DNA of 64,000 bases, taken from positions 124,001-188,000 of the forward strand of contig NZ_WVID01000017.1 in NCBI RefSeq assembly GCF_010091925.1, read 5' to 3'. The position numbers and the translations under genes were made by a program. The notes under the pieces were generated by a model that was not told the origin of the DNA, searched no databases, and saw only the letters and a program-made list of their open reading frames with translations. Below are positions 1 to 64,000 of this stretch, in pieces. How positions within the stretch are numbered: position 1 is the first letter of the stretch; the number at the start of each line of letters is the position of its first letter. The DNA is from Nostoc sp. B(2019). Its GTDB lineage: Bacteria > Cyanobacteriota > Cyanobacteriia > Cyanobacteriales > Nostocaceae.

Positions 1-366
1 ACCATCCAAGCTGCTGATAACACGATTTTCTATGATATTCCTGAAAACCTTCCCAAACAACCAGCAGAACACTCGACATTTCTGTGGAGATCCAGAAGTA
101 TCTGGATGATGACACAAGCAGCCCGCTGGGGACAAATTAAGCAATTCCCCAAAAATGCCGATAAACTAGCCGCACAAGGCTGGAGAACAGACTTATATCG
201 GGAGATAGCATCGGAAATGGGCATTGAGTGTCCCAAGGATGATTACAAAGTCGAACCTCCAGAAGTCTTTATAGATAAGAAAGGTTTCGACCCCAGCGAT
301 CCTGTGGGCTATCTCAATAGTTTTGCAATTAGGGCTAATGCTCCTACTCGTTTCTTCATGTCTTAA
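1..366 (+). CDS. C-terminal part of nitrate/bicarbonate-type ABC transporter protein (NrtA/NrtC/CmpC-like), partial
   Basis: Open from the left edge in frame 1 to a TAA at 364-366, so only the last 121 residues are visible. The segment has the ending of the solute-binding domain of the NrtA/CmpA family: a WMMTQAARWGQ helix, then FDPSDPVGYLNSFAIR and the terminal RFFMS. In cyanobacterial nrtABCD and cmpABCD operons this domain occurs both as free NrtA/CmpA and fused to the C-terminus of the ATPase NrtC/CmpC. Because the next gene is a D-type ATPase with only 51 bases between, a C-type fusion (ATPase plus regulatory binding domain) is the more likely parent. Substrate (nitrate or bicarbonate) cannot be decided from this end. 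Confidence 0.8.
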   Translation, partial: TIQAADNTIFYDIPENLPKQPAEHSTFLWRSRSIWMMTQAARWGQIKQFPKNADKLAAQGWRTDLYREIASEMGIECPKDDYKVEPPEVFIDKKGFDPSDPVGYLNSFAIRANAPTRFFMS

Positions 367-417
367 ATTCCAAGTTGAAATATTGACTAAGTGACTCAAT
401 TCTTTTCGGAGCATTTG

Positions 418-1278
418 ATGATGGAATACACCTCAGTACCTATCAAGACTCATAACCAAGTTATACCCCGTAGTGGATTTTTAGAAGTTGAAAATTTAGT
501 TAAGTCTTACCCAACACCTGATAAAGATAATTTTGTTGTGTTGGATGGTGTAAATCTCACAATTGGTGAAGATGAATTTATTTCTGTAATTGGTCACTCT
601 GGTTGTGGTAAATCAACACTACTCAAGATTATTGCCGGTTTAGAAAAAGCCACTTCTGGCTCAGTAAGGTTAGATGGCAAAGAAATTCGTAAACCGGGTG
701 CTGAGCGAATGATGGTATTTCAAAACTATTCGTTACTACCTTGGTTAACTGTACGGGAAAATATCCGCCTAGCTGTAGATGAAGTGCTAAAAAATGCCAA
801 TCGGGCTGAAAAAGTTAGCATTGTAAATGAACACTTGGCAATGGTAAACTTAACGGCGGCGGCTGACAAGTATCCTGATGAACTCTCTGGAGGTATGAAA
901 CAGCGGGTAGGCATTGCCAGAGCTTTGGCAATTAACCCAAAAATGTTGTTGATGGATGAACCTTTTGGAGCACTAGATGCATTAACTCGTGGCAAGTTGC
1001 AGCGGCAAGTATTGGATATCTGGGAAAACCATCGCCAAGCTGTGATGATGATTACTCATGATGTAGATGAAGCCATTTATATGTCCGATCGCATCGTATT
1101 GATGACTAATGGCCCATCTGCTACCATAGGAGAGATATTAGAAGTTCCTTTTGAGCATCCCCGCGTTAGCGAAGCTCCTCTGGAAGAGGCTCGGGCCGCC
1201 ATGCGAAACTCAAAAGAGTATTTTGAACTCCGCAACCATGCTCTAAATTTCCTTGACCGATATTTTGCTCAAGACTAA
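418..1278 (+). CDS. ABC transporter ATP-binding protein, NrtD/CmpD family
   Basis: Cytoplasmic ATPase of a nitrate or bicarbonate importer, powering a B-type permease. All nucleotide-binding motifs are present: Walker A GHSGCGKST, Q-loop in MMVFQNYSLLPW, signature LSGGMKQR, Walker B MLLMDEPF, and H-loop MITHDVDEA. The tail MTNGPSATIGEILEVPFEHPR is typical of the NrtD/SsuB/TauB type. About 286 residues from the ATG at 418, which has GGAG six bases upstream; the ATG at 421 is equally good, and an upstream GTG at 391 is open but has no such site. It follows the preceding transporter gene as the last gene of the operon. NrtD versus CmpD is not resolved. Confidence 0.9.
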   Translation: MMEYTSVPIKTHNQVIPRSGFLEVENLVKSYPTPDKDNFVVLDGVNLTIGEDEFISVIGHSGCGKSTLLKIIAGLEKATSGSVRLDGKEIRKPGAERMMVFQNYSLLPWLTVRENIRLAVDEVLKNANRAEKVSIVNEHLAMVNLTAAADKYPDELSGGMKQRVGIARALAINPKMLLMDEPFGALDALTRGKLQRQVLDIWENHRQAVMMITHDVDEAIYMSDRIVLMTNGPSATIGEILEVPFEHPRVSEAPLEEARAAMRNSKEYFELRNHALNFLDRYFAQD

Positions 1279-1300
1279 CAAGTTAGATTATCATTTTTTA

Positions 1301-1440
1301 GTGGGTAGCCTAATTCAAATTTATGAAAGCTGAATTTGAAACGGAGGAACCAATGTTTGGGGCTAATCTTACGAGAGACACCTTCCAGTCTTAGCCCGTC
1401 AGCTAACTCCGTAGGCAATGGAAGGAACCTCCAAAACTTG
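1301..1440 (+). promoter_or_regulatory. ydaO/yuaA-type (c-di-AMP) riboswitch candidate
   Basis: The leader carries the conserved core of this riboswitch class as I remember it: CGGAGGAACCAATGTTTGGG (1342-1361), then GGCTAATC, an ACCTTCC segment, and CCCGTCAGCTAACTCCGTAG (1395-1414). Pairings visible by eye support a fold: GGGCTAA (1360-1366) with TTAGCCC (1391-1397), CCTTCC (1381-1386) with GGAAGG (1420-1425), CGGAG (1342-1346) with CTCCG (1407-1411), and a terminal TTCAAAT/ATTTGAA stem at 1314-1340. It lies 165-300 bases ahead of a stress protein and an ion permease on the same strand. Known members sense cyclic di-AMP and control ion and wall genes. Boundaries are approximate. Confidence 0.75.
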
Positions 1441-1482
1441 GCTGTAATACCAGTTGTTATTGGGGTTTCCTTAACTAATTTA

Positions 1483-1548
1483 AGATTTTAGCCATTAGTC
1501 ATTAGTCATTGGTTAAGAGTCAAAGACAAATGACTAATGACAAAATCT
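1483..1548. repeat. Imperfect inverted repeat built from CATTAGT heptads
   Basis: AGATTTTAGCCATTAGTCAT on the left is answered by ATGACTAATGACAAAATCT on the right, giving a long imperfect hairpin. The left arm contains two CATTAGT heptads, as in the short tandem repeats of filamentous cyanobacteria. It sits between the riboswitch candidate and the next gene and could act as part of its expression platform, but there is no clear U-tract. Confidence 0.6.
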
Positions 1549-1604
1549 AAATTGGTTGCCCTGCTTCTCGTTTGTCATTCGTTTCATTAGGAGAAGTGAA
1601 AGCG

Positions 1605-2240
1605 GTGGAAATTAAGCCAATGTTAGCGCGTTTGCAAAGTGCCATAGGCCGAGATGACTTAATTGAGCAAATGGTATTATTACCAGAGCCAAAAAAACCT
1701 TTTTCTCAAAAAGTTCAAAAAGTAGAATCTGTTAACTTAATCGTTGCCTATGACGCTTCCCCAAACAGTCATACGGCGCTAGATATTGCCTTCTGGATTG
1801 CCCACCAAACACGTCTAGCTACCAACACACAAGTAACAGTTCAAGCAGTTTATGTAGTTGACAATAATCGAAGCACTCAGTATCCAAATATCTTAAATCT
1901 TCCAATAAATCAGCCTGCATTGGAGTGTTCAATCAGCGAAATATCAAAGTCTGTTACACTCGTATTAACTCAACCAAAACTCCAAGCTGCCGTAACTCCC
2001 ATCCAACAAGCAGACAGAATCCTCTGGCAAGCACGAAGTCTGGCTGAAGAATGGCAGGGTTCCTTCAAATCTCATCTGCGGTTTGGCTGCATTGGTACAG
2101 AACTTAAGAAAGTTGTTGAATTAGAAGCTGCCGATATATTGTTTTTGGGTTGTAAATCTGTCAATCATTCTATTATTGAGGCACTAGGTTCTAATTTCCC
2201 CTGTGCCGTCTTGGGGATTCCCAGTTGTATTGATGAATAA
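1605..2240 (+). CDS. Universal stress protein (UspA) family protein
   Basis: About 211 residues. A UspA-type nucleotide-binding fold: beta strand VNLIVAYDASPNSHTALDIA near the N-terminus and, near the C-terminus, ADILFLGCKSVNHSIIEALG followed by PCAVLGIP, a variant of the ATP-binding GxxG-x9-G(S/T) loop. The central part (helix plus VTVQAVYVVD) is as in the family. The GTG at 1605 is chosen because AGGAG (about 1589-1593) lies 11 bases upstream and it gives VEIKPMLARLQ; a TTG at 1572 and a GTG at 1596 are open in the same frame. It is followed by two hairpins and then the ion permease, and is preceded by the riboswitch candidate, so it probably takes part in ion or osmotic stress. That role is inference. 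Confidence 0.75.
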   Translation: MEIKPMLARLQSAIGRDDLIEQMVLLPEPKKPFSQKVQKVESVNLIVAYDASPNSHTALDIAFWIAHQTRLATNTQVTVQAVYVVDNNRSTQYPNILNLPINQPALECSISEISKSVTLVLTQPKLQAAVTPIQQADRILWQARSLAEEWQGSFKSHLRFGCIGTELKKVVELEAADILFLGCKSVNHSIIEALGSNFPCAVLGIPSCIDE

Positions 2241-2266
2241 TCACTGTAATTAAGAACAGTGATTTT
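2239..2266 (+). terminator. Rho-independent terminator after the stress protein gene
   Basis: AATCACTG and CAGTGATT form an 8 bp stem around a 10-base loop, followed by a run of T. It overlaps the stop codon of the stress protein gene. Confidence 0.6.
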
Positions 2267-2279
2267 TAATTTCATTATG

Positions 2280-2321
2280 AGCCTAAATAAGTCACCTACA
2301 AATAGGTGACTTATTTGGCTA
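2280..2321. terminator. Strong hairpin between stress protein and ion permease genes
   Basis: AAATAAGTCACCTA and TAGGTGACTTATTT pair perfectly (14 bp) around a CAAA loop, and flanking AGCC/GGCT extends the stem past one bulge. It ends 34 bases before the permease start. There is no T-run after it, so it may be an RNA-processing or stability element rather than a terminator. Confidence 0.55.
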
Positions 2322-2355
2322 CTTATACAACCAATTAGACTCCAAGAGGTAGGGT

Positions 2356-3693
2356 ATGGAAAACTGGCAAGCGTTCCTAAGTGTTATTACATTTTTAGGC
2401 GTAATTATCTTAGTCATGACGGAATGGGTGCATCTCACAATTGCTGCTTTATTGGGAGCATTGTTACTAGTTTTTACCAACGTCATGACTTTAGAAGAAG
2501 CTGTCGGTTACATCGGTAATAGTCATGGAACACTGGGTTTATTCTTCGGAGTTATGGTACTGGTACGAGCATTTGAGCCTACCAAAATATTCGATTATTT
2601 AGCCACTCAAATAGTGCTATTGGCTAAAGGCCAAGGTAAGCGTCTACTACTCGGTATTGTGGGTATGGTTACTCCCATTTGTGCAGTTTTACCAAATGCC
2701 ACAACGGTAATGTTGTTAGCACCTTTAATTCCGCCGATGGCGGAGGAACTTGGAATAAATTTTGTACCATTACTGATTTTAATGGTATTTGTTGCTAACA
2801 GTGCTGGACTACTGACATTAGTTGGTGATCCGGCTACCTTTATTGTTGGCGATGCTGTAAATATCAGCTTTACAGATTATTTATTTAAATTGAGTTTGGG
2901 GGGAGTCATTGCCGTTGCTGTCGTGATAGCAACACTACCATTTTTATTTCGCAAAATTTGGAATACACAACTAGATAATCTTGAACATCTGCCACATCCG
3001 CAAATCAATCACCCGCGAGTTTTAAGTGTGGGGGCAGTTATTGTAGCTTTCGTCTTAATATTTTTTGTCATAGGAGAATCTCTACCAATTCCTATTTCAC
3101 CTGCTGCTGTAGCTTTGTTAGGAGCAGCTTTAGCTTTACTATTGTCTCACCATAGCAAAATAGATTCAGTAAATAATATATTGCGGGATGTAGACTGGAG
3201 CACGTTAATCTTTTTCATGAGTATCTTTGTGCTAATTGGGGGACTAGAGAAGACTGGCATAATTAACGGTTTATCAGGAGTATTAGCAGCAATATTGGGA
3301 AAAAATATTGTATTAGGTTCGCTGGTTTTATTATTTGTTGTGGGCATATTATCTAGCTTGATTCCTAATATCCCTTTGGTAGTGGCGATGGTACCCTTAC
3401 TCAAACAGTACATTGTCAACGTCGGTTTAGCACCCCCAGAGGTTTTAGCACAAGACTTTCAAGGACAGTTTCCCCCAGAAGTCTTACCACTGTTTTACGC
3501 GATGATGTTTGGTGCAACTTTAGGAGGCAATGGCACACTAGTAGGTGCGTCATCTAACATCGTAGCCGCCGGGATTTCTGAGCAGCATGGACGCCGTATC
3601 TCGTTTAAAACTTTTCTACACTACGGCATCCCAGTAATGGTACTGCAACTTGTGGTTTCAGCATTGTATGTGTTAGTTCGTTTTTTGCTTTAG
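2356..3693 (+). CDS. ArsB/NhaD-type ion transporter (SLC13-like permease)
   Basis: A 445-residue integral membrane protein with about eleven hydrophobic segments along its whole length. It has the hallmarks of the ArsB/NhaD/CitM superfamily: PICAVLPNATTVMLLAPLIP in the first half, ANSAGLLTLVGDPATFIVG (the conserved re-entrant asparagine/GDP region), and the second-half counterpart GATLGGNGTLVGASSNIVAAG. NhaD members exchange Na+ for H+, ArsB members export arsenite; sequence alone does not decide. AGAGG lies about 8 bases before the ATG. The c-di-AMP riboswitch candidate and UspA gene upstream favour a role in ion homeostasis. Confidence 0.85.
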   Translation: MENWQAFLSVITFLGVIILVMTEWVHLTIAALLGALLLVFTNVMTLEEAVGYIGNSHGTLGLFFGVMVLVRAFEPTKIFDYLATQIVLLAKGQGKRLLLGIVGMVTPICAVLPNATTVMLLAPLIPPMAEELGINFVPLLILMVFVANSAGLLTLVGDPATFIVGDAVNISFTDYLFKLSLGGVIAVAVVIATLPFLFRKIWNTQLDNLEHLPHPQINHPRVLSVGAVIVAFVLIFFVIGESLPIPISPAAVALLGAALALLLSHHSKIDSVNNILRDVDWSTLIFFMSIFVLIGGLEKTGIINGLSGVLAAILGKNIVLGSLVLLFVVGILSSLIPNIPLVVAMVPLLKQYIVNVGLAPPEVLAQDFQGQFPPEVLPLFYAMMFGATLGGNGTLVGASSNIVAAGISEQHGRRISFKTFLHYGIPVMVLQLVVSALYVLVRFLL

Positions 3694-4067
3694 GTAGAAA
3701 GTTAATAAAACTTATTCTATTAACAATAACTTTGCCAATTTACAGCGATTTTCAATAGGGTAGACTACAAGTAAAAGGACTAATCCCCTACCCCTTTCCC
3801 TAACAAGGAAGGAGAAAATTCAAAGCCTGTCGGCTTCCAGTGATGGTCTGTATCACTGCCGAGGGGCGCTTTGTAAAAATTATAATTACATAATCATACT
3901 TAACTTATCTCAAGATGTATTCCTATCTTTAGGGAATAAAATCTGGTATTCTTATGTCTAAAGAATCTGCCATAGAGACTAATATCTAAAAGCTGAAGCT
4001 AGTACAACAAAGTAGGAACAAAATCGGTTTCCATCTCCTGCTTTTAAGCTCAAAAAGGGTTAAATTT
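3694..4067. other. Intergenic region with a bulged hairpin
   Basis: No gene seen. At 3831-3861, CAGTGAT (3838-3844) pairs with ATCACTG (3852-3858) and CGG/CCG extends it with a 4-base bulge. The stretch before it (CCCCTACCCCTTTCCC, 3787-3800) is a low-complexity sequence. The hairpin could be the terminator of the permease gene, but it lacks a T-run. The rest is AT-rich and probably holds the promoter of the coiled-coil gene. Confidence 0.4.
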
Positions 4068-4664
4068 ATGAATCCACCAGAAGAATATCTCAATAATAAT
4101 AATTCCCAGGAATCGGCTCCAGATATAAATAAATTTAATTATAGTAATTCCAATGTTAATGCAATTAACAGTTTAGATAAAGTTAGAGATATTTTAGTTG
4201 GCAACCAAATGCGGGAGGTTGAAAAGAAATTTACCCGCCTAGAAGAACGTCTGGTTCAAGAATCTGCTAATGTGCGTGATGAGACGAAAAAACGTTTAGA
4301 TGTCTTGGAAAGTTATATCAAAAAAGAGGTTGAGTCTTTAACAGAGCAGCTCAGAAGTGAGCAATTAGAACGTGATGCAATTGTGAAAACACTAGCTGAA
4401 GAACAGAGAAACATCACCTCATCTTTAGAAACAAAAGTTGCTCAATTCAATGAACAAACTACCAATAGCCAACGAGAACTTCGAGAGCAGATTCTCAACC
4501 AATCTAAAAATCTCCAAGATGATATTCGACAAAAATACGAAGAAATCTTAGTTTTATTGGAACGGGAAGCCAAAGAACTACGCAGAGATAAAACTGACCG
4601 TTATCACCTGGCAGCTTTATTCTCAGAACTAGCCATCCGGTTGAATTCTGATACCAAGTCTTGA
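4068..4664 (+). CDS. Coiled-coil protein of unknown function
   Basis: 198 residues, no signal peptide or membrane segment, so probably cytoplasmic. An Asn/Ser-rich N-terminus (1-40) is followed by nearly continuous coiled coil (about 45-180) rich in Glu, Arg, Lys and Gln, with heptad-like Leu/Val spacing, and a short C-terminal segment LAALFSELAIRLNSDTK. It is the first gene of a same-strand block with an OmpA-domain membrane protein, a Rab-like GTPase and a histidine kinase. No enzymatic motif. A scaffold or GTPase effector role is only a guess. Confidence 0.75.
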   Translation: MNPPEEYLNNNNSQESAPDINKFNYSNSNVNAINSLDKVRDILVGNQMREVEKKFTRLEERLVQESANVRDETKKRLDVLESYIKKEVESLTEQLRSEQLERDAIVKTLAEEQRNITSSLETKVAQFNEQTTNSQRELREQILNQSKNLQDDIRQKYEEILVLLEREAKELRRDKTDRYHLAALFSELAIRLNSDTKS

Positions 4665-4996
4665 GTCTTAAAGGATGTTTAAAAATTATTATTAACATCC
4701 AGCAATGCAAATTTTTAATTATTAAATGTAGTAGTTTTTGTAACCTTATTATACTTAAAGTAAGGTTAGCGATCGCTCCTTCGGAAAACTTTACGGTTTA
4801 TTGAGTGTAATAACGTTAACTATTGTACTTGTTTCGTAATTGTATAACTTCAGAATATATGAATGAAGCCCTTGTATAGTAAGGGCTTCGGGTTTTTTAT
4901 ACAATTTTTTTTTGGCACAGTGACCCCAATTAGTGCAAGAAATTAGTAAACCTAAAAATTGCTGTAATATCAATTGTGAATTGAGGAATTTTGGTT
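4665..4996. other. Intergenic region between coiled-coil and OmpA genes
   Basis: AT-rich, one HIP1 site near 4769, and a terminator at 4865-4898. No gene seen. The terminator implies that the OmpA-GTPase part can be transcribed separately from the coiled-coil gene. Confidence 0.5.
4865..4898 (+). terminator. Rho-independent terminator
   Basis: GAAGCCCTT and AAGGGCTTC form a perfect 9 bp stem around GTATAGT, followed by GGG and six T. Confidence 0.8.
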
Positions 4997-6784
4997 ATGA
5001 GTGACAATTCTGAAAATGAAATAGGGAACCAGTCGCCCGGAATTTTGCGGGAAAATAGCCAATCCTTAGACTCATATCTGAATAAAAATGAACTGAGTGA
5101 ACTTCGCAGTTTGCTACTTGGTGTTGAGCCGACTCAGCTGCAAAAACTCTATGAACGATTAGAAAACCCTCAAATTGAACCAGAAGATATTAGCCGTCTA
5201 CTTCCAGAAGCCGTTATCCTGCGGTCAAAGCAAGATAAACTACTGAGCGAAGCAATAGTCTCAACTTTGGAAGAAGCTATTCAAGCTTCTGTTAAACAAG
5301 ACCACAATGTACTTTCCCAGGCGTTTTTTCCCATCATCGGGCCAGCAGCCCGCAAGGCGATTTCTGCATCTCTAGACGAAATGATTCAGGGATTGAATCA
5401 AACGTTGGAACATAGTTTGTCACCACAAAGCTTAAAATGGAGACTAGAAGCACGCCGGACAGGAAAATCGTTTGTAGAAATTGTGCTGCTTCGTACTTTA
5501 GTTTACCGAGTCGAACAAGTATTTTTGATTCATAAAAAAACCGGATTATTGCTACAACATCTCGTAGCAGCTAAGGTAGGTACTCAAGACCCGGTTTTGA
5601 TTTCAGCCATGTTAACGGCTATCCAAGATTTTGTTCAAGACTCTTTCAGGGTGCAAAAAGACGATGTACTCCAAAGTTTGCAGTTTGGAGAACTCACCAT
5701 TTGGATTGAAGAAGGGCCGCAAGCTCTACTTGCAAGTCTTATCCGCGGAAAACCACCTCAAGAATTAAGGTTAGTTTTTCAAGATGCAATAGAAAAAATA
5801 CACCTGAAGTTGAGTCAAGAAATTAATGATTTTGAAGGTGAAACACAGCCATTTGAGGCGAGCAAGACTTATTTAGAAGCCTGTTTGGCAGCTAAGTATA
5901 AAAATCCGCATAAAAAGAATTATACTTACGCATGGGCTTTCTTGGGTGCAACTGCGATCGCTTCTAGTATTTGGGGCTTTTTTGCCATTAGAGAACAATT
6001 TCGCTGGTACGCCTATATCGAAAAACTCAACTCTCAGCCAGGAATTGTCGTGATTAACACCAAGCAGATAACTGGAAAACATTTTATTTTTGGAATGCGT
6101 GATCCTTTAGCAGTAGATCCCAATACACTAATACAACAAACAAATCTCGACCCCAAAAAAATTATCAGTCAATGGAAACCTTACCTATCTTTGGAGCCAC
6201 AATTTACCACTAAAAGAGTTGAGGAATTGCTCCAGCCTCCAAAAACCGTATCATTACACGTTGACAACAGCGGTACTCTTCAAGTCACTGGTTTTGCACC
6301 TCGCCGATGGATTTTGGAAGCACGGAAATTATGGCATTTTATTCCTGGTATTATTCAATTTCAAGAAAAAAACTTTGTAGAGATCGAACTCAAGCAACTG
6401 GAGTTATATAAAAAGCAAATTGAACAAGAAAAACTATTTTTTTTTGAAGGAAGTACAGAGTTGATTCCAAGTGAAACTGATAAGCTAAATAATTTGGTAC
6501 TAGTACTACAAAAACTATTGAATATCGTCAATTATCTAGGTAAGGATGTCGATATTCAAATAATAGGACATACCAACCCAACTGGTACAGAGCAAAAAAA
6601 TATGCTCCTTAGTCAATCTCGTGCCAACAAAATTTTATCTTATTTAAATTCCCAAAGAATCAATACAAGCAAATTTAGAGCTATAGGCGTCAGTTCAAGT
6701 CTGTCTTTATCATTGACAGCAGAGGCTCAAAAAGTTGATCGCAGAGTATCTTTTAAAGTACTTGTTACTAATAAACTTAACTGA
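4997..6784 (+). CDS. Membrane-anchored OmpA-domain protein with roadblock-like cytoplasmic region
   Basis: About 595 residues; ATG at 4997 with GAGG ten bases upstream (a TTG at 4991 is also open). Domains read from sequence: a helical N-terminus (1-150), a segment around 165-270 beginning VEQVFLIHKKTGLLLQH and including ISAMLTAIQDFVQDSF that resembles Roadblock/longin-type folds, one membrane segment (about 310-330, WAFLGATAIASSIWGFFAI), a periplasmic BON-like region, and a C-terminal OmpA-like peptidoglycan-binding domain (from FFFEGSTELIPSE, with IQIIGHTNPTGTE and SQSRANKILSYL). So it would tether the cytoplasmic face to the cell wall. It is followed after 14 bases by a small GTPase gene. 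Confidence 0.8.
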   Translation: MSDNSENEIGNQSPGILRENSQSLDSYLNKNELSELRSLLLGVEPTQLQKLYERLENPQIEPEDISRLLPEAVILRSKQDKLLSEAIVSTLEEAIQASVKQDHNVLSQAFFPIIGPAARKAISASLDEMIQGLNQTLEHSLSPQSLKWRLEARRTGKSFVEIVLLRTLVYRVEQVFLIHKKTGLLLQHLVAAKVGTQDPVLISAMLTAIQDFVQDSFRVQKDDVLQSLQFGELTIWIEEGPQALLASLIRGKPPQELRLVFQDAIEKIHLKLSQEINDFEGETQPFEASKTYLEACLAAKYKNPHKKNYTYAWAFLGATAIASSIWGFFAIREQFRWYAYIEKLNSQPGIVVINTKQITGKHFIFGMRDPLAVDPNTLIQQTNLDPKKIISQWKPYLSLEPQFTTKRVEELLQPPKTVSLHVDNSGTLQVTGFAPRRWILEARKLWHFIPGIIQFQEKNFVEIELKQLELYKKQIEQEKLFFFEGSTELIPSETDKLNNLVLVLQKLLNIVNYLGKDVDIQIIGHTNPTGTEQKNMLLSQSRANKILSYLNSQRINTSKFRAIGVSSSLSLSLTAEAQKVDRRVSFKVLVTNKLN

Positions 6785-6798
6785 AGCAGTATCAATTT

Positions 6799-7299
6799 AT
6801 GCTCCAGAAAAAAATATGTATGGTAGGTGCATTTGCCACAGGTAAAACGAGTTTGGTGGCGCGATTTGTTAATAGTATTTTCTCAGAAAGTTACCATACT
6901 ACCTTGGGGGTTAAAATTGATAAGAAGATAATAAATTTTAAGGAAAAAACATTAAATATTATACTTTGGGATCTCTATGGAGAAGATGAATTTCAAAAGG
7001 TACGGATGTCTTACTTACGGGGTTCATCTGGTTATTTATTAGTAGTTGATGGAACCAGACATTCTACTCTAGAAAAAGCTTTAAATCTGCAAACAAGAGT
7101 AGAAGATACAATTGGACAAGTTCCCTTTATTTTAGTACTGAATAAATGGGATATGACAGATGAATGGGATATTGATACTGTTGAAATTAACGCTATACAA
7201 CAGAAAGGTTGGACGGTAATTAAAACTAGTGCTAAAAATGGTCTAGGTGTAGAAGAAGTTTTCCAAACTCTCGCTCAGAAAATCTTGGATAGATGCTAG
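6799..7299 (+). CDS. Rab/Ras-like small GTPase
   Basis: 166 residues, a complete small G domain of Rab-like size. G1 GAFATGKTS (10-18), G2 threonines in HTTLGV (33-38), G3 WDLYGED (57-63), G4 NKWD (115-118), G5 TSAKNG (143-148). The residue matching Ras Gln61 is Glu (GED instead of GQE), so intrinsic hydrolysis may differ. The protein ends in Cys (ILDRC). It starts 14 bases after the OmpA-domain gene and is almost certainly co-transcribed with it. Bacterial Rab-like GTPases often act in polarity or envelope processes (MglA is the best known case). The partner here is unknown. Confidence 0.85.
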   Translation: MLQKKICMVGAFATGKTSLVARFVNSIFSESYHTTLGVKIDKKIINFKEKTLNIILWDLYGEDEFQKVRMSYLRGSSGYLLVVDGTRHSTLEKALNLQTRVEDTIGQVPFILVLNKWDMTDEWDIDTVEINAIQQKGWTVIKTSAKNGLGVEEVFQTLAQKILDRC

Positions 7300-7418
7300 C
7301 TAAATGGTGGTGCTACCGTGATTGTTTATCTAAAGATTTTAGTCTGTTGGTATAAAAATCAAAATATTAAACTAGCAAACAAAAGCCAAGATTAATTTAT
7401 TGCGGCACTTTCAAATCC

Positions 7419-8528
7419 ATGAATGACTCTATTACAGCAGATCTTTTTGCAGCCTTAAATATTTTGGTATTAGAACGACTTAACGTAAATTTATTTAGAA
7501 TTAATGGAACTGTACCAAATTGGTTGGCTCATTCTTGTGAGCAAAACTTTACAACAGGAATGGAGATATTAATACCACAAGAAGGTTTTCATTTTATGGA
7601 AAACTTTTTGATTGATGCTGAAGAATTTTGGCAGAGCGATCGCAAAAATAAACTAAGTTCAGGTATATGGATTGACATAGACTTAACGGGAAAAGAATGT
7701 CACTTTGAAGCTTCTGCAATTTGCGTCAATAATCAAAAAATTCTCTTAATTGAATTGCTCAATGAGACATATCAAGAAAAACTATATATTATCCAAAAAG
7801 CTAGAGAAAATCAATTAAATTACCAACAATGGCTCAAAGATAATCAGAAAAAAGAAGTATTAATCCATTGTATTATTCATGATATGGCAGGGCAGCTAAG
7901 TAGTATAAATTGCTGTTTAGCTCTGTTAGAATTTGAAAATTTGACAGATCAAGGAAAAGAACGTTTAGAAATTGGCATAAAGCAATCAATTAAGCAACAA
8001 ATGCTGATTAGAGACATTCTAAACGCATTCTCAGCAGATGTTCAATCTCTAGAAGCTTTCACACGCAATATTGCTCAAGCACCAGATATATTAGTTTCTG
8101 TACAAGAAGTTATTGAGCTTTTAAAGCCTATTTGTGTAGTTAATAATATACAATTAAAACTTGTTAATAATCTTGGCATACAAGCAGACTGGAAAGTAAT
8201 TGGTGATCAATCACGGTTGAATAGAGTAATTTCTAATCTTTTAGAAAATGCTTTACGCTACAGTCCACCAGAGTCTACTATAACAATTAGCTTACAACAA
8301 GATGAAGAATATATTCTCGTAACTATAGATGATGAAGGTGCTGGTGTACAGCCAGAGATGGTAGAAACTTTATTTGAAAAGTTTTCTCAAGGAAAAACTA
8401 AACCAGGTAAATCTGGACTTGGACTTTATTTTTGCCGTATTACAGTTGAGCGTTGGGGAGGAGTAATTGGTTATTTACCCCTTCCCAAAGGTGGCTCACG
8501 ATTTTGGTTAAGCTTACCAAAACCATGA
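7419..8528 (+). CDS. Sensor histidine kinase
   Basis: 369 residues without evident membrane segments, so probably cytoplasmic. The N-terminal 140 residues look like a degenerate PAS-type domain. The H-box is IIHDMAGQLSS with phospho-acceptor His154; then the ATPase domain with N-box NLLENALRYSP, G1 DDEGAG, F-box FEKFSQG and G2 GKSGLGLYFCR. All catalytic motifs are intact. No response regulator lies beside it, so it is an orphan kinase. It sits 119 bases after the GTPase gene on the same strand, and may sense or report on the GTPase/OmpA assembly. That link is inferred from position only. Confidence 0.85.
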   Translation: MNDSITADLFAALNILVLERLNVNLFRINGTVPNWLAHSCEQNFTTGMEILIPQEGFHFMENFLIDAEEFWQSDRKNKLSSGIWIDIDLTGKECHFEASAICVNNQKILLIELLNETYQEKLYIIQKARENQLNYQQWLKDNQKKEVLIHCIIHDMAGQLSSINCCLALLEFENLTDQGKERLEIGIKQSIKQQMLIRDILNAFSADVQSLEAFTRNIAQAPDILVSVQEVIELLKPICVVNNIQLKLVNNLGIQADWKVIGDQSRLNRVISNLLENALRYSPPESTITISLQQDEEYILVTIDDEGAGVQPEMVETLFEKFSQGKTKPGKSGLGLYFCRITVERWGGVIGYLPLPKGGSRFWLSLPKP

Positions 8529-8556
8529 TAAAAGAGGAATTAAGAGTCGTAGGTTT

Positions 8557-8589
8557 TGAGTTTTTAATTAACAGTTACTTTTGAACTCA
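8557..8589. terminator. Weak hairpin between convergent genes
   Basis: TGAGTT and AACTCA pair around a T-rich loop between the histidine kinase and the first hli gene. Neighbouring sequence (GAGGAATTAAGAGTC and GACTCTTAATTCC-like) adds imperfect pairing. A bidirectional terminator is plausible but the stem is short. Confidence 0.3.
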
Positions 8590-8613
8590 TAACTTCTAAC
8601 TCCTTACTCAAGG

Positions 8614-8826
8614 TTAGTATCTAATGATGTGCAATACATCACGCAGAACACTATAGCCAGCTAAATCCCAAAGTAAATAGGCAAGAAAGCCAATTGCTGC
8701 TAAGCGACCATTCCATAGTTCGGCTTGAGGATTCCAGCCAAATAGAAAGGCATTGCGATCTACACCGTTATAAGCTTTAGCAACAGGTGGTAAATCGGTA
8801 GCAGGACGAGTTTCTCTAGTTTCCAT
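8614..8826 (-). CDS. High-light-inducible chlorophyll-binding protein (Hlip)
   Basis: 70 residues: a short soluble N-terminus, then one membrane helix with the Lhc-type chlorophyll-binding motif in AELWNGRLAAIGFLAYLLWD (Glu and Asn/Arg ligand positions, about 36-55), then DLAGYSVLRDV. Hlips bind chlorophyll and carotenoid in thylakoids and protect against excess light, often at photosystem II assembly intermediates. The start has AAGGA about 8 bases upstream. It lies 45 bases downstream of a close paralogue on the same strand, so the two are a tandem duplication and probably one transcript. Confidence 0.9.
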   Translation of the reverse strand: METRETRPATDLPPVAKAYNGVDRNAFLFGWNPQAELWNGRLAAIGFLAYLLWDLAGYSVLRDVLHIIRY

Positions 8827-8871
8827 TGTATTTTTCCTTCAAAATCCAGTAGTTTTTCAGATGCTTTATCT

Positions 8872-9075
8872 TTAGTAGCCAATCAGGTGTAAAACGTCGC
8901 GGAGAACGCTATAACCAGCTAAATCCCAAAGTAAATATGCAAGAAAACCAATCATCGCAAAACGGCCATTCCATAGTTCAGCTTGAGGAGTCCAACCAAA
9001 TAGAAAAGCATTGCGATCGCTGCCATTATATTCTGTTGCAATTGTTGGCAAATCAGTGGAGGAGCGAGTTTCCAT
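8872..9075 (-). CDS. High-light-inducible chlorophyll-binding protein (Hlip), tandem paralogue
   Basis: 67 residues, about 80 percent identical by eye to the next gene (shared DRNAFLFGW, AELWNGR, FLAYLLWDLAGYSVLRDVLH). The chlorophyll-binding helix is intact; the main difference is a shorter N-terminus. First gene of the pair. An HLR1-type element lies about 160 bases upstream (9235-9252), which supports control by the high-light regulator RpaB. An AGGA lies upstream of the ATG. Confidence 0.9.
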   Translation of the reverse strand: METRSSTDLPTIATEYNGSDRNAFLFGWTPQAELWNGRFAMIGFLAYLLWDLAGYSVLRDVLHLIGY

Positions 9076-9234
9076 TTTTTTGTCCTAAACAATGTGTTTG
9101 TTAACTTTAATGTAGCTATTTTTAACTGCGATGCTTTCTGCCTGTAGGCACAATCTCCAAGCACTTCTTGTGGACGATGATCATAAACATATTGGTAAAG
9201 ACAAATCCACCTTAAGAGAGTGACACAAAAACTA

Positions 9235-9252
9235 ATTGTAAATAAATGTAAA
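9235..9252 (-). promoter_or_regulatory. HLR1 element (RpaB-type high-light regulatory site)
   Basis: On the minus strand it reads TTTACATTTATTTACAAT, which fits the published HLR1 consensus (G/T)TTACA(T/A)(T/A)NN(G/T)TTACA(T/A)(T/A) at every fixed position. It lies upstream of and on the same strand as the two hli genes, where RpaB sites are expected. Confidence 0.7.
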
Positions 9253-9581
9253 TCCTGATGAATTGAACCATAGATTTAAACAAAATAAATTGTTGTGACT
9301 AAGCAATTAAAAATTAAAAAGTGACATTTTAAGATTAATAAGGTTTTTACTTGATAATGCTGGAAATTCCAGGGAAATTTTTATCGATAGATTAGAAAAG
9401 TTCTATCTTCCGCTGGATACAGCTTTCAAACTTTGGAGAGATGCATTTACCACCTAAATTCCTGGATTCTGAGAGCTACAACAGTTAGGTATTACCATAG
9501 GTACACACATAAAGACAAAAACAGATTTGCTTCTCACATAGTTCTTAATTCCCCATATTTAAACATAGAGGAAGGAAATAC
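9253..9581. other. Intergenic region before the repeat protein gene
   Basis: AT-rich with no recognised gene; contains the 5' region of the long repeat protein gene (AGGAAGG at 9569-9575). A 67-codon reading frame at 9433-9636 overlaps that start and is not believed. Confidence 0.4.
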
Positions 9582-12500
9582 ATGTTTCAAAGTGCGGAAA
9601 TCATGTTGGGACTCTGCAAGCCACTATTTTGGATAGCGCAGATCCCAGCAGATAGCTCAAGCTTCACGCCAGCACAGGCATCAGTTCTCACTTCGGGGCC
9701 ACGCTTTTTTGTGGCTTTAATCTCCGGTGTGATTCTGGCCTTCGCTTTCCAATTGGTTTTAACAAACCTTTCTGTTGCGGCTGGTATTTCCTACCTGGGT
9801 CGTCCATCTACTTCGGATTCAGGTAGTGAGGAAGTTGGAAGTTTGGGGGGCACGATTCGCAAAATTGGCACAGCAGTGGGGATTTGGACATTAGTCACTG
9901 TGACGATCGCCTCATTAATCGCTTCTTTCCTCGCAGTAAAACTCAGCCTCCTGGTTTTAGATCCGGGACTGGGAGCGATTCTAGGGTTAGTGATTTGGGC
10001 TGCATACTTTTTACTACTGATGTTGGCAAGTTCCACTGCTGTGGGTTCTGTAGTCGGCTCAGTGGTCAATACAGCAACTTCCGGTTTTCAGGCGATTATG
10101 GGGACAGCTACCGCTGCACTGGGCGCAAAAGCTGTCAATAATCAAGTAGTGGCAACGGCCGAAGCCGCCGCCGCTGCTGTGCGTCGGGAACTAGGGAGCG
10201 CAATCGACCCCACAAGCATCCGAGATAACATTGAAGATTACTTAGATAGGCTGCGTCCCCCAGAGCTAGATTTGTCCAAAATTCGGGGTGACTTTGAAAA
10301 TTTACTCAACGATCCGCAACTAAAAGCGATCGCCGGAACTTCAGACATCCGTAATATTGACCGTCAGAAGTTTGCCGAGTTAGTCAGCAGTCGCACCGAC
10401 CTTTCCAAACGAGATGTTAACCGCATAACCGATACGTTATATAAAGTTTGGCAGCAGGTGGTAAGTCAGCAACAACCTACCCAAGACCGGATGGGTGAGT
10501 TAATAGACTATCTCAAGTCACTCCCACCAGGCCAAAGCAAAACAGATGAACTCAACGCCAAGCTGGAACGGTTAATTGCCGAAACGCGTGGCTCTAAAGA
10601 AGCTGAGCAAAAGGCAACCACAGGGCCCATCCAACAAACACTCCAGCAAGGTTTGACCGCCTTAACTGGCATTGTCATGGGACGCACTGATTTGTCAGAT
10701 TTGGATGTGGAAAAAATCTTGCGATCGCTCACCACAGCCAAAGACAAAGTTACCCAACAAGCAGATAAGCTAGGATTACCCACACCATCACAACCTTATA
10801 GCCCAATTCGGGCCGATGTAGAAAACTACCTGCACAACACTTATGCTTGGCAGTTGAGTCAGGAAAAAATTGCTCAAGAATTTCGTGATGTCATTTACGA
10901 CCCAGCAGCCGATCCTGGCACAGTCCGAAGGGAATTAGAACGACTTTCTCGCAACGATTTTGCTAATATCCTGCAACAGCGAGGACTGCTTACCCAAGCC
11001 CAAATTCAGCGCATTGCAGATCAACTCGAAGCTGTCCGCCAAGAAGTGCTAGTGACAGTTACCGCCGTTGAAGAAAGAGAGATAGTACAAGACTTGCAAC
11101 GCAAAGTCGAAAGTTATCTGCTTGTTACCCCGAAAGCAGATTTGACGACCCCTGAAAGCATACAGCGGGATTTTGCACCATTATTAGCAGACCCAGACGC
11201 AGATTATGAAACCTTGGTGCTGCGACTGGCGCAAATTGAACGTCAAGAAATGCGGGAAATATTGCTGCAACGTAATGATATTGATGTCTATGAAGTAGAG
11301 AGGATTGTCGATGAGTTAGAAAGACAGCGCGATCGCGTCTTGGTAGAATCCAAAGGACTAGCAGATCAGGCAAAATATCAAGCAGAAACCCTCTGGTTGA
11401 ATGTAGAGTCATATCTGCGTAACACTGGTAAAGGAGAATTAAACCCTGATGCTATCCGCGCCGACCTGAAAAGGCTGTTGGAAGATCCTCAAGCGGGAAT
11501 TGCTGCAATTCAAGCGCGGTTGTCTCGCTTTGACCGCGATACTTTGGTGCAGTTATTAAATCAACGGCAAGATTTGAGCGAAGACCAAATTAATCAAATC
11601 ATTAATGATGTTGAGCATTCATGGCATAGTGTCCGTCATGCACCTCAAGCTGTAATGGATAAAGCTAAGGAGCAATATGACTCTGTCACCACCACACTTG
11701 CAGATTACCTGCGGAATACTGGCAAAACAGAACTGAACCCCGAAGGTATTCAGCGGGACTTGTCTAGATTGTTTGAAAACCCCAAAGAAGGAGCCGTAGC
11801 GCTGCGTCGTCGGTTGTCGCAAGTAGACCGTGATACTTTAGTGAAGTTGCTGAGTCAGCGTCAAGACTTGAGTGAACAGCAAGTCAATGAAGTTATTGAT
11901 TCCTTGCAAACGTCGATTAGCAACTTTGTGCGTGCGCCTCGTCGCCTAGCGACCCGCACACAGCAAAGAGTGCAAAATTTCCAAACATATCTGCAAGAGT
12001 ACCTGCGGCAGACTGGTAAAGAAGAACTCAACCCAGAAGGCATCAAACGCGACTTGCAATTACTGTTGCACGATCCGCGAGTCGGAGTGGAAAGTTTTAG
12101 CGATCGCCTTTCCCATTTTGACCGTGAGACAATTATCGCCCTGCTGAAAATTCGGGAAGATATGTCTGATGAAGAAGCGGCGCGGATTGCCGATAACATT
12201 GTCTCGGTGCGCGATCAATTTGTTGAACAAGTGCGGAGTATCCAACGAGGCATTCAAGATGCAATTGATGGAGTTTTTGCCCGCATTCGTAACTATCTCA
12301 ACTCCCTGGATCGTCCAGAACTCAACTATGACGGTATCAAGCGCGATGTTCGCACAGTTTTTGAAGATCCCCAAGCCGGATTTGATGCTCTGCGCGATCG
12401 CCTGTCTTCTTTCGACCGTGATACTCTAGTGGCGCTCATGAGTTCTCGTGAGGACATCTCTGAGGAAGATGCCAACCGGATCATCGACCAAATTGAACGA

Positions 12501-12704
12501 GCACGCAACACAGTTTTACAACGTGCAGAACGCCTACAACACGAAGCCCAACGCCGCCTAGAAGAGGTGAAGCATCAAGCACAGCGGCAAGCTGAGGAAA
12601 CCCGCAAAGCAGCAGCTACAGCGGCTTGGTGGCTATTTGCTACAGCAATTGTCTCAGCTACTTTCTCTGCATTAGGAGGAGCGATCGCTGTAGTTTGGGT
12701 GTAG
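9582..12704 (+). CDS. Large membrane protein with eight tandem helical repeats
   Basis: 1040 residues; ATG after AGGAAGG. N-terminal part (1-200) has three hydrophobic segments (about 40-65, 95-125, 130-160). Residues about 205-980 are about eight diverged repeats of 75-110 residues. Repeats 5-8 are clearest: YLRxTGKxELNPxGIxRDL, then LLxDPxxG, RLSxFDRDTLVxLLxxRxDLSE, and a closing helix. The C-terminus is charged coiled coil (about 985-1010) and a final hydrophobic segment (WWLFATAIVSATFSALGGAIAVVWV). Thus both ends are membrane-anchored and the repeats form a long loop or rod. No function recognised; a scaffold is a guess. A terminator follows directly. Confidence 0.85.
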   Translation: MFQSAEIMLGLCKPLFWIAQIPADSSSFTPAQASVLTSGPRFFVALISGVILAFAFQLVLTNLSVAAGISYLGRPSTSDSGSEEVGSLGGTIRKIGTAVGIWTLVTVTIASLIASFLAVKLSLLVLDPGLGAILGLVIWAAYFLLLMLASSTAVGSVVGSVVNTATSGFQAIMGTATAALGAKAVNNQVVATAEAAAAAVRRELGSAIDPTSIRDNIEDYLDRLRPPELDLSKIRGDFENLLNDPQLKAIAGTSDIRNIDRQKFAELVSSRTDLSKRDVNRITDTLYKVWQQVVSQQQPTQDRMGELIDYLKSLPPGQSKTDELNAKLERLIAETRGSKEAEQKATTGPIQQTLQQGLTALTGIVMGRTDLSDLDVEKILRSLTTAKDKVTQQADKLGLPTPSQPYSPIRADVENYLHNTYAWQLSQEKIAQEFRDVIYDPAADPGTVRRELERLSRNDFANILQQRGLLTQAQIQRIADQLEAVRQEVLVTVTAVEEREIVQDLQRKVESYLLVTPKADLTTPESIQRDFAPLLADPDADYETLVLRLAQIERQEMREILLQRNDIDVYEVERIVDELERQRDRVLVESKGLADQAKYQAETLWLNVESYLRNTGKGELNPDAIRADLKRLLEDPQAGIAAIQARLSRFDRDTLVQLLNQRQDLSEDQINQIINDVEHSWHSVRHAPQAVMDKAKEQYDSVTTTLADYLRNTGKTELNPEGIQRDLSRLFENPKEGAVALRRRLSQVDRDTLVKLLSQRQDLSEQQVNEVIDSLQTSISNFVRAPRRLATRTQQRVQNFQTYLQEYLRQTGKEELNPEGIKRDLQLLLHDPRVGVESFSDRLSHFDRETIIALLKIREDMSDEEAARIADNIVSVRDQFVEQVRSIQRGIQDAIDGVFARIRNYLNSLDRPELNYDGIKRDVRTVFEDPQAGFDALRDRLSSFDRDTLVALMSSREDISEEDANRIIDQIERARNTVLQRAERLQHEAQRRLEEVKHQAQRQAEETRKAAATAAWWLFATAIVSATFSALGGAIAVVWV

Positions 12705-12734
12705 GTTGACAAGTTGTCTCCGCTAACTTTTTTG

Positions 12735-12760
12735 AGCCTCCCTGTGTGGGAGGCTTTTTT
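12735..12760 (+). terminator. Rho-independent terminator
   Basis: AGCCTCCC and GGGAGGCT form a GC-rich 8 bp stem around TGTGT, followed by six T, 30 bases after the repeat-protein stop codon. Confidence 0.9.
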
Positions 12761-13619
12761 ATTTCAAAAAGTTGAAAGTCTTTGAATTGGGTAAGTTTTA
12801 AATTAATATTTGGTCGCAAAGATAATTTACAATTGCCCTGTTAATTATTACTGAGTTTGCTAATTTATTAATTTTTATTTTTAATAAAAACTATTATCCT
12901 CCTTATTTAATATAGCTCAAAGAGATAGTCATAAAAATGTATGTGATGTAAGTCACTGACAAATAGAAAATATAGCTAACAGAAATTTTTATGCAGGGTG
13001 ACGAGGCTTTTGAATCGCTAATATTAACAGCTTATAGCGTCATCTAAGATACAAATCTATCTGTTTTGAAAAGTTTTGTGCTCCTGTTACCCGGACGCGC
13101 AAACTTTTCGCTGTGTTTACGCCGAAGTTCAGAGCGATGTTTAACGACAAATCCTGACGCTCGTAGACTCACTCTAAGCGTACCCCTATGCAAAAGCCAA
13201 GCTACGCGCAGCCTCTCGTAGAGAAGCCTTTACGCTATGCTATTGCCTTCTGGGCGTTGCTATGGCTTTGACAACATCCACGCCACCTTTAACCCTCTAG
13301 GAAATTGGATATTTTCTGTTTGGAATAAGAGAGATTCTGAGTCAGAGATAACATATTAATAAATAGCTTTGTTACTGTTAGTAACCTGCTGATTGAAAAT
13401 GGTTAAGATAAATTAAAACCTTATTTATCAATGTTTTAGTATATTTATTATTCAATTAATAAATATTATATATACAGTAAATCAAGTGTGGTTTGATAAT
13501 AGTAGATAACAAAATATCTAATTAGTTTTTTGAAGTTTGCAAATAAGTCTGGATTAATAGCAAGCATAATTTATAAAATTTTACAATTACTTTTTCAGTG
13601 TAATGATAATGGAGGGAAA
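12761..13619. other. Long intergenic region with degenerate cyanobacterial repeats
   Basis: No gene seen in 860 bases. From 13085 to 13275 the base composition rises and the sequence (for example GCTACGCGCAGCCTCTCGTA, GAGAAGCCTTTACGC) resembles a degraded interspersed repeat common in Nostoc genomes. The flanks are very AT-rich. The promoter of the DUF928 gene should lie near 13400-13600. Confidence 0.4.
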
Positions 13620-14462
13620 ATGAATATAGGAGCACCTGAGTTTTACAAAAATATCTCCGAAAAAGTTCGAAAAACAGCAACTTCAGTTTGTAGTTCAATT
13701 TATATCTACAAAAGTGAAATGCACCCAATGATGACTTACAAAAAGTGGACTTTGCACAAACTTTTGAATCTCAGGGTTTTAACAAGTTGTATTTTAAGTA
13801 CGACCCTAGGCACAACTCAGATCGCACTAGCTGGATATCAGCCACCGCCAGATCAAAAACCCCCAAGTGGATATTCAGATTCATCAGGTGTGAGGGGACG
13901 GTGCAAAGCAACCAGTGGGCGATCGCTCACATTACTGGCCCCCACAACCCATGTTGGACGAACTACTTCGCTCCACCCAACTTTTGCTTGGTTTATACCT
14001 AATAACCAAGCTGTGCCGATACAATTTAGCCTCTACGAATTTGACAGCAATCTCAAACCAAAAAAGCTAAATATTTATACGTACCAATTCCAGAGTTCAC
14101 AAGGAATGATGAAGCGCTCTTTACCACAAGAGTTGCCAGGTTTAAGTGTGGGTAAAAGATATCTCTGGCAGTTGCAAACTTTGTGTAACACTAACCACCC
14201 CTCCCGTAATCCAGTTGCTAGGGCAGAAATAGAGGTTATACACATTCCTCAGACTCTTTCAAACGCTCTTTCTGTAACCCATGAACCTTCCCTTAGAGCC
14301 AATCTCTATGCTGAAGCTGGTATATGGTACGATGCCATTAATGAGGTAATACCCATACCTGGTGGGCAAACGGGAAGGGCTATTGCTAATTTGTTAACTA
14401 ATCTTGCCAAAATAGAGAAAACAGGACACAGGCATTTAAGCAGCATCGCCATCAACAATTGA
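13620..14462 (+). CDS. DUF928 family secreted protein
   Basis: About 280 residues from the ATG at 13620 (GGAGGG just upstream, spacing short), or less if the ATG at 13719 is used; an upstream in-frame ATG at 13530 is possible but less likely. A signal-peptide-like stretch (LRVLTSCILSTTLGTTQIALA) precedes GYQPPPDQKPPSG. The mature part has FAWFIP, PIQFSLYE and a Cys-containing WQLQTLC, as in the cyanobacterial DUF928 family. Function unknown. It faces a TPR-CHAT gene, a common partnership of DUF928 in cyanobacteria as I recall. Some N-terminal residues before the signal are odd. Confidence 0.65.
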   Translation: MNIGAPEFYKNISEKVRKTATSVCSSIYIYKSEMHPMMTYKKWTLHKLLNLRVLTSCILSTTLGTTQIALAGYQPPPDQKPPSGYSDSSGVRGRCKATSGRSLTLLAPTTHVGRTTSLHPTFAWFIPNNQAVPIQFSLYEFDSNLKPKKLNIYTYQFQSSQGMMKRSLPQELPGLSVGKRYLWQLQTLCNTNHPSRNPVARAEIEVIHIPQTLSNALSVTHEPSLRANLYAEAGIWYDAINEVIPIPGGQTGRAIANLLTNLAKIEKTGHRHLSSIAINN

Positions 14463-14497
14463 TGACAGCGGCTTTTGCAGCAACCCTTGTAAGCTTT

Positions 14498-14562
14498 TTC
14501 CCTGACATCGGCTAGAAGAACAGTAATCTCGTAATTGTTTCCTGACTATCGGCTAAAAGAGT
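14498..14562 (+). repeat. Pair of short direct repeats
   Basis: Two copies of a sequence like TTCCCTGACATCGGCTAGAA occur at 14498-14517 and 14538-14557 with four differences (CCTGACTATCGGCTAAAA in the second). They sit just after the DUF928 stop codon and before the end of the CHAT gene. Confidence 0.5.
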
Positions 14563-14589
14563 AGCAACTATTTTAAATCAGCGAATTTC

Positions 14590-16932
14590 CTACAGCCAAT
14601 TACCTATGAGAATAAAGGCGGCCCAGTAGGCAGGATGGGCAGAAATTTTACCATTAGAAATCAGCGCTTGCTGAGCTTCACGTAGAGCCTGCGCTTTACT
14701 CACTCCAGGATGACGCCAGGCCTCGTAAAATTTAGTCACTAATTCGACAGTGGAAGCATCGTTAATCGACCAAAGCGAAGCTAGGGCTGTTCTCACACCA
14801 GCCTGCACAGCGACTCCAGCCAGCCCAAGGGCAGCACGATCATTACCAATAGCAGTATCACAAGCAGTAAGCGTGAGTAAATCTATTGTTTTAGAACCGT
14901 GGGCTAAGCTGCGAATGATGCTATATAGCTTAGTGATGGTGAGCTTATCGTTATCACCTGTAACGAGAAAAGTATCTTCGGGAAAGTTGCCAAACTCACC
15001 ATGAGTAGCAATGTGAATAATGTGATAGACAGTTTTATGGAGTTCGGCTTGTAAGCGATCGCTTGTAAAATCCTCATTCAATAAATGCTTGCTACCCGGA
15101 ATTTGCTCTTTGACTTGACGAATTTCTGAGGCTACGTTGCTCAAAGCCTCATATCTTCGACCACTAACTATTGCATCTTTGGTTAAACCAACAGCTAACG
15201 CCCGCAGTTTTTTGCTATGCACTGTTTGAGGATTTGTTAAAGTCAAGCTGGGAGTGGTAGCAATAGCATATTTCTCAACCAAGAATTTCTCACCATCATG
15301 TAGCGCCGCCATTGGTACGCTGCGAAGAACTCCATCTTGAATAAAAACTAGAGTTTTGATCTGTAATGACTCTAAATCCTTTGCAAAAGGACGAACTATC
15401 CAGTCGTACAACTTCTGTGCCCGCTGAGGGTTATAAGTGATATCACCATAATTCTCAAGTCCAATCCGAAACTTATTGACTTCTTCTCTGAGGGGTTCAC
15501 TGTTAATATTTATCCATTTAAACTTTTTATAACCGTTAGGAAAACTAACTATAATTGCAGTGTGTTTTTCTAGGATAATAGAATGAAAAATAGCAGTATT
15601 TTCTCTAAGTCTTATTAGATCAGCCTGTTCATTATTAACCACTGTTGGCTTACAGCCATGAACACAATAATTTTGTGTTTCTACTAATTGTAAATTATCA
15701 ATAGTAGCAATTACCGAGTTAAGATTATTAATGCTATTAGTTTCTTTGATATTGGCAATGTTATCATCCTCTAAACTGAGCCTTATATCAATAAACTGAC
15801 GGTATAACAGTTCAAAAATATCCCGAAAATCTACTTGTAAATATTGATGAATATTACAAATACTACTGTGAATATTTTTTAAAGCTTCAAAGGTTTGTGT
15901 ATAAGCTTTAATGGCATCAAATACTTTATTTTGTGCTTTTAAAATACGCCCAGCTTGCCAGTACCATAAAAATAGCCTATTTTTAGCTTCTAAAGTATTT
16001 AAATCTTGTTTAGCAGTTCTTTGAGCTTGTATAGTTAATTTGAGAGCTTGCTGATAATCTTGCCGACATTCATAGAAATGACCAAGATTGCCTATAGCAA
16101 ACGATAAGACGGAAAAATTTTTAAACCGTTGAGCTGTTAAGACTGCTTGAATAAGTAAATCTAAAGCTTTCGAGTTTCCCTGAGACTGCGGACATGTAAC
16201 TAAATACGAAATTGCATTAACAGGAGGAAATTGGATAAGATTAGCTAAGTCTATTGCTGCATAGACTTTATCTGGTGAATCTGGTAATTGTTTCAGCAGT
16301 ATTAAAGCTTGTTGTACTGCTACCGGAGCTAAATTTGATGCTTTACGTTGATAGAGCCAAATCGAATTGAGAACTAAGCGCATTTCACTCAGTTTATCGC
16401 CGCGATCGCGGGCAATATTCAGACCATTTTGCAGATATTTCAAAGCTTTGGCATCATAACTCCAAGCTTGTTTTCTCAACTGCTCAGAATCATTATTGTC
16501 TGCTTGAATAGTAGAGTCAGGGTGGCGATAATTCACTGGAGCTAGGTTAATATAAACATTTTCTAAACTCTTCAGTGCAGAATATTTCTGGGAAATTTTT
16601 AAGCTATTTTCTAAATCTCCAATTGCTCGTTTGTAATTTCCCTCAAGTCGATAAGCCTCTCCACGACTCTCCAGAGCCGCCGCTTGCAAGGGAATATCTT
16701 TATAAAGAATGGCATCGGCTAGGCTTCCAAAATGCCGATGTATGGCTTCTGACCATCGAATTTCTCGAAAACTACTGCTCAGATTCCTCACTTGTGCAGT
16801 TATGACTTCCTCAAATTTTGCTTGCCAAGTTGTCAAAGAAACATGACTCAAGCATAGGCAAAACGTAAGACTGCACAGAAATAGCCATTTTAATAAGCCA
16901 CTAGCACCTCGTTTGTGGCGTCTGCTGTGCAT
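14590..16932 (-). CDS. TPR-containing CHAT domain protein
   Basis: 780 residues. A hydrophobic stretch near the N-terminus (about 14-30, LKWLFLCSLTFCLCLS) suggests export or membrane anchoring. Residues about 60-400 are TPR-like helical repeats. The C-terminal 300 residues are a CHAT (caspase-like) peptidase domain with catalytic His in HIATHGEF and Cys in LTLTACDTA, followed by LGLAGVAVQAGVRTALASLW and FYEAWRHPGVSKAQALREAQ. Both catalytic residues are present. CHAT proteins act as proteases in some bacterial immune and death systems, but the many cyanobacterial ones are largely unstudied. Convergent with the DUF928 gene. Confidence 0.85.
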   Translation of the reverse strand: MHSRRHKRGASGLLKWLFLCSLTFCLCLSHVSLTTWQAKFEEVITAQVRNLSSSFREIRWSEAIHRHFGSLADAILYKDIPLQAAALESRGEAYRLEGNYKRAIGDLENSLKISQKYSALKSLENVYINLAPVNYRHPDSTIQADNNDSEQLRKQAWSYDAKALKYLQNGLNIARDRGDKLSEMRLVLNSIWLYQRKASNLAPVAVQQALILLKQLPDSPDKVYAAIDLANLIQFPPVNAISYLVTCPQSQGNSKALDLLIQAVLTAQRFKNFSVLSFAIGNLGHFYECRQDYQQALKLTIQAQRTAKQDLNTLEAKNRLFLWYWQAGRILKAQNKVFDAIKAYTQTFEALKNIHSSICNIHQYLQVDFRDIFELLYRQFIDIRLSLEDDNIANIKETNSINNLNSVIATIDNLQLVETQNYCVHGCKPTVVNNEQADLIRLRENTAIFHSIILEKHTAIIVSFPNGYKKFKWININSEPLREEVNKFRIGLENYGDITYNPQRAQKLYDWIVRPFAKDLESLQIKTLVFIQDGVLRSVPMAALHDGEKFLVEKYAIATTPSLTLTNPQTVHSKKLRALAVGLTKDAIVSGRRYEALSNVASEIRQVKEQIPGSKHLLNEDFTSDRLQAELHKTVYHIIHIATHGEFGNFPEDTFLVTGDNDKLTITKLYSIIRSLAHGSKTIDLLTLTACDTAIGNDRAALGLAGVAVQAGVRTALASLWSINDASTVELVTKFYEAWRHPGVSKAQALREAQQALISNGKISAHPAYWAAFILIGNWL

Positions 16933-17540
16933 AAGAAAGTTTTGATCTGGATTTTGGTGAAATTAAATTATGAGAAAAATAATTAAGATACAGTATTTCC
17001 ACTTAAGTAAAAGTACTATGTTTTCTCTGCTAAAAGAGTGAAACCTCTGTAAAGAGTTAACATTAAATTGCAAAGTTTTTATAAACTAAAATTTCAGAGA
17101 AATTAAATACTAATAAGATGTCATAAAAAATCTATTTGAGTAGTAAAACTCCTTTAATAAAATAAACGGAGGCAAAAAAAGTGGTCATGTAAAAATAAGT
17201 AAATATTTTGCCATGATCTGCCATGTGATATGCATAGAGAGCTTTTTAGGAACTACTCTTAACCCGTGAACAGTACTTTACCCTATTTGAATAATGAACA
17301 AGATTGGAATGGAATAGAAGCAAGAGTTCAAAGAGTAAATTACACCACAGACTAAGTTCTTTTACGTCATTTTATATAATTAGGTATTTTTGCACCCACC
17401 TACTTAATCAAACTGGATTGTTTCACTGTGAACAGTTGGGCCCTTAAAGGTAATCTATTCGCAGAATAATTTTGCCTATCAACCGTGTCACTATAGAGAG
17501 TAGAGCGTCAACTTGAGCAATAGGAAGACTAAAGAACGCT
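16933..17540. other. Divergent intergenic region between CHAT and rnz
   Basis: 608 bases, AT-rich, no gene recognised. Should contain the outward promoters of both genes. The sequence GTGAACAGT occurs twice (about 17267 and 17428), which could be a small regulatory repeat, but I have no consensus to match it to. Confidence 0.35.
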
Positions 17541-18500
17541 GTGCAGATAACATTTTTAGGGACGAGTTCCGGTGTACCTACGCGATCGCGCAATGTTTCC
17601 AGCATTGCCCTCAGATTACCCCAACGCGCAGAGTTGTGGTTATTTGACTGTGGCGAAGGTACTCAGCATCAGATTTTACGGAGTGAACTGAAAATCAGCC
17701 AGCTCTCCCGAATTTTTGTCACCCACATGCACGGCGACCACATCTTTGGCTTGATGGGACTTCTTGCCACTTGCGGCTTGGCTGGCAATGTCGAACGAAT
17801 TGATATATACGGCCCATCTGGATTAAATGAATATATCCAAGCGGCCTCACGTTACTCCCACACACATTTTTCCTACCCCATCAAAGTTCACGCCGTCCGT
17901 CCAGGGGTAATTTATGAAGACGATGAATTTATCATTAGCTGCGGTCTTCTAAATCACCGGATTACAGCTTTCGGCTACCGCGTAGCTGAAAAAGACCGAG
18001 CAGGACGCTTTGATGTAGAAAAAGCTAAAGCTTTGCAAATTCCTCCTGGTCGCATTTATGGTCAACTCAAACGCGGTGAAACCGTGACACTTAACGATGG
18101 ACGAGTAATTGATGGTACTCAATTGTGTGGCCCCACAGAAATTGGACGGAAGATTGCCTATTGTACAGACACAATTTATTGTGAAGGCGCAGTGGAGTTA
18201 GCAAAGGATGCAGATGTGTTAATTCATGAAGCGACCTTTGCCCATCAAGATGCAGATATGGCTTTTCAGCGGTTGCATTCCACAAGCACAATGGCAGCGC
18301 AAACAGCTTTAGCTGCTGGAGCACATCGGCTAATTATGAGTCATTTTAGTCCCCGCTATGCTCCTGGAAATACCTTGGAGTTAAAGGATTTACTTCAGGA
18401 AGCTCGTGCTATTTTTCCTAATACTGACATGGCTTATGATTTTATGATTCATGAAGTACCCAGACGGCGGGAAGTAGAGTTCGCCAAGTTAAGCGTTTAA
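17541..18500 (+). CDS. rnz: Ribonuclease Z
   Basis: 319 residues, the usual length of bacterial tRNase Z. It opens with QITFLGTSSGVPTRSRNVSS and has the metallo-beta-lactamase zinc motif FVTHMHGDHIFGL, then HRITAFGYRV, YCTDTIYCEG, LIHEATF and MSHFSPRY, all family hallmarks. It processes the 3' end of tRNA precursors in the cytoplasm. The start is GTG with TAGGAAG about 14 bases upstream. A single gene with no operon partner. Confidence 0.95.
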   Translation: MQITFLGTSSGVPTRSRNVSSIALRLPQRAELWLFDCGEGTQHQILRSELKISQLSRIFVTHMHGDHIFGLMGLLATCGLAGNVERIDIYGPSGLNEYIQAASRYSHTHFSYPIKVHAVRPGVIYEDDEFIISCGLLNHRITAFGYRVAEKDRAGRFDVEKAKALQIPPGRIYGQLKRGETVTLNDGRVIDGTQLCGPTEIGRKIAYCTDTIYCEGAVELAKDADVLIHEATFAHQDADMAFQRLHSTSTMAAQTALAAGAHRLIMSHFSPRYAPGNTLELKDLLQEARAIFPNTDMAYDFMIHEVPRRREVEFAKLSV

Positions 18501-19214
18501 ATTTGAGATTTTTGATTAAACTGCTCTCACGTAATCTAAAATCTAAGATTAACCGTGCTTTATCTCAAGGTTAGTAACAGAATTTATAGCATCCAGCAAA
18601 TATACAGCAGTTCACAACAATCAAGTTGTTAACTGTCAACTATCAATTAAGTTGATGTATCAAAAATATTCAAATTGTCTGGTTGAAATATTTTTTTCAA
18701 TGTGTTCTCTATATCTCAATATAATTCAGTATAAGGCTTGAACTTCTTTAAATCTCCTGAAAAAGGAGGAACTATACATCTATTGGAAAAGCGAGGTTGG
18801 AGGATTTCCAAAGCCATAAATATCACTAACTGCACTGTATTATTTATATCCCAAGTTACATAAAGGAAAACCTGAGATATTGCAATGTTGTGAATAGTAA
18901 CAGTTTTTATGAAAATCGATGCGATAAATGATTAATTTTTAGTCAAGATTTTTTCGTTATATAAATATTCCTTGAAAATTTATGATTTACATACTGATTG
19001 GGAATCTATATACATGAATTGATCAGCATAAAAGGATTAATTGGCTTAATATTGTGCCAAGTAGTTCTTTCATTATTGAATGAATAATAGTTTAGTCTTT
19101 ATCTAGGAATCATTGATCATGCTATTGCATTCAGATGTATAAAAAAGTTCGTCTCAAAAAAATTTTCTCCCAATCTTCCAAAATATAGCATTTCAATATT
19201 AGAGGAGTTTAATA
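18501..19214. other. Long upstream region of the first Wzc-type gene
   Basis: 714 bases, very AT-rich, no gene recognised. Short A/T-rich inverted motifs are present but none is distinctive. AGGAG at about 19202-19206 serves the next gene. Confidence 0.35.
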
Positions 19215-21434
19215 GTGGTTAACACTGATCTGAATCAAGGGCAACTGGTTACTAGCTCTGCACAAAGCGCGGTTGACATCAGACAACTATCTACTATTCT
19301 GCTTCGGCGACGCTTTTTGATCTTGGGTGTTTCTGGTGTAGTCATGTCAGTTGCAGCTCTGTTAACTGTCATTACCAAACCGACATACCAGAGCTACATG
19401 CAGATATTGGTGAATTCCAACTTATATGATGGCGTACGGTCAAGTAATACCCCAGAAGGTTCAGCCAGCAAGGCTAATGACTCTAATTTTCAAGCTGTTG
19501 ATTACACAGCTCAGCTAAAAATAATGCTGAGTTCCAACCTGATACAGAAAGCTGTAGATTTGCTTCGTTCTGATTATCCAGATATTACCTTAGAAGATAT
19601 CAAGGGACAAAAAGAAAAGAGGAAAAAAGCACCTTTAGAAGTGATCCAAGTACAGGGAGGAACAGGAAATAATAAGATTCCTAGTCAAGTATTTGAGGTT
19701 TCCTTTCAAGACGAGAATCCAGTTAAAACCAAAAAAGTACTCCAAGCTCTCCAGAAAGTCTATCAAGACTACAATATAGACCAACAAAAGCAGCGTTTAA
19801 ATAAAGGGCTAGCCTTTGTCAATACTCGCCTACCTGAGATTAAAAGAGAGGTGAGCCAAGCTGAGAAAAATTTAGAACAGTTTCGCAGGAAACATAATTT
19901 AGTCGATCCAGAAGTTCAAAGTAAAATCCTTCTAGAATCTCTCGCCGACGTTCAAAAACAGCTACAAACTACTCGCGCTCAGCTTCAAGACGTACAAGCT
20001 CGCCAGGATAATCTAGAGCAAAAAATGGCGTCTTCATCTCAGAATCCGATAATTTCTTCTAGTTTAAGTCAGTCAAGCCGCTACCAAACTTTGTTGAATG
20101 AAATTCAACAAACTGAACTGGCTCTAGCTAAAGAGAGGCTGCGTTATACAGATGATTATCCAACAGTAGAAAAACTCAAGCAGCAACGCCAAAGTCAACT
20201 GGCGCTATTACGGCAAGAGGTAGGGCGATCGCTAGGAGACAAAGCTGCTAATACTAGTAGTAAGAGAGAACCTCTTTTGACACAGAGTCAAATGGTAGGT
20301 GTTGACCCCCAACTAGTGGACGAGTTAATTCTGGTGCAGACGGCTGCTTTAGGATTAGTTGCCAACGAGAAGAGTCTAACGGATTCAGAGCAGCGACTCC
20401 GCTCTGAACTCAACAAATACCCAAGCCTGATCGCAGAATACAATCGTCTGCTGCCAAAGGTGGAGACTAATCGCAAAACTCTTGAGCAACTACTCCAGGC
20501 GCAACAGTCCTTGGGACTGAAAATTGCTCAAGGAGGATTCGATTGGCAAGTCTTGGAAGCACCTGGTTTAGGAACCTATGTCAGAAGAAACAGATTATTA
20601 CTTTTACTTGGGGGAGTGATAATTGGGCCGCTTTTAGGTATTGCAGCAGCCTTGATTTGGGAAAAGCTGAATGATGCTATCTATTCTGCACAAGATTTAC
20701 AGAAGGTTACGAACCTCAGAGTACTGGGTTCAGTACCAAAACTACCACAGCATGGTGTGAAGAAAAGGTTCCCAAATCTGGCTTTGATTGGGCAGCGATC
20801 TGATCCCTCTTTGGTAGAAACTATCCCTTGGTTGCCGATCCACGAAACCTTGGATATGATCTATCAAAATATTCAGATATTAAAATATCCTTTTCCCTTT
20901 AAGTCCTTGATGTTGACTTCTGCACTTCCAGGGGAAGGAAAGACAACTTTGGCTCTGGGGCTTGGCGCTAGCGCTGCCCACATGCATCAACGGGTACTGG
21001 TAATTGATGCTAACCTACGATATCCTAGCCTCCATAAAAAGCTGGAACTCTCTAATGATTGGGGACTATCTCTGTTATTAGTTGATGAGACAATTACCCA
21101 TATTCAAGATTATATCCAGCCCATTCACCCCTCCATTGATATCTTGACTGCTGGGCCCATACCAGAAGACACAGCCAAACTGCTCAGTTCTCAGCGGATG
21201 AAAGAACTGCTTGAGTTGTTTGAGCAAACTTATGACCTAATACTGATAGATGCTCCGCCAATTTTAAGCACGGTCGATGCCGGGATTGTGGCATCATTTT
21301 GCAATGGGATTGTGATGGTAGAGCGCATGGGTAAAGTGACTAGATCTGAACTGACTCAAGCTATAGAAATTTTGAGGAGGTTGAATTTAATTGGAATCAT
21401 TGCTAATGATGTGAGCCATTTTCGCAAGATCTAG
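19215..21434 (+). CDS. Wzc/GumC-type polysaccharide chain-length protein with ATPase domain, no tyrosine tail
   Basis: 739 residues; GTG start with AGGAG 8 bases upstream. N-terminal Wzz domain with membrane segment (about 35-55), a long periplasmic coiled coil (about 190-400), a second membrane segment (about 455-475), and a cytoplasmic kinase domain. Walker A is SALPGEGKTT, Walker A' VLVIDANLR, Walker B LILIDAPPI. The family (BY-kinase) controls capsule or exopolysaccharide length and export. Unusually, the C-terminus stops at VSHFRKI with no tyrosine cluster, so autophosphorylation on a tail is not possible here. It is transcribed away from the main cluster. Confidence 0.9.
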   Translation: MVNTDLNQGQLVTSSAQSAVDIRQLSTILLRRRFLILGVSGVVMSVAALLTVITKPTYQSYMQILVNSNLYDGVRSSNTPEGSASKANDSNFQAVDYTAQLKIMLSSNLIQKAVDLLRSDYPDITLEDIKGQKEKRKKAPLEVIQVQGGTGNNKIPSQVFEVSFQDENPVKTKKVLQALQKVYQDYNIDQQKQRLNKGLAFVNTRLPEIKREVSQAEKNLEQFRRKHNLVDPEVQSKILLESLADVQKQLQTTRAQLQDVQARQDNLEQKMASSSQNPIISSSLSQSSRYQTLLNEIQQTELALAKERLRYTDDYPTVEKLKQQRQSQLALLRQEVGRSLGDKAANTSSKREPLLTQSQMVGVDPQLVDELILVQTAALGLVANEKSLTDSEQRLRSELNKYPSLIAEYNRLLPKVETNRKTLEQLLQAQQSLGLKIAQGGFDWQVLEAPGLGTYVRRNRLLLLLGGVIIGPLLGIAAALIWEKLNDAIYSAQDLQKVTNLRVLGSVPKLPQHGVKKRFPNLALIGQRSDPSLVETIPWLPIHETLDMIYQNIQILKYPFPFKSLMLTSALPGEGKTTLALGLGASAAHMHQRVLVIDANLRYPSLHKKLELSNDWGLSLLLVDETITHIQDYIQPIHPSIDILTAGPIPEDTAKLLSSQRMKELLELFEQTYDLILIDAPPILSTVDAGIVASFCNGIVMVERMGKVTRSELTQAIEILRRLNLIGIIANDVSHFRKI

Positions 21435-21706
21435 GCATTATTGTATCTGTTAACTTGAGTGGGGACTTACGCAACTGGCACAGCTAGGGCTACGTGGCAT
21501 TATCGAAATAAGCGCTAAAGCACTTATGGTAAGCGTTTTCAGTATAAAGCACGAATTAGATGAACGCGATTAGCTAATTTCTACCCCATTCCCAAACCAA
21601 AATGCATAATTAGTAAAAGGTGGCAACCTCCTGTGTTGGAGAACTGTCTCATCTTAAGTTGTAGACGTTATAGTCCACAGCACCAATCAGATACTAATGT
21701 GATTAG

Positions 21707-22861
21707 ATGATCAGCATGAAATTCCAACTTTACTTAGGCTCTTTATTTTCCCAGATTAAAGGACGTCATTGGTGGATAAGTATTTTTTTGTGGATGGCTT
21801 TGGTTGCACCAGCTCAAGCATCTGTAATTCTGCGCGTAGCCATTGAGAGGGGAGTCAATCAGGTCAAAGTCGGCAGTTCCACGACCGGGATCATCAAAGA
21901 TAGTACCGGTCGGACTCTTGGACAGTTACCGGCAATGAGTGCGTATTATGCCCAAGCCGTTCCTGGCGGAGTTGCTTTGGATAAATGGCAGTCGGGTTTA
22001 TTTTGGATTGAGCCGACAGGTAAAGGATTCGTTTACATTGGCGATCGCTGGTATCGGGGCAGAACTCTCGTTATCCCCACAGAAAAAGGCTTAACCGCTG
22101 TTAACTGGGTTGATGACCAAGAATATCTCTACAGCGTTATCGGTGGTGAAATGGATGCTAGATGGCCCTCAGAAGCTCTGAAAGCCCAAGCGATCGCTGC
22201 CCGTACCTATGCTCTCTACGAGCGAGAAAAACAGCGCAATAATCCCATTTACGACTTAGGCAATACCCCAGATCGCTGGCAGATTTACAAAGGTGTGATC
22301 AGCGAATCTCCTGCTACTTATGCCGCAGTAGATGCTACAGCAGGACAGGTACTAACTTACAAAAACAAGATTATTCTTTCAGTCTTCCATGCCTGTTCTG
22401 GGGGACACACCGAAAACGTAGAAGATGTTTGGAAAAATCCCTTACCTTACCTGCGCGCTGTTCAGGACTACGATCAAAATATCAGCGAGTGTAATTGGGT
22501 AAAAACCTTCTCGCCTGGTGAAATGAGCGCTAAATTTCCTGAAGTGGGCAATGTGAAGGAGATGATTCCAGAAACATACTCGCCTTTCCGCAGTGTTAAA
22601 GTCTTGAAAATTGTCGGCGATAAAGGTGCAAAGGTACTACAAGGCGAAGAGGTGCGTACAGCCCTTAGACTTAAAAGTACTCGCTTTAACGTCACCAAGG
22701 GAGCAGATGGTGGTTTTGTACTCCAAGGGCTTGGCTTCGGTCATGCTTTAGGCATGAGTCAGTGGGGCGCGTACAATCTGGCTCGCAGGGGAGCCAACCA
22801 CCTGCAAATTTTGGGGCATTATTACCAAGGTGTTGCCTTAACACCAATTCAGGCAAAATAG
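21707..22861 (+). CDS. SpoIID/LytB domain protein
   Basis: 384 residues with an N-terminal signal peptide (WWISIFLWMALVAPAQAS). The SpoIID domain is recognisable from YLYSVIGGEMDARWPSEALK, AQAIAARTYAL, then CSGGHTENVEDVW and, at the C-terminus, GFGHALGMSQWGA. In sporulating Bacillus SpoIID is a lytic transglycosylase that degrades peptidoglycan; cyanobacterial homologues have no known spore role and probably act on cell wall. The catalytic acidic residue sits in GGEMDARWP. The ATG at 21716 is an alternative start. Confidence 0.85.
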   Translation: MISMKFQLYLGSLFSQIKGRHWWISIFLWMALVAPAQASVILRVAIERGVNQVKVGSSTTGIIKDSTGRTLGQLPAMSAYYAQAVPGGVALDKWQSGLFWIEPTGKGFVYIGDRWYRGRTLVIPTEKGLTAVNWVDDQEYLYSVIGGEMDARWPSEALKAQAIAARTYALYEREKQRNNPIYDLGNTPDRWQIYKGVISESPATYAAVDATAGQVLTYKNKIILSVFHACSGGHTENVEDVWKNPLPYLRAVQDYDQNISECNWVKTFSPGEMSAKFPEVGNVKEMIPETYSPFRSVKVLKIVGDKGAKVLQGEEVRTALRLKSTRFNVTKGADGGFVLQGLGFGHALGMSQWGAYNLARRGANHLQILGHYYQGVALTPIQAK

Positions 22862-22933
22862 TCAAGGATTGGAGACTGGGGAGCACGGGGAGCATGGGGG
22901 AAAATAACTAATGTCCCATGCCCCATACCCTAT

Positions 22934-24235
22934 TTATTCTCCACTCCCACGTTCTAGACGCCGTTGCCATTCAGCGTCAATTTGTGCAGAACGCTCAACT
23001 TCTTGGTCGAGTAAGTCAGTTTCGCTAGAGTAAACCAAATCTTCATTCCCAATAACTTTTTCTGCGGCAAACTGATGGGTGTAGGCAATCTTCTGCTGCA
23101 AAGAAGCATCCGCGCTTGCTAATAGCCTAGCGCGGGAAAGGCGATCGCGGTTACGGTCAGCAATTTTGCTATTGCGCCACTTAATCCAAAAGTAACGCAA
23201 TAAAGGTATGGCTAAAAAACCGAATCCGTAAGCCAATAATAACCAATAAATTCCTTGCACAAAAGCCACTAGTCCACCTAATTGGGCAGCTATTGCACCA
23301 TCTCTTAACAAACTTCCCAGTACCAAGGCACCAACAAAATTTAGTACACCCAAGCCAGCACTCAGCATAATTTGTCCTGAGCTTGCTGCACTAAAACGCC
23401 ACAGCGATTCCTCTAAGTAGACTGGCACTGACTGGCGACGTTTTGTGCTTGCTTGTACCTGCAACTCTGGAAAGTAATAAATAATCTGCCCCTCGGAACT
23501 TACCTTCGGTTGCCCATTAAATCGCGTGAGAACTGGCAGCATATAGTCTTCGTATTCTTTTGTATATCCTTTGCCAATGTCATCTAGATACGGGGCAATT
23601 TGCTCTGCGACTACTGCGCCACGGTTATTACGAATCACAGTAGCAATTTCTTGCCAGCGCCGTTCTTCTAAGTTGGCGTTAGGATTACCATCGCCAAACA
23701 AAAACGAAAAGACTGCTTCAAAGAAATTCAGATTGCTTTGTTGATGTCTTTCGCTCCGCCGTTCCTGGTAGTGGTAGGTGTCATAATTGGGGTTAAAATA
23801 CCAAAATAAATTTGGGAAATAGAAAAAGCCACCACCACTAGAATGGCTACCCCCGTTGTCACTGTCGCGATCTGAGTTGGCAGCAGTAATGATGATGATG
23901 ATACTAACAGTAATCAGGGCGATAGAAACAGTTAAGAAAACTCCAAAAGAAATACGAATTAGGTAAAACAGAACACCCCAAATCTTTTTCCACCATTCCT
24001 GCAATCGCAACTGTAAGTATTTATTGCGTAAAATCGAACGAAAATTTTGCGGAAACAAGTAAACAATATCACCCGAATCTGCTACCTGCAAATGTCCGCC
24101 AGTATCAGATGCTAAGGCTAATAACCCAAGATTCGCCTCACCAATGTTTAATCCTGCCTGGGTTGCCACATCACCAACGGTGACACGATAACCCAGTTGT
24201 TCCACTGCTCGCATGATGGTGGGATTGAGAGTCAT
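22934..24235 (-). CDS. Conserved cyanobacterial/plastid membrane protein
   Basis: 433 residues. The N-terminus (MTLNPTIMRAVEQLGYRVTVGDVATQAGL) looks like a winged-helix-type domain. It is followed by a strongly hydrophobic segment (about 90-115, rich in Ile/Val), a Gly/Ser/Tyr-rich stretch (about 120-155), a soluble middle with a second copy of a similar sequence (EQIAPYLDD to IIYYFPELQV), and at least two more hydrophobic segments (about 310-365). It resembles the Arabidopsis plastid protein annotated as iron-sulfur cluster related (At5g03900), a match from memory and not certain. Function is unknown. Confidence 0.7.
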   Translation of the reverse strand: MTLNPTIMRAVEQLGYRVTVGDVATQAGLNIGEANLGLLALASDTGGHLQVADSGDIVYLFPQNFRSILRNKYLQLRLQEWWKKIWGVLFYLIRISFGVFLTVSIALITVSIIIIITAANSDRDSDNGGSHSSGGGFFYFPNLFWYFNPNYDTYHYQERRSERHQQSNLNFFEAVFSFLFGDGNPNANLEERRWQEIATVIRNNRGAVVAEQIAPYLDDIGKGYTKEYEDYMLPVLTRFNGQPKVSSEGQIIYYFPELQVQASTKRRQSVPVYLEESLWRFSAASSGQIMLSAGLGVLNFVGALVLGSLLRDGAIAAQLGGLVAFVQGIYWLLLAYGFGFLAIPLLRYFWIKWRNSKIADRNRDRLSRARLLASADASLQQKIAYTHQFAAEKVIGNEDLVYSSETDLLDQEVERSAQIDAEWQRRLERGSGE

Positions 24236-24415
24236 TGCTCTCCCCTCCTGTTGAATTTTAATCTGCCTTTATTCAAGTATAAAGTTTTATTTTGAGTGAC
24301 TTCTCATGCTCCTACCGACTCGTTTCTCAATGTGAAACATATTATCTGAAACACGACAGTTCATGTTAAAATTAGTTCCCTCGGCTTGGTTAACCAGCAA
24401 ATTTTCTGCCTAAAT

Positions 24416-24895
24416 ATGGTTCAGTATACTCTCGCTCAAAGCCCAGAAATTATCCTCACTGTTTCTGGCAAAGATTCATCTAAAGCTCGTGAGAAAGCAA
24501 TGGATCAGCTGATGGAACTGATGGATGCCGGTAAACTGCCTACGGAACTGGAAGAAGGATTTGGCCCTCAACAATTAATTGAGGTGAAGGAACCAACTAC
24601 TGATTCTGCTAGTGGTGAAGATGCCATTACACAAGCTGTCCAGATCTTGAGCAATCTGGCTACGCTCAAGCTGAAAGTTCAAGAGTCACGAGCTGAAGCA
24701 TTGGAAATTCGCAAGGCGGTTGATGTTCTGTTCTCCGATAAGTCGGTGACTGAAGAGGAAATTGCTCGTCTCAAGGAAGGTTTTAAAGTTCTCAAAAACT
24801 TTGCCCAAGGTAATCTGCGTTACCAAGAAGCACGAGCTAAAGCAGAACAGGCTCGGCAAGTGTTAGATCAAGCTCTCAAATCGCCTGAAAAATAA
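24416..24895 (+). CDS. Conserved hypothetical protein
   Basis: About 159 residues from the ATG at 24416 (a TTG at 24386 is also open). Starts MVQYTLAQSPEIILTVSG, with a short beta-like N-terminus, an acidic linker and a helical C-terminal half (about 80-155, rich in Ala, Glu, Lys, Arg) without membrane segments. No motif recognised. Convergent with the second Wzc-type gene and followed by a perfect terminator hairpin. Confidence 0.7.
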   Translation: MVQYTLAQSPEIILTVSGKDSSKAREKAMDQLMELMDAGKLPTELEEGFGPQQLIEVKEPTTDSASGEDAITQAVQILSNLATLKLKVQESRAEALEIRKAVDVLFSDKSVTEEEIARLKEGFKVLKNFAQGNLRYQEARAKAEQARQVLDQALKSPEK

Positions 24896-24910
24896 CTTTT
24901 GATTAATGTT

Positions 24911-24955
24911 GGGTAATTGGTAATGTAATCTTTTTCTACCAATTACCCATTATTT
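24911..24955. terminator. Bidirectional terminator hairpin
   Basis: GGGTAATTGGTA and TACCAATTACCC pair perfectly (12 bp) around a T-rich 14-base loop, then ATTATTT follows. It lies between two convergent genes. Confidence 0.75.
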
Positions 24956-24969
24956 ACCCATTACTAAGC

Positions 24970-27189
24970 TTAACGTCGTCTACTTCTTCTTAATGAAGAA
25001 GAAATTGACAAGGAACTAACAGTCTCAGTACTTGCATCTTCACGAACTCGTTCCAAGCTTCTATTCTGCTGGGAATATTGCTGGTAATAGTTATAAGAAG
25101 CTGGCATAGCGTCTTTAGACTTATTCGCTATTATCCCTAAAATAGGAGTGCCAGATATCTGTACCTCATCCAATGCTTGATGTAGCTCAGTTCGTTTCAA
25201 CTTACCTAAGCCAGCTACTAGCACCATCCCATTGGTATTAGCAGCCAGTAGGTAGGCATCGGCAAACCCTAGCAGAGGCGGTGTGTCATAAATTACTAAA
25301 TCAAAACTATTGTGCAGATTATCCATCAAATCTTGCATCTTTTGAGACGCAAGCAACCTAACCGAGTCAGGCGGAATGGGGCCAGCACTCATAACATACA
25401 GGTTTTCTTCTTGAGGCGATCGCTCAATCACATTATTCCAGTCTAAATCTTGTGAAATTACATCAGTTAATCCCTGAATGTTCATGAGTCCTACTAGATT
25501 ATGTAGGCTAGGAGCACGCAGATTTGCATCCACCAGTAATACTCGTTGTCCCATTGCTGCTGCTGCCTGTGCTAGTTGTACAGCAACCGTGGACTTACCG
25601 TCTCCTTGACCCACTGAACTGATCACTAGAGAGCGAATCGGAACATCTGAACCTAAAAGCAGAATGTTGGTGTAAAGAGAGCGAAAAACTTCAAAAAAGG
25701 AGGCACGACTTGCTTGTTGCACTCCAGCTGGACTTTCTTGGATCGCTCCTCCAAGTTCTTTTCTTAGAGGAACTATCCCTAGTAGCGGCAGTCTAGTAGC
25801 ATCCTTGAGTTCTTTAGAAGTGTAAAAGATATTGCTGAGCTTATCTACAGCTAAAGCTACTCCTACACCCAATAGTAAACCTAAAATACCACCTAATGCT
25901 AAGTTTTTCTTAGCACCACTTGAAACTGCATCAGGTTCATTCACCTTAGCTAATTTAGGATCAAGTAACTGCCAAGGTTGCTGCTTTTGCGCTTTTTCGA
26001 TCTGCAACGCTTGTTGTTTGGCTGTAAATTGATTTAGAGCATTGGTGACAATTAGTAATTCGCGCTCAATGTTACTATAATCCCGGCTAACATTAGCTAA
26101 ACTTCTCACTTCACTATTGAGTCCTCTTATTTTCTCATCCAGAGAACTATCGCGAGCTGCCAACTCTCTTAAGCGGCTTTGCAACTCTTTCTGCACCCGA
26201 CTCTCTTCTTGAGCAAGCAATGGAAGCAAATAGGCTTTCGTTTGCTTTAAAGTCACCATTCTGGGGTTATCATCCGTCAATACGGCTGACTGTTGTTGAA
26301 TAGTAATGTCTGCGCCCTGAATTTGATCCAGTATTTTTTGGTAGCGAGCATTTTCACTCAGTACAGAATTACCAGCCCTCTCGCCTGGCTGTTGCGCTAA
26401 CTCCCTTTGCAAATCCTCATACCTGGCCGCCAATTGTTCTAGCTGCACTCTTGTTTCTATTCGCTGTTGTTGCAAAGTAGCAACCTGACCAGTCAACTCT
26501 TGACCTTTCTGCAACGGATCAATCAAGTTATTGCCCAGTCGCAGATCTCGCATTTTATTTTGCCAGAATTTAACCGTCTGCTCCAGCGGTTGTCTTTGTT
26601 TATTAACAAAGACAATTGCTTGATCTACATCTGCCTGGCGCTCCGCTAGACTATAGTTTAGATAGGCATCAGCAAGTAACTTAGAAAAATCGCTAACTTG
26701 CTTTTGGTCTGGATGGGTATAGGCAACTTCTAAAATATTTGGCTGCTTAGATTCAATAGTTAAGTCATTAAGAATTTCAGAGTATGTTAGGTCTGGATAT
26801 TGAGGCTGAAGCTTTTCGATAATCGGGTCTAGGACTCGATGACTTTGTAAAACTTTGATTGTTGTTGCAACTTGTTTTTCTGACTCAGCCGATGCTACGA
26901 GGTCGCCCTGGGAATTTGAATTTATTGTTTGAGGAACATCGGCTATGGCCTTACTCTCACCAGTCACAGGATTGGTTAAAATCTCGAACGAGCCTTGATA
27001 TACTGGAGGATCTGTTTCTGCTTTTAATACTGCTGCTGTTGCTACTAAAGCTGTTATACCAGCTATCAACAGTATCCGCCGACGCAGAACTGTTGCAATT
27101 TGACCCAGATTTAACTCATCTTCATCAACATTTAGTTGAGTAGCGTTGGCTTGTGACAACGGGTGAGGATATTTGTCTGACTTTAGCAT
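24970..27189 (-). CDS. Wzc-type polysaccharide chain-length tyrosine kinase with tyrosine tail
   Basis: 739 residues, same architecture as the other Wzc-type protein: N-terminal Wzz with membrane segment (about 35-55), periplasmic coiled coil (about 190-400), second membrane segment (about 425-445), and BY-kinase domain with Walker A SVGQGDGKST, Walker A' VLLVDANLR and Walker B LVIYDTPPL. The C-terminal tail has YNYYQQYSQQ, a tyrosine cluster of the kind that BY-kinases phosphorylate, then a Ser/Arg-rich end. This is the copy able to signal through its tail. It is the first of two such genes in the region and starts facing the tRNA-Gln. Confidence 0.9.
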   Translation of the reverse strand: MLKSDKYPHPLSQANATQLNVDEDELNLGQIATVLRRRILLIAGITALVATAAVLKAETDPPVYQGSFEILTNPVTGESKAIADVPQTINSNSQGDLVASAESEKQVATTIKVLQSHRVLDPIIEKLQPQYPDLTYSEILNDLTIESKQPNILEVAYTHPDQKQVSDFSKLLADAYLNYSLAERQADVDQAIVFVNKQRQPLEQTVKFWQNKMRDLRLGNNLIDPLQKGQELTGQVATLQQQRIETRVQLEQLAARYEDLQRELAQQPGERAGNSVLSENARYQKILDQIQGADITIQQQSAVLTDDNPRMVTLKQTKAYLLPLLAQEESRVQKELQSRLRELAARDSSLDEKIRGLNSEVRSLANVSRDYSNIERELLIVTNALNQFTAKQQALQIEKAQKQQPWQLLDPKLAKVNEPDAVSSGAKKNLALGGILGLLLGVGVALAVDKLSNIFYTSKELKDATRLPLLGIVPLRKELGGAIQESPAGVQQASRASFFEVFRSLYTNILLLGSDVPIRSLVISSVGQGDGKSTVAVQLAQAAAAMGQRVLLVDANLRAPSLHNLVGLMNIQGLTDVISQDLDWNNVIERSPQEENLYVMSAGPIPPDSVRLLASQKMQDLMDNLHNSFDLVIYDTPPLLGFADAYLLAANTNGMVLVAGLGKLKRTELHQALDEVQISGTPILGIIANKSKDAMPASYNYYQQYSQQNRSLERVREDASTETVSSLSISSSLRRSRRR

Positions 27190-27632
27190 GGCATCTGTGA
27201 ATTAAGTTATTTTTATTGCTTAGATAGGTGAATGCTTCGATTCCATCTTGGCATACGTAAGTTGGATTGCTTATGAAGTTACCTTGTCTTTTGCCGCACG
27301 CTAGTAAATTACTCATCACATAGCTCAAGCAATCTCAAGGAGAGTTGAGTGTTTTCAAAAATCTACTTAATACACCTATCAACTAACAGCGATATTTAAA
27401 ATCCGGGCAAATCGGGAGTCACGCACTATCATTACAGTAACATTACGCAAGACAAATTTGTTGACCCTTTTATATCTTGAATCAAGCTTATAGAGATTCT
27501 TTATACAGTAGCAATGGTATAAGAGTTATGATTAATCACCTGTAATACAATACAGACAAAAAGCCTTTGAATCCAGAGTAAGTTGCAGAGATTTCTGGAT
27601 CTTAAAAGCTTGCTTTATATAACAAATTTATA
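27190..27632. other. Intergenic region upstream of the second Wzc-type gene
   Basis: About 440 bases with no recognised gene. A frame at 27125-27328 on the minus strand overlaps the Wzc start and is not believed. Likely contains the Wzc promoter. Confidence 0.35.
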
Positions 27633-27704
27633 CTGGGGCGCTAGGATTCGAACCTAGGGATGGCGGGACCAAAACCCGCTGCCTTACCACTTGGCTACGC
27701 CCCA
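27633..27704 (-). tRNA. tRNA-Gln (anticodon TTG)
   Basis: Minus strand. Acceptor TGGGGCG pairs with CGCCCCA, D-arm GCCAAGTGGTAAGGC, anticodon stem GCGGG/CCCGC with loop TTTTGGT (anticodon TTG), variable CATCC, T-arm CTAGG-TTCGAAT-CCTAG. G as discriminator. 72 bases, no intron, and CCA is not encoded. Confidence 0.95.
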
Positions 27705-28021
27705 AAGATTCCACTGTTGTTAATATAGCAGTTAGCCCTAGGGTAATGTCAAGTATTTTGATAGTTGATTTTGGAGCATAAGTTTTTACAATTGAATTGC
27801 CACAGCTATAAACCTTGAAATTAAGAAGGTTAGCCATTGAACCACTGCTGTTCTTATACTGGATGAGCCGACCGTTTTATAGATTCTTGGACTAAATGCC
27901 TGCTTTGCTGTTGTTGTCTTTGACCGTTTCACCTTATGGTGCTTGCTGGTCATGGTGTCGAATAAGTAAGCTCTGGATTTTAATTCTAGGCAAAAGAACG
28001 CAAATTTAATCTATAGCTGTG

Positions 28022-29158
28022 ATGAAAATCTTATCTACACCCGATACTGAAAACAAAAAAATTCAAACTTACCCGGAAGTTGAACTACTTCTTTGTTGTG
28101 CCCGTACTCAGCTAGATACCGCAACTATTGAGCGCATCAAGGTCTTAGTTCAACAAGACCTTAACTGGACCGATATCATCCCAACAGCAGTCTTCCACAA
28201 AGTTATGCCACTGCTATATCAAAATCTCAATAACATCTGCCCAGAACTAGTTCCCAAACCTGTTTTAGCTCAACTACTAATTTATTTTCAAGCCAATGTT
28301 AGACGCAACCTATCTTTGACTGGCGAGCTAATTAAACTCCTAAATCTGTTTGAATCACAGGGAATTTTCGTAATTCCGATTAAAGGAGCTATCCTAGCTA
28401 CCTCAGCCTACGGCAATATTGCACTCCGCCAATTCAGCGACATAGACATCCTAGTTCGTCAGCAGGAAGCTTTAATAGCTAGGGATCTTCTTGTTTCTAA
28501 AGGATACGAGAGTTCATATAAGTTTACTCGAGAGCAGGAAGTCGCCCGGCTAAAATCTCCATTTTGTAAGGACAATAACTATCATCATAAGGATACAGGA
28601 ATTAATATAGATTTTCACTGGCAACTTTTGCAAAGATATCTATCCTTTCCACTTGAACATGAACGCCTTTGGGAACGTCATAAAAGCATATCCTTGGCAG
28701 GCAAGACAATACTAAATCTCTCACCCGAAGATAATCTCTTGTTTCTCTGCGTGCATGGTTCTAGAGATCGCTGGAAACAGCTGCAATTGATCAGCGATGT
28801 AGCCACACTAATTCGCGTTTCACCAGATATAGATTGGGGATTAGTTATCGAGCAAGCCAATATATTAGGTTGTAGAAGGAGATTATTGCTAGGCACTCTC
28901 TTAGCCAAGAATTTATTAGGAATAGAGCTTCCAGAAGACATTTGGCGAAGAATACAGGCTGAACCAGAGATAAAATCACTTACTACAGAAGTAACCGAAA
29001 AACTTTTCCGTAAAACTGACGAAATACCGCAACTTTTTGATAAATCTTTTTTTGATATTAGAATTAGGGAACGTCTACAAGATAGAGTCCAGTATAGTAT
29101 TTACCAATCAATTTTAGTTATTGCTAGAAGCAACAGGCTATTCCCAGCCTGGATCTAG
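28022..29158 (+). CDS. Nucleotidyltransferase-fold protein (NTP_transf_5-like)
   Basis: About 378 residues; ATG at 28022 (GTG at 28019 also possible), no clear ribosome site. Helical N-terminus, then FVIPIKGAILATSAYGN and RQFSDIDILVRQQEAL: the G...R..sDiDilv motif of nucleotidyltransferase folds, with the two aspartates present. Later HGSRDRWKQLQLISDVATL and LLLGTLLAKNLLG match the longer helical C-terminus of the uncharacterised NTP_transf_5 family. Such genes are often placed in capsule and exopolysaccharide loci, where their substrates are unknown. It is the only + gene before the minus-strand glycosyltransferase cluster. Confidence 0.75.
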   Translation: MKILSTPDTENKKIQTYPEVELLLCCARTQLDTATIERIKVLVQQDLNWTDIIPTAVFHKVMPLLYQNLNNICPELVPKPVLAQLLIYFQANVRRNLSLTGELIKLLNLFESQGIFVIPIKGAILATSAYGNIALRQFSDIDILVRQQEALIARDLLVSKGYESSYKFTREQEVARLKSPFCKDNNYHHKDTGINIDFHWQLLQRYLSFPLEHERLWERHKSISLAGKTILNLSPEDNLLFLCVHGSRDRWKQLQLISDVATLIRVSPDIDWGLVIEQANILGCRRRLLLGTLLAKNLLGIELPEDIWRRIQAEPEIKSLTTEVTEKLFRKTDEIPQLFDKSFFDIRIRERLQDRVQYSIYQSILVIARSNRLFPAWI

Positions 29159-29203
29159 AAGGATATTTTAAAAGTGAAGTTTTATCCCTGAAGAGGTAAA
29201 AAA

Positions 29204-29243
29204 CTTATTCACATCCTTAGTCCATCTGTGAATAAGATTTTAT
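29204..29243. terminator. Bidirectional terminator hairpin
   Basis: CTTATTCACA (29204-29213) pairs perfectly with TGTGAATAAG (29227-29236) and is followed by ATTTTATT, between the convergent nucleotidyltransferase and glycosyltransferase genes. Confidence 0.8.
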
Positions 29244-29272
29244 TATGACTTGACAAGATACAATATTTATAA

Positions 29273-30235
29273 CTATTCCAGCCGTTTGTCAAAAATTGAA
29301 TTAGACTCAGCAACTAAACCATTCAATTTTTTACTTTCTATAACACCCGAATATTTAGAATAAATTAATTGCCAATTTTTGATAGCTTGCTTCGGCACAG
29401 CTTCTTTATTAAATAACCTCATTCCACCTACACCCACATCTCGCACGAAGTCCGAATTATAAAATCCAACTTGATAGCCTGATAGCCATGCTCTGATACA
29501 AATATCTGCATCATCGCATTGAAATGGTGCAAACTCTTGACTAATACCTCCTAAATCTAGAGCTTCTTTCTTTCTTAAGAACATAGGAGCACGATTAACA
29601 TACTCTGCGAACATAAAAGGCAGATTTTTTTCACTAATCAAGAATTCAGGTTTTCTGATAATTCTGTATTTATTAACTCCTGGAGTTCCAGCAATATTTC
29701 CTTCCTCTTTGTAAGCTGAATCCTCACCTGGATTGATTCTATCAGGTATTAAGAGATCTAAAGCTAATCTTCCTCCCAAAACTAAGAGTTTAGGAAAAGT
29801 TTCAAATAAACTTATGGCATCTTCTACCCAATTAGGAGATGCGGGTGGAATATCATCATCTTGCAAGAGGATAATATACTCACCTCTAGCTAAATCGATT
29901 GCTCTTGAATAAGTCCTAACTTCATATAAATCATTGCTTCTTATTAAGAAGTCATTTGGCCGGGTTAAATGCTCTATCCAATCTTGATATGAACCATCTG
30001 AAGAACCATCATCGATTACAATAATTTCATCTATGGGAGCAAGTCTTAATGCGTTTATCAAACTACTTATGTTCTGCCGTTTATTAAAAAATTGTATGAT
30101 AGCAGAAATTTTAGGTTGTTCATTATAAGTAAATTCACTTTCTGTCTTAACATTTGAAACTTTTTTGATCAGCGAAGATTTAGTAAAATTTATGAAATTA
30201 TATTTTAATAGTATTAAAGCTTTTTTTAACATCAT
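29273..30235 (-). CDS. Glycosyltransferase family 2
   Basis: 320 residues. GT-A fold: ISAIIQFFNKRQNISSLINA, EIIVIDDGSSDGS and the metal-binding DDD in YIILLQDDDIPPASPN, followed by CDDADICIRAWLSGY (the conserved acid in GT2 acceptors). N-terminal 45 residues are a non-conserved basic stretch. Two ATG codons (30235 and 30232) follow AAGG. Most 3' gene of the minus-strand polysaccharide cluster. Sugar specificity cannot be told from the sequence. Confidence 0.85.
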   Translation of the reverse strand: MMLKKALILLKYNFINFTKSSLIKKVSNVKTESEFTYNEQPKISAIIQFFNKRQNISSLINALRLAPIDEIIVIDDGSSDGSYQDWIEHLTRPNDFLIRSNDLYEVRTYSRAIDLARGEYIILLQDDDIPPASPNWVEDAISLFETFPKLLVLGGRLALDLLIPDRINPGEDSAYKEEGNIAGTPGVNKYRIIRKPEFLISEKNLPFMFAEYVNRAPMFLRKKEALDLGGISQEFAPFQCDDADICIRAWLSGYQVGFYNSDFVRDVGVGGMRLFNKEAVPKQAIKNWQLIYSKYSGVIESKKLNGLVAESNSIFDKRLE

Positions 30236-30279
30236 TTACCTTATTATTTTAAGACAGAGACGGTCAGTATACATTATAT

Positions 30280-31494
30280 TTAAAAGTTGATATTGTCAAG
30301 GAGTTTTACAGATTTTTTATCGAGAAGTTGCTGATAAATTTTAATTAATTGCTGATAATTCTCTTCAGAAGAATATTTAGTCTTGTATGAACAAAGAGCG
30401 CCCTTGCTAAGAGTCAGTCTAACTTCAGGATGGCTAGTTACCCATTTTATTTGTTCTGCTAAATCACGTGAATTTCCGGTCTCAAAGTACAAACCATTTA
30501 CTCCATACTCGACAATTTCTGTCAAACCACCTAATTTTGGAACTAATACAGGTAATCCACAAGCAAATGCTTCTGCGATCGCTAAGGGAAAGCCTTCATA
30601 CCAAATAGAAGGAAATACTAAAAGATTTGCATGTTGCATTAATGATAGAACTACTGATTTATCTTGAAAACCCAAAAATTCAATCACATGGTTGTAATCT
30701 GAATTATGGACTTTTGTCTGCAATTTCTGGCGTAATGGGCCATCACCAACAATCTTCAGCGGTACACGCAAATCTTGCTCTATGTAGGCATCAATTAAAA
30801 TGGATATCCCTTTCTCTTCTGATAACCTCCCAACAAATAACAGATAATCATCCTGTTGATTAGTTTGAGCTAGAAAATCAGGAGAAAAAACAAAATTAGG
30901 TTTTACAGAAATTTTTTCTCGTGGCAATCCAGCTTGAACCATTTTTTCTTTTTGAAATTTGGTAAAAACGATATAAGCATCTACCCGTTCCTGCCAAGTA
31001 TTTCGTAGCCGATGCCAGGTGAGCATTGCTGTTACAACCGAGCTTTGTAGGCGTGAGTTACGGTAGCAGCCATGCACAATACTAGGCCAAGCTATTAGCT
31101 CACCAATGCAATCCTCACAAACTTTACCATCTCGAAAAGGCATTGCTTTGGGACAGGCAAGTCGGTAGTTGTGAAGAGTTTGGACAACAGGTAGCCCATA
31201 CTGCTGACAAGCATCGTATATGGAAGGAGAGAGCAAAGGAAAAAAGTTATGTATATGAACGATATCGGGACGAAAGTGGACAATTTCTTTGCTAACTTGT
31301 TCTTTCGCTGAATATGAGTAAATTGCATTTACCGCAGTTGCAACTTTATCCCAAGCGTTTGTAATGTCTTGATTACTAACTTCCAGTAAAGACACCTGAT
31401 GATCATTTGCTTCCAACAATAACTTCTCAGCCTTCACTACTCCGTCTTCACCGCCTGCAAGTTGGTATCGGTTATGTAGCAGCAAAACTTTCAT
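30280..31494 (-). CDS. Glycosyltransferase family 4
   Basis: About 404 residues. GT-B fold: N-terminal MKVLLLHNRYQLAGGEDGVV, TLHNYRLACPKA, and C-terminal FVGRLSEEKGISILIDAY, KIVGDGPLRQKL and the EGFPLAIAEAFACGLPVL donor-binding motif with the E-x7-E pair. Shares the GGEDGV start with GT4 proteins of cyanobacterial exopolysaccharide clusters. The ATG at 31494 (GGGAGAG about 9 bases upstream) is preferred; a longer frame begins at 31557. Retaining enzyme; sugar not identifiable. Confidence 0.85.
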   Translation of the reverse strand: MKVLLLHNRYQLAGGEDGVVKAEKLLLEANDHQVSLLEVSNQDITNAWDKVATAVNAIYSYSAKEQVSKEIVHFRPDIVHIHNFFPLLSPSIYDACQQYGLPVVQTLHNYRLACPKAMPFRDGKVCEDCIGELIAWPSIVHGCYRNSRLQSSVVTAMLTWHRLRNTWQERVDAYIVFTKFQKEKMVQAGLPREKISVKPNFVFSPDFLAQTNQQDDYLLFVGRLSEEKGISILIDAYIEQDLRVPLKIVGDGPLRQKLQTKVHNSDYNHVIEFLGFQDKSVVLSLMQHANLLVFPSIWYEGFPLAIAEAFACGLPVLVPKLGGLTEIVEYGVNGLYFETGNSRDLAEQIKWVTSHPEVRLTLSKGALCSYKTKYSSEENYQQLIKIYQQLLDKKSVKLLDNINF

Positions 31495-31570
31495 AAGGTT
31501 AACTCTCCCAATAGTAGAAGAAGGAATACATGGGAAATCTGAGGCAATCTTACCCAAGTTTACTGTCTCT

Positions 31571-32818
31571 TTAAGGTTTAACAGCTAGTTGTTCTAAACT
31601 GTCTGATACTAATGACAATTCACGAGTAGATTTAATCATTTTTTTACGACGGCTCCCACTTCCAAGGGAAGCGCCTACCAATATCCCTAAAGGAGCCATT
31701 GAGAAGATATAAACTATCACGTTGTCGCTAATCATGCTTAAAGACACAGCCACCAAAGCAAGGAAGGCCGCCAGGTGAACATGGGCATTGGGTCTATCGT
31801 ATTGGTCTGCCCATTGCCAGTTTTGCCAGGTTTTGATTATTAATTGCCAATATCCTAGAAGCCAGAATGTTAAACCTATCAAACCGTAATCATGAAAAAT
31901 TCGCAAGTAATCGTTGTGTGGGTGAATAAAAGCAGGACCAACACGTTCTCCCAAAACGATTCCTACGGAACTTGGCCCCTTGCCAATCCAAGGTGATTCC
32001 ATAGCTGAAGCGTATGCAACTGGCCATGCTACATTTCGTCCAGATGTATTAATTTGAACTCCCCCTACAGTAGCATTATCTCCTACGGCAGTGAAACGAG
32101 AGCGGATGGGTTCAACATAGGTGAATGCCAAGTATGCAACAGTAGCTATCAAAGCCACAGTTAAACCCATACGCACCCAACCCTTGAGACTTTTCAAAGA
32201 TATTTGAGATAGAGGAAACAGGATTAACGCTATGAGCAGTGCTGTTCGTGAGAAACTTAAAGCAATAGCCATAATTGTAAAACTTGCCCACAATAACCCT
32301 CCAGGCAAGTGATAGCGCCAAGCTGCAAGACACCAAGCTATTCCTATAATGGCAAACAAGGCAAACGATCGCGGCCCCATAATCAAGCTTGCGCCGGGAC
32401 CACCTATAAGAAGACTCAGCCCATACAACCCTACTGATATCTTAATTGCTGTTGGAAAACTCTTACTTATATACTTAGGTAGATCAAAATCTCGGCTACT
32501 CTGTATTGTACTGAGTACCACAAATCCAACAAATGCTATGTAGAGCGACAAGTTTTGGATAGTAGTGACCAGAGACAATGTGGAGTAGTGCCACAGCCAA
32601 TCTATTAAAGCAAATATGACAAACAAAACTAACCAAGATGTTACTAGTACTACCTTGGGCATCTTAGAACGAATGAATACTAAAACCCAAGTCGTTGGAG
32701 CTAAAATAAGCGTTAGTATACCTAAAGCAGTAATTCCGCCTAAGCGGAATACACGTAGAAAATCTGTCAGTCCACAAATAAATAGCGTTATAGATAAAAT
32801 ATTTTGATAAAAACTCAT
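31571..32818 (-). CDS. O-antigen ligase/polymerase family protein (Wzy-like)
   Basis: 415 residues with about ten or more hydrophobic segments spread over the whole length. The large loop in the second half contains SGRNVAWPVAYASAMESPWIG, GPAFIHPHNDYLRIFHDYGLIGL, the conserved motif of the Wzy_C (O-antigen ligase/polymerase) family. It polymerises or ligates lipid-linked oligosaccharide units at the periplasmic side of the inner membrane. The stop lies 14 bases before the GT4 frame (31557) upstream extension. Works with the flippase at 41.8 kb. Confidence 0.85.
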   Translation of the reverse strand: MSFYQNILSITLFICGLTDFLRVFRLGGITALGILTLILAPTTWVLVFIRSKMPKVVLVTSWLVLFVIFALIDWLWHYSTLSLVTTIQNLSLYIAFVGFVVLSTIQSSRDFDLPKYISKSFPTAIKISVGLYGLSLLIGGPGASLIMGPRSFALFAIIGIAWCLAAWRYHLPGGLLWASFTIMAIALSFSRTALLIALILFPLSQISLKSLKGWVRMGLTVALIATVAYLAFTYVEPIRSRFTAVGDNATVGGVQINTSGRNVAWPVAYASAMESPWIGKGPSSVGIVLGERVGPAFIHPHNDYLRIFHDYGLIGLTFWLLGYWQLIIKTWQNWQWADQYDRPNAHVHLAAFLALVAVSLSMISDNVIVYIFSMAPLGILVGASLGSGSRRKKMIKSTRELSLVSDSLEQLAVKP

Positions 32819-32824
32819 GATTTT

Positions 32825-34093
32825 TTAACCAATTTCACGCATAATTGATCGATCTTGGGCTAATATTTCTTCGTAGAGTTGAGCCAGCTGTTGTCCTCTA
32901 GTTTCCCAGCTAAAAGCTTCTCTCACTCTCTCATGCCCAGCTTGTCCCATACGCAATCTTAACTCTGGATCACTACTTAAGTAGGTCATAGCCTTGGCAA
33001 TATCCTGCACTGCTTGCTCAGGTGTATGTGCTGGGATTTTAAAGCCAGTTTCCTCTGTAACCTGAACAGACGGGCCTCCTAAATCTAAGCAAATCACCGG
33101 ACGCCTTGCTGCCATCGCTTCTAAACAAACAAATCCCCCAGATTCATGCAAACTGGGATGAACTAAAATATGGCAATCCCCTAACTTATTCCAGGTCTGT
33201 TCACGAGAAAGATTGCCCCAAAACTTAACTCTTTTAGTAATATCTAAATCTTCAGTCAATATTTCTAACTGTTTACGTTCACTTCCTTCTCCTATAATCC
33301 AATATTCAGCATCAGCTAGGTTTGCTTGGGCGAATGCAGCTAGCCCCAAATGAAATCCTTTCCAGTGCAAAAGTCTACCTACGCTAATAAACCTGATTGG
33401 ATAACTGTCAAGGATTGCATAATCTGCAAGGTTGCTTATTTCATCCTTAGATAAACCTAACTGGGAATAAACTTGAATATTTTTTGCACCTATTTGGTGC
33501 AATCGTTTAGCTGTATCTTCAGTTGTAGCTCTGGCTAAGGTACTTTGTTGAGCAGTGAGACGGACTAACGGATCAAACTCACCTATCCAGCGAGCCAAAT
33601 TTCGTAAAACTTCATAAGCCTTGCCACGAAAACTAAAGTTTTTCCAAAAGCTTTTAGGAGCTGATTCTCCACCGCCAACAGGGCCCCAAACAAAAGGAAT
33701 TGGCAGTAGTGAGACAAAGCTAGGGCTAGAATATCTCACATAGGTCACGTGATGTACAATATCAAAATCAATATGCTTGTGGAATGAGCGACCGACAAAA
33801 TACGCCCAAATTTGCCAAAGGTAATAATGAAAATAGACCCCTCGCTGTTTTCCTTTTCGCTGAGGACTCCAATCTAAGACCCAACCTAGGGGATCTAGGT
33901 AAATAAAGTGCAGGTTAGACAGTGGGTTGCGTGCTAGTTCACTTTCAATGCCTTGGCGGTGACAGTTTGATGTCAGCACCCAGACTTGGCAAGACTTGCT
34001 CACTTCTCTAACAACATTCCAGCCTACCCCCGGCTCTGAACCTTGTCCCGGTTCACAAGCATAGGCAGAGAACAAAACTTTAATGGGTTTCAT
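32825..34093 (-). CDS. Glycosyltransferase family 4
   Basis: About 422 residues; ATG at 34093 preferred (a TTG at 34126 extends it). Opens with VLFSAYACEPGQGSEPGVGW, a known start of a cyanobacterial GT4 subgroup, then FVWGPVGGGESAP. C-terminal half: FISVGRLLHWKGFHLGLAAF, WIIGEGSERKQL, and HESGGFVCLEAMAARRPVI with the E-x7-E pair. Cytoplasmic, sugar-nucleotide dependent. It lies 6 bases from the Wzy-like gene, so they are co-transcribed. Confidence 0.85.
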   Translation of the reverse strand: MKPIKVLFSAYACEPGQGSEPGVGWNVVREVSKSCQVWVLTSNCHRQGIESELARNPLSNLHFIYLDPLGWVLDWSPQRKGKQRGVYFHYYLWQIWAYFVGRSFHKHIDFDIVHHVTYVRYSSPSFVSLLPIPFVWGPVGGGESAPKSFWKNFSFRGKAYEVLRNLARWIGEFDPLVRLTAQQSTLARATTEDTAKRLHQIGAKNIQVYSQLGLSKDEISNLADYAILDSYPIRFISVGRLLHWKGFHLGLAAFAQANLADAEYWIIGEGSERKQLEILTEDLDITKRVKFWGNLSREQTWNKLGDCHILVHPSLHESGGFVCLEAMAARRPVICLDLGGPSVQVTEETGFKIPAHTPEQAVQDIAKAMTYLSSDPELRLRMGQAGHERVREAFSWETRGQQLAQLYEEILAQDRSIMREIG

Positions 34094-34158
34094 ACTTGAT
34101 AAGTCCACAAAACTAGAAGTAGCCAATAAAAAGTGCCTTATCCATTAGATTGATTAAA

Positions 34159-35325
34159 TTAATGGTTCAATGCGAATGATTGAACGTCGGCTAGAAACTC
34201 TGCTGCTGCTTCTGGAGTATGATGTGCTATTAGCTCTTGTGACTTATAGCCCATAGAACTGATAACACTTGGATTATCTATAAAACAACGCATAAGTTGA
34301 GCTATCTCTGTAGGATTACATGGATCAAAAATATAGCCATTATCCCCAGGGGAAATCATTTCTGATACTCCTGCATATTTAGAACACATTATAGGTTTAC
34401 CAAACAGCATTGCTTCTAGCACCACCATACCCCAAATGTCTTCTAAAGTAGGAAATATAAAAATATCTGTATTCTGAAAATATTCTCCCAAGCTACCATA
34501 GTTAACCCATCCTTCAAACCTAATTCTGTTTTCTAAACCACGCTGCCTAATCCAGCTTTCAAGCTCTTGGCGTTGTGCACCATCACCAATCACAATCAGA
34601 GTATAATCACGGCAACCTTGGTTTTCTAGTAGTAAACAAGCTTCTAAGAGAAAGGTTAGACCCTTACGATGAATTGTCTGACCAATAAACAAAAAAACAG
34701 GATGTTGATTGTTAGATAAGTCTAGATCATTAACCGCACTAGATTGTAAAAGTGCCTGCTTATCGGGAATTTGGTAGGGTCTAGCAAAAACTTTAGCCTG
34801 GTCAACCTTTAAAAGGTTCGTAAGATATGCTTTTCCCCCTTGGGAGTTGGTGACGAATGCATCTGCATACTCAGCCATTAAACGTCTACTGAAGATACGA
34901 ACTGGCGAATCGCTCATATCTATGTTAGGTGAGCTTCCGCTGTATATGATGATGACTCGCCATTTTGTTAATGGCTTCAGCATGAGGACGAAAAGAGTCC
35001 ATAGGGAAAGACCAGTTACAAAGATGACTTGCGGTTTAAATTTCAGAAGGTGAGGAATAATTTCTAAAGGTAGTAGCTGGATTATACGTTTGTACCCTGC
35101 ATTCGTTTTACCAACAGAAATTTCTTTGTATTTACCTACTATATTGACTTTAAAAGCATCCTCACAACCAGGTACGAATCCAGGCCATTCTGAAGTAAAT
35201 ATCTCTATTTTGGGAACTATTTTATCAAGATTGCGGAGTACGGGCTGTATGTAAAAACCTAGTTTCATACTAGGACTAACCCACGCTATTGTAATATTTT
35301 TGACTTTGTTTTTTACGTAATTCAT
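34159..35325 (-). CDS. Glycosyltransferase family 4
   Basis: 388 residues. GT-B fold with FIGQTIHRKGLTFLLEAC, VIGDGAQRQELESW, FPTLEDIWGMVVLEAMLFGKPI (E-x7-E) and a typical C-terminal helix. N-terminal part ITIAWVSPSMKLGFYIQPVL. No membrane segment. It is separated from the neighbour at 35550 by 224 bases without a gene. Confidence 0.85.
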   Translation of the reverse strand: MNYVKNKVKNITIAWVSPSMKLGFYIQPVLRNLDKIVPKIEIFTSEWPGFVPGCEDAFKVNIVGKYKEISVGKTNAGYKRIIQLLPLEIIPHLLKFKPQVIFVTGLSLWTLFVLMLKPLTKWRVIIIYSGSSPNIDMSDSPVRIFSRRLMAEYADAFVTNSQGGKAYLTNLLKVDQAKVFARPYQIPDKQALLQSSAVNDLDLSNNQHPVFLFIGQTIHRKGLTFLLEACLLLENQGCRDYTLIVIGDGAQRQELESWIRQRGLENRIRFEGWVNYGSLGEYFQNTDIFIFPTLEDIWGMVVLEAMLFGKPIMCSKYAGVSEMISPGDNGYIFDPCNPTEIAQLMRCFIDNPSVISSMGYKSQELIAHHTPEAAAEFLADVQSFALNH

Positions 35326-35549
35326 ATTAGCTTAATCTATACAAGGAAATGCTGAATTAGGATAATCTTAATTTAAGTGAATAGAATTAAACACAACTTG
35401 TTGAAAGGATTACTAGAAACTAGAGATTGGTAATCAAGCAAAACATCTCTATTTTTAATTATCAATTTATAATCTTGCACGAATAGAACATATATTGAAA
35501 TTAGAAAGCAGAAAAAGGTAAAAATTAATATTTTTGGGATTTTCTAAAA

Positions 35550-36695
35550 TCAATCAGAAGACTCCACTAGCCGTTTATACTGATCCAAAGCGGTAGATGC
35601 AATCTTGTTCCAATCAAGATGCTCTAATGCATAATGCCGACCTCTCAGTCCCATCTCTTTCCAATCTGAACGACATTCGAGTAACTTTCTTAACCCTGAC
35701 TGAATTTCTGATACTTCTGGTACAACTACAACACCACAGCCACTTGCTTGAACGTGAGGCGCTATGCCAGCCACTTCTGAAACTAGCAGCACCCGCCCAG
35801 CTAGCATTGCTTCGAGAGCAGCCAGACTGAAGCCCTCAAAGCGAGACGGAACACAAAAAACATCGTAGTTCTTGATAATTAAAGGTGTAGGTGTTGAGTA
35901 ATCAGCAGGGAGAAATAAGGTTCTATTTGACAGTGAGAGTCTTGCTACTCTGTCCTCTAAATTTTTCTTGTCTCCTTTGTCAGCCCCCTGAATTATAAGT
36001 TTGGCATCAGTAGTTTCAACAATTTGAGCAAACGCATCAACTAGCAAATCTAGACCTTTATTATGGGTATCTATACGACCTATAAAAAAGAATTTGGGAG
36101 TGCTTTCTGTGTTCCAGTTCAAGGAAGCTTCAGGATACACTTCATTAGGTAAGAAACCATTAGGTGCTGCTATGACGGGAGTATTGACTTTCAAATCACG
36201 GAGAAATTCAGCATGCCGAATATCTAAAATTTGTACCGCTTTCGCCTGCCTCAACACCCGTCGTTCCAAAAGATACCAATATACCCATTTTACGTAAGAA
36301 TTTTTACTAAAAATTGCAGGATTATAGGGATCGTGTGGAAATACTACGTATGGTACGCTATATTTTTTCAATACACGGGATATAGCGTAGATCCTAGGCT
36401 GAAATATACCGCTTAGAATAATAAGGCTATGTCTATCTAAATTATGACTAATGAATTGTTTTAAACCATTGGCAATTTTAAAAGTTTGATTCTGATTCGG
36501 ATTCATAAAACATTTAATTTTATATCCCTCCGGCATCTCAAATGAGTCATCACTCTTTCCTTCGCAAAGAATTATGACCTCAATACCACATTTAACGAGT
36601 CCAGAGGCAAGACCATGGATAGCTTTTTTAGTTCCCTCACTCTTAATTAGTGTGATGTCTGGTGGAAAACCCTTTGTATATATATATAGTTTCAT
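35550..36695 (-). CDS. Glycosyltransferase family 4
   Basis: 381 residues. GT-B fold: MKLYIYTKGFPPDITLIKSEG at the start, PYVVFPHDPYNPAIFSKNSYV, then FFIGRIDTHNKGLDLLVDAF, LIIQGADKGDKKNL, and PSRFEGFSLAALEAMLAGRVLL with the conserved E-x7-E pair. Same-strand member of the polysaccharide cluster; donor and acceptor sugars are unknown. Confidence 0.85.
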   Translation of the reverse strand: MKLYIYTKGFPPDITLIKSEGTKKAIHGLASGLVKCGIEVIILCEGKSDDSFEMPEGYKIKCFMNPNQNQTFKIANGLKQFISHNLDRHSLIILSGIFQPRIYAISRVLKKYSVPYVVFPHDPYNPAIFSKNSYVKWVYWYLLERRVLRQAKAVQILDIRHAEFLRDLKVNTPVIAAPNGFLPNEVYPEASLNWNTESTPKFFFIGRIDTHNKGLDLLVDAFAQIVETTDAKLIIQGADKGDKKNLEDRVARLSLSNRTLFLPADYSTPTPLIIKNYDVFCVPSRFEGFSLAALEAMLAGRVLLVSEVAGIAPHVQASGCGVVVVPEVSEIQSGLRKLLECRSDWKEMGLRGRHYALEHLDWNKIASTALDQYKRLVESSD

Positions 36696-36799
36696 CGCTT
36701 AACTCAGCAACGTTGATTGTTATTAATTTTAGCAAGAACTTAATTTTCAAAAGCTTTTCATACGATTCAATCAAAGGTAGTATCAGGTTAAGGTTAGGC

Positions 36800-37660
36800 T
36801 CAAGCCCAGCCCAACCACCCTTGCACTCTACCTTGAAAAGTTGCCCAGTAGGACCCTACTCTGTCTAGGCGACCTTGAAGTAGTGATAATGCAACCCCTA
36901 CCAATGGACGACCCCAGTTGTAAATAACGAACCACAACGGAATGTTATGCTTACGCAGTACCCGACCTCTGCCCATTGCATAGGCATAAGTTTTAGAGTA
37001 GCTTTTATCTTTGCTAACATTAGGTTGAATTAGTTGTGTTTGTGTTAATTTTATCGGGTGAGTTACAGTTACCGCAGGGTCGTAATACAAACCTTTATTA
37101 ATAGCTCGCAACAAATAATCAGTTTCCTCCCCCGAACCCCAAGGTGTGTTTGCTCCAACTCCTAGACTTTCATCAAAGACACCTATTTCCATCACAACTG
37201 ATTTGCGAAGAAATATAGTGTAAGAAATACCTCTTCGCCACACATTAAAACGGTTGATTGGTCCTGGTGGACTATCTCCATGTCTACCGGAGTCTTTACC
37301 TTGTTGATCAACAGAACGTCCTGTAAGACCATTCCATTCAGGATGGTTTGTAAAGAAGTGGGCTACATGCTCAAGGATATCCTGTGGATAAGCGCAATCA
37401 TCATCTGGGAAGGCTACTATATCGCCACTAATATGCTGCAATCCTACATTACGAGCGAGGGACAGCCCTTTTGCAGAACGCAAGTGCAAAATAGGAAAGC
37501 TATTTTGGTAGGCTTGGATGAACTCTAAAAGGCGATCGTCAGGATTTTGATCTATGACAATCAACTCAAAGTTGCGATAAGTTTGGGTGTTAAGAGTTTG
37601 CAAAAAATGCTCAACTTCGACAGTGCGATTTAAAGTAGCAAGAACCAGAGAAAACTTCAT
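36800..37660 (-). CDS. Glycosyltransferase family 2
   Basis: About 286 residues from the ATG at 37660 (a TTG at 37675 extends it). GT-A fold: FSLVLATLNRTVEVEHFL, ELIVIDQNPDDRLLE, LSLARNVGLQHISGDIVAF and metal-binding PDDDCAYP. Then VFDESLGVGANTPWGSGEET, a loop with the conserved acidic pair. The ending (ATFQGRVQGWLGW) is near the membrane-proximal region of this subgroup. Confidence 0.85.
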   Translation of the reverse strand: MKFSLVLATLNRTVEVEHFLQTLNTQTYRNFELIVIDQNPDDRLLEFIQAYQNSFPILHLRSAKGLSLARNVGLQHISGDIVAFPDDDCAYPQDILEHVAHFFTNHPEWNGLTGRSVDQQGKDSGRHGDSPPGPINRFNVWRRGISYTIFLRKSVVMEIGVFDESLGVGANTPWGSGEETDYLLRAINKGLYYDPAVTVTHPIKLTQTQLIQPNVSKDKSYSKTYAYAMGRGRVLRKHNIPLWFVIYNWGRPLVGVALSLLQGRLDRVGSYWATFQGRVQGWLGWA

Positions 37661-37799
37661 TACATTTGGTACCAAAATACATCTGCGGTCATCTTTAAAA
37701 GAAGAAAACTTACTTAGTAAAAATCTTTTGGATTAAAATATTAGTAATACTGAAAGGCTAAATAAATCTTACTTGCCCAATATGAGTAAACAATAATCT

Positions 37800-38828
37800 T
37801 TATGATTTAATTTCATCCTTATTTGTTCGTTTAATTAAAGTATTTTTCAATTTAGCTAAATTTTCCTGTGCCTTGTGTGCAAACATTGTTCGTCCAAATA
37901 TTGTTAATATTAATCCGGATAGTATGTAAGTTCCCGACATTGGCAGAAATTGTAACAGACTCAGTGTATAACGTAAAGCTAAAAACCTTTGTCCTGCATC
38001 AACTGCTTTTCCGACTCTATTGACTTGTATGATTGACATTTTTAAGCCTATAGACTCACGATAGGCTTTGTATCCAAGACGTTGCTTTATAATTGGCCCC
38101 CACTTATTCTCAAAAATTTGAAAACCTGTTAAATTTGCTGATAAGTTACTTATGATTTGGTTTCCGTGAAAATATCTGATAATTAATGGTTCAGTCACAG
38201 CAAGAAAATGATTATTAGCTTTAGCTAGACTTAGCCATAAATCATAGTCTTGAAAACTAGGTAAGCTTTCATCAAAACCGCCGACATCTACTAAAGAAGA
38301 ACGCTTGGACAGAAATAAGGACGTAGTAGAAGGTAACCATCCTCTTAATAAATTATTAAAAACATCTCCTTCGTGAGCAATCAAATTTGGCAGCTTTTTG
38401 CGTTGGACTGATTCATAATATTCATAGCCTAAACAATAAACGACTGTAGCATAAGGATCATCACTAGATTGAAGACGAGCTAACTGTAATTCTAGTTTTT
38501 TAGGTAACCATTCATCATCACTATCTAAAAAAGCTACAAACTCTGCGCGTGCTGATTGTATGCCTTGGTTGCGTGCGTGGCTTCCACCGCAGTTTTTACC
38601 CAAAGCGATATATCTGATTCTGGGATCTGCAAATTCATTGACAACTTCGGCTGTATTATCTGTAGAACCATCATCGACAATAATTAGTTCAAAATTGGAG
38701 AATGTCTGTGCAAGTACACTGGAAATTGCTCTAGGTAATAAGTTAGCTCGATTAAAGGTTGGTATAACAACACTAACAATGGGTTGATTTTGGAGTTGTG
38801 TTTGTATGTTGTCTGAAAATTCCATCAT
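37800..38828 (-). CDS. Glycosyltransferase family 2
   Basis: About 342 residues. GT-A fold: VSVVIPTFNRANLLPRAISS, ELIIVDDGSTDNTAEVV, NQGIQSARAEFVAFLDSDDEW (the DXD-type SDD metal site), and LPSFQDYDLWLSLAKANNH (conserved acid in FQDYDLW). A possible hydrophobic segment near the C-terminus (about 290-315). The start is one of two ATG codons (38828, 38825) behind GGAGGT, so the TTG at 38840 is not used. Confidence 0.9.
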   Translation of the reverse strand: MMEFSDNIQTQLQNQPIVSVVIPTFNRANLLPRAISSVLAQTFSNFELIIVDDGSTDNTAEVVNEFADPRIRYIALGKNCGGSHARNQGIQSARAEFVAFLDSDDEWLPKKLELQLARLQSSDDPYATVVYCLGYEYYESVQRKKLPNLIAHEGDVFNNLLRGWLPSTTSLFLSKRSSLVDVGGFDESLPSFQDYDLWLSLAKANNHFLAVTEPLIIRYFHGNQIISNLSANLTGFQIFENKWGPIIKQRLGYKAYRESIGLKMSIIQVNRVGKAVDAGQRFLALRYTLSLLQFLPMSGTYILSGLILTIFGRTMFAHKAQENLAKLKNTLIKRTNKDEIKS

Positions 38829-38862
38829 TTGTACCTCCAAAACTAATTTATGTATGCTTTAT

Positions 38863-40137
38863 TTAGATGTAGGCTGAGGCTGTTAAAGCAGTTTTTTGTT
38901 CTGTGTCTGGATAAGATATATTTTTATAAATTTCAACTAGTCTGTTATTCAGCTTATTAATGTCGTAGTATTCTTCTACAAATATTCGACCTGCTGAACC
39001 CATACTTGCCCAACTCTCTGGATGTTCGACTAAATAGCGGAGCTTTTCAGCTAAAGCATCTACATCCCTTTCAGGAACTAGAAAACCTGATTTACCATCA
39101 AGCACACCATCAGGGATTCCGTTATGCAATGTAGATAATACTGGTAATCCCATAGCCTGTGCCTCTTGTAAAACTAATCCTTGCCCTTCTTGATCCCCAT
39201 TAGAGGCCGTTACACTTGACAGAATAAAAATGTGGGAATCAGCATAAAGCTGGCACACTTCATCTTGTGTTTGCCATCCTAAAAATCTAACTTTATTTAT
39301 GATTTTAAGTTCGATAGCCAGTTTTTCCAACGATTCCCGAAGAGGGCCATCGCCAACAATTTGATATTCTAGATTGGAGTAATCTTTCAAAACATTTGCT
39401 ATTGCCCTGATCGAATATTCAATACCTTTTTTTTCAACTAATCTTGCAATTGTAAGAATTTTTATAGTTTCATTAGGGCAAAGTTGTCTTTTTTGAAAAG
39501 TATACTGTGAGAGATCAAGTCCGACAGGAAGCTTTACAAGCTTATCTACGGGGCAACCTAATTTTATAGCCTTGTTACCTGTGAAAGTTGTATTTGTAGT
39601 ATATAAATCTCCGATACTGAAAGTTAGCTTGTAAATTTCTGCATTGTACATGAGAGATTTTTCATTTACATCATAACCATGAAACGTTGTAACTATACTC
39701 CCTTGAAGAACACCAATTTCTCGCAATATTGAACCTTTAACACCATTAGGAGCAAAATGGCAATGAATAATGTCATATACTGGTTTTTTCTCTAATAATT
39801 TAGCAACAGCATAAAACAATGTTAATGATGCAGATATTTCTCCATATTTAAAAATATTAAGTGAACGCATTAGGGCAATAGGATTGCGCCAAAAGTTCAC
39901 AAGTAGCAAGTTAAATGCTTTTAAACCTCGCCAAAGGCGATTATTAGGTTTTCCCAGATAGTACGTACGTTCTAAAAGACTATACTTTGTTACATTTGAA
40001 TGTATTTTTACGGTATCGCCTGGTCGGTTGGCATAAATGTCAACTTCATGCCCACGATCAATTAAACCTGTTATCTGATTCAAAATAAAAGTTTCAGATA
40101 AAATTGGAAATTGATTAACAAGAAAGGCAATTTTCAT
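38863..40137 (-). CDS. Glycosyltransferase family 4, tandem copy A
   Basis: 424 residues. GT-B fold: MKIAFLVNQFPILSETFILN, HGYDVNEKS, LTIARLVEKKGIEYSIRA, QIVGDGPLRESLEKL, and SSVTASNGDQEGQGLVLQEA (E-x7-E region), ending KTALTASAYI. Close paralogue of the gene at 40429: N- and C-terminal thirds are nearly identical and the middle is diverged. Typical of a colanic-acid-type GT4 (WcaL-like). The catalytic E-x7-E is read in DQEGQGLVLQEAQAMGLPVL. Confidence 0.85.
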   Translation of the reverse strand: MKIAFLVNQFPILSETFILNQITGLIDRGHEVDIYANRPGDTVKIHSNVTKYSLLERTYYLGKPNNRLWRGLKAFNLLLVNFWRNPIALMRSLNIFKYGEISASLTLFYAVAKLLEKKPVYDIIHCHFAPNGVKGSILREIGVLQGSIVTTFHGYDVNEKSLMYNAEIYKLTFSIGDLYTTNTTFTGNKAIKLGCPVDKLVKLPVGLDLSQYTFQKRQLCPNETIKILTIARLVEKKGIEYSIRAIANVLKDYSNLEYQIVGDGPLRESLEKLAIELKIINKVRFLGWQTQDEVCQLYADSHIFILSSVTASNGDQEGQGLVLQEAQAMGLPVLSTLHNGIPDGVLDGKSGFLVPERDVDALAEKLRYLVEHPESWASMGSAGRIFVEEYYDINKLNNRLVEIYKNISYPDTEQKTALTASAYI

Positions 40138-40428
40138 AAGGCATATCCCATGACAGAATGATAAGATAATCTAAAACATAGTAAAAATTAATCTACACAA
40201 CATAAAATCTCAATATCATTTTTAAACTTACCCCGAAATTCTAAATACATCAAAGATCAATACTAAATACATTAAGCTCATAACAGCAGCATAAATAATC
40301 ACTATTACTCATAAAAAATCAGAGAAAATTTTACAAAAATATTTTTATCAAAATTCATCCACGAGTATGTATATTTTTTGGGAGTCTTATCGTTTTTTAT
40401 ATCGAAAATTCAATTTTGTATGCACAAG
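40138..40428. other. Intergenic region holding a flippase-gene remnant
   Basis: About 290 bases between the two GT4 copies. The part 40213-40310 matches the 3' end of the flippase gene (listed separately); the rest is AT-rich and no further gene is seen. Confidence 0.5.
40213..40310 (-). pseudogene. Remnant of the flippase gene 3' end
   Basis: On the plus strand, GCTCATAACAGCAGCATAAA (40276-40295) and following ATAATCACTATTACTC match the flippase gene end at about 41857-41893 (GGCTCATTACAGCAGCATAA, then ATAATCACTGTTGCCC), and TCATTTTTAAACTTACC (40216-40232) matches TCATTTTTTAAACTCACG at the flippase stop (41778). So about 100 bases of the flippase 3' end are duplicated and degraded. It marks the right junction of a tandem duplication of the downstream GT4 gene. 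Confidence 0.75.
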
Positions 40429-41700
40429 TTAGATGTAAGCTGAGGCTGTTAAAGCAGTTTTTTGTTTTGTGTCTGGATGAGATATATTTTTATAAATTTC
40501 AACTAGTTTGTCATTCAATTTATTAATGTCATAGTGTTCTTCTACAAATACTCGACCAGCTAAACCCATATTTGCCCAACTCTCTGGATGCTCGACCAAA
40601 TAGTGTAACTTCTCAGTTAAAGCATTCACATCCCTTTCAGGAACTAGAAAACCTGATTTACCATTTTCAATTAACTCAGGGATTCCACTATGATATGTGC
40701 TCACTACGGGTAGACCCATTGCTATTGCTTCGATTAAGACTATGGGAATACCTTCTTGATCACCTTCCTGGCTGGTTACGCTTGGGGCCAGTAAAATATG
40801 AGAGTTATCAAGTATGTTTACAACCTCTTGTTGTTGCTTCCAACCAAGTAGCTTAATACTATCCATCAAATCTAGTTCTTGAATTAATTGTTGTAAGTTG
40901 TCTCGTAAAAAACCGTCTCCAACAATGTTATATTCAAGCTTCATTCCAGACTTGAGAAGATTAGCAACTGCACGGATACCATACTCTACTCCTTTTTTTT
41001 CAACTAAGCGGGCTATTGTTATTATTCGGACGATGCCATCTTGTGGCTGTTGACGTAAAGTAAATAAAAATTTACTACAATCTATTCCCATTCTATGTAT
41101 AACTAAATGATTTTCATCACAACCTAGCTCAGCTAACTGAAATTTCATGTGTCTACTAATTGGACAGCAAAGGTCTCCTGTAGCAAATAAGTTTGCATAA
41201 ACATTAGTTCCATATTTTTTAACATATTGCGACACATCATAACCATGAAATGCAGTAACTAACTTTCCTTGAATAACATTAAGTTCTTTAAGAAGGATTG
41301 CCTTGAGTCCATTAGTCCCAAAATGACAATGAATGATGTCATATACTCTTGGTTTATTTAGTAACTGAGCAACTATATAAAACAATGTTAATGATGCTGC
41401 TCTTTTTTTGTACTTTAAAAAATTTATTGAATGCAATAAAAGAATGGGATCTCTGCGAAAATTGGGCAATAATTTAAATATTTTAATTAGCCGCAAAATG
41501 CGATTGTCAGGTTTTCCAATATAGTGAGTATGAGCTAGAAGATTATATTTTTCTACTTCGGGGTGTATTTTGGACATATCGCCTGGACAATCAGCATAAA
41601 TATAAACTTCATGTCCACGATCAATTAATCCTGTTATCTGGTTCAAGATAAAAGTTTCAGATAAAGTTGGGAATTGATTAACAAAAAAGGCGATTTTCAT
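40429..41700 (-). CDS. Glycosyltransferase family 4, tandem copy B
   Basis: 423 residues, paralogue of the gene at 38863. Shares MKIAFFVNQFPTLSETFILN, the SGFLVPERDVNALTEKLHYL stretch and the exact end KTALTASAYI. The middle (about 145-290) is diverged: here FHGYDVSQYVKKYG, RHMKFQLAELGCDENHL. GT4 motifs are ITIARLVEKKGVEYGIRA and SVTSQEGDQEGIPIVLIEAI (E-x7-E). Lies 77 bases from the flippase gene on the same strand. Confidence 0.85.
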   Translation of the reverse strand: MKIAFFVNQFPTLSETFILNQITGLIDRGHEVYIYADCPGDMSKIHPEVEKYNLLAHTHYIGKPDNRILRLIKIFKLLPNFRRDPILLLHSINFLKYKKRAASLTLFYIVAQLLNKPRVYDIIHCHFGTNGLKAILLKELNVIQGKLVTAFHGYDVSQYVKKYGTNVYANLFATGDLCCPISRHMKFQLAELGCDENHLVIHRMGIDCSKFLFTLRQQPQDGIVRIITIARLVEKKGVEYGIRAVANLLKSGMKLEYNIVGDGFLRDNLQQLIQELDLMDSIKLLGWKQQQEVVNILDNSHILLAPSVTSQEGDQEGIPIVLIEAIAMGLPVVSTYHSGIPELIENGKSGFLVPERDVNALTEKLHYLVEHPESWANMGLAGRVFVEEHYDINKLNDKLVEIYKNISHPDTKQKTALTASAYI

Positions 41701-41777
41701 AACGCATATCCTATAATAAAATTAAAAAATAATTTAGTGTTTAGTAAAATGAATATTATAGACATAAAGCTTATATT

Positions 41778-43277
41778 TCATTTTTTAAACTCACGTAAAA
41801 AGCTTAAATAAAAATTTTTCATCTTAAATACGTAGAACATTAATCCGAGATATACTAGGCTCATTACAGCAGCATAAATAATCACTGTTGCCCAAATGGG
41901 TAGATTTGAGCCAATGTAAACCTTTATGCCAAGTATTACTGCACCTGCTACTATCGATGATATAAATGTTTGCTTTACTGCTTCAAATACATCAAGCATT
42001 GTAATTGATGTGCCTCTTGTTGCATAGTAGATGCAGGGAAATGCTTGTAAAAGCATGGCTATGGCATAGGATAAAGCGACTCCAGATGCCTGATATGGTA
42101 AACCGATAAAAAATGATGTTACAAGCCAGGAAGAAGAGAATAAACCCCATTTGAACATGCGATCGCTTCTACCTCTGGATATATACAGCCAACCAGTAGT
42201 GTTACAAAGCGGCTGAACTAATGCGGATATGGCTAATAATCGAAAGATTGTGCTGGCCCCAAGCCATTGCGAACCTAGAAGAAATCCAATAATATCTTCT
42301 GACGCCACTATCATAAAGATGATCGTTGGGGTGGTTAGAAAAGCAATTACTGAAATAGCTTTGAGGTAATAGTGGCGAAATTGTTCTGGCTCCTGTTGCA
42401 ATCGACTTAAACTAGGGATAGCAACCGCAGTAATTGGTGCATTAATCTGGTTAATCGGCAGAACCAGCAATTGATAAGCTTTAGCGTATAAACCTAACTG
42501 TTGAGCGCCCCAGTATTTTCCAATGAGAACATTGTCAAGATTTCGGGCAAAGTAATTAATAGTGGTGAAGCCGGTAAGATGTCCTCCAAAAGCCAACATT
42601 GAACCTATTCCCGATCGCCAAACAGGTAGCCCAGGACGCCAAGCACAGGCAATCCAGAGTCCTGTAACGCCAGCAAATCCTGAAACAAGCGGCAAAATCA
42701 CTAGTGCCCAGTAACCTAATCCATACCAAGCAGCAATGAGCGCCGCTAGAATGCCAATCACCATAGCGCGAACATCATTGAACATTAGCGCCTTGTATTG
42801 CATCTGGCGATTGAGCAGGGCACTGTGCTGAACACTGAACCCGCCAAAGATAATACCCACGGACAGCGCCAGGGTAATCCAAATCAAACGAGGTTCATTA
42901 TAAAACCAAGCAATTCCAGGCGCGATCGCAGCAGTAACCAGCGCAGCTGTGAGGCTAAGTGCCACATTCACCCAAAATAAGGTACTAACTTGCTCATGAT
43001 TAATCTCCTCCTTTTGGACAGTTGCCATTGACAACCCCAAGTCTTTGAACAGACCGACAAATCCAATAACCGCAGTCACCATACCTATCAAGCCATAATC
43101 TTGTGGCGTCAGTAATCGAGCCAGCACCACATTAGATACCAAGTTCAAGCTAAACTTCAAAACTTGGGCAACCATTGTGATCGCACCGCCACGAACAGAA
43201 CGACCTTTAAGATCAGCTTTCAGATGATCTGTGCGAAAATACTTGTCGTTCCTGTCATTGGAAAAGAGATTTTTCAT
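41778..43277 (-). CDS. Oligosaccharide flippase (Wzx-type, MOP superfamily)
   Basis: 499 residues, about 12-14 hydrophobic segments. Family motifs: RSVRGGAITMVAQVLKFSLN, NVVLARLLTPQDYGLIGMVT, LGLSMATVQKEEINHEQVST and FWVNVALSLTAALVTAAIAP, as in lipopolysaccharide/colanic-acid exporters (WzxC-like). It flips the lipid-linked repeat unit across the inner membrane, feeding the Wzy-like protein at 31.6 kb. Its 3' end is partly duplicated at 40213-40310. It is the likely promoter-proximal gene of the 29-43 kb minus-strand block. Confidence 0.9.
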   Translation of the reverse strand: MKNLFSNDRNDKYFRTDHLKADLKGRSVRGGAITMVAQVLKFSLNLVSNVVLARLLTPQDYGLIGMVTAVIGFVGLFKDLGLSMATVQKEEINHEQVSTLFWVNVALSLTAALVTAAIAPGIAWFYNEPRLIWITLALSVGIIFGGFSVQHSALLNRQMQYKALMFNDVRAMVIGILAALIAAWYGLGYWALVILPLVSGFAGVTGLWIACAWRPGLPVWRSGIGSMLAFGGHLTGFTTINYFARNLDNVLIGKYWGAQQLGLYAKAYQLLVLPINQINAPITAVAIPSLSRLQQEPEQFRHYYLKAISVIAFLTTPTIIFMIVASEDIIGFLLGSQWLGASTIFRLLAISALVQPLCNTTGWLYISRGRSDRMFKWGLFSSSWLVTSFFIGLPYQASGVALSYAIAMLLQAFPCIYYATRGTSITMLDVFEAVKQTFISSIVAGAVILGIKVYIGSNLPIWATVIIYAAVMSLVYLGLMFYVFKMKNFYLSFLREFKK

Positions 43278-44151
43278 GGATACGGCTAAATTAGAGCTGA
43301 TTTAAGTCGCTATCAACTCAATAACGACGAGATGGAAAACCAACATGAGACTGTAGTCCCAGAAAACTTGGCAATTAAGATTAAAACAAGTGCAATTACT
43401 AACAGAACCAACAGATAATGTGAATCTACTTAGTTAATATTGCTGAATGTAACTAATCTTGTTGAAATTTTACATAATGGCTTCCAAATCATCTTGCCAT
43501 AACTTTTTAGCAAATTGGTAGCAATTCAAAAAACTTTTATCAGAAAATCTACTCACGTTCATAATCAATTTTGGAACAAAACTCCCCATATATTTATATT
43601 TTCAGGCTTTAAGTCCAGATTGAGCCGGAGAAAGCTTAGAAAAAATTTATTAAGATTATATAAAGTTTAAGTTTTTTCTAAAGCAGGTTGCCGCCTGCCA
43701 TACATGCTCACTGCTCATTCAGTACTTCTATGTAGAGTTAGTTCTACACTTTGCTTCAGATCAAAAGCATATACTTGTTATGAAAAATTATTAATAACAT
43801 TTTCTGGTGATGCTTTGAGAGAATTTAATGAGCACGATTTTGATACTATCAAACAAAGCAATATAACCTTTTAACTGGAGAGACTCGTTTTCAATTTCAT
43901 ATTTGCGAAAGTAAAAAGTAATATGTGCAGGGATATAAAGCTCGGTCGAGTTAATTTAAGTATGTGATAAGAACGGGGGAAGTCTTATTCCCCCTATAAG
44001 GAAGAATGGGTTGATAAAGTTATGTTCTGTATGATATTCCCCGCCGTGTATCCAAGGTTTACAAGAGAAGACTCGTAATCTTTTACACCAAATGTGGGAA
44101 ACGCAAAAGCACTACACGCTAAATTACCAAAATAAGAATACCAGAAATATC
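43278..44151. other. Intergenic region upstream of the flippase operon
   Basis: 874 bases, no gene recognised. Contains the operon promoter in principle and a small hairpin at 43683-43698 (GCAGG/CCTGC), plus the stronger one at 43975-43994 listed separately. Confidence 0.4.
43975..43994 (-). terminator. Terminator-like hairpin after the WecG-type gene
   Basis: GGGGGAA and TTCCCCC form a 7 bp stem around GTCTTA, about 160 bases past the WecG-type stop on its strand. The tail is GTTCTTAT, a weak U-tract. Confidence 0.4.
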
Positions 44152-44949
44152 TTAATCCCCACTGCTGTTTTGAAATACTCCTGCAAGACGACTAGATGAC
44201 AACAGTTGCTTAGTCGCTAGCCACATGAAGGGTGGAATTGTCGTTGCATAGCGACCCCAAAGCCGACGTGGTTCTTGAATCCATCGATACAGCCATTCAA
44301 GCCCTAAGTCTCGAATCATGCGGGGCGCTCGCTTGTGGATTCCTGCGTAAACTGGAAAAACTCCACCTAATCCAAGCATTACAGCTTGAATCTTACCTTT
44401 ATGCTGAGCCATCCAATTTTCTTGTTTTGGACATCCCAGAGATACCAATACAACACTAGCACCACTATAATTAATTTTTTTAATCAGAGCTTCGTCTTCC
44501 GTTTCTGTCAGAGGACGAAAAGGTAGAGGTTCCATTGCTGCAATTTTCAGTTGAGGAAATTCCTTCTCTAATCTTTTTCGCATTCTAGAAAGAATTTCTG
44601 TTTGAGAACCTACAAAGAAAACACTGAGGTTTTGAGTTTGAGCTAGCTGACACAATGCTAGAAAAATATCCATCCCTGCGACACGATCTTGGTAACGCGC
44701 TCCCATTTTCCGCATCATCCACACGAGAGGCATACCATCAGGAGTAACTAGATCTGCATTTCTTAATACACTGGCAAATTCTGGATTAGAGTGAGCCTCC
44801 ATGAGCATATGTACATTGGCTACACATACAGTTTTACTCTCACGGGTACTTGCCCACTTCAATATTGTTTGTATCTGGTCGTCAAAACGTAAGGCAGTAA
44901 TAGGAAAATCAAGCACCTTTTGTGTAGGTAGAAACACTCTTCCCACCAT
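44152..44949 (-). CDS. WecG/TagA/CpsF family glycosyltransferase
   Basis: 265 residues. It carries the family landmarks VANVHMLMEAH, ADLVTPDGMPLVWMMRKMG, YQDRVAGMD, FFVGS, VSLGCPKQENWMAQH, LGLGGVFPVYAG and KRAPRMIRDLGLEWLYRW. The family (GT26) adds ManNAc-type residues onto lipid-linked acceptors. A good AAGGAG site lies 7 bases from the ATG. It stands apart from the main operon by 870 bases. A paralogue is at 61793-62548. Confidence 0.9.
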   Translation of the reverse strand: MVGRVFLPTQKVLDFPITALRFDDQIQTILKWASTRESKTVCVANVHMLMEAHSNPEFASVLRNADLVTPDGMPLVWMMRKMGARYQDRVAGMDIFLALCQLAQTQNLSVFFVGSQTEILSRMRKRLEKEFPQLKIAAMEPLPFRPLTETEDEALIKKINYSGASVVLVSLGCPKQENWMAQHKGKIQAVMLGLGGVFPVYAGIHKRAPRMIRDLGLEWLYRWIQEPRRLWGRYATTIPPFMWLATKQLLSSSRLAGVFQNSSGD

Positions 44950-45488
44950 AAATAACTCCTTGTGTCCAAGAAAAGAATCTATAGATTACCCATACCATTC
45001 CGAATATTCAAAAAGCCATCTTAGATGGTTTCTTACTTTTGTAGGCTTGTGTCATAGTCGGAAGTTAACACATGGAGATGCAGTTACTTTGGCAGTAGAT
45101 TTTTTGCTTCTCCGGTAATAGTAGAATTATTTGTCACTGTATCGTACTTTACTGGTTTAACCAAGGGATTTCAGACACGGATTGACAAAATTCATACTTA
45201 CTTCATAATTATTTTTCAGTTAGTTCATGCAAGCATTACAATTACCATAAATTATTATAGATGTATATTTTCGTAGAGTTATATCTACTACGTAAAAATA
45301 ATCACTTTGCTGGGTAAAATTCCAGAAAAACAATTTGCTAATCTTTCGATTTTGATACGTAAGTATGTGCTTAAGCAGTTCGATTTAAATTACTTTTTTT
45401 TTCAAAAGTAAAATAATATAATTTTTATATATTGCTAAATTTATTACATATTTAAATTCATACTATAAAATTTACAAATGTTATTTTC
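44950..45488. other. Intergenic region upstream of the WecG-type gene
   Basis: 539 bases, very AT-rich, no gene recognised. Short frames here do not look coding. Confidence 0.35.
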
Positions 45489-45698
45489 TTATAAGAATAA
45501 AGCCAAAAAAGAAGAGGAAGATAATTTATCTTCCCCCCCTTTCGTATTATTTATATTGTTTTCTGATTTATTACCTTCTTTTAGTTTTTGCCGCAGCATT
45601 TGCCTTTGCTTTTTGAGTTGCCGTTTTCTTGCAGAACCGCCTCTACCTTTATCATTCCTACCTTCTTTTCGGGGAGATTCCCATCTTTTCAGCCGCAT
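45489..45698 (-). CDS. Small basic hypothetical protein (uncertain)
   Basis: 69 residues, very rich in Arg and Lys (RKEGRNDKGRGGSARKRQLK and RQMLRQKL), then an Asn/Gly/Ser-rich tail. No ribosome site upstream of the ATG. An inverted repeat GGAAGATAA/TTATCTTCC followed by CTCTTCTTTTTT on the minus strand overlaps the last codons, which is odd for a real gene: it looks like a terminator inside the frame. A plus-strand frame at 45478-45717 covers the same bases. Reported because basic small proteins are often missed; may be non-coding. Confidence 0.35.
   Translation of the reverse strand: MRLKRWESPRKEGRNDKGRGGSARKRQLKKQRQMLRQKLKEGNKSENNINNTKGGEDKLSSSSFLALFL
45511..45541 (-). terminator. Terminator-like hairpin
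   Basis: On the minus strand GGAAGATAA pairs with TTATCTTCC and is followed by a T-rich tract (CTCTTCTTTTTT). It lies inside the end of the small basic frame. Confidence 0.5.
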
Positions 45699-45965
45699 AA
45701 TTTTTGCGTTTTCTTAGATAGTTAGTGTTTGTAGTTGATAGTTGCTCTTAACTTATAGGTGTGTATCTTCATGAATATTAAGTTAATAATGTTACAGGAA
45801 GATATTGTCCATATATTTTTAAATTATAACACGATCGCAACCAATGATTCTTGAGAGCAAAAATTATCTAGGATAGATAAGGCGTCTAAATATTCTTTAG
45901 TTACACGATCGCTACTGCGAGAGTAGGGTCTTAGCTAGAAACCCTTGCTAACAAGGTTTTAATAG

Positions 45966-46049
45966 TGGGCAGGAGGAGAATCGAACTCCTATGACCGCAA
46001 GGTCGCCACATTTTGAGTGTGGTGCGTCTACCAATTTCGCCACCCGCCC
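45966..46049 (-). tRNA. tRNA-Leu (anticodon CAA)
   Basis: Minus strand, 84 bases. Acceptor GGGCGGG pairs with CCTGCCC (one G-U), D-arm TGGCGAAATTGGTAGACGCA, anticodon stem CCACA/TGTGG with loop CTCAAAA (anticodon CAA), long variable arm GACCTTGCGGTC as in class II tRNA, T-arm AGGAG-TTCGATT-CTCCT. Discriminator A; CCA not encoded. It lies downstream of the oxidase gene. Confidence 0.95.
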
Positions 46050-46158
46050 TTAATATTCAACTTTATCATTATAGCCTATTTAGTGATTTTGCGAAAAAAT
46101 AATACTCCTTATTCTAAAAATCTTGCTGGATAATAGTTGTGAACTACTTACACGATGC

Positions 46159-47283
46159 TTAGCTTAGAGATTGACTGAATTTTACTAAACTAGAGTCTAT
46201 ATCCTGTAGTTTTGCACAGCCACTCAGTGCCATTGCCACATTTAACTCATTTTGTAGCAGCGAGATGACGTGAGATACACCGACTTGTCCTGCTACCGCC
46301 AACCCCCACAAAACCGGTCGCCCGATTAATACTGCTTTTGCTCCCAGTGCTATGGCTTTGATAATGTCTGTACCCCGACGGATACCCCCATCTAATAGTA
46401 CTTCTGCTTTACCATCCGCTGCTGCTACTATTTCAGCTAGAACATCTAAAGACGCGATCGCACCATCAAGTTGTCTACCACCATGATTAGAAACAATAAT
46501 TGCTCTAGCTCCAGACTCCACAGCACGCACAGCATCATCATCCCGTAAAATTCCTTTGAGTACCAAAGGTAATGGAGATATAGACTGCAACCATTCCAAG
46601 TCGCGCCAAGTTACCCCTGGGTTGAGCTGTTGGGCAAAGTAGGTAAATAACCCAGACTCCCCTGTTTCATGATAAATGTCTAGCCCTGAAATAGTTGCAA
46701 GATTAGCTAGATGCAAGTCTGGTGGTAGAGCAAACTCGTTACGCTGATCTCGCTCCCGTTGTCCAAGCACAGGAGCATCTACCGTCAGACAAAGTGCTTT
46801 GTAACCTGCGGCGTCAGCCCTTTCTACTAAAGCACGAGTCAATCCTCGATCTTTGTGAATGTAAAGCTGAAACCACTGCAAGGCATTTTGTTTGTTACCT
46901 ACAGCGGCTACTTCTTCCATACTCTTTGTCGCCATTGTACTCAACACCATGCCCACACCTGCTGATGCCGCAGCTATTGCTGTTGCAACTTCCCCATCTG
47001 GATGAGCCAGACATTGAAAAGCCATCGGTGCAATTAATAGAGGTAGTTGCAAAGGTTGTCCTAAAATAGAAGTGCTCAGATTGCGATCGCTGACATCAAC
47101 TAACATCCGAGGTCGCAGCTTGACTCGCTCAAATGCAGCACGATTATCGCGCAACGTGATTTCGTCCCAAGCGCCACTGCTGTAGTAATCAAGCGTCATC
47201 TGGGATAAATGCTCTTTTGCTAGTTTTTCATACTCGAAGAGGTTAATAGGTTGAAACCGAGAGTCGTTTGATCCAACTGTCAT
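46159..47283 (-). CDS. FMN-dependent 2-hydroxyacid oxidase (lactate/glycolate oxidase family)
   Basis: 374 residues, TIM-barrel FMN enzyme. Landmarks: YYSSGAWDEITLRDN, RPRMLVDVSDR, LIAPMAFQCLAHPDGE, FQLYIHKDRG, VLKGILRDDDA, IVSNHGGRQLDGA (catalytic His and Arg), LLDGGIRRGTDIIKA, ALGAKAVLIGRPVLWG. In Nostoc the best-studied homologue prefers L-lactate over glycolate; the same may apply here. Soluble. Confidence 0.9.
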   Translation of the reverse strand: MTVGSNDSRFQPINLFEYEKLAKEHLSQMTLDYYSSGAWDEITLRDNRAAFERVKLRPRMLVDVSDRNLSTSILGQPLQLPLLIAPMAFQCLAHPDGEVATAIAAASAGVGMVLSTMATKSMEEVAAVGNKQNALQWFQLYIHKDRGLTRALVERADAAGYKALCLTVDAPVLGQRERDQRNEFALPPDLHLANLATISGLDIYHETGESGLFTYFAQQLNPGVTWRDLEWLQSISPLPLVLKGILRDDDAVRAVESGARAIIVSNHGGRQLDGAIASLDVLAEIVAAADGKAEVLLDGGIRRGTDIIKAIALGAKAVLIGRPVLWGLAVAGQVGVSHVISLLQNELNVAMALSGCAKLQDIDSSLVKFSQSLS

Positions 47284-47413
47284 GATGGCGGTTGTGGGTT
47301 AAGCAATAGGTTATCTGACCAGAGTTATGATAAATTGCTTTGGAGCGGTGCGATCGCACTTAGATCTGATAAAAATCTGAGCATTGCTAAATTTGAATAT
47401 GAAATGTGAACTA

Positions 47414-47442
47414 CTCCTAGTTGCCTGCGGTTGAACTAGGAG
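47414..47442 (-). terminator. Terminator-like hairpin
   Basis: CTCCTAGTT and AACTAGGAG form a 9 bp stem around 11 bases, after the stop of the 47467 gene on the minus strand. U-tract is weak. Confidence 0.4.
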
Positions 47443-47466
47443 CTTCTGTAATCAATCAGGTGTCAA

Positions 47467-47838
47467 CTACAAACCCACTAATTCCCTAGATTCAAAATCA
47501 GTAAGTTGTTGGGCGATCGCTAATCTCGCTTCTAACTTGGCTACACTAAACTGGTTACGCAGATATTCCAAATGAGCGATCGCATTTGCTTTTTCAGCAG
47601 ACAATCGGATTAGGGTGTCCATTGCCTTTTGATACTCTTGATTCACAAGCAGCACTTCAAAGCGGCGGGCCTTGCGTTGAGCATCGTTTTTCATGTCAAT
47701 ATCAAAGGCAGCGGCACGATCTGCATTACCCTCAAATCGGTTAATCTGGTGCTGCACTGCCATCAACTGAGAGTCTATTTCATTAGCCCGTTGGGCAGCT
47801 TGGGCGATTGCAGCTGGATAATGACTCAGTTGCATCAT
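47467..47838 (-). CDS. Hypothetical helical protein, phage-like
   Basis: About 123 residues; the ATG at 47838 has AGAGGA about 9 bases upstream and is preferred over the ATG at 47862. Almost entirely helical: HYPAAIAQAAQRANEID, QHQINRFEGNADRAAAFD, YLRNQFSVAKLEARLAIAQQ. No membrane segment or catalytic motif. The composition recalls small phage or recombination accessory proteins, but I recognise no family. It sits just downstream of the broken 47.9 kb locus. Confidence 0.55.
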   Translation of the reverse strand: MMQLSHYPAAIAQAAQRANEIDSQLMAVQHQINRFEGNADRAAAFDIDMKNDAQRKARRFEVLLVNQEYQKAMDTLIRLSAEKANAIAHLEYLRNQFSVAKLEARLAIAQQLTDFESRELVGL

Positions 47839-47921
47839 CAAATAATTTTCCTCTGAGAACATAGATTAATAAGGCAGGGTAAGAAGAGAACAAGCAAGAG
47901 TTCTCACTTGTCTACTGCTGT

Positions 47922-48070
47922 TCATTCGTGCTTAGCAGTTGAATGAGGGTTGAGAATGTAGTACTGAGTATAAAAAACTTGAATCCATTATCCAAAAGGC
48001 TGTCACAGAGCGGTTTTACACTTAATCAACTTTTGTGGATGCTATACATTTATTATAGTACAAATATACT
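47922..48070 (-). pseudogene. Broken 5' copy of the small gene at 50645-50908, with its leader
   Basis: About 150 bases, aligned by eye with 50860-51010: shared TATAATAAAT, GGCTCTGTGAC/CGCTCTGTGAC, and, in coding sense, TACATTCTCAAC followed by ACTGCTAAGCACGAATG. The start codon region is changed and a frameshift follows, with a TGA shortly after GCACGAA, so no protein is possible. The upstream half is as well conserved as the coding half, so the leader itself seems to be the preserved part. Confidence 0.6.
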
Positions 48071-48585
48071 GTAAACAGTAGAAAAGGTGCTGTCTGAGCG
48101 AGAAAAAACGGACGAACATAAATAAGCAGATGTGCGGTAGGCGATCGCTATTTACCAAAAATTTACAGTAGCTTTATCCAATTAGCTAAAATATAAAGTA
48201 AAAATAAACTCTCAAAAATTTTTTTACATCAAGCTAGTATGTGTATAGAATAGTTTGTGAATACTTATATTAAGCATAAGTAAATCTTTTGAGTTATCTG
48301 TAAAATTAGTCAGTACTTTACCTTTGACTTTGAGAATTCAAAGTTTGAATTGGGTGGTAGCAAAACTCCATCCCTCATCGGTTGCTTACCTGAACAATTG
48401 CTGTAACTAATTTTTCATACACCTTAATGAAGCACCGTTTCCAGTAGCTCAATTATTCATGATGTTTGACAAAACTCACTCCTGAGTACTAAGCGCTCGC
48501 TAGAAAAATGCTTCAGACTCGAACCGCCACAAGCGCAAGTTTTTGGCGGGATACCTCCGCGAAAAAATAGGAGTCACATCATTAA
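48071..48585. other. Intergenic region upstream of the beta-helix gene
   Basis: About 515 bases, no gene recognised. A hairpin is at 48525-48550: CCGCCA and TGGCGG pair around CAAGCGCAAGTTTT just before the ribosome site (AGGAG, 48571-48575). Confidence 0.4.
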
Positions 48586-50508
48586 ATGTCAACATTTAGC
48601 GTTACTAACACTAATGACAGTGGCAGTGGTTCTCTGCGGCAGGCAATCCTGGATGCCAATGCCCTATCAGGAAAAAACATCATCAACTTTAACGGCGTTT
48701 TTGCCGACAATATCACTGATGTCATCACCCTTGCTGGCAGTAGTTTGAGTATCACAGACGACCTCATTATTGACGGCACAAGAGCAGATTTGCTGACTGT
48801 CAGTGGCAACAATGCCAGCCGTGTATTTGAAATTAGCAGTGGTATCACTGTGGATATTGAAGGGCTGACTATTGCCAATGGTTATAATTCTTTTGTGGAT
48901 ACAGGGGGCGGTGGTATTCTCAACGCTGGCACTCTCATTCTTAACAACAGCAATATTAGTAGCAATTCAGTAGAGTACCAAGGCGGTGGTATCTATAACT
49001 CTGGCAACCTCACGGTGAACAATAGCACCATCAGCAACAATAATTCAGGAGGATTCGCAGGCGGTGGGGGTATCTTCAACACTGGCACTCTCACACTTAA
49101 CAACAGTACTATTAGTGGCAACGGAGGAGGCTATGATCGCTATGGCAACGGTAGTGGCGGCATCTACAACTCTGGCGACGCAACAGTAAACAACAGTACT
49201 ATCAGCAATAACACTGCCAGGTTTGGCGGTGGCATCTACAACTCTGGCACTTTGAAACTGAACAAGAGTATTATCAGTGGCAATGGATCAGAGGTTGCAA
49301 GTGGCCTGTTCAATACTGGCATTGCAACAGTTACCAGTAGCACCATCAGCGACAATTATGCAGATGGCAGCAGCGGCGGTATCTTTAACGATGGCACTTT
49401 GACTCTGATCAGCAGCACTGTCAACAACAACTCAGCAATTTTTGGCGGTGGCATCTCGAACAATGGCACTTTGACGGTGAGCAACAGTACCATCAGCAGT
49501 AATACTGGTGGTGGTATCTACAATGATCGTACTGCGATCGTCAGCAACAGTACCATTAGCGGCAACTCCAACCGTGGTATTTACAACAACGGTACTTTGA
49601 CAGTGCTTAACAGCACCATCACGCTCAACAACGTTTCCAATTCCGATTACCCCGATGGGGAAAGCGCTGGTGGTGGTATATACAACTCTAGCTCTGGCTC
49701 TGCCACAGTGAAAAACAGCATTATTGCTGGTAACGTTAAAATTATTTATGGCAATGAGCAAACTACCTCTGATTCTGATGTAGTGGGTAACTTCATCAGT
49801 AACGGCTTTAACCTCATCGGCAGCCTCAATGGCAGCACCGGCTTTAATACTAGCGAACAGCTAAACATTGCCATCACAGAGGTTTTAGACACTACGTTGC
49901 GAGACAATGGTGGCTCAGTAAAAACCCACGCCCTCATCACAGGTAGCCCCGCTATCAATGGGGGCAAAAACGCAGATGTGCCTGCTGATACTACAGATTT
50001 GGATGGTGACGGCAATACCACTGAACAAATCCCCTTTGACCAGCGCGGTTCTGGCTTTGCTCGCATCTCTGGCGGCAGGGTAGGCATCGGTGCGTTTGAG
50101 GCATTAGTAAATGTAATTAATGGTACACCTGGGCGCAACATTCTCAAGGGTACTGCTGCCAATGACATTATTACTGGCTACCAAGCAAGAGACATCCTTA
50201 CGGGTGACAAAGGTGCAGACTCGTTTGTTTATACAAGTATCCGAGATCTAGGAGATACGATCGCTGACTTTGAAGCTGGCACAGATAAGATTGTTCTGAG
50301 GCAACTTTTTCGGAGTTTCGGTCTAGGCAATCTGAACTCTGCAAGTTCAATTTCCGGGGGCTACTTGCGTTTTGAGACTCAGGGAAACGATACCATCGTC
50401 TTGTTTGACCCAGATGGTTCAGCTGGTCGGAATCGTGCTGTCAATTTAATAACCGTCAGCAAGGTATCTGCTACTGCTATGAACAGCGCCAAGAATTTTG
50501 CAGTTTAA
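48586..50508 (+). CDS. Right-handed beta-helix repeat protein with RTX-like C-terminus
   Basis: 640 residues. N-terminus TFSVTNTNDSGSGSLRQAIL is typical of large cyanobacterial and bacterial beta-helix surface proteins; no signal peptide. About eleven tandem coils follow (about 100-400), consensus GGGIYNSGTLTVNNSTISNN, which predicts a right-handed parallel beta-helix. Then the ending GSPAINGGKNADVPADTTDL, and a C-terminal region GRNILKGTAANDIITGYQAR with degenerate RTX-type Gly/Asp repeats, which suggests type I secretion. AGGAG lies 12 bases before the ATG. Many antisense frames here are shadows. Probably a cell-surface or matrix protein. Confidence 0.85.
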   Translation: MSTFSVTNTNDSGSGSLRQAILDANALSGKNIINFNGVFADNITDVITLAGSSLSITDDLIIDGTRADLLTVSGNNASRVFEISSGITVDIEGLTIANGYNSFVDTGGGGILNAGTLILNNSNISSNSVEYQGGGIYNSGNLTVNNSTISNNNSGGFAGGGGIFNTGTLTLNNSTISGNGGGYDRYGNGSGGIYNSGDATVNNSTISNNTARFGGGIYNSGTLKLNKSIISGNGSEVASGLFNTGIATVTSSTISDNYADGSSGGIFNDGTLTLISSTVNNNSAIFGGGISNNGTLTVSNSTISSNTGGGIYNDRTAIVSNSTISGNSNRGIYNNGTLTVLNSTITLNNVSNSDYPDGESAGGGIYNSSSGSATVKNSIIAGNVKIIYGNEQTTSDSDVVGNFISNGFNLIGSLNGSTGFNTSEQLNIAITEVLDTTLRDNGGSVKTHALITGSPAINGGKNADVPADTTDLDGDGNTTEQIPFDQRGSGFARISGGRVGIGAFEALVNVINGTPGRNILKGTAANDIITGYQARDILTGDKGADSFVYTSIRDLGDTIADFEAGTDKIVLRQLFRSFGLGNLNSASSISGGYLRFETQGNDTIVLFDPDGSAGRNRAVNLITVSKVSATAMNSAKNFAV

Positions 50509-50554
50509 TGCCTGTTTAGACATTGCGTCAGTCGTAGTAGTAGAAAAGGAAGTC

Positions 50555-50589
50555 AGGAGTCAGAATATACTTTCTTTTTCCTGACTCCT
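50555..50589. terminator. Hairpin after the beta-helix gene
   Basis: AGGAGTCAG (50555-50563) pairs with CTGACTCCT (50581-50589) around a T-rich loop; made of GTCAGGA-type repeats. Terminator or interspersed repeat. Confidence 0.5.
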
Positions 50590-50644
50590 AATTCTCCCCT
50601 TCAACAACAAATAATATTTTTGAACCTAAATTCTGCACTGTACC

Positions 50645-50908
50645 TTAAGCCACTTCCCGCAGTTGCGACGGCATACTCATCTCTGGAAACGAAAGCGAGA
50701 GTTGTTCGGCTTGAGGAACCGCAGCTTGCTCTAACACCGTTACTTCTATATTTACACTCACCAAATAACTGCCTGTATCAGCATCAACCGCTTCGGCTAT
50801 TAATTTGGCAATCTCTGGGCGTTTGGCAGTTAGCGGATCACGTAAAATACACCGATCCCATTCGTGCTTAGCAGTCGGATTGAGGTTGAGAATGTAATGC
50901 TTAATCAT
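50645..50908 (-). CDS. Small conserved hypothetical protein
   Basis: About 87 residues from the ATG at 50908: MIKHYILNLNPTAKHEWDR, LRDPLTAKRPEIAKLIAEAV, DTGSYLVSVNIEVTVLEQ, then a Gln/Pro-rich tail. CCTATGATTAAG follows AGGAG-like GGGTTACTCC only weakly, so the start is not certain; a longer frame to 51052 exists but includes sequence conserved as leader. Beta-rich core is likely. Unknown function. A broken copy with the same leader is at 47922-48070. Confidence 0.55.
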   Translation of the reverse strand: MIKHYILNLNPTAKHEWDRCILRDPLTAKRPEIAKLIAEAVDADTGSYLVSVNIEVTVLEQAAVPQAEQLSLSFPEMSMPSQLREVA

Positions 50909-51070
50909 AGGAGTAACCCGTGAACCCATCTTCCAGAAGGTTGTCACAGAGCCGTTTTGCAGTTTATCGGACTTTGTGAACGCTAGATTTATTATAGTAC
51001 ATTTGTATTGATTTGTGGAAAGGGCGATATCTGAGCTAGAAAATAGGCGCACATAGGGTTGAATCTCTTA

Positions 51071-51100
51071 GGGTGAGTTACTCTCAGCAATAACTCACCC
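51071..51100. terminator. Terminator hairpin between MscS and small gene
   Basis: GGGTGAGTTA and TAACTCACCC pair perfectly (10 bp) around CTCTCAGCAA. It lies just past the MscS gene stop on the minus strand. T-run is poor. Confidence 0.6.
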
Positions 51101-51119
51101 TAGATTTATGAGTTACAGA

Positions 51120-52913
51120 TTAATCAGCTTTGCCATTCGCCTGAGAGTTTAGCAAATGAGGATCATTCACCCAAATCGCTTGTTGAGGTACAGGGATGGA
51201 AATACCTGCTTGATCGAAGGCGACTTTTAAGCGGCGGCGATACTCCCGTGCTACATCCCATTGTTTGAGTGGCTGTGTTTTAATCCATACACGTATCATC
51301 AAACCGCGATCACCAAAAAGATCTATTCCCAGAACTTGCGGCGTTTCAATAATTTGACGTTGCCATTGCGGATCTCGATCCATCTCCAAGGCTATATGTT
51401 CAATCAACTTCAAAGCCTCGTCAACATCAGCCTCATAGGCAACCGGGACAGTTAAATCGGCCCTTGACCAACGGCTAGAAAGATTCGCAACAATTTTAAT
51501 TTCACTATTGGGAATTGTGATCAACCGCCCTTCTGAATCTCGCAACTGGGTCATCCGCAGATTCAGATTTTCTACTAAGCCTCCCACATCTCCTACAGCA
51601 ATTACATCCCCCAAAGCGTACTGGTCTTCCAAGATGATCAGAAAACCGTTAATTGCATCTTTAATCAAGTTTTGTGAAGCCAGAGACACCGCAACACCGA
51701 CTAAACTAGCACCAGCTAGCAAGGGAACGATATCTATACCCAACGCAACTAGAGCGAGCAAAAAGCCAACTCCCACGCAGATAGCGGTAGCAATACTTTT
51801 AGTCACACCAGAAAATGTAGAAACTCGTAGTTGTAGCCGTTCAGAACTTTCTGGAGTCAGAAAAGCACCACTGCTGATTAGAGTTGAGGCGAAGCGGTCA
51901 ATGAGAGCATAACTTAAACGAATAGCTACATAGGTTACTAGCGCCACAACAGCTAATCTTAAAGGAAATTGGGCGGCGTTGAGAATTCCTACTTGAAAGG
52001 CCCGTGTGTAGGGAAATAGACCCAAGATAATAAAACTTCCACCACCCCAAATTCCTGCTTGAGTTAGCTGAAACAATCGTTTTTTGGCTTCTTGGAGATG
52101 CTGCTGTTGCTGATGATTGAGTTGTGTTGTAATTGGTTTAGCGGTTGGTGAAGTTGACGGGTTAGGCTGCAATAAATCTTTTCTTAAGGAACGACGCTGC
52201 CAGCCATATACTCCTAAACTCATGACAATCATCGCCAATCCAGTAGCCGCAGCAATTTTACCTTGGTCAATGAGAAACTGAGTTTGTCGCTCTTGCTTTG
52301 CCCGTTGCAAGTCTTCTCGCAAAGCCTCGGCGATTTGATTTGCTGATGTCGATATATCTACCTGTCGTAATCCGGCATCTTCGGAAGTAACGGTCATCAA
52401 ATATTGGTCGTTGACATAAATTACTGGTAATTCGTTTAGTTCCCGAACCTCTACCTTGACTTGTTTTGCAGATGACTGAAAGTAATTTTGGCTAATTGTC
52501 TCCAACTTCTTTTGGATATCTTCTGAACGTTCTGGAAAATTAGTTCTTGAAGCCGCTATTTGAAACAACTGGCGACCATCCAAATAGACCCAGCCAGAAA
52601 CAGTTCTGTTATTTGAGTCATTACTCACACTGCGGGGAGCTGCTTGCAGTTGCGGCAAAAAAGGAATCTGGGCTGTAGCTTTAGGCACAAACCCAACTGC
52701 TACAACTGTTGAACTGGCGATCGCTACTATCAAGCCCTTACTCAAACAACTTTTGGGTTGCACACCCTTTTTAGAGTGCGTGATAGTGTGAATGTCACCA
52801 AGGAATTGTCCTGAAAATGCCTGTCCTTTCTCCAGAGGAGTAAGGGCAACCTGATCTTTGACAAAGTTAGGCAATAGAACCTGCTTTGTGGTTGCCAAAA
52901 ATTGAAAGCGCAC
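51120..52913 (-). CDS. MscS-family mechanosensitive ion channel
   Basis: 597 residues; GTG start with AAGGAGGTG 6 bases upstream, a near-perfect ribosome site. N-terminal hydrophobic segment (about 60-80, LIVAIASSTVVAVGF) acts as signal, then a periplasmic domain (about 95-200), then four or five membrane segments (about 215-400), with pore helix LLAGASLVGVAVSLASQNLI, and the MscS beta domain (DQYALGDVIAVGDVGGLVENLNLRM, ITIPNSEI). C-terminal domain is intact. Opens under membrane tension to release solutes in hypo-osmotic shock. Confidence 0.9.
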   Translation of the reverse strand: MRFQFLATTKQVLLPNFVKDQVALTPLEKGQAFSGQFLGDIHTITHSKKGVQPKSCLSKGLIVAIASSTVVAVGFVPKATAQIPFLPQLQAAPRSVSNDSNNRTVSGWVYLDGRQLFQIAASRTNFPERSEDIQKKLETISQNYFQSSAKQVKVEVRELNELPVIYVNDQYLMTVTSEDAGLRQVDISTSANQIAEALREDLQRAKQERQTQFLIDQGKIAAATGLAMIVMSLGVYGWQRRSLRKDLLQPNPSTSPTAKPITTQLNHQQQQHLQEAKKRLFQLTQAGIWGGGSFIILGLFPYTRAFQVGILNAAQFPLRLAVVALVTYVAIRLSYALIDRFASTLISSGAFLTPESSERLQLRVSTFSGVTKSIATAICVGVGFLLALVALGIDIVPLLAGASLVGVAVSLASQNLIKDAINGFLIILEDQYALGDVIAVGDVGGLVENLNLRMTQLRDSEGRLITIPNSEIKIVANLSSRWSRADLTVPVAYEADVDEALKLIEHIALEMDRDPQWQRQIIETPQVLGIDLFGDRGLMIRVWIKTQPLKQWDVAREYRRRLKVAFDQAGISIPVPQQAIWVNDPHLLNSQANGKAD

Positions 52914-54586
<1,673 letters not shown>

Positions 54587-54654
54587 GCTAATCTTGGCGC
54601 TCATAGCTCCAACGGTAAGGCTTAAGCTATAACTCCATGTTTTGAACGTTTTTC

Positions 54655-54686
54655 TGTGGGATGGGCATGTCGCTTGTCCCACTTTC
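54655..54686 (+). terminator. Terminator hairpin after ahcY
   Basis: GTGGGA and TCCCAC pair around a 15-base loop, followed by TTTCT. About 70 bases past the stop. Confidence 0.6.
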
Positions 54687-54829
54687 TATGTATTAATTTA
54701 AAACTTTCTCCATTCCTGGGATAATAATTGAAATAAAATTTGTCAAGTATTTTTTAGTCTTATTTGCGGAAACCAAACAGCTTAAACTGTAGCAAAAGTG
54801 TTAGCCAAAATGATTCAAGCTGAGAGACG

Positions 54830-55591
54830 ATGAGCGAAATTAGCCCCCGTCGAATTGTCATTGGGGACGTACATGGTCACTATGAGGGTCTAATGACATT
54901 GTTGGAGGCGATCGCCCCCACGTCAGATGATCAAATCTATTTTCTGGGAGACTTAATTGATCGCGGCCCTCATAGTTCACAAGTAGTAAGTTTTGTCAAG
55001 CAAAATAACTACGCATGTTTGCTGGGAAATCATGAGCAGATGTTATTAAGCATTCTGACTAATAAAAGCGTTTCCTCTCCAACAATGCAAGCATGGCTGT
55101 ATAGTGGAGGACAAGCCACCGTAGCCAGTTACGACAAAGCAACAATCCCTGACGAGCATTTGGATTGGTTTAAGGCTTTGCCTACATATCTTGACTTGGG
55201 TGATTTTTGGTTAACTCATGCTGGTGTTGACCCTTCCAAGTCGGTAGCGGAACAAACCGCCGATCAACTTTGCTGGATACGAGACGACTTTCACAGTATT
55301 CAAAAGCCCTACTTCCCAGATAAGCAGATTATTATTGGTCACACCATTACTTTTACTTTACCAGGCGTTACTCCTGGTAAACTAGCACAAGGACAAGGAT
55401 GGCTAGACATAGATACTGGCGCTTATCATCCCAAGAGTGGTTGGCTAACCGGATTGGATGTTACAAATCACCTGGTTTACCAAGTTAACGTTTATAAACA
55501 CTATCTCCGCACCTTGCCTTTACAAGAAGCAGTAATCAAGGTTGATCCAGCCAAAGTCAAAGCTGAACGCCGCAACAAGCAGGGTGCATGA
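54830..55591 (+). CDS. PPP-family serine/threonine phosphatase (metallophosphoesterase)
   Basis: 253 residues. All metal-binding motifs are present: GDVHGHYEG, FLGDLIDRGP, LLGNHEQ, WLTHAGVD and IIGHTITF. Similar in size to lambda-phage-type PPP phosphatases and to Synechocystis phosphatases of this type. C-terminal tail VDPAKVKAERRNKQGA is basic. Cytoplasmic. No operon partner. Confidence 0.9.
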   Translation: MSEISPRRIVIGDVHGHYEGLMTLLEAIAPTSDDQIYFLGDLIDRGPHSSQVVSFVKQNNYACLLGNHEQMLLSILTNKSVSSPTMQAWLYSGGQATVASYDKATIPDEHLDWFKALPTYLDLGDFWLTHAGVDPSKSVAEQTADQLCWIRDDFHSIQKPYFPDKQIIIGHTITFTLPGVTPGKLAQGQGWLDIDTGAYHPKSGWLTGLDVTNHLVYQVNVYKHYLRTLPLQEAVIKVDPAKVKAERRNKQGA

Positions 55592-55615
55592 TGCGGCAGA
55601 GAAGATGTATTGTAA

Positions 55616-55636
55616 TTTTTGACTTTTGACTTTTGA
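55616..55636. repeat. TTTTGAC short tandem repeat
   Basis: TTTTTGACTTTTGACTTTTG: the TTTTGAC heptad occurs about two and a half times after the phosphatase gene. The type resembles the STRR repeats of filamentous cyanobacteria. Confidence 0.7.
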
Positions 55637-55651
55637 ATCTGCACAATGCTA

Positions 55652-56509
55652 CTAAGATCGCGCTAATGCACGAATATTTGCTTTATAAGCAGCATTATTC
55701 AAGCCATAATTTCCATTGCTGCGTTGAGAGTTAATGGCACGTTTAAGGGAATCAATGCGATCGCTGGTTGCGGGGTGTGTACTTAAAAATGTCGGAACCG
55801 AACCCTTTGTCAGCAGTTTTTGCATGAAAGAAACCATCCCAGACTGGGCATAACCAGTGCGTGTCAAAGTTCTTAATCCTCTTTTATCGGCATCGAACTC
55901 ATCTTGACGACTGCGTGGACGGTTTAGTGCTAAGTCTACGCCAATACCCACAGCTGCGTTACGATTTAATCCGGCTGCTGTTGCTACACCACTAGCGATC
56001 GCTCTTTGCCGCATCTGATTAACCAGGTGTTTGCCGCCAATGTGACCAATTTCATGGGCGATAACACTTGCCAGTTCTGCTTCGTTATCTGCGGCTTGGA
56101 GTAAACCAGTGTGAACATATACATAACCTCCCAACGTGGCAAAGGCATTAATGGCATTATCATCAACTACCTGGAAGGTATAAGCGAGATTGGGGCGATC
56201 GCTATTAGCTGCTAAACGCCGACCAATTTGTTCGACATAGCGATTAATCTCAGGATTGCGGTAAAGTCTAAGACTGCCTACTATTTCCTGATTAATCTGC
56301 TTACCAAGATCAGCTTCCTGGCGTGGGGATATATTAGAAAGCTGAAGTACCTGAACTCCCTGGAATAGAAGCGGAAATAAGTCTATAGCTCTACCAGGCA
56401 AGGGTGTACTCAAGCATAGACTGAGGGCGACTACCATTGAAATTAAAGGATATAACCAGCGACGCCGCCACAAACGGTAATTTGCAAAAAAGCCTTTCCA
56501 GTTGATCAT
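55652..56509 (-). CDS. M48 family zinc metallopeptidase
   Basis: 285 residues. N-terminal signal/anchor (LYPLISMVVALSLCLSTPLPGRA), then FQVVDDNAINAFATLGGYVY, HTGLL, catalytic zinc motif ASVIAHEIGHIGGKH, and the third-ligand region QDEFDADKRGLRTL. C-terminal FLSTHPATSDRIDSLKRAI. A cell-envelope metalloprotease (M48C-like, resembling BepA/YfgC), probably in protein quality control in the periplasm or thylakoid lumen. The stop lies 60 bases from the phosphatase gene, convergent. Confidence 0.9.
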   Translation of the reverse strand: MINWKGFFANYRLWRRRWLYPLISMVVALSLCLSTPLPGRAIDLFPLLFQGVQVLQLSNISPRQEADLGKQINQEIVGSLRLYRNPEINRYVEQIGRRLAANSDRPNLAYTFQVVDDNAINAFATLGGYVYVHTGLLQAADNEAELASVIAHEIGHIGGKHLVNQMRQRAIASGVATAAGLNRNAAVGIGVDLALNRPRSRQDEFDADKRGLRTLTRTGYAQSGMVSFMQKLLTKGSVPTFLSTHPATSDRIDSLKRAINSQRSNGNYGLNNAAYKANIRALARS

Positions 56510-56965
56510 AATCCGGTCTGAAGATAATCTTGGGAAAATATAAAAAGATGAGACAAATTATGAGACGGATTTAGAGCATTCTAAGTTGCATTTTAAACGC
56601 AATACCAAAGATACGTAGTGGTGAGTGGGTCGCAGTCTTGGACGCCACTTGCTAAGAAAGCGGGAACGCCTTGTCGTCAGACATAGCTCCAAGGAGTAGT
56701 CATCGTGAAAACCCCTGATCTTTTTGTTTTAGAGATGGGAAAGCCTTTATTCCGCAAAGACTGGGGTCTAGGATCCACTTTGGAATGGTCTATTTTACGA
56801 CCTTTAAGGGACAGTTCCCTTCACTCCGAACTTTCAACAGACGTGATAAACTGTCGCATAACCGCAACGCCCAGTCCGTGAGTATTACCAAGTAGGGAAT
56901 ATTGCCGTTACCCTCAAAAACTTTGCTGCTAAAGTCAATTACTTTGCTTATAGGAAAAACTTTTT
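56510..56965. other. GC-richer intergenic region with a small frame and a hairpin
   Basis: About 456 bases. More GC than usual intergenic sequence. A hairpin at 56616-56655 has AGTGGTG pairing with CGCCACT. A short frame with a good ribosome site at 56705 is listed separately. Function unclear: small RNA or leader are both possible. Confidence 0.4.
56705..56881 (+). CDS. Candidate 58-residue small protein
   Basis: GTG start with AAGGAG 7-8 bases upstream, stop TGA at 56879-56881. Sequence VKTPDLFVLEMGKPLFRKD, then WGLGSTLEWSILRPLRDSS and a polar tail. Too short for ordinary ORF finding. Good ribosome site but no recognised family, and the same bases might belong to a structured RNA; treat as unconfirmed. 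Confidence 0.3.
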   Translation: MKTPDLFVLEMGKPLFRKDWGLGSTLEWSILRPLRDSSLHSELSTDVINCRITATPSP

Positions 56966-57499
56966 ATGGCTATATTAGATTCCAAAGGTCGCTTATTCGG
57001 TAAAATCAACCTCCTCGATTTAGGTGCTGCGCTGGTAATTCTGCTAGTTATATTTGGCATCTTTTTCTTTCCCGGTACTTCCGGTTCTGTTGCCCAAGTC
57101 GGTACAAAGACAGTACCTATCGAAGTAGACTTAGTAGTTCGTGGTTTGAATGTGCGTGACCCTGAACAATTATTCAACAACGGATTAAAAAAAGGTGGAA
57201 AAACTAATGTGATTATCCGTAATCAACCTTATGGTCAAATTACGATTAAATCAATTCAACAGCTACCCAGAACAGTCAATGTTTTCCAACCCGATGGCTC
57301 CGTTAAAGAATTGCCAGATCCAAAAAGCAATAATTTTAGTACAGATTTACTTTTGACTTTAGATGGCAAAGCCCAAGTTACTGAAAGTGGTCCAGTTCTA
57401 GGTAACAGTAAAGTTAAAATCGGTATGCCATTTGAGTTAGAAGGCTTCAACTACAGCTTTAATGCCACTGTCATTGATGTTAGATTGAAAGACAAATAG
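56966..57499 (+). CDS. DUF4330 family membrane protein
   Basis: 177 residues. N-terminal MAILDSKGRLFGKINLLDLG followed by a single membrane helix (about 20-37, AALVILLVIFGIFFF), then a beta-rich exported domain: VGTKTVPIEVDLVVRGLNVRD, NVIIRNQPYGQITIKSI, LLLTLDGKAQVTESGPVLGNSKVKIG. This fits DUF4330 of cyanobacteria. Function unknown. AGGA upstream of the ATG, terminator directly after. Confidence 0.75.
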   Translation: MAILDSKGRLFGKINLLDLGAALVILLVIFGIFFFPGTSGSVAQVGTKTVPIEVDLVVRGLNVRDPEQLFNNGLKKGGKTNVIIRNQPYGQITIKSIQQLPRTVNVFQPDGSVKELPDPKSNNFSTDLLLTLDGKAQVTESGPVLGNSKVKIGMPFELEGFNYSFNATVIDVRLKDK

Positions 57500-57541
57500 T
57501 ATTTTCGTTTTCGTTGACATAGCAAACCTAAATATGATGTG

Positions 57542-57583
57542 AGACTTCCGACTTATTAAACAATTCGGAAGTCTTAATTTTTT
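57542..57583 (+). terminator. Rho-independent terminator
   Basis: AGACTTCCGA pairs with TCGGAAGTCT (10 bp) around 13 bases, then TAATTTTTT. Follows the DUF4330 gene. Confidence 0.85.
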
Positions 57584-57737
57584 CGATTTTCACCAATAAA
57601 ATAGAATTGTTATATCTCTTTAACTAGTCTATCCTCACACCTGTTACGAAGAAAGGCATAATAATTTTTAATATCCGCGATGAGCCAAATGCTGATTTAT
57701 CAATGTTGGGAATAAAGCAAGTTGGAAGTTATATTTC

Positions 57738-57774
57738 GTCAGTTTCTAGTTATAAATAACAACTAGAAACTGAC
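57738..57774. terminator. Hairpin between convergent genes
   Basis: GTCAGTTTCTAGTT and AACTAGAAACTGAC form a perfect 14 bp stem. It lies at the 3' end of the alpha/beta hydrolase. U-tract is poor, so terminator function is likely but not certain. Confidence 0.6.
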
Positions 57775-57784
57775 TACTGACACA

Positions 57785-58681
57785 CTAATTAAGCAAAGGC
57801 AAAAATTGGCGAATTAATCCAATTGTCACTGCTGGTAATTCTAACTGTGGCGTTAACCCCACATCTTCTAATTGTTGAAAAAATCGGATTGCTTGTGGAT
57901 TCATTTCAGCAAGACGACGACCAATTGAAGGGCCTGTAAATTCGGACTTTTTTCCCCAAATAATGGCGGTGGGAGTTGTTAATTGTTGAATGTAAAGGGA
58001 TAAATCAAAGCATAAATCGCCGCGGACAAAAGACAGCGCCGCATACTCACCATTAGGCTGCTGGGCGGATTGTAGATAAGCCTCTACAATTTCTTCGTAT
58101 ATTCGATTAGGCTGGGCGAATTGTCTTTGCTCTAAGAAGCTGCGAATACCCCCGCTAGTGGCAATTCCAGTGCTGTACAGCAAGCGGTCTACAACGGGAA
58201 CGCTGACTAACTGGGCAAAAAAGCTGCGGGTGTAATCTTCGCCAAAGTCAGAAAGCCCGGCGGGAGTAGTGAGAATTAAGGACTTGAATAAATCAGGACG
58301 AGCGATCGCGACTCGAATTGTAAACGCTGCGGTTAGAGAAGAAGCGATCGTTGTTACTGGCCCTGTACAAGTCTGCTCGAAAAATTCCCGAATCGTCGTT
58401 AAATAATCCTCAATTTTGTAATTACGTGGTGGATGCTCTGATCTACCCCAACCAATCAAATCTGGTGCAATAATTCGATATTCAGCAGCAAAGGCGGGAT
58501 AAACTTTCGACCACTCATAAGCAGAAGACCCACCACCAAAACCGTGGAGGAACACCAAAGTTTCTCGGTCATCTTGTGCAGTCATATTGTCCTGCCAAGG
58601 TGAGCCTGCGGCAGTATAATACACCATTCTACCTAGTGAGGTCTTTATGGAGCGTTGCTCAAATCCTAGTGGCTGAAACAT
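57785..58681 (-). CDS. Alpha/beta hydrolase with atypical nucleophile elbow
   Basis: 298 residues. Fold landmarks: LVFLHGFGGGSSAYEW (oxyanion hole HGF), YRIIAPDLIGWGRSEHP, PTAIIWGKKSEFTGP (acid strand). The nucleophile elbow is VTTIASSLTAAFTIRVA, so GxSxG is AxSxT here; Ser is present but the flanking glycines are not. The expected C-terminal catalytic His is not evident in the short ending (FLPLLN). So hydrolase activity is uncertain. Confidence 0.75.
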   Translation of the reverse strand: MFQPLGFEQRSIKTSLGRMVYYTAAGSPWQDNMTAQDDRETLVFLHGFGGGSSAYEWSKVYPAFAAEYRIIAPDLIGWGRSEHPPRNYKIEDYLTTIREFFEQTCTGPVTTIASSLTAAFTIRVAIARPDLFKSLILTTPAGLSDFGEDYTRSFFAQLVSVPVVDRLLYSTGIATSGGIRSFLEQRQFAQPNRIYEEIVEAYLQSAQQPNGEYAALSFVRGDLCFDLSLYIQQLTTPTAIIWGKKSEFTGPSIGRRLAEMNPQAIRFFQQLEDVGLTPQLELPAVTIGLIRQFLPLLN

Positions 58682-59124
58682 AAGTAGTTTTAGTTACTGC
58701 GGTAATTATTTACAATCGATGATACTTGTGTCACTCCAGAATACTCGCTTGTTGAGTTTAAACTCTCCACTCATTAGTTATTATCGGCTAAACTCTCACT
58801 CCAGAACTTCTTACTATCGTCAGATTAAGTAGATGTAAAATCGCTGGATTACTTGTAAAGATTTAGCGATTTTTTTCACAACAAATAAGAAATTTACGTT
58901 GTGAATACTATGTTACAAGGTTTTATGCTGGTAGCTGCTATTACTAAGGAGTAAATAGCCTATGAGTTTTTTATGGTACTCTATCTATCAGAAACCTCAC
59001 GGTCAGTAATAGTCAAAATGCCAATCTTGATGAGTTATTAATTCTAGTTTTCCATGTAGAAAGAATAGCTTTTGATGTAATTACTAATTTGGTGATTCTC
59101 TAGGTAGTGGTAAGGCGGGGTGTC
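58682..59124. other. Intergenic region with an attenuator-like hairpin
   Basis: About 440 bases, no gene. Contains the hairpin at 58837-58876. Between divergent genes. Confidence 0.4.
58837..58876 (+). terminator. Terminator-like hairpin in the leader of the 59125 gene
   Basis: AAAATCGCT (58837-58845) pairs with AGCGATTTT (58865-58873) and is followed by TTT. On the plus strand it would act as a rho-independent terminator, yet no plus-strand gene lies upstream of it; it is 250 bases before the next start. Attenuation is possible. Confidence 0.5.
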
Positions 59125-59709
59125 ATGGTAAAACAGGCTACTCTTCAATTCAATAAAGTGCCAACGGTTGAAGATGCTAAATTTGCGCTTGACAACTGTA
59201 ATGTGCAAGACAAAGTTACAACTTCAGCTTGGCGAGGCCCAGTCAAGCAAGTTGTTGAGAGCGCTAATGCAGCTGAACCTACTTGTATTTATTTAAACTT
59301 GGAAGATTTGAAATGTTTTGAAGCAGTGGAGCGCCAGTATGAACATTGGGGAGTCATTTTTCACAATTCTTTAGCAATACAGCCATCGAATCCAGCGTTT
59401 CCGACCTATTCGGGGTTGACAGTCTTAATGGGAGCGCCCAAGAGCGGATTTTTAGAAGCTACTTTCTTACGTCCAGTTAACTGGGTTAGTGCCTTTGTCA
59501 CTAGTTCGCAACGGCTAGTGTTTTCTGCCTACGATCGCGATCGCCAATTGCTTACCCAAGCTGTGCTACTAGAAGCTAATCTGGCTAATTCCGACTCGGC
59601 AATACCCCCCAATACTTTATTATCTGTAACAGCGAACAACATCTACAGTGTTACCTTCTGTGCTTTTGATGGTCAATTTACCCTTGATGACTTTCATTTT
59701 TGTTTTTAA
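59125..59709 (+). CDS. Hypothetical protein with lectin-like beta domain
   Basis: About 194 residues from the ATG at 59125 (GTG at 59107 also open; GTAAGGCGGGG just upstream of the ATG). Sequence pattern: YSGLTVLMGAPKSGFLEATF, WVSAFVTSSQRLVFSAYDRD, VTFCAFDGQFTLDDFHFCF. The final strand and its FxLDDFHF ending resemble jelly-roll-type domains found in PEP-CTERM and related surface proteins. No signal peptide or C-terminal anchor seen. Function unknown. Confidence 0.6.
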   Translation: MVKQATLQFNKVPTVEDAKFALDNCNVQDKVTTSAWRGPVKQVVESANAAEPTCIYLNLEDLKCFEAVERQYEHWGVIFHNSLAIQPSNPAFPTYSGLTVLMGAPKSGFLEATFLRPVNWVSAFVTSSQRLVFSAYDRDRQLLTQAVLLEANLANSDSAIPPNTLLSVTANNIYSVTFCAFDGQFTLDDFHFCF

Positions 59710-59957
59710 CTAAAAACTCAGTGACAAAATTGCTCTTACTCGCCCTAGTCCAGGTATTCTTGTAGAGTATTATTGATTGTCAATTACATACCTGTGTATT
59801 AGGAAAATATTAAAGTATGAAGTATGAAATTTCAGCCTAGCCTTTGGGAACACCCACCCTACAAGAACTACGCCGAACACCCTTCATCTTTTAGCCGTTC
59901 CTAATTTCTGGTAAAGCTTATACATCAAATAATCTTGTAATCAAGTAGGTAAACACT

Positions 59958-60752
59958 GTGACACAGGCTTCGTCTTCTTGGCGGCAATTGATCAACCAGA
60001 TCCCCAACTGGTCGCTTCCAGAGTTTAAGACGGGAAGAGGAGCCACAAAGCAGCGAACTTTCAAGCGCTTTTCTCAACCTGGAGGCGTTCTTGGGTTCCT
60101 GTCAATCTTCGTTGCTATGCTGTTGTGGAACTGGAAACTGCTGTTGGCGCTTTTAATCGGCGTTGGGGTAATGGTATTCGTTTACTCGATGCAGGGGTGG
60201 AACTGGCAATTACGCTGGCTCGAAATCCGTAGGTTTTTAAACGGTTCAAATCGTCGATTAGCCTTAGCTGTCGGTAGTGGTGGACTGGCTACTGTCAGTA
60301 CTTACATGGCAGCTGCAATCTGGGTTGACTCCCACAGTCCTTGGATGGCTGCTGTTGCTATTGTGCAAGGTGTAGGGACGCTGTTAACTTTATTTTTGCT
60401 GGTGTGGCAAATCGTCAGTCTTAATGGAAGTCAAGAAGAAGACCACATTGATCAGTTGTTGATCAACTTAACCCAAACAGACCCCTTAAAGCGTCTGATT
60501 GCCCTGCGTCAACTAACCAAATTCATCACCCGTAAGCAAGTTGATGCTTCGGCACAGCAAAGTGTTGTCGAATGTTTGCAACTCTTACTCAGGCAAGAGG
60601 AGGAAACAGTAATTCGAGAGGCAGCTTTTGAGAGTTTGCAAGCCTTGGATAGCCTGCAATCCCTAGCATCCAGTACAGCCATTCCGCTACGCAAAGTCCA
60701 AAGTCAAAAGTCCAAAGTCAAAAGTACACAGTTTTTAACCCTTGACTCTTGA
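59958..60752 (+). CDS. Conserved membrane protein with HEAT-like C-terminus
   Basis: 264 residues, GTG start with AGGT upstream. Hydrophobic segments at about 42-62, 65-80, 105-125 and 130-155. The C-terminal half (about 165-240, DPLKRLIALRQLTKFI) is helical with HEAT/armadillo-like periodicity. The last 19 residues (KVQSQKSKVKSTQFLTLDS) are encoded by heptad repeats, so the native C-terminus was probably extended by repeat insertion. Function unknown; a conserved cyanobacterial protein in my judgement. Confidence 0.7.
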   Translation: MTQASSSWRQLINQIPNWSLPEFKTGRGATKQRTFKRFSQPGGVLGFLSIFVAMLLWNWKLLLALLIGVGVMVFVYSMQGWNWQLRWLEIRRFLNGSNRRLALAVGSGGLATVSTYMAAAIWVDSHSPWMAAVAIVQGVGTLLTLFLLVWQIVSLNGSQEEDHIDQLLINLTQTDPLKRLIALRQLTKFITRKQVDASAQQSVVECLQLLLRQEEETVIREAAFESLQALDSLQSLASSTAIPLRKVQSQKSKVKSTQFLTLDS

Positions 60753-60788
60753 CCTTTGACTCTTGACTCTTGACCCTTGACTCTTAAC
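60692..60788. repeat. Heptanucleotide repeat cluster, inverted arms
   Basis: Left arm 60692-60725 is made of CAAAGTC/AAAAGTC heptads, right arm 60741-60785 of TTGACTC/TTGACCT heptads in reverse complement, so the two fold into a long imperfect hairpin. The left arm and part of the right are coding for the preceding gene; the right arm reaches the ftsE stop. Resembles STRR repeats of filamentous cyanobacteria. Confidence 0.75.
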
Positions 60789-61534
60789 TATTTGCGCGAC
60801 AGTCGTCCATTGCGAACTTGCACTACTGGATGATTGCAACGCCGCACTAATTGTTCATCGTGGGTCGTGATAATTACTGTGGCTCCAAAAGAATTTAGCT
60901 TTTGGAGAATCTGCATTACTTGCCAGGAATTATCTGGATCGAGATTTCCGGTTGGTTCATCCGCCAACAGCAACGGCGGTGTTCCGACGATCGCTCGCGC
61001 AATACTCACTCGCTGTTGCTCTCCTCCAGACAGCTGATCTGGGAAGCAGTCAGCTTTAGTCAGTAAACCCACTAGTTTCAAAGTTGGTTCTAAACGTCGT
61101 TGAATTTCCTTGCGAGTATACCCTTGAGCTTGCAGCACAAAAGTTACATTTTCCGCTACTGTGCGTTGGGGAATTAGTTTGTAGTCTTGAAACACAATAC
61201 CAATACGTCGCCGCAATGATGACAAGCGATCGCCTCGTAAACCCACTACATTACATTCATCAACAATTACTTGTCCCTGTGTTGGTAATTCTTGGCCATA
61301 CAACAGTTTCAAGAGAGTTGATTTACCAGAACCACTCGGCCCTGTAATAAATAAAAATTCTCCCTTTTTGACTTCCAGGTTTACATCTAACAAGGCGTGA
61401 CAGCCGTTGGTATAAGTTTTTGTTACAGAGAGCAATTGCACCTTTGCACTATTGCTACCAGTGTATTGTTGAGTTTCACTGTTCTCTTGATGAACAGATT
61501 GGTTAGTCCTTCCTGGAGTTGTTAATGCTGGCAT
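60788..61534 (-). CDS. ftsE: Cell division ATP-binding protein FtsE
   Basis: 248 residues. ABC-type ATPase with Walker A GPSGSGKSTLLKLLYG, Q-loop IGIVFQDYKLIPQRTV, signature LSGGEQQRVSIARAIV, Walker B LLLADEPTGNLDP and H-loop ITTHDEQLV. Conserved IGIVFQDYKL is characteristic of FtsE. It partners with the membrane protein FtsX, not present nearby. The N-terminal 30 residues are an unconserved Gln/Ser/Thr-rich extension. GAGGA upstream of the ATG. Confidence 0.9.
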   Translation of the reverse strand: MPALTTPGRTNQSVHQENSETQQYTGSNSAKVQLLSVTKTYTNGCHALLDVNLEVKKGEFLFITGPSGSGKSTLLKLLYGQELPTQGQVIVDECNVVGLRGDRLSSLRRRIGIVFQDYKLIPQRTVAENVTFVLQAQGYTRKEIQRRLEPTLKLVGLLTKADCFPDQLSGGEQQRVSIARAIVGTPPLLLADEPTGNLDPDNSWQVMQILQKLNSFGATVIITTHDEQLVRRCNHPVVQVRNGRLSRK

Positions 61535-61576
61535 TTTTAAATATTCCTCATACCCACAGCCAAACAGCTTGAGGGC

Positions 61577-61639
61577 TTAGATTTGAAATTCCCCCCAAAA
61601 TAAGGATTCCCAGGTTTCCCCTGGGAAGCTCAAATCTAA
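61577..61639. repeat. Extended inverted repeat upstream of ftsE
   Basis: TTAGATTTGA (61577-61586) pairs with TCAAATCTAA (61630-61639), and inside it TTCCCAGG (61607-61614) with CCTGGGAA (61620-61627). Together a two-tier hairpin ending 43 bases before the ftsE start on the minus strand. May be the terminator of the upstream WecG-type gene or an RNA leader. Confidence 0.55.
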
Positions 61640-61792
61640 CAACGAAAATTTAAATTTTTGTGAAGACCTCAGTACTACTATCCCAATTAGCGCAATTTGG
61701 AATTCAATTTCTTCAGTATTGCCAGTAACTTGATGCTCAAAGAGTTTTTTCTGGCAAAAGGATCTGTTGAAATGCCGCTGTCAGCACTATTG

Positions 61793-62548
61793 CTAACCAA
61801 TTGCCCCTCTTGCAGTCAAGCGATAAATAAAGGCTTTCACAGCAAACATTGGCAAAGCCAGCATCCGCCGCCAGCGCCAAGGTTCTTGATAAAGCCGATA
61901 CAGCCATTCCAAATTGTTGTTTCCTAACCAGGCGGGAGCGCGAGTTTTGGTTCCCGACCAAATATCGAAACTGCCACCAACACCAATCCATATTGCTTGG
62001 GGACACAAATGCCGATTTTTGGCAATCCACAACTCTTGGCGTGGCACTCCCAAACCGACAAAAACCACTTGTGGCTGCAATTGAGTGAGAGTTTCTTGCA
62101 ATTGTGCTTCCTCTTCTGAGGAATGGTAGCCTGAGTAAGTACCTGCTATGCTCAAATCTGGAATTTGCTGTTGCCAAAACTCTGCTGCGCTTGCAGCCAC
62201 TCCAGGCGCTCCTCCATAAAAAAATACTTTTGTCTCTGTTTTCTGTTGTCCAAGTTCTTGTAACAGTTTTTCTGCTAGTTCAATCCCTGGAAAACGTTGC
62301 ACTTTTTGCCATAATAGCCACCGTAAATACAAAACAACCCCTGCTCCATCTGGAATCACTAGCTCGGCATTTTGAATAATCTGAGCTAGAGATTTATTCC
62401 GCTCTGCCTGCATGGTCATTTCTGCATTGAGCGTTACAACATGAGTTCCTCTGCCTGCGTGCAGGCATTCTAGCAACCAGCCTGGATAGTTAGTCATCAC
62501 ATGAACTGGTATCCCCAACACCGAAAACGCTTTAGGCGGTTTAAACAT
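61793..62548 (-). CDS. WecG/TagA/CpsF family glycosyltransferase
   Basis: 251 residues, GT26 family: VVTLNAEMTMQAERNKSLAQ, AELVIPDGAGVVLYLRW, QRFPGIELAEKLL, VFFYGGAPGVA, VVFVGLGVPRQELWIAKNRH, IGVGGSFDIWSG, RAPAWLGNNNLEWLYRL. It transfers an N-acetylmannosamine-type sugar onto a lipid-linked acceptor. Paralogue of the gene at 44152. Lies 258 bases from ftsE on the same strand. Confidence 0.9.
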   Translation of the reverse strand: MFKPPKAFSVLGIPVHVMTNYPGWLLECLHAGRGTHVVTLNAEMTMQAERNKSLAQIIQNAELVIPDGAGVVLYLRWLLWQKVQRFPGIELAEKLLQELGQQKTETKVFFYGGAPGVAASAAEFWQQQIPDLSIAGTYSGYHSSEEEAQLQETLTQLQPQVVFVGLGVPRQELWIAKNRHLCPQAIWIGVGGSFDIWSGTKTRAPAWLGNNNLEWLYRLYQEPWRWRRMLALPMFAVKAFIYRLTARGAIG

Positions 62549-63302
62549 AGCCTACTTTTTGATTAGCATCACACCAGGTTGTCTCGAACGTTAGTTTATC
62601 AAATTTTTTTATATGTTGTAGATTGTAATTTTAGTAACAGATAATTGAGCACGATTTTAGTGTAAGATATATAATTTATCTCCACTAGGTGATTTAACTG
62701 GCAGGAATAAAATCAGATAAAGTTTTTTTGGTAAAAAGGGATTGTCTGATTTTCCAGAAGTAACACTTACTTAGGTGGTGATTTTTGGGAAATGTCTGAG
62801 AACGCGATTTTACTCTGGAGACTCTCTGCGATCGCATTTGTTAAATGGAAAGTAGGCAAGGAATTTCTCACAAACATAACTCCGCCTTATCCAAGCCAGT
62901 ATACTCTTGTTAGCAAAGGAGGTGAATCAACAGCAAACCTCCATAAGAGAAGCACCTCTGTTACCACTCCCCCAGAGGGTATATGTAAAGGTTGCAGCAT
63001 ACTTCATTAGCTCCGCAAATATTAAGTATGGCTTGTGCTGTCTTGCTATTTGAGGAAGTCACATCTGCGACAGTAGAAGCCAGAATTATCCTAATTGGTC
63101 TTGGGTGCTTGTACCTTGGGTGAACCAACCCTGATTTTATTATTGAAGTGTAATGTTCATCTAGGGGAAATGCCTCTACGTGTTAGCTTTTTTCAAACAG
63201 CACTTCTATATATTTGTGCAAATGTCTTTAATCTGCGTCTCTTAAGACTTTCTAGTAAACTCGATTTTACAGTTAAGGTAGGGTAACGGGCTGAAGTTGG
63301 CT
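62549..63302. other. Divergent region between WecG-type gene and response regulator
   Basis: About 754 bases. No recognised gene; frames such as 62792-63010 and 63095-63286 on the plus strand lack support. Should hold the response-regulator promoter. Confidence 0.35.
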
Positions 63303-64000
63303 ATGAGTAAAATTCGTATCGCTCTGATTGAAGATCATGACCTAACTCGTGTGGGTATTCGGACAGCACTACTGCAAAAGGACGAGATTGAAGTTGTAGG
63401 GGAAGCCGCCAATGCTACCGAAGGGTTAAAAATGCTAAAAAAGCTACAACCGGATATTGCGATTGTAGATATTGGTTTACCAGATAAGGATGGCATTGAA
63501 CTGACACGGGAGGTGAAATCTACTACTAATGGTGAAGAGTTAGCAACGAAGATATTAATCTTAACATTGCGGGATAACAAAGAAGCGGTGTTAGCAGCTT
63601 TTGCAGCGGGAGCAGACTCCTATTGCATGAAAGATATTAAGTTCGATAATTTGCTGGATGCGGTGCGAGTAACTTACAATGGCAACGCTTGGATCGATCC
63701 AGCGATCGCTCGAATTGTGTTACAACAAGCCCAACAAAATCCACAAAAGTCAGAATCAGCTTCCTTGGATAGTAAGACAATTGCTTCTAACCCTGATTAT
63801 GTGGATAATTTAGAAGGAATTGAGCCATACACCCTGACAGAAAGAGAGTTGGAAGTGTTACAGTTGATTGTCGAAGGTTGTAGTAATGCAACTATTGCCG
63901 AAAGACTTTACATCACTGTTGGAACTGTTAAAACTCACGTCCGCAATATTTTAAATAAACTATGTGCCGATGACCGTACCCAAGCAGCAGTCCGTGCTTT
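63303..64000 (+). CDS. NarL/LuxR-type response regulator, partial
   Basis: Open to the right edge; 232 complete codons visible, ending before the stop. Receiver domain: KIRIALIEDHDLTRVGIRTA (acidic pair EDHD), phospho-acceptor Asp in DIAIVDIGLPDKDG, signalling Thr in ILTLRD and Lys in YCMKDI. DNA-binding domain: LTERELEVLQLIVEGCSNAT, then IAERLYITVGTVKTHVRNIL (LuxR/GerE helix-turn-helix). A cytoplasmic transcription factor. No kinase beside it in the window. The ATG at 63303 has a weak ribosome site. Confidence 0.9.
   Translation, partial: MSKIRIALIEDHDLTRVGIRTALLQKDEIEVVGEAANATEGLKMLKKLQPDIAIVDIGLPDKDGIELTREVKSTTNGEELATKILILTLRDNKEAVLAAFAAGADSYCMKDIKFDNLLDAVRVTYNGNAWIDPAIARIVLQQAQQNPQKSESASLDSKTIASNPDYVDNLEGIEPYTLTERELEVLQLIVEGCSNATIAERLYITVGTVKTHVRNILNKLCADDRTQAAVRA

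Follow-up and report, generated by a model that had tools for sequence, protein, structure and literature searches.

A Group 1 Rup-type GTPase locus in Nostoc with a putative wall-bound tether and exchangeable output enzymes

Introduction

The genomic neighbourhood of Group 1 Rup GTPases was described by Wuichet & Sogaard-Andersen in 2014, with the same four parts as the locus reported here (PMC4316618). According to the accessible portion of that paper, Cyanobacteria are among the hosts of these GTPases, one Nostoc punctiforme member is transcribed, and Rab, Ran, Ras and Rho closely resemble Group 1 Rup proteins; MglB coupling was recorded for 0 of 121 Rup sequences (Table 1), and the authors likened the Group 1 systems to conservons (PMC4316618). 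The same portion states that no Group 1 Rup protein had been characterised as of 2014 (PMC4316618), and our literature search, with subscription papers mostly outside its reach, found no later experiment on these systems. A first-pass annotation of the present locus knew of no description of it; judging from the accessible text, the kind had been in print since 2014 (PMC4316618).

Results

Layout of the block

The locus lies in a 64,000-nucleotide stretch of Nostoc DNA, the whole of which is called the window. All four open reading frames (ORFs) of the proposed one-strand block were confirmed on the + strand, in the order originally described:

4068..4664, + strand: first gene of the block; cytoplasmic, coiled-coil-like protein of 198 aa (ORF call)
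4864..4890, + strand: terminator-like hairpin with a T-run, between the coiled-coil and OmpA genes (fold analysis)
4997..6784 (ORF called from 4991), + strand: predicted membrane tether, an OmpA protein (ORF, Pfam, hydropathy)
6799..7299, + strand: Ras/Rab-like GTPase assigned to the Group 1 Rup type, 166 aa (ORF, Pfam, motifs, accessible portion of PMC4316618)
7419..7870, + strand: N-terminal domain of the kinase, named HKN here (alignment)
7872..8528, + strand: core of a soluble histidine kinase, carrying the H, N, G1 and G2 boxes (ORF, Pfam, motifs)

The full kinase ORF spans 7419-8528 on the + strand (369 aa). The ORF coordinates bear out the earlier statement that the GTPase gene begins 14 bp behind the OmpA stop codon. 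The coiled-coil and OmpA genes are separated by 332 bp, and this gap holds the hairpin at 4864-4890 (fold z -2.8; 1 of 200 shuffles folds equally well), so the coiled-coil gene may be transcribed separately; in the scanned stretch, five terminator-like sites were found against 3.8 expected.

The four genes are kept together

The block was compared across 80 named loci, the best 80 of at least 575, which were found via the GTPase and are mutually related, such that the counts are not independent events. The order coiled coil, tether, GTPase, kinase is kept in all 41 Nostocales loci among these 80, including the coiled-coil and unknown-domain/TM/OmpA neighbours published for Group 1 Rup systems, and a coiled coil, a tether, a GTPase and an output domain are present as ORFs in 24 of the 39 other loci. 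Across the best 80, profile relatives of the coiled-coil protein occur in 69, tether relatives in 74, and an output N-domain of either type in 79 (76 as ORFs and three more by tblastn). Exceptions include three of 17 large-type loci (L038, L048 and L049) with a tether-type protein and no adjoining GTPase, three loci (L120, L121 and L123) with GTPase and output where no tether was detected despite several kb of upstream contig, two (L071 and L072) with the kinase divided over two ORFs, and one (L126) in which GTPase and tether are short.

Within the family, a GTPase close to that of the window is found in 96 of 217 genomes, and the kinase N-domain in 92 of 208, all 92 of which have the GTPase. 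After four discordant genomes were re-checked, 94 of the 96 GTPase genomes contain the kinase N-domain, 91 of them within 2 kb. Both genes are stop-free and far apart in G330, G334 and G338; G323 has a broken GTPase and lacks the kinase domain, and G091 keeps the core without a kinase domain. The two do not always decay jointly, as G336 has a stop in the GTPase beside a clean kinase domain and G290 a broken kinase domain beside a clean GTPase.

These linkage counts across Nostocales and family genomes are new, and they place the association of the four genes far beyond chance. The block itself was found in records of many phyla, its parts remaining together in bacteria of several of them. The annotation had named, as its own refutation, that the genes would not be kept together elsewhere; the four genes instead behave as a conserved unit.

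Conserved order could in principle reflect inherited synteny of four neighbours with no common function, and the flanking genes give this some substance: among the best 80 of at least 575 loci, a USP gene, a transporter and a 1040-aa gene adjoin the block in 19, 15 and 18 of the 41 Nostocales loci, respectively. The same flanks are found in 0 of the 39 other loci (phmmer 1e-20; some contigs short), where the block persists, and in family genomes separated kinases occur only alongside the GTPase. We consider shared ancestry of position a highly improbable explanation. On the same count of 0 in 39, the USP gene, the CitMHS-type transporter and the 1040-aa gene were rejected as members of the block.

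A defence role was also considered and rejected, because matches to Zorya parts were limited to OmpA/MotB-type and coiled-coil proteins, with others weak, and the block has no MotA-like protein. Searches of three block proteins against PHROG families gave no match.

The GTPase lacks the catalytic glutamine

The GTPase matches Ras (PF00071, 2.8e-32) as a single domain of 166 aa with all of motifs G1-G5, as expected of Group 1 Rup proteins (single-domain, <240 aa, Ras-like G1-G5), and its closest solved relatives are Rab-23 chains (4e-24). Its G3 motif reads D-L-Y-G-E, with Glu62 at the position of the catalytic Gln; a G3 without this Gln is a published Group 1 Rup feature. Gln is missing there from all 82 distinct compact GTPases, 77 of which have Glu, and is present in 4 of 14 large-type GTPases. 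Position 12 of the P-loop is Phe in 79 of the 82 compact rows, with a gap in one further row. Row counts for the compact GTPase, HKN, PASs and OmpA alignments are of distinct rows, since the locus pairs L034/L067 and L035/L091 each represent one piece of DNA and the repeats were removed.

The tether and the coiled-coil protein

While the OmpA ORF was called from TTG 4991, ATG 4997 (595 aa) is preceded by GAGG and is the likelier start. The predicted protein consists of a cytoplasmic domain (residues ~60-330) that is conserved among relatives, a TM helix (~313-331), a periplasmic stretch and a C-terminal OmpA domain (PF00691, 2e-9). Residues ~313-331 are moderately hydrophobic (Kyte-Doolittle 1.57; runner-up segment 1.39 at 160), which would fit a single TM helix. 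A BON domain was matched in large-type tether relatives and not in the window protein. An OmpA-domain Asp, which we take to bind diaminopimelate in peptidoglycan, is Asn in the window protein; across relatives the position holds 48 D and 25 N among 93 distinct rows. For the upstream protein, a coiled coil is suggested by composition alone (42% D/E/K/R/Q).

Profiles of the tether cytoplasmic domain, HKN and PASs (see below) found no convincing solved relative. A roadblock/longin-like fold, suspected for the tether from its strand pattern, was rejected: the profile-profile alignment with roadblock, based on 14 roadblock matches of which two lie below the curated cut-off, was co-linear but non-significant (E 0.1, score 14.7), and in an hhalign shuffle control 5 of 60 shuffles exceeded 14.7, reaching 21.2. 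The window's genome also gave 0 Robl_LC7 matches, in a search whose control was positive in 3 of 14. No MglB/roadblock coupling of the GTPase was thus found in this genome, as published for Group 1 Rup proteins, and the roadblock (MglB-type) partner gene of MglA systems and conservons was not found. The parallel that the annotation had drawn with MglA and roadblock partners therefore finds no support.

It is very unlikely that the block serves a filamentous cyanobacterium as an MglA-like module for polarity or motility. This reading draws on analogy alone, namely a Ras-like GTPase, a membrane link and filamentous relatives. Against it stand the genome without a roadblock match, the scanned neighbours without a motility gene, the spread of the block over records of many phyla, and a close GTPase in just 96 of the 217 family genomes.

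The kinase and a fifth component carry glutamine-bearing N-domains

The kinase matches HATPase_c in Pfam (5.7e-26) and retains the H, N, G1 and G2 boxes. Its HKN domain contains Gln126 within YIIQKARENQL, in keeping with the invariant Gln published for the N-terminal region of Group 1 Rup output modules, here a histidine kinase; of the 72 distinct aligned domains that have a residue at this position, 71 have Gln. No second HKN protein was found in the window's genome. We infer that HKN acts as a docking domain.

A fifth component, absent from the first-pass annotation, is newly recognised here. PASs, of ~133 aa, is encoded by a stand-alone gene behind the GTPase in 33 of the 41 Nostocales loci among the best 80 of at least 575, while seven of the 39 non-Nostocales loci encode PASs-HKN-kinase fusions, a link between the fifth protein and the kinase. 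A single-sequence search, run without a positive control, found no moved PASs copy in the window's genome. The domain has a Gln in 56 of 58 distinct domains and an adjacent second Gln in 55 of 58, and its profile matches that of the N-domain in seven cyanobacterial outputs of the large type (E 9e-7, probability 91%). Although PASs and HKN resemble each other in their terminal Gln motif, profile comparison gave no support to a single family uniting the two (E 0.014, probability 3%).

According to a proposal in the accessible portion of the 2014 paper (PMC4316618), the N-domain Gln makes up for the residue missing from G3 of the GTPase. The output protein would then be a GAP, and output binding would also terminate the signal. 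The uniform absence of the G3 Gln from compact GTPases agrees with this, as does the Gln near-universal in HKN and PASs and present in 7 of 7 large-type N-domains. Nevertheless, the two residues are not strictly complementary, because one of the four large-type loci with a G3 Gln (L052) keeps the N-domain Gln in its output. Moreover, the latter Gln lies in a helix-like stretch joining domain to enzyme and may be structural, and in Ras, Glu at the G3 Gln position increases intrinsic hydrolysis. A GAP role seems possible but doubtful.

The output enzyme is exchanged while the core stays

The enzymes behind PASs and HKN N-domains include histidine kinases, histidine kinases with a receiver, GGDEF(-EAL) proteins, class III cyclases, SpoIIE, HD and sigma-54 AAA proteins. 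Of these, the class III cyclase, SpoIIE phosphatase, HD and sigma-54 activator outputs are new here, having escaped the first reading. On the core tree, where 42 of 55 rows could be labelled, output type changed at least six times; with five output states, four changes is the least possible. The output slot is thus exchanged while the core stays.

This bears on the direction of signalling. For conservons, likewise without a response regulator, the 2014 authors proposed a reverse flow (PMC4316618, accessible portion), in which sensing falls to the kinase or another enzyme and the GTPase, on which it acts, is the real output. Their likening of Group 1 Rup systems to conservons speaks for such a flow in the present block, as does the domain scan, which found no receiver in the kinase or seven neighbouring window proteins. 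However, replacement of the N-domain enzyme by second-messenger enzymes, a phosphatase or a transcription activator is effector-like, and some output kinases have receivers of their own. We therefore judge reverse flow unlikely.

Discussion

By the published features compared here, the block is assigned to the Group 1 Rup GTPase systems. It is probably a wall-anchored switch, governed by the envelope, in which the Rup GTPase gates interchangeable output proteins. The tether would sit fixed in the inner membrane, its C end pointing towards the peptidoglycan and its large cytoplasmic domain towards the cell interior; scaffolded by the coiled coil, this domain may position the GTPase and control it by envelope state. 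According to its nucleotide state, the GTPase would dock onto the output protein's N-terminal domain and switch that protein, and the phosphate of the histidine kinase found here would go to a response regulator encoded elsewhere. We infer all of these contacts, as well as the direction from core to output, the envelope as signal and the response. The wall-linked GTPase switch with kinase readout suggested in the annotation comes close to the 2014 proposal, as given in the accessible text (PMC4316618).

A broader view, for which we see the odds as about even, is that Group 1 Rup systems form a general bacterial GTPase-effector platform, a prokaryotic counterpart of Ras/Rab and their effectors. 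A wall-tethered core would be served by two dedicated docking domains, PASs and HKN, both bearing a near-invariant Gln, with plug-in kinases, nucleotide cyclases, c-di-GMP enzymes, SpoIIE-type phosphatases and sigma-54 activators, and the window would hold a reduced form without PASs. The linkage suggests an operon, with an effector domain of its own, in Nostocales that can be cultured, and thus opens a direct test of whether a histidine kinase is under the control of a bacterial Ras-like GTPase stationed at a wall-anchored receptor; an effector supplying a missing glutamine is testable in the same way.

Among known systems, eukaryotic Rab GTPases share the G1-G5 motifs, and Rab-23 has the highest similarity among solved chains, whereas the compact GTPases of these loci mostly have Phe at P-loop position 12 and Glu for Gln in G3. 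Myxococcus xanthus MglA/MglB also links a bacterial Ras-like GTPase to two-component proteins, but belongs to another GTPase family in the 2014 scheme, per the accessible text (PMC4316618), and roadblock is not matched in the window's genome. Actinobacterial conservons (CvnA-D) are likewise operons of a histidine kinase, a small Ras-like GTPase and a protein of unknown function; their GTPase, however, is of the MglA family and is joined by a protein of the MglB type, and an OmpA tether is not listed in the accessible text (PMC4316618). The closest relative is the Group 1 Rup neighbourhood, with its four parts, a GTPase without the G3 Gln and an output N-terminal region with an invariant Gln. 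While the accessible description names one output gene, typically GGDEF/EAL or a histidine kinase, the loci analysed here have two separate N-domains, PASs and HKN, and further output enzymes (PMC4316618).

Organization of the block

ORF calling and a Pfam scan of the window placed four genes at 4068-8528, all on the + strand, in agreement with a first-pass annotation that had described a one-strand block with a GTPase gene 14 bases behind that of an OmpA-domain protein. The features are as follows.

4068 (start), + strand: first gene, coiled-coil-like charged protein, 198 aa
4864-4890: hairpin then T-run, between the coiled-coil gene and the remaining three genes
From 4997 (likely start), + strand: tether, a 595-aa membrane protein with a C-terminal OmpA domain (PF00691, 2e-9)
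14 bp behind the tether gene, + strand: Ras/Rab-like GTPase, 166 aa (PF00071, 2.8e-32)
119 bp past the GTPase gene, + strand: soluble histidine kinase, 369 aa (HATPase_c, 5.7e-26)

The best solved relatives of the GTPase are Rab-23 (4e-24). The tether most likely starts at ATG 4997, and its top transmembrane candidate (~residues 313-331), with a lysine-rich stretch just before it, fits a topology with the N-terminus inside and the OmpA domain outside. Given the hairpin and T-run at 4864-4890, a single transcript of all four genes is not assured.

Directly downstream, the - strand encodes two tandem proteins of 70 and 67 aa (8614-8826 and 8872-9075), which we take to resemble high-light-inducible (Hlip) chlorophyll-binding proteins. 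Elsewhere in the genome, there are five more, weaker Ras-domain matches (C38, C13, C43, C24 and C21) in frames of 463-1048 aa; our guess is that these are perhaps Roco-like or other multidomain GTPases.

Conservation of the core

The tether protein was matched in 22 of 146 genomes drawn from the phylum (27 matches, some through the OmpA domain only). Wider neighbourhoods were taken for 20 of the 27, leaving out the window itself, four OmpA-domain-only matches, genome G066 and a short G116 contig. The GTPase adjoined the tether in 17 of these 20 neighbourhoods. Three (L034-L036) were of the compact, window-like type, while 17 were of a large type whose tether measures 724-1203 aa, the GTPase being present in 14 of the latter and absent from L038, L048 and L049. 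The ~1200-aa tethers of L048 and L049, which have no adjoining GTPase, may work on their own or together with a different GTPase. One genome, G101, holds both types (compact L034 and large-type L047).

The GTPase alignment, run against species genomes, confirmed at least 575 relatives, of which the best 80, ranked by GTPase similarity, were taken: by record title, 41 Nostocales and 39 others. Record labels among these others include non-Nostocales cyanobacteria, Acidobacteria/Blastocatellia, Desulfobacterales, Desulfomonile, Nitrospirales, Myxococcales, proteobacteria, SAR324, Spirochaetes, Verrucomicrobia, Rhodothermaceae and more, some MAG labels being doubtful. That of L098 (Klebsiella pneumoniae MAG) is probably wrong; this locus clusters, though weakly, with acidobacterial loci and a Proteobacteria-labelled one.

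Parts were detected with iterated profiles built from those same loci, with E-values from a small ORF set. On this basis the order coiled coil-tether-GTPase-kinase domain was found in all 41 Nostocales loci among the best 80, which goes against the refuting outcome named in the first-pass annotation, the four genes not being kept together in other genomes. Exceptions concerned integrity: L071 and L072 have the kinase in two separate ORFs, and L126 has a short GTPase and tether. Coiled coil, tether, GTPase and output domain were all present as ORFs in 24 of the 39 non-Nostocales loci, several of the remaining 15 being interrupted by contig ends. At L121, L125, L127 and L132 the GTPase ORF was removed by an overlap filter, yet found by tblastn; no tether was detected at L120, L121 or L123 despite several kb of upstream sequence. 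Across the best 80, the coiled coil was found in 69, the tether in 74, and an output N-domain in 76 as an ORF and in 3 more by tblastn. At L097 a second GTPase-matching ORF lies directly behind the first (9001 and 9627).

Three neighbours also recur among the 41 Nostocales loci of this set: a USP-domain protein (1572-2240; 19 loci), a CitMHS/ArsB-type transporter (2356-3693; 15 loci) and a 1040-aa protein with no above-cut-off Pfam match (9582-12704; 18 loci). None flanked the block in the 39 non-Nostocales loci.

Co-occurrence of GTPase and kinase in the family

A close GTPase (E 1e-30) was found in 96 of 217 genomes from the taxonomic family of the window, one copy each, and the kinase N-terminal domain, which we name HKN, in 92 of 208, all 92 also having the GTPase; these are raw tallies that include kinship between genomes. 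Re-checking four discordant genomes gave 94 with HKN, only G091 and G323 being without it: G091 keeps just a stand-alone protein of the PASs type described below, and G323 (L141) has a broken or split GTPase and no kinase domain.

In 91 of these 94 genomes, no more than 2 kb separates GTPase and HKN. In the other three the kinase gene lies elsewhere (L135/L136 in G334, L137/L138 in G338, L139/L140 in G330), and both genes read without stops. This retention after separation argues for GTPase and HKN kinase forming a working pair. In L137 and L139 a 364-aa ORF, matched by no block profile, follows the core. Decay was mixed: joint in G323, one-sided in G336 (GTPase broken, kinase domain not) and in G290 (L144; PASs short or broken and kinase N-domain broken, GTPase not). 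The G175 locus is interrupted by contig ends.

Output enzymes are exchanged behind a constant core

A fifth component of ~133 aa, which we name PASs, starts right behind the GTPase in 33 of the 41 Nostocales loci among the best 80. Two PASs-type proteins scanned gave no Pfam match, and our suggestion of a PAS-like fold is no more than a guess. PASs belongs to the output side, since it is fused ahead of HKN and kinase in 7 of the 39 non-Nostocales loci. It is absent from the window, its nearest relatives (L054-L056), Desmonostoc vinosum and four Fischerella- or Pelatocladus-labelled loci; tblastn found no remnant there, and a single-sequence search no copy in the window's genome.

The scan for enzyme domains covered thirty output-side proteins that carry PASs or HKN; others (e.g. 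L096-L098, L129) were assessed by kinase profile only. Besides histidine kinases, some with receivers and Hpt, the 30 ended in the following.

Class III cyclase: L095, L104, L120, L124
SpoIIE phosphatase: L104, L110, L121, L127, L131
GGDEF or GGDEF-EAL: L101, L103, L116
HD_5/HD, HD-GYP-like: L114, L123
Sigma-54 activator: L115

The PASs proteins of L101 and L103 gave no domain match, and that of L107 a PAS match only. On a GTPase-plus-tether tree of 55 rows (27 of 52 inner branches weak; 42 rows labelled with output, in five states), the HKN-linked output changes at least six times, the least possible being four. The output enzymes are thus exchangeable behind a constant core, and it is chiefly for this reason that we place the enzyme downstream of the GTPase. 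We consider it reasonably probable that the tether, fixed in the envelope, would act with the coiled coil to hold the GTPase in place and control it, and that the GTPase, once loaded, would dock on the output's N-domain and so switch the enzyme.

Relation to described GTPase systems

The first-pass annotation knew of no description of such a block and drew a parallel with MglA. The parallel found no support: the window's genome yielded no roadblock partner, which an MglA system would be expected to have, and comparison of the tether with roadblock sequences demonstrated no hidden roadblock domain. The block is instead of a kind already described, the Group 1 Rup GTPase neighbourhood. According to Wuichet & Sogaard-Andersen 2014 (PMC4316618), who defined the Rup family, Group 1 GTPases lack the G3 Gln and neighbour a coiled-coil gene and a gene encoding an unknown domain, in many cases with a TM helix and an OmpA domain behind it; the output module has an N-terminal region with an invariant Gln. 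Rup as the group closest to Rab/Rho/Ras/Ran is restated in PMC4915359. A literature search, with subscription papers mostly outside its reach, found no functional study of Group 1 Rup systems.

Among distinct compact GTPases the G3 Gln position holds Glu in 77 of 82 and Gln in none; in large-type GTPases it holds Gln in 4 of 14. P-loop position 12 (Ras numbering) is Phe in 79 of the 82, a residue that would be awkward for a Ras-type arginine finger. Nearly all N-domains retain their Gln: 71 of 72 HKN, 56 of 58 PASs and 7 of 7 large-type outputs. PMC4316618 proposes that the GTPase is completed in trans by this Gln, an idea that fits the compact type. The two Gln are not strictly complementary, since L052 has Gln at both places. 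As regards outputs, the same text names HK and GGDEF/EAL as typical of Group 1 Rup, whereas the loci compared here add cyclase, SpoIIE, HD and sigma-54 activator outputs to these.
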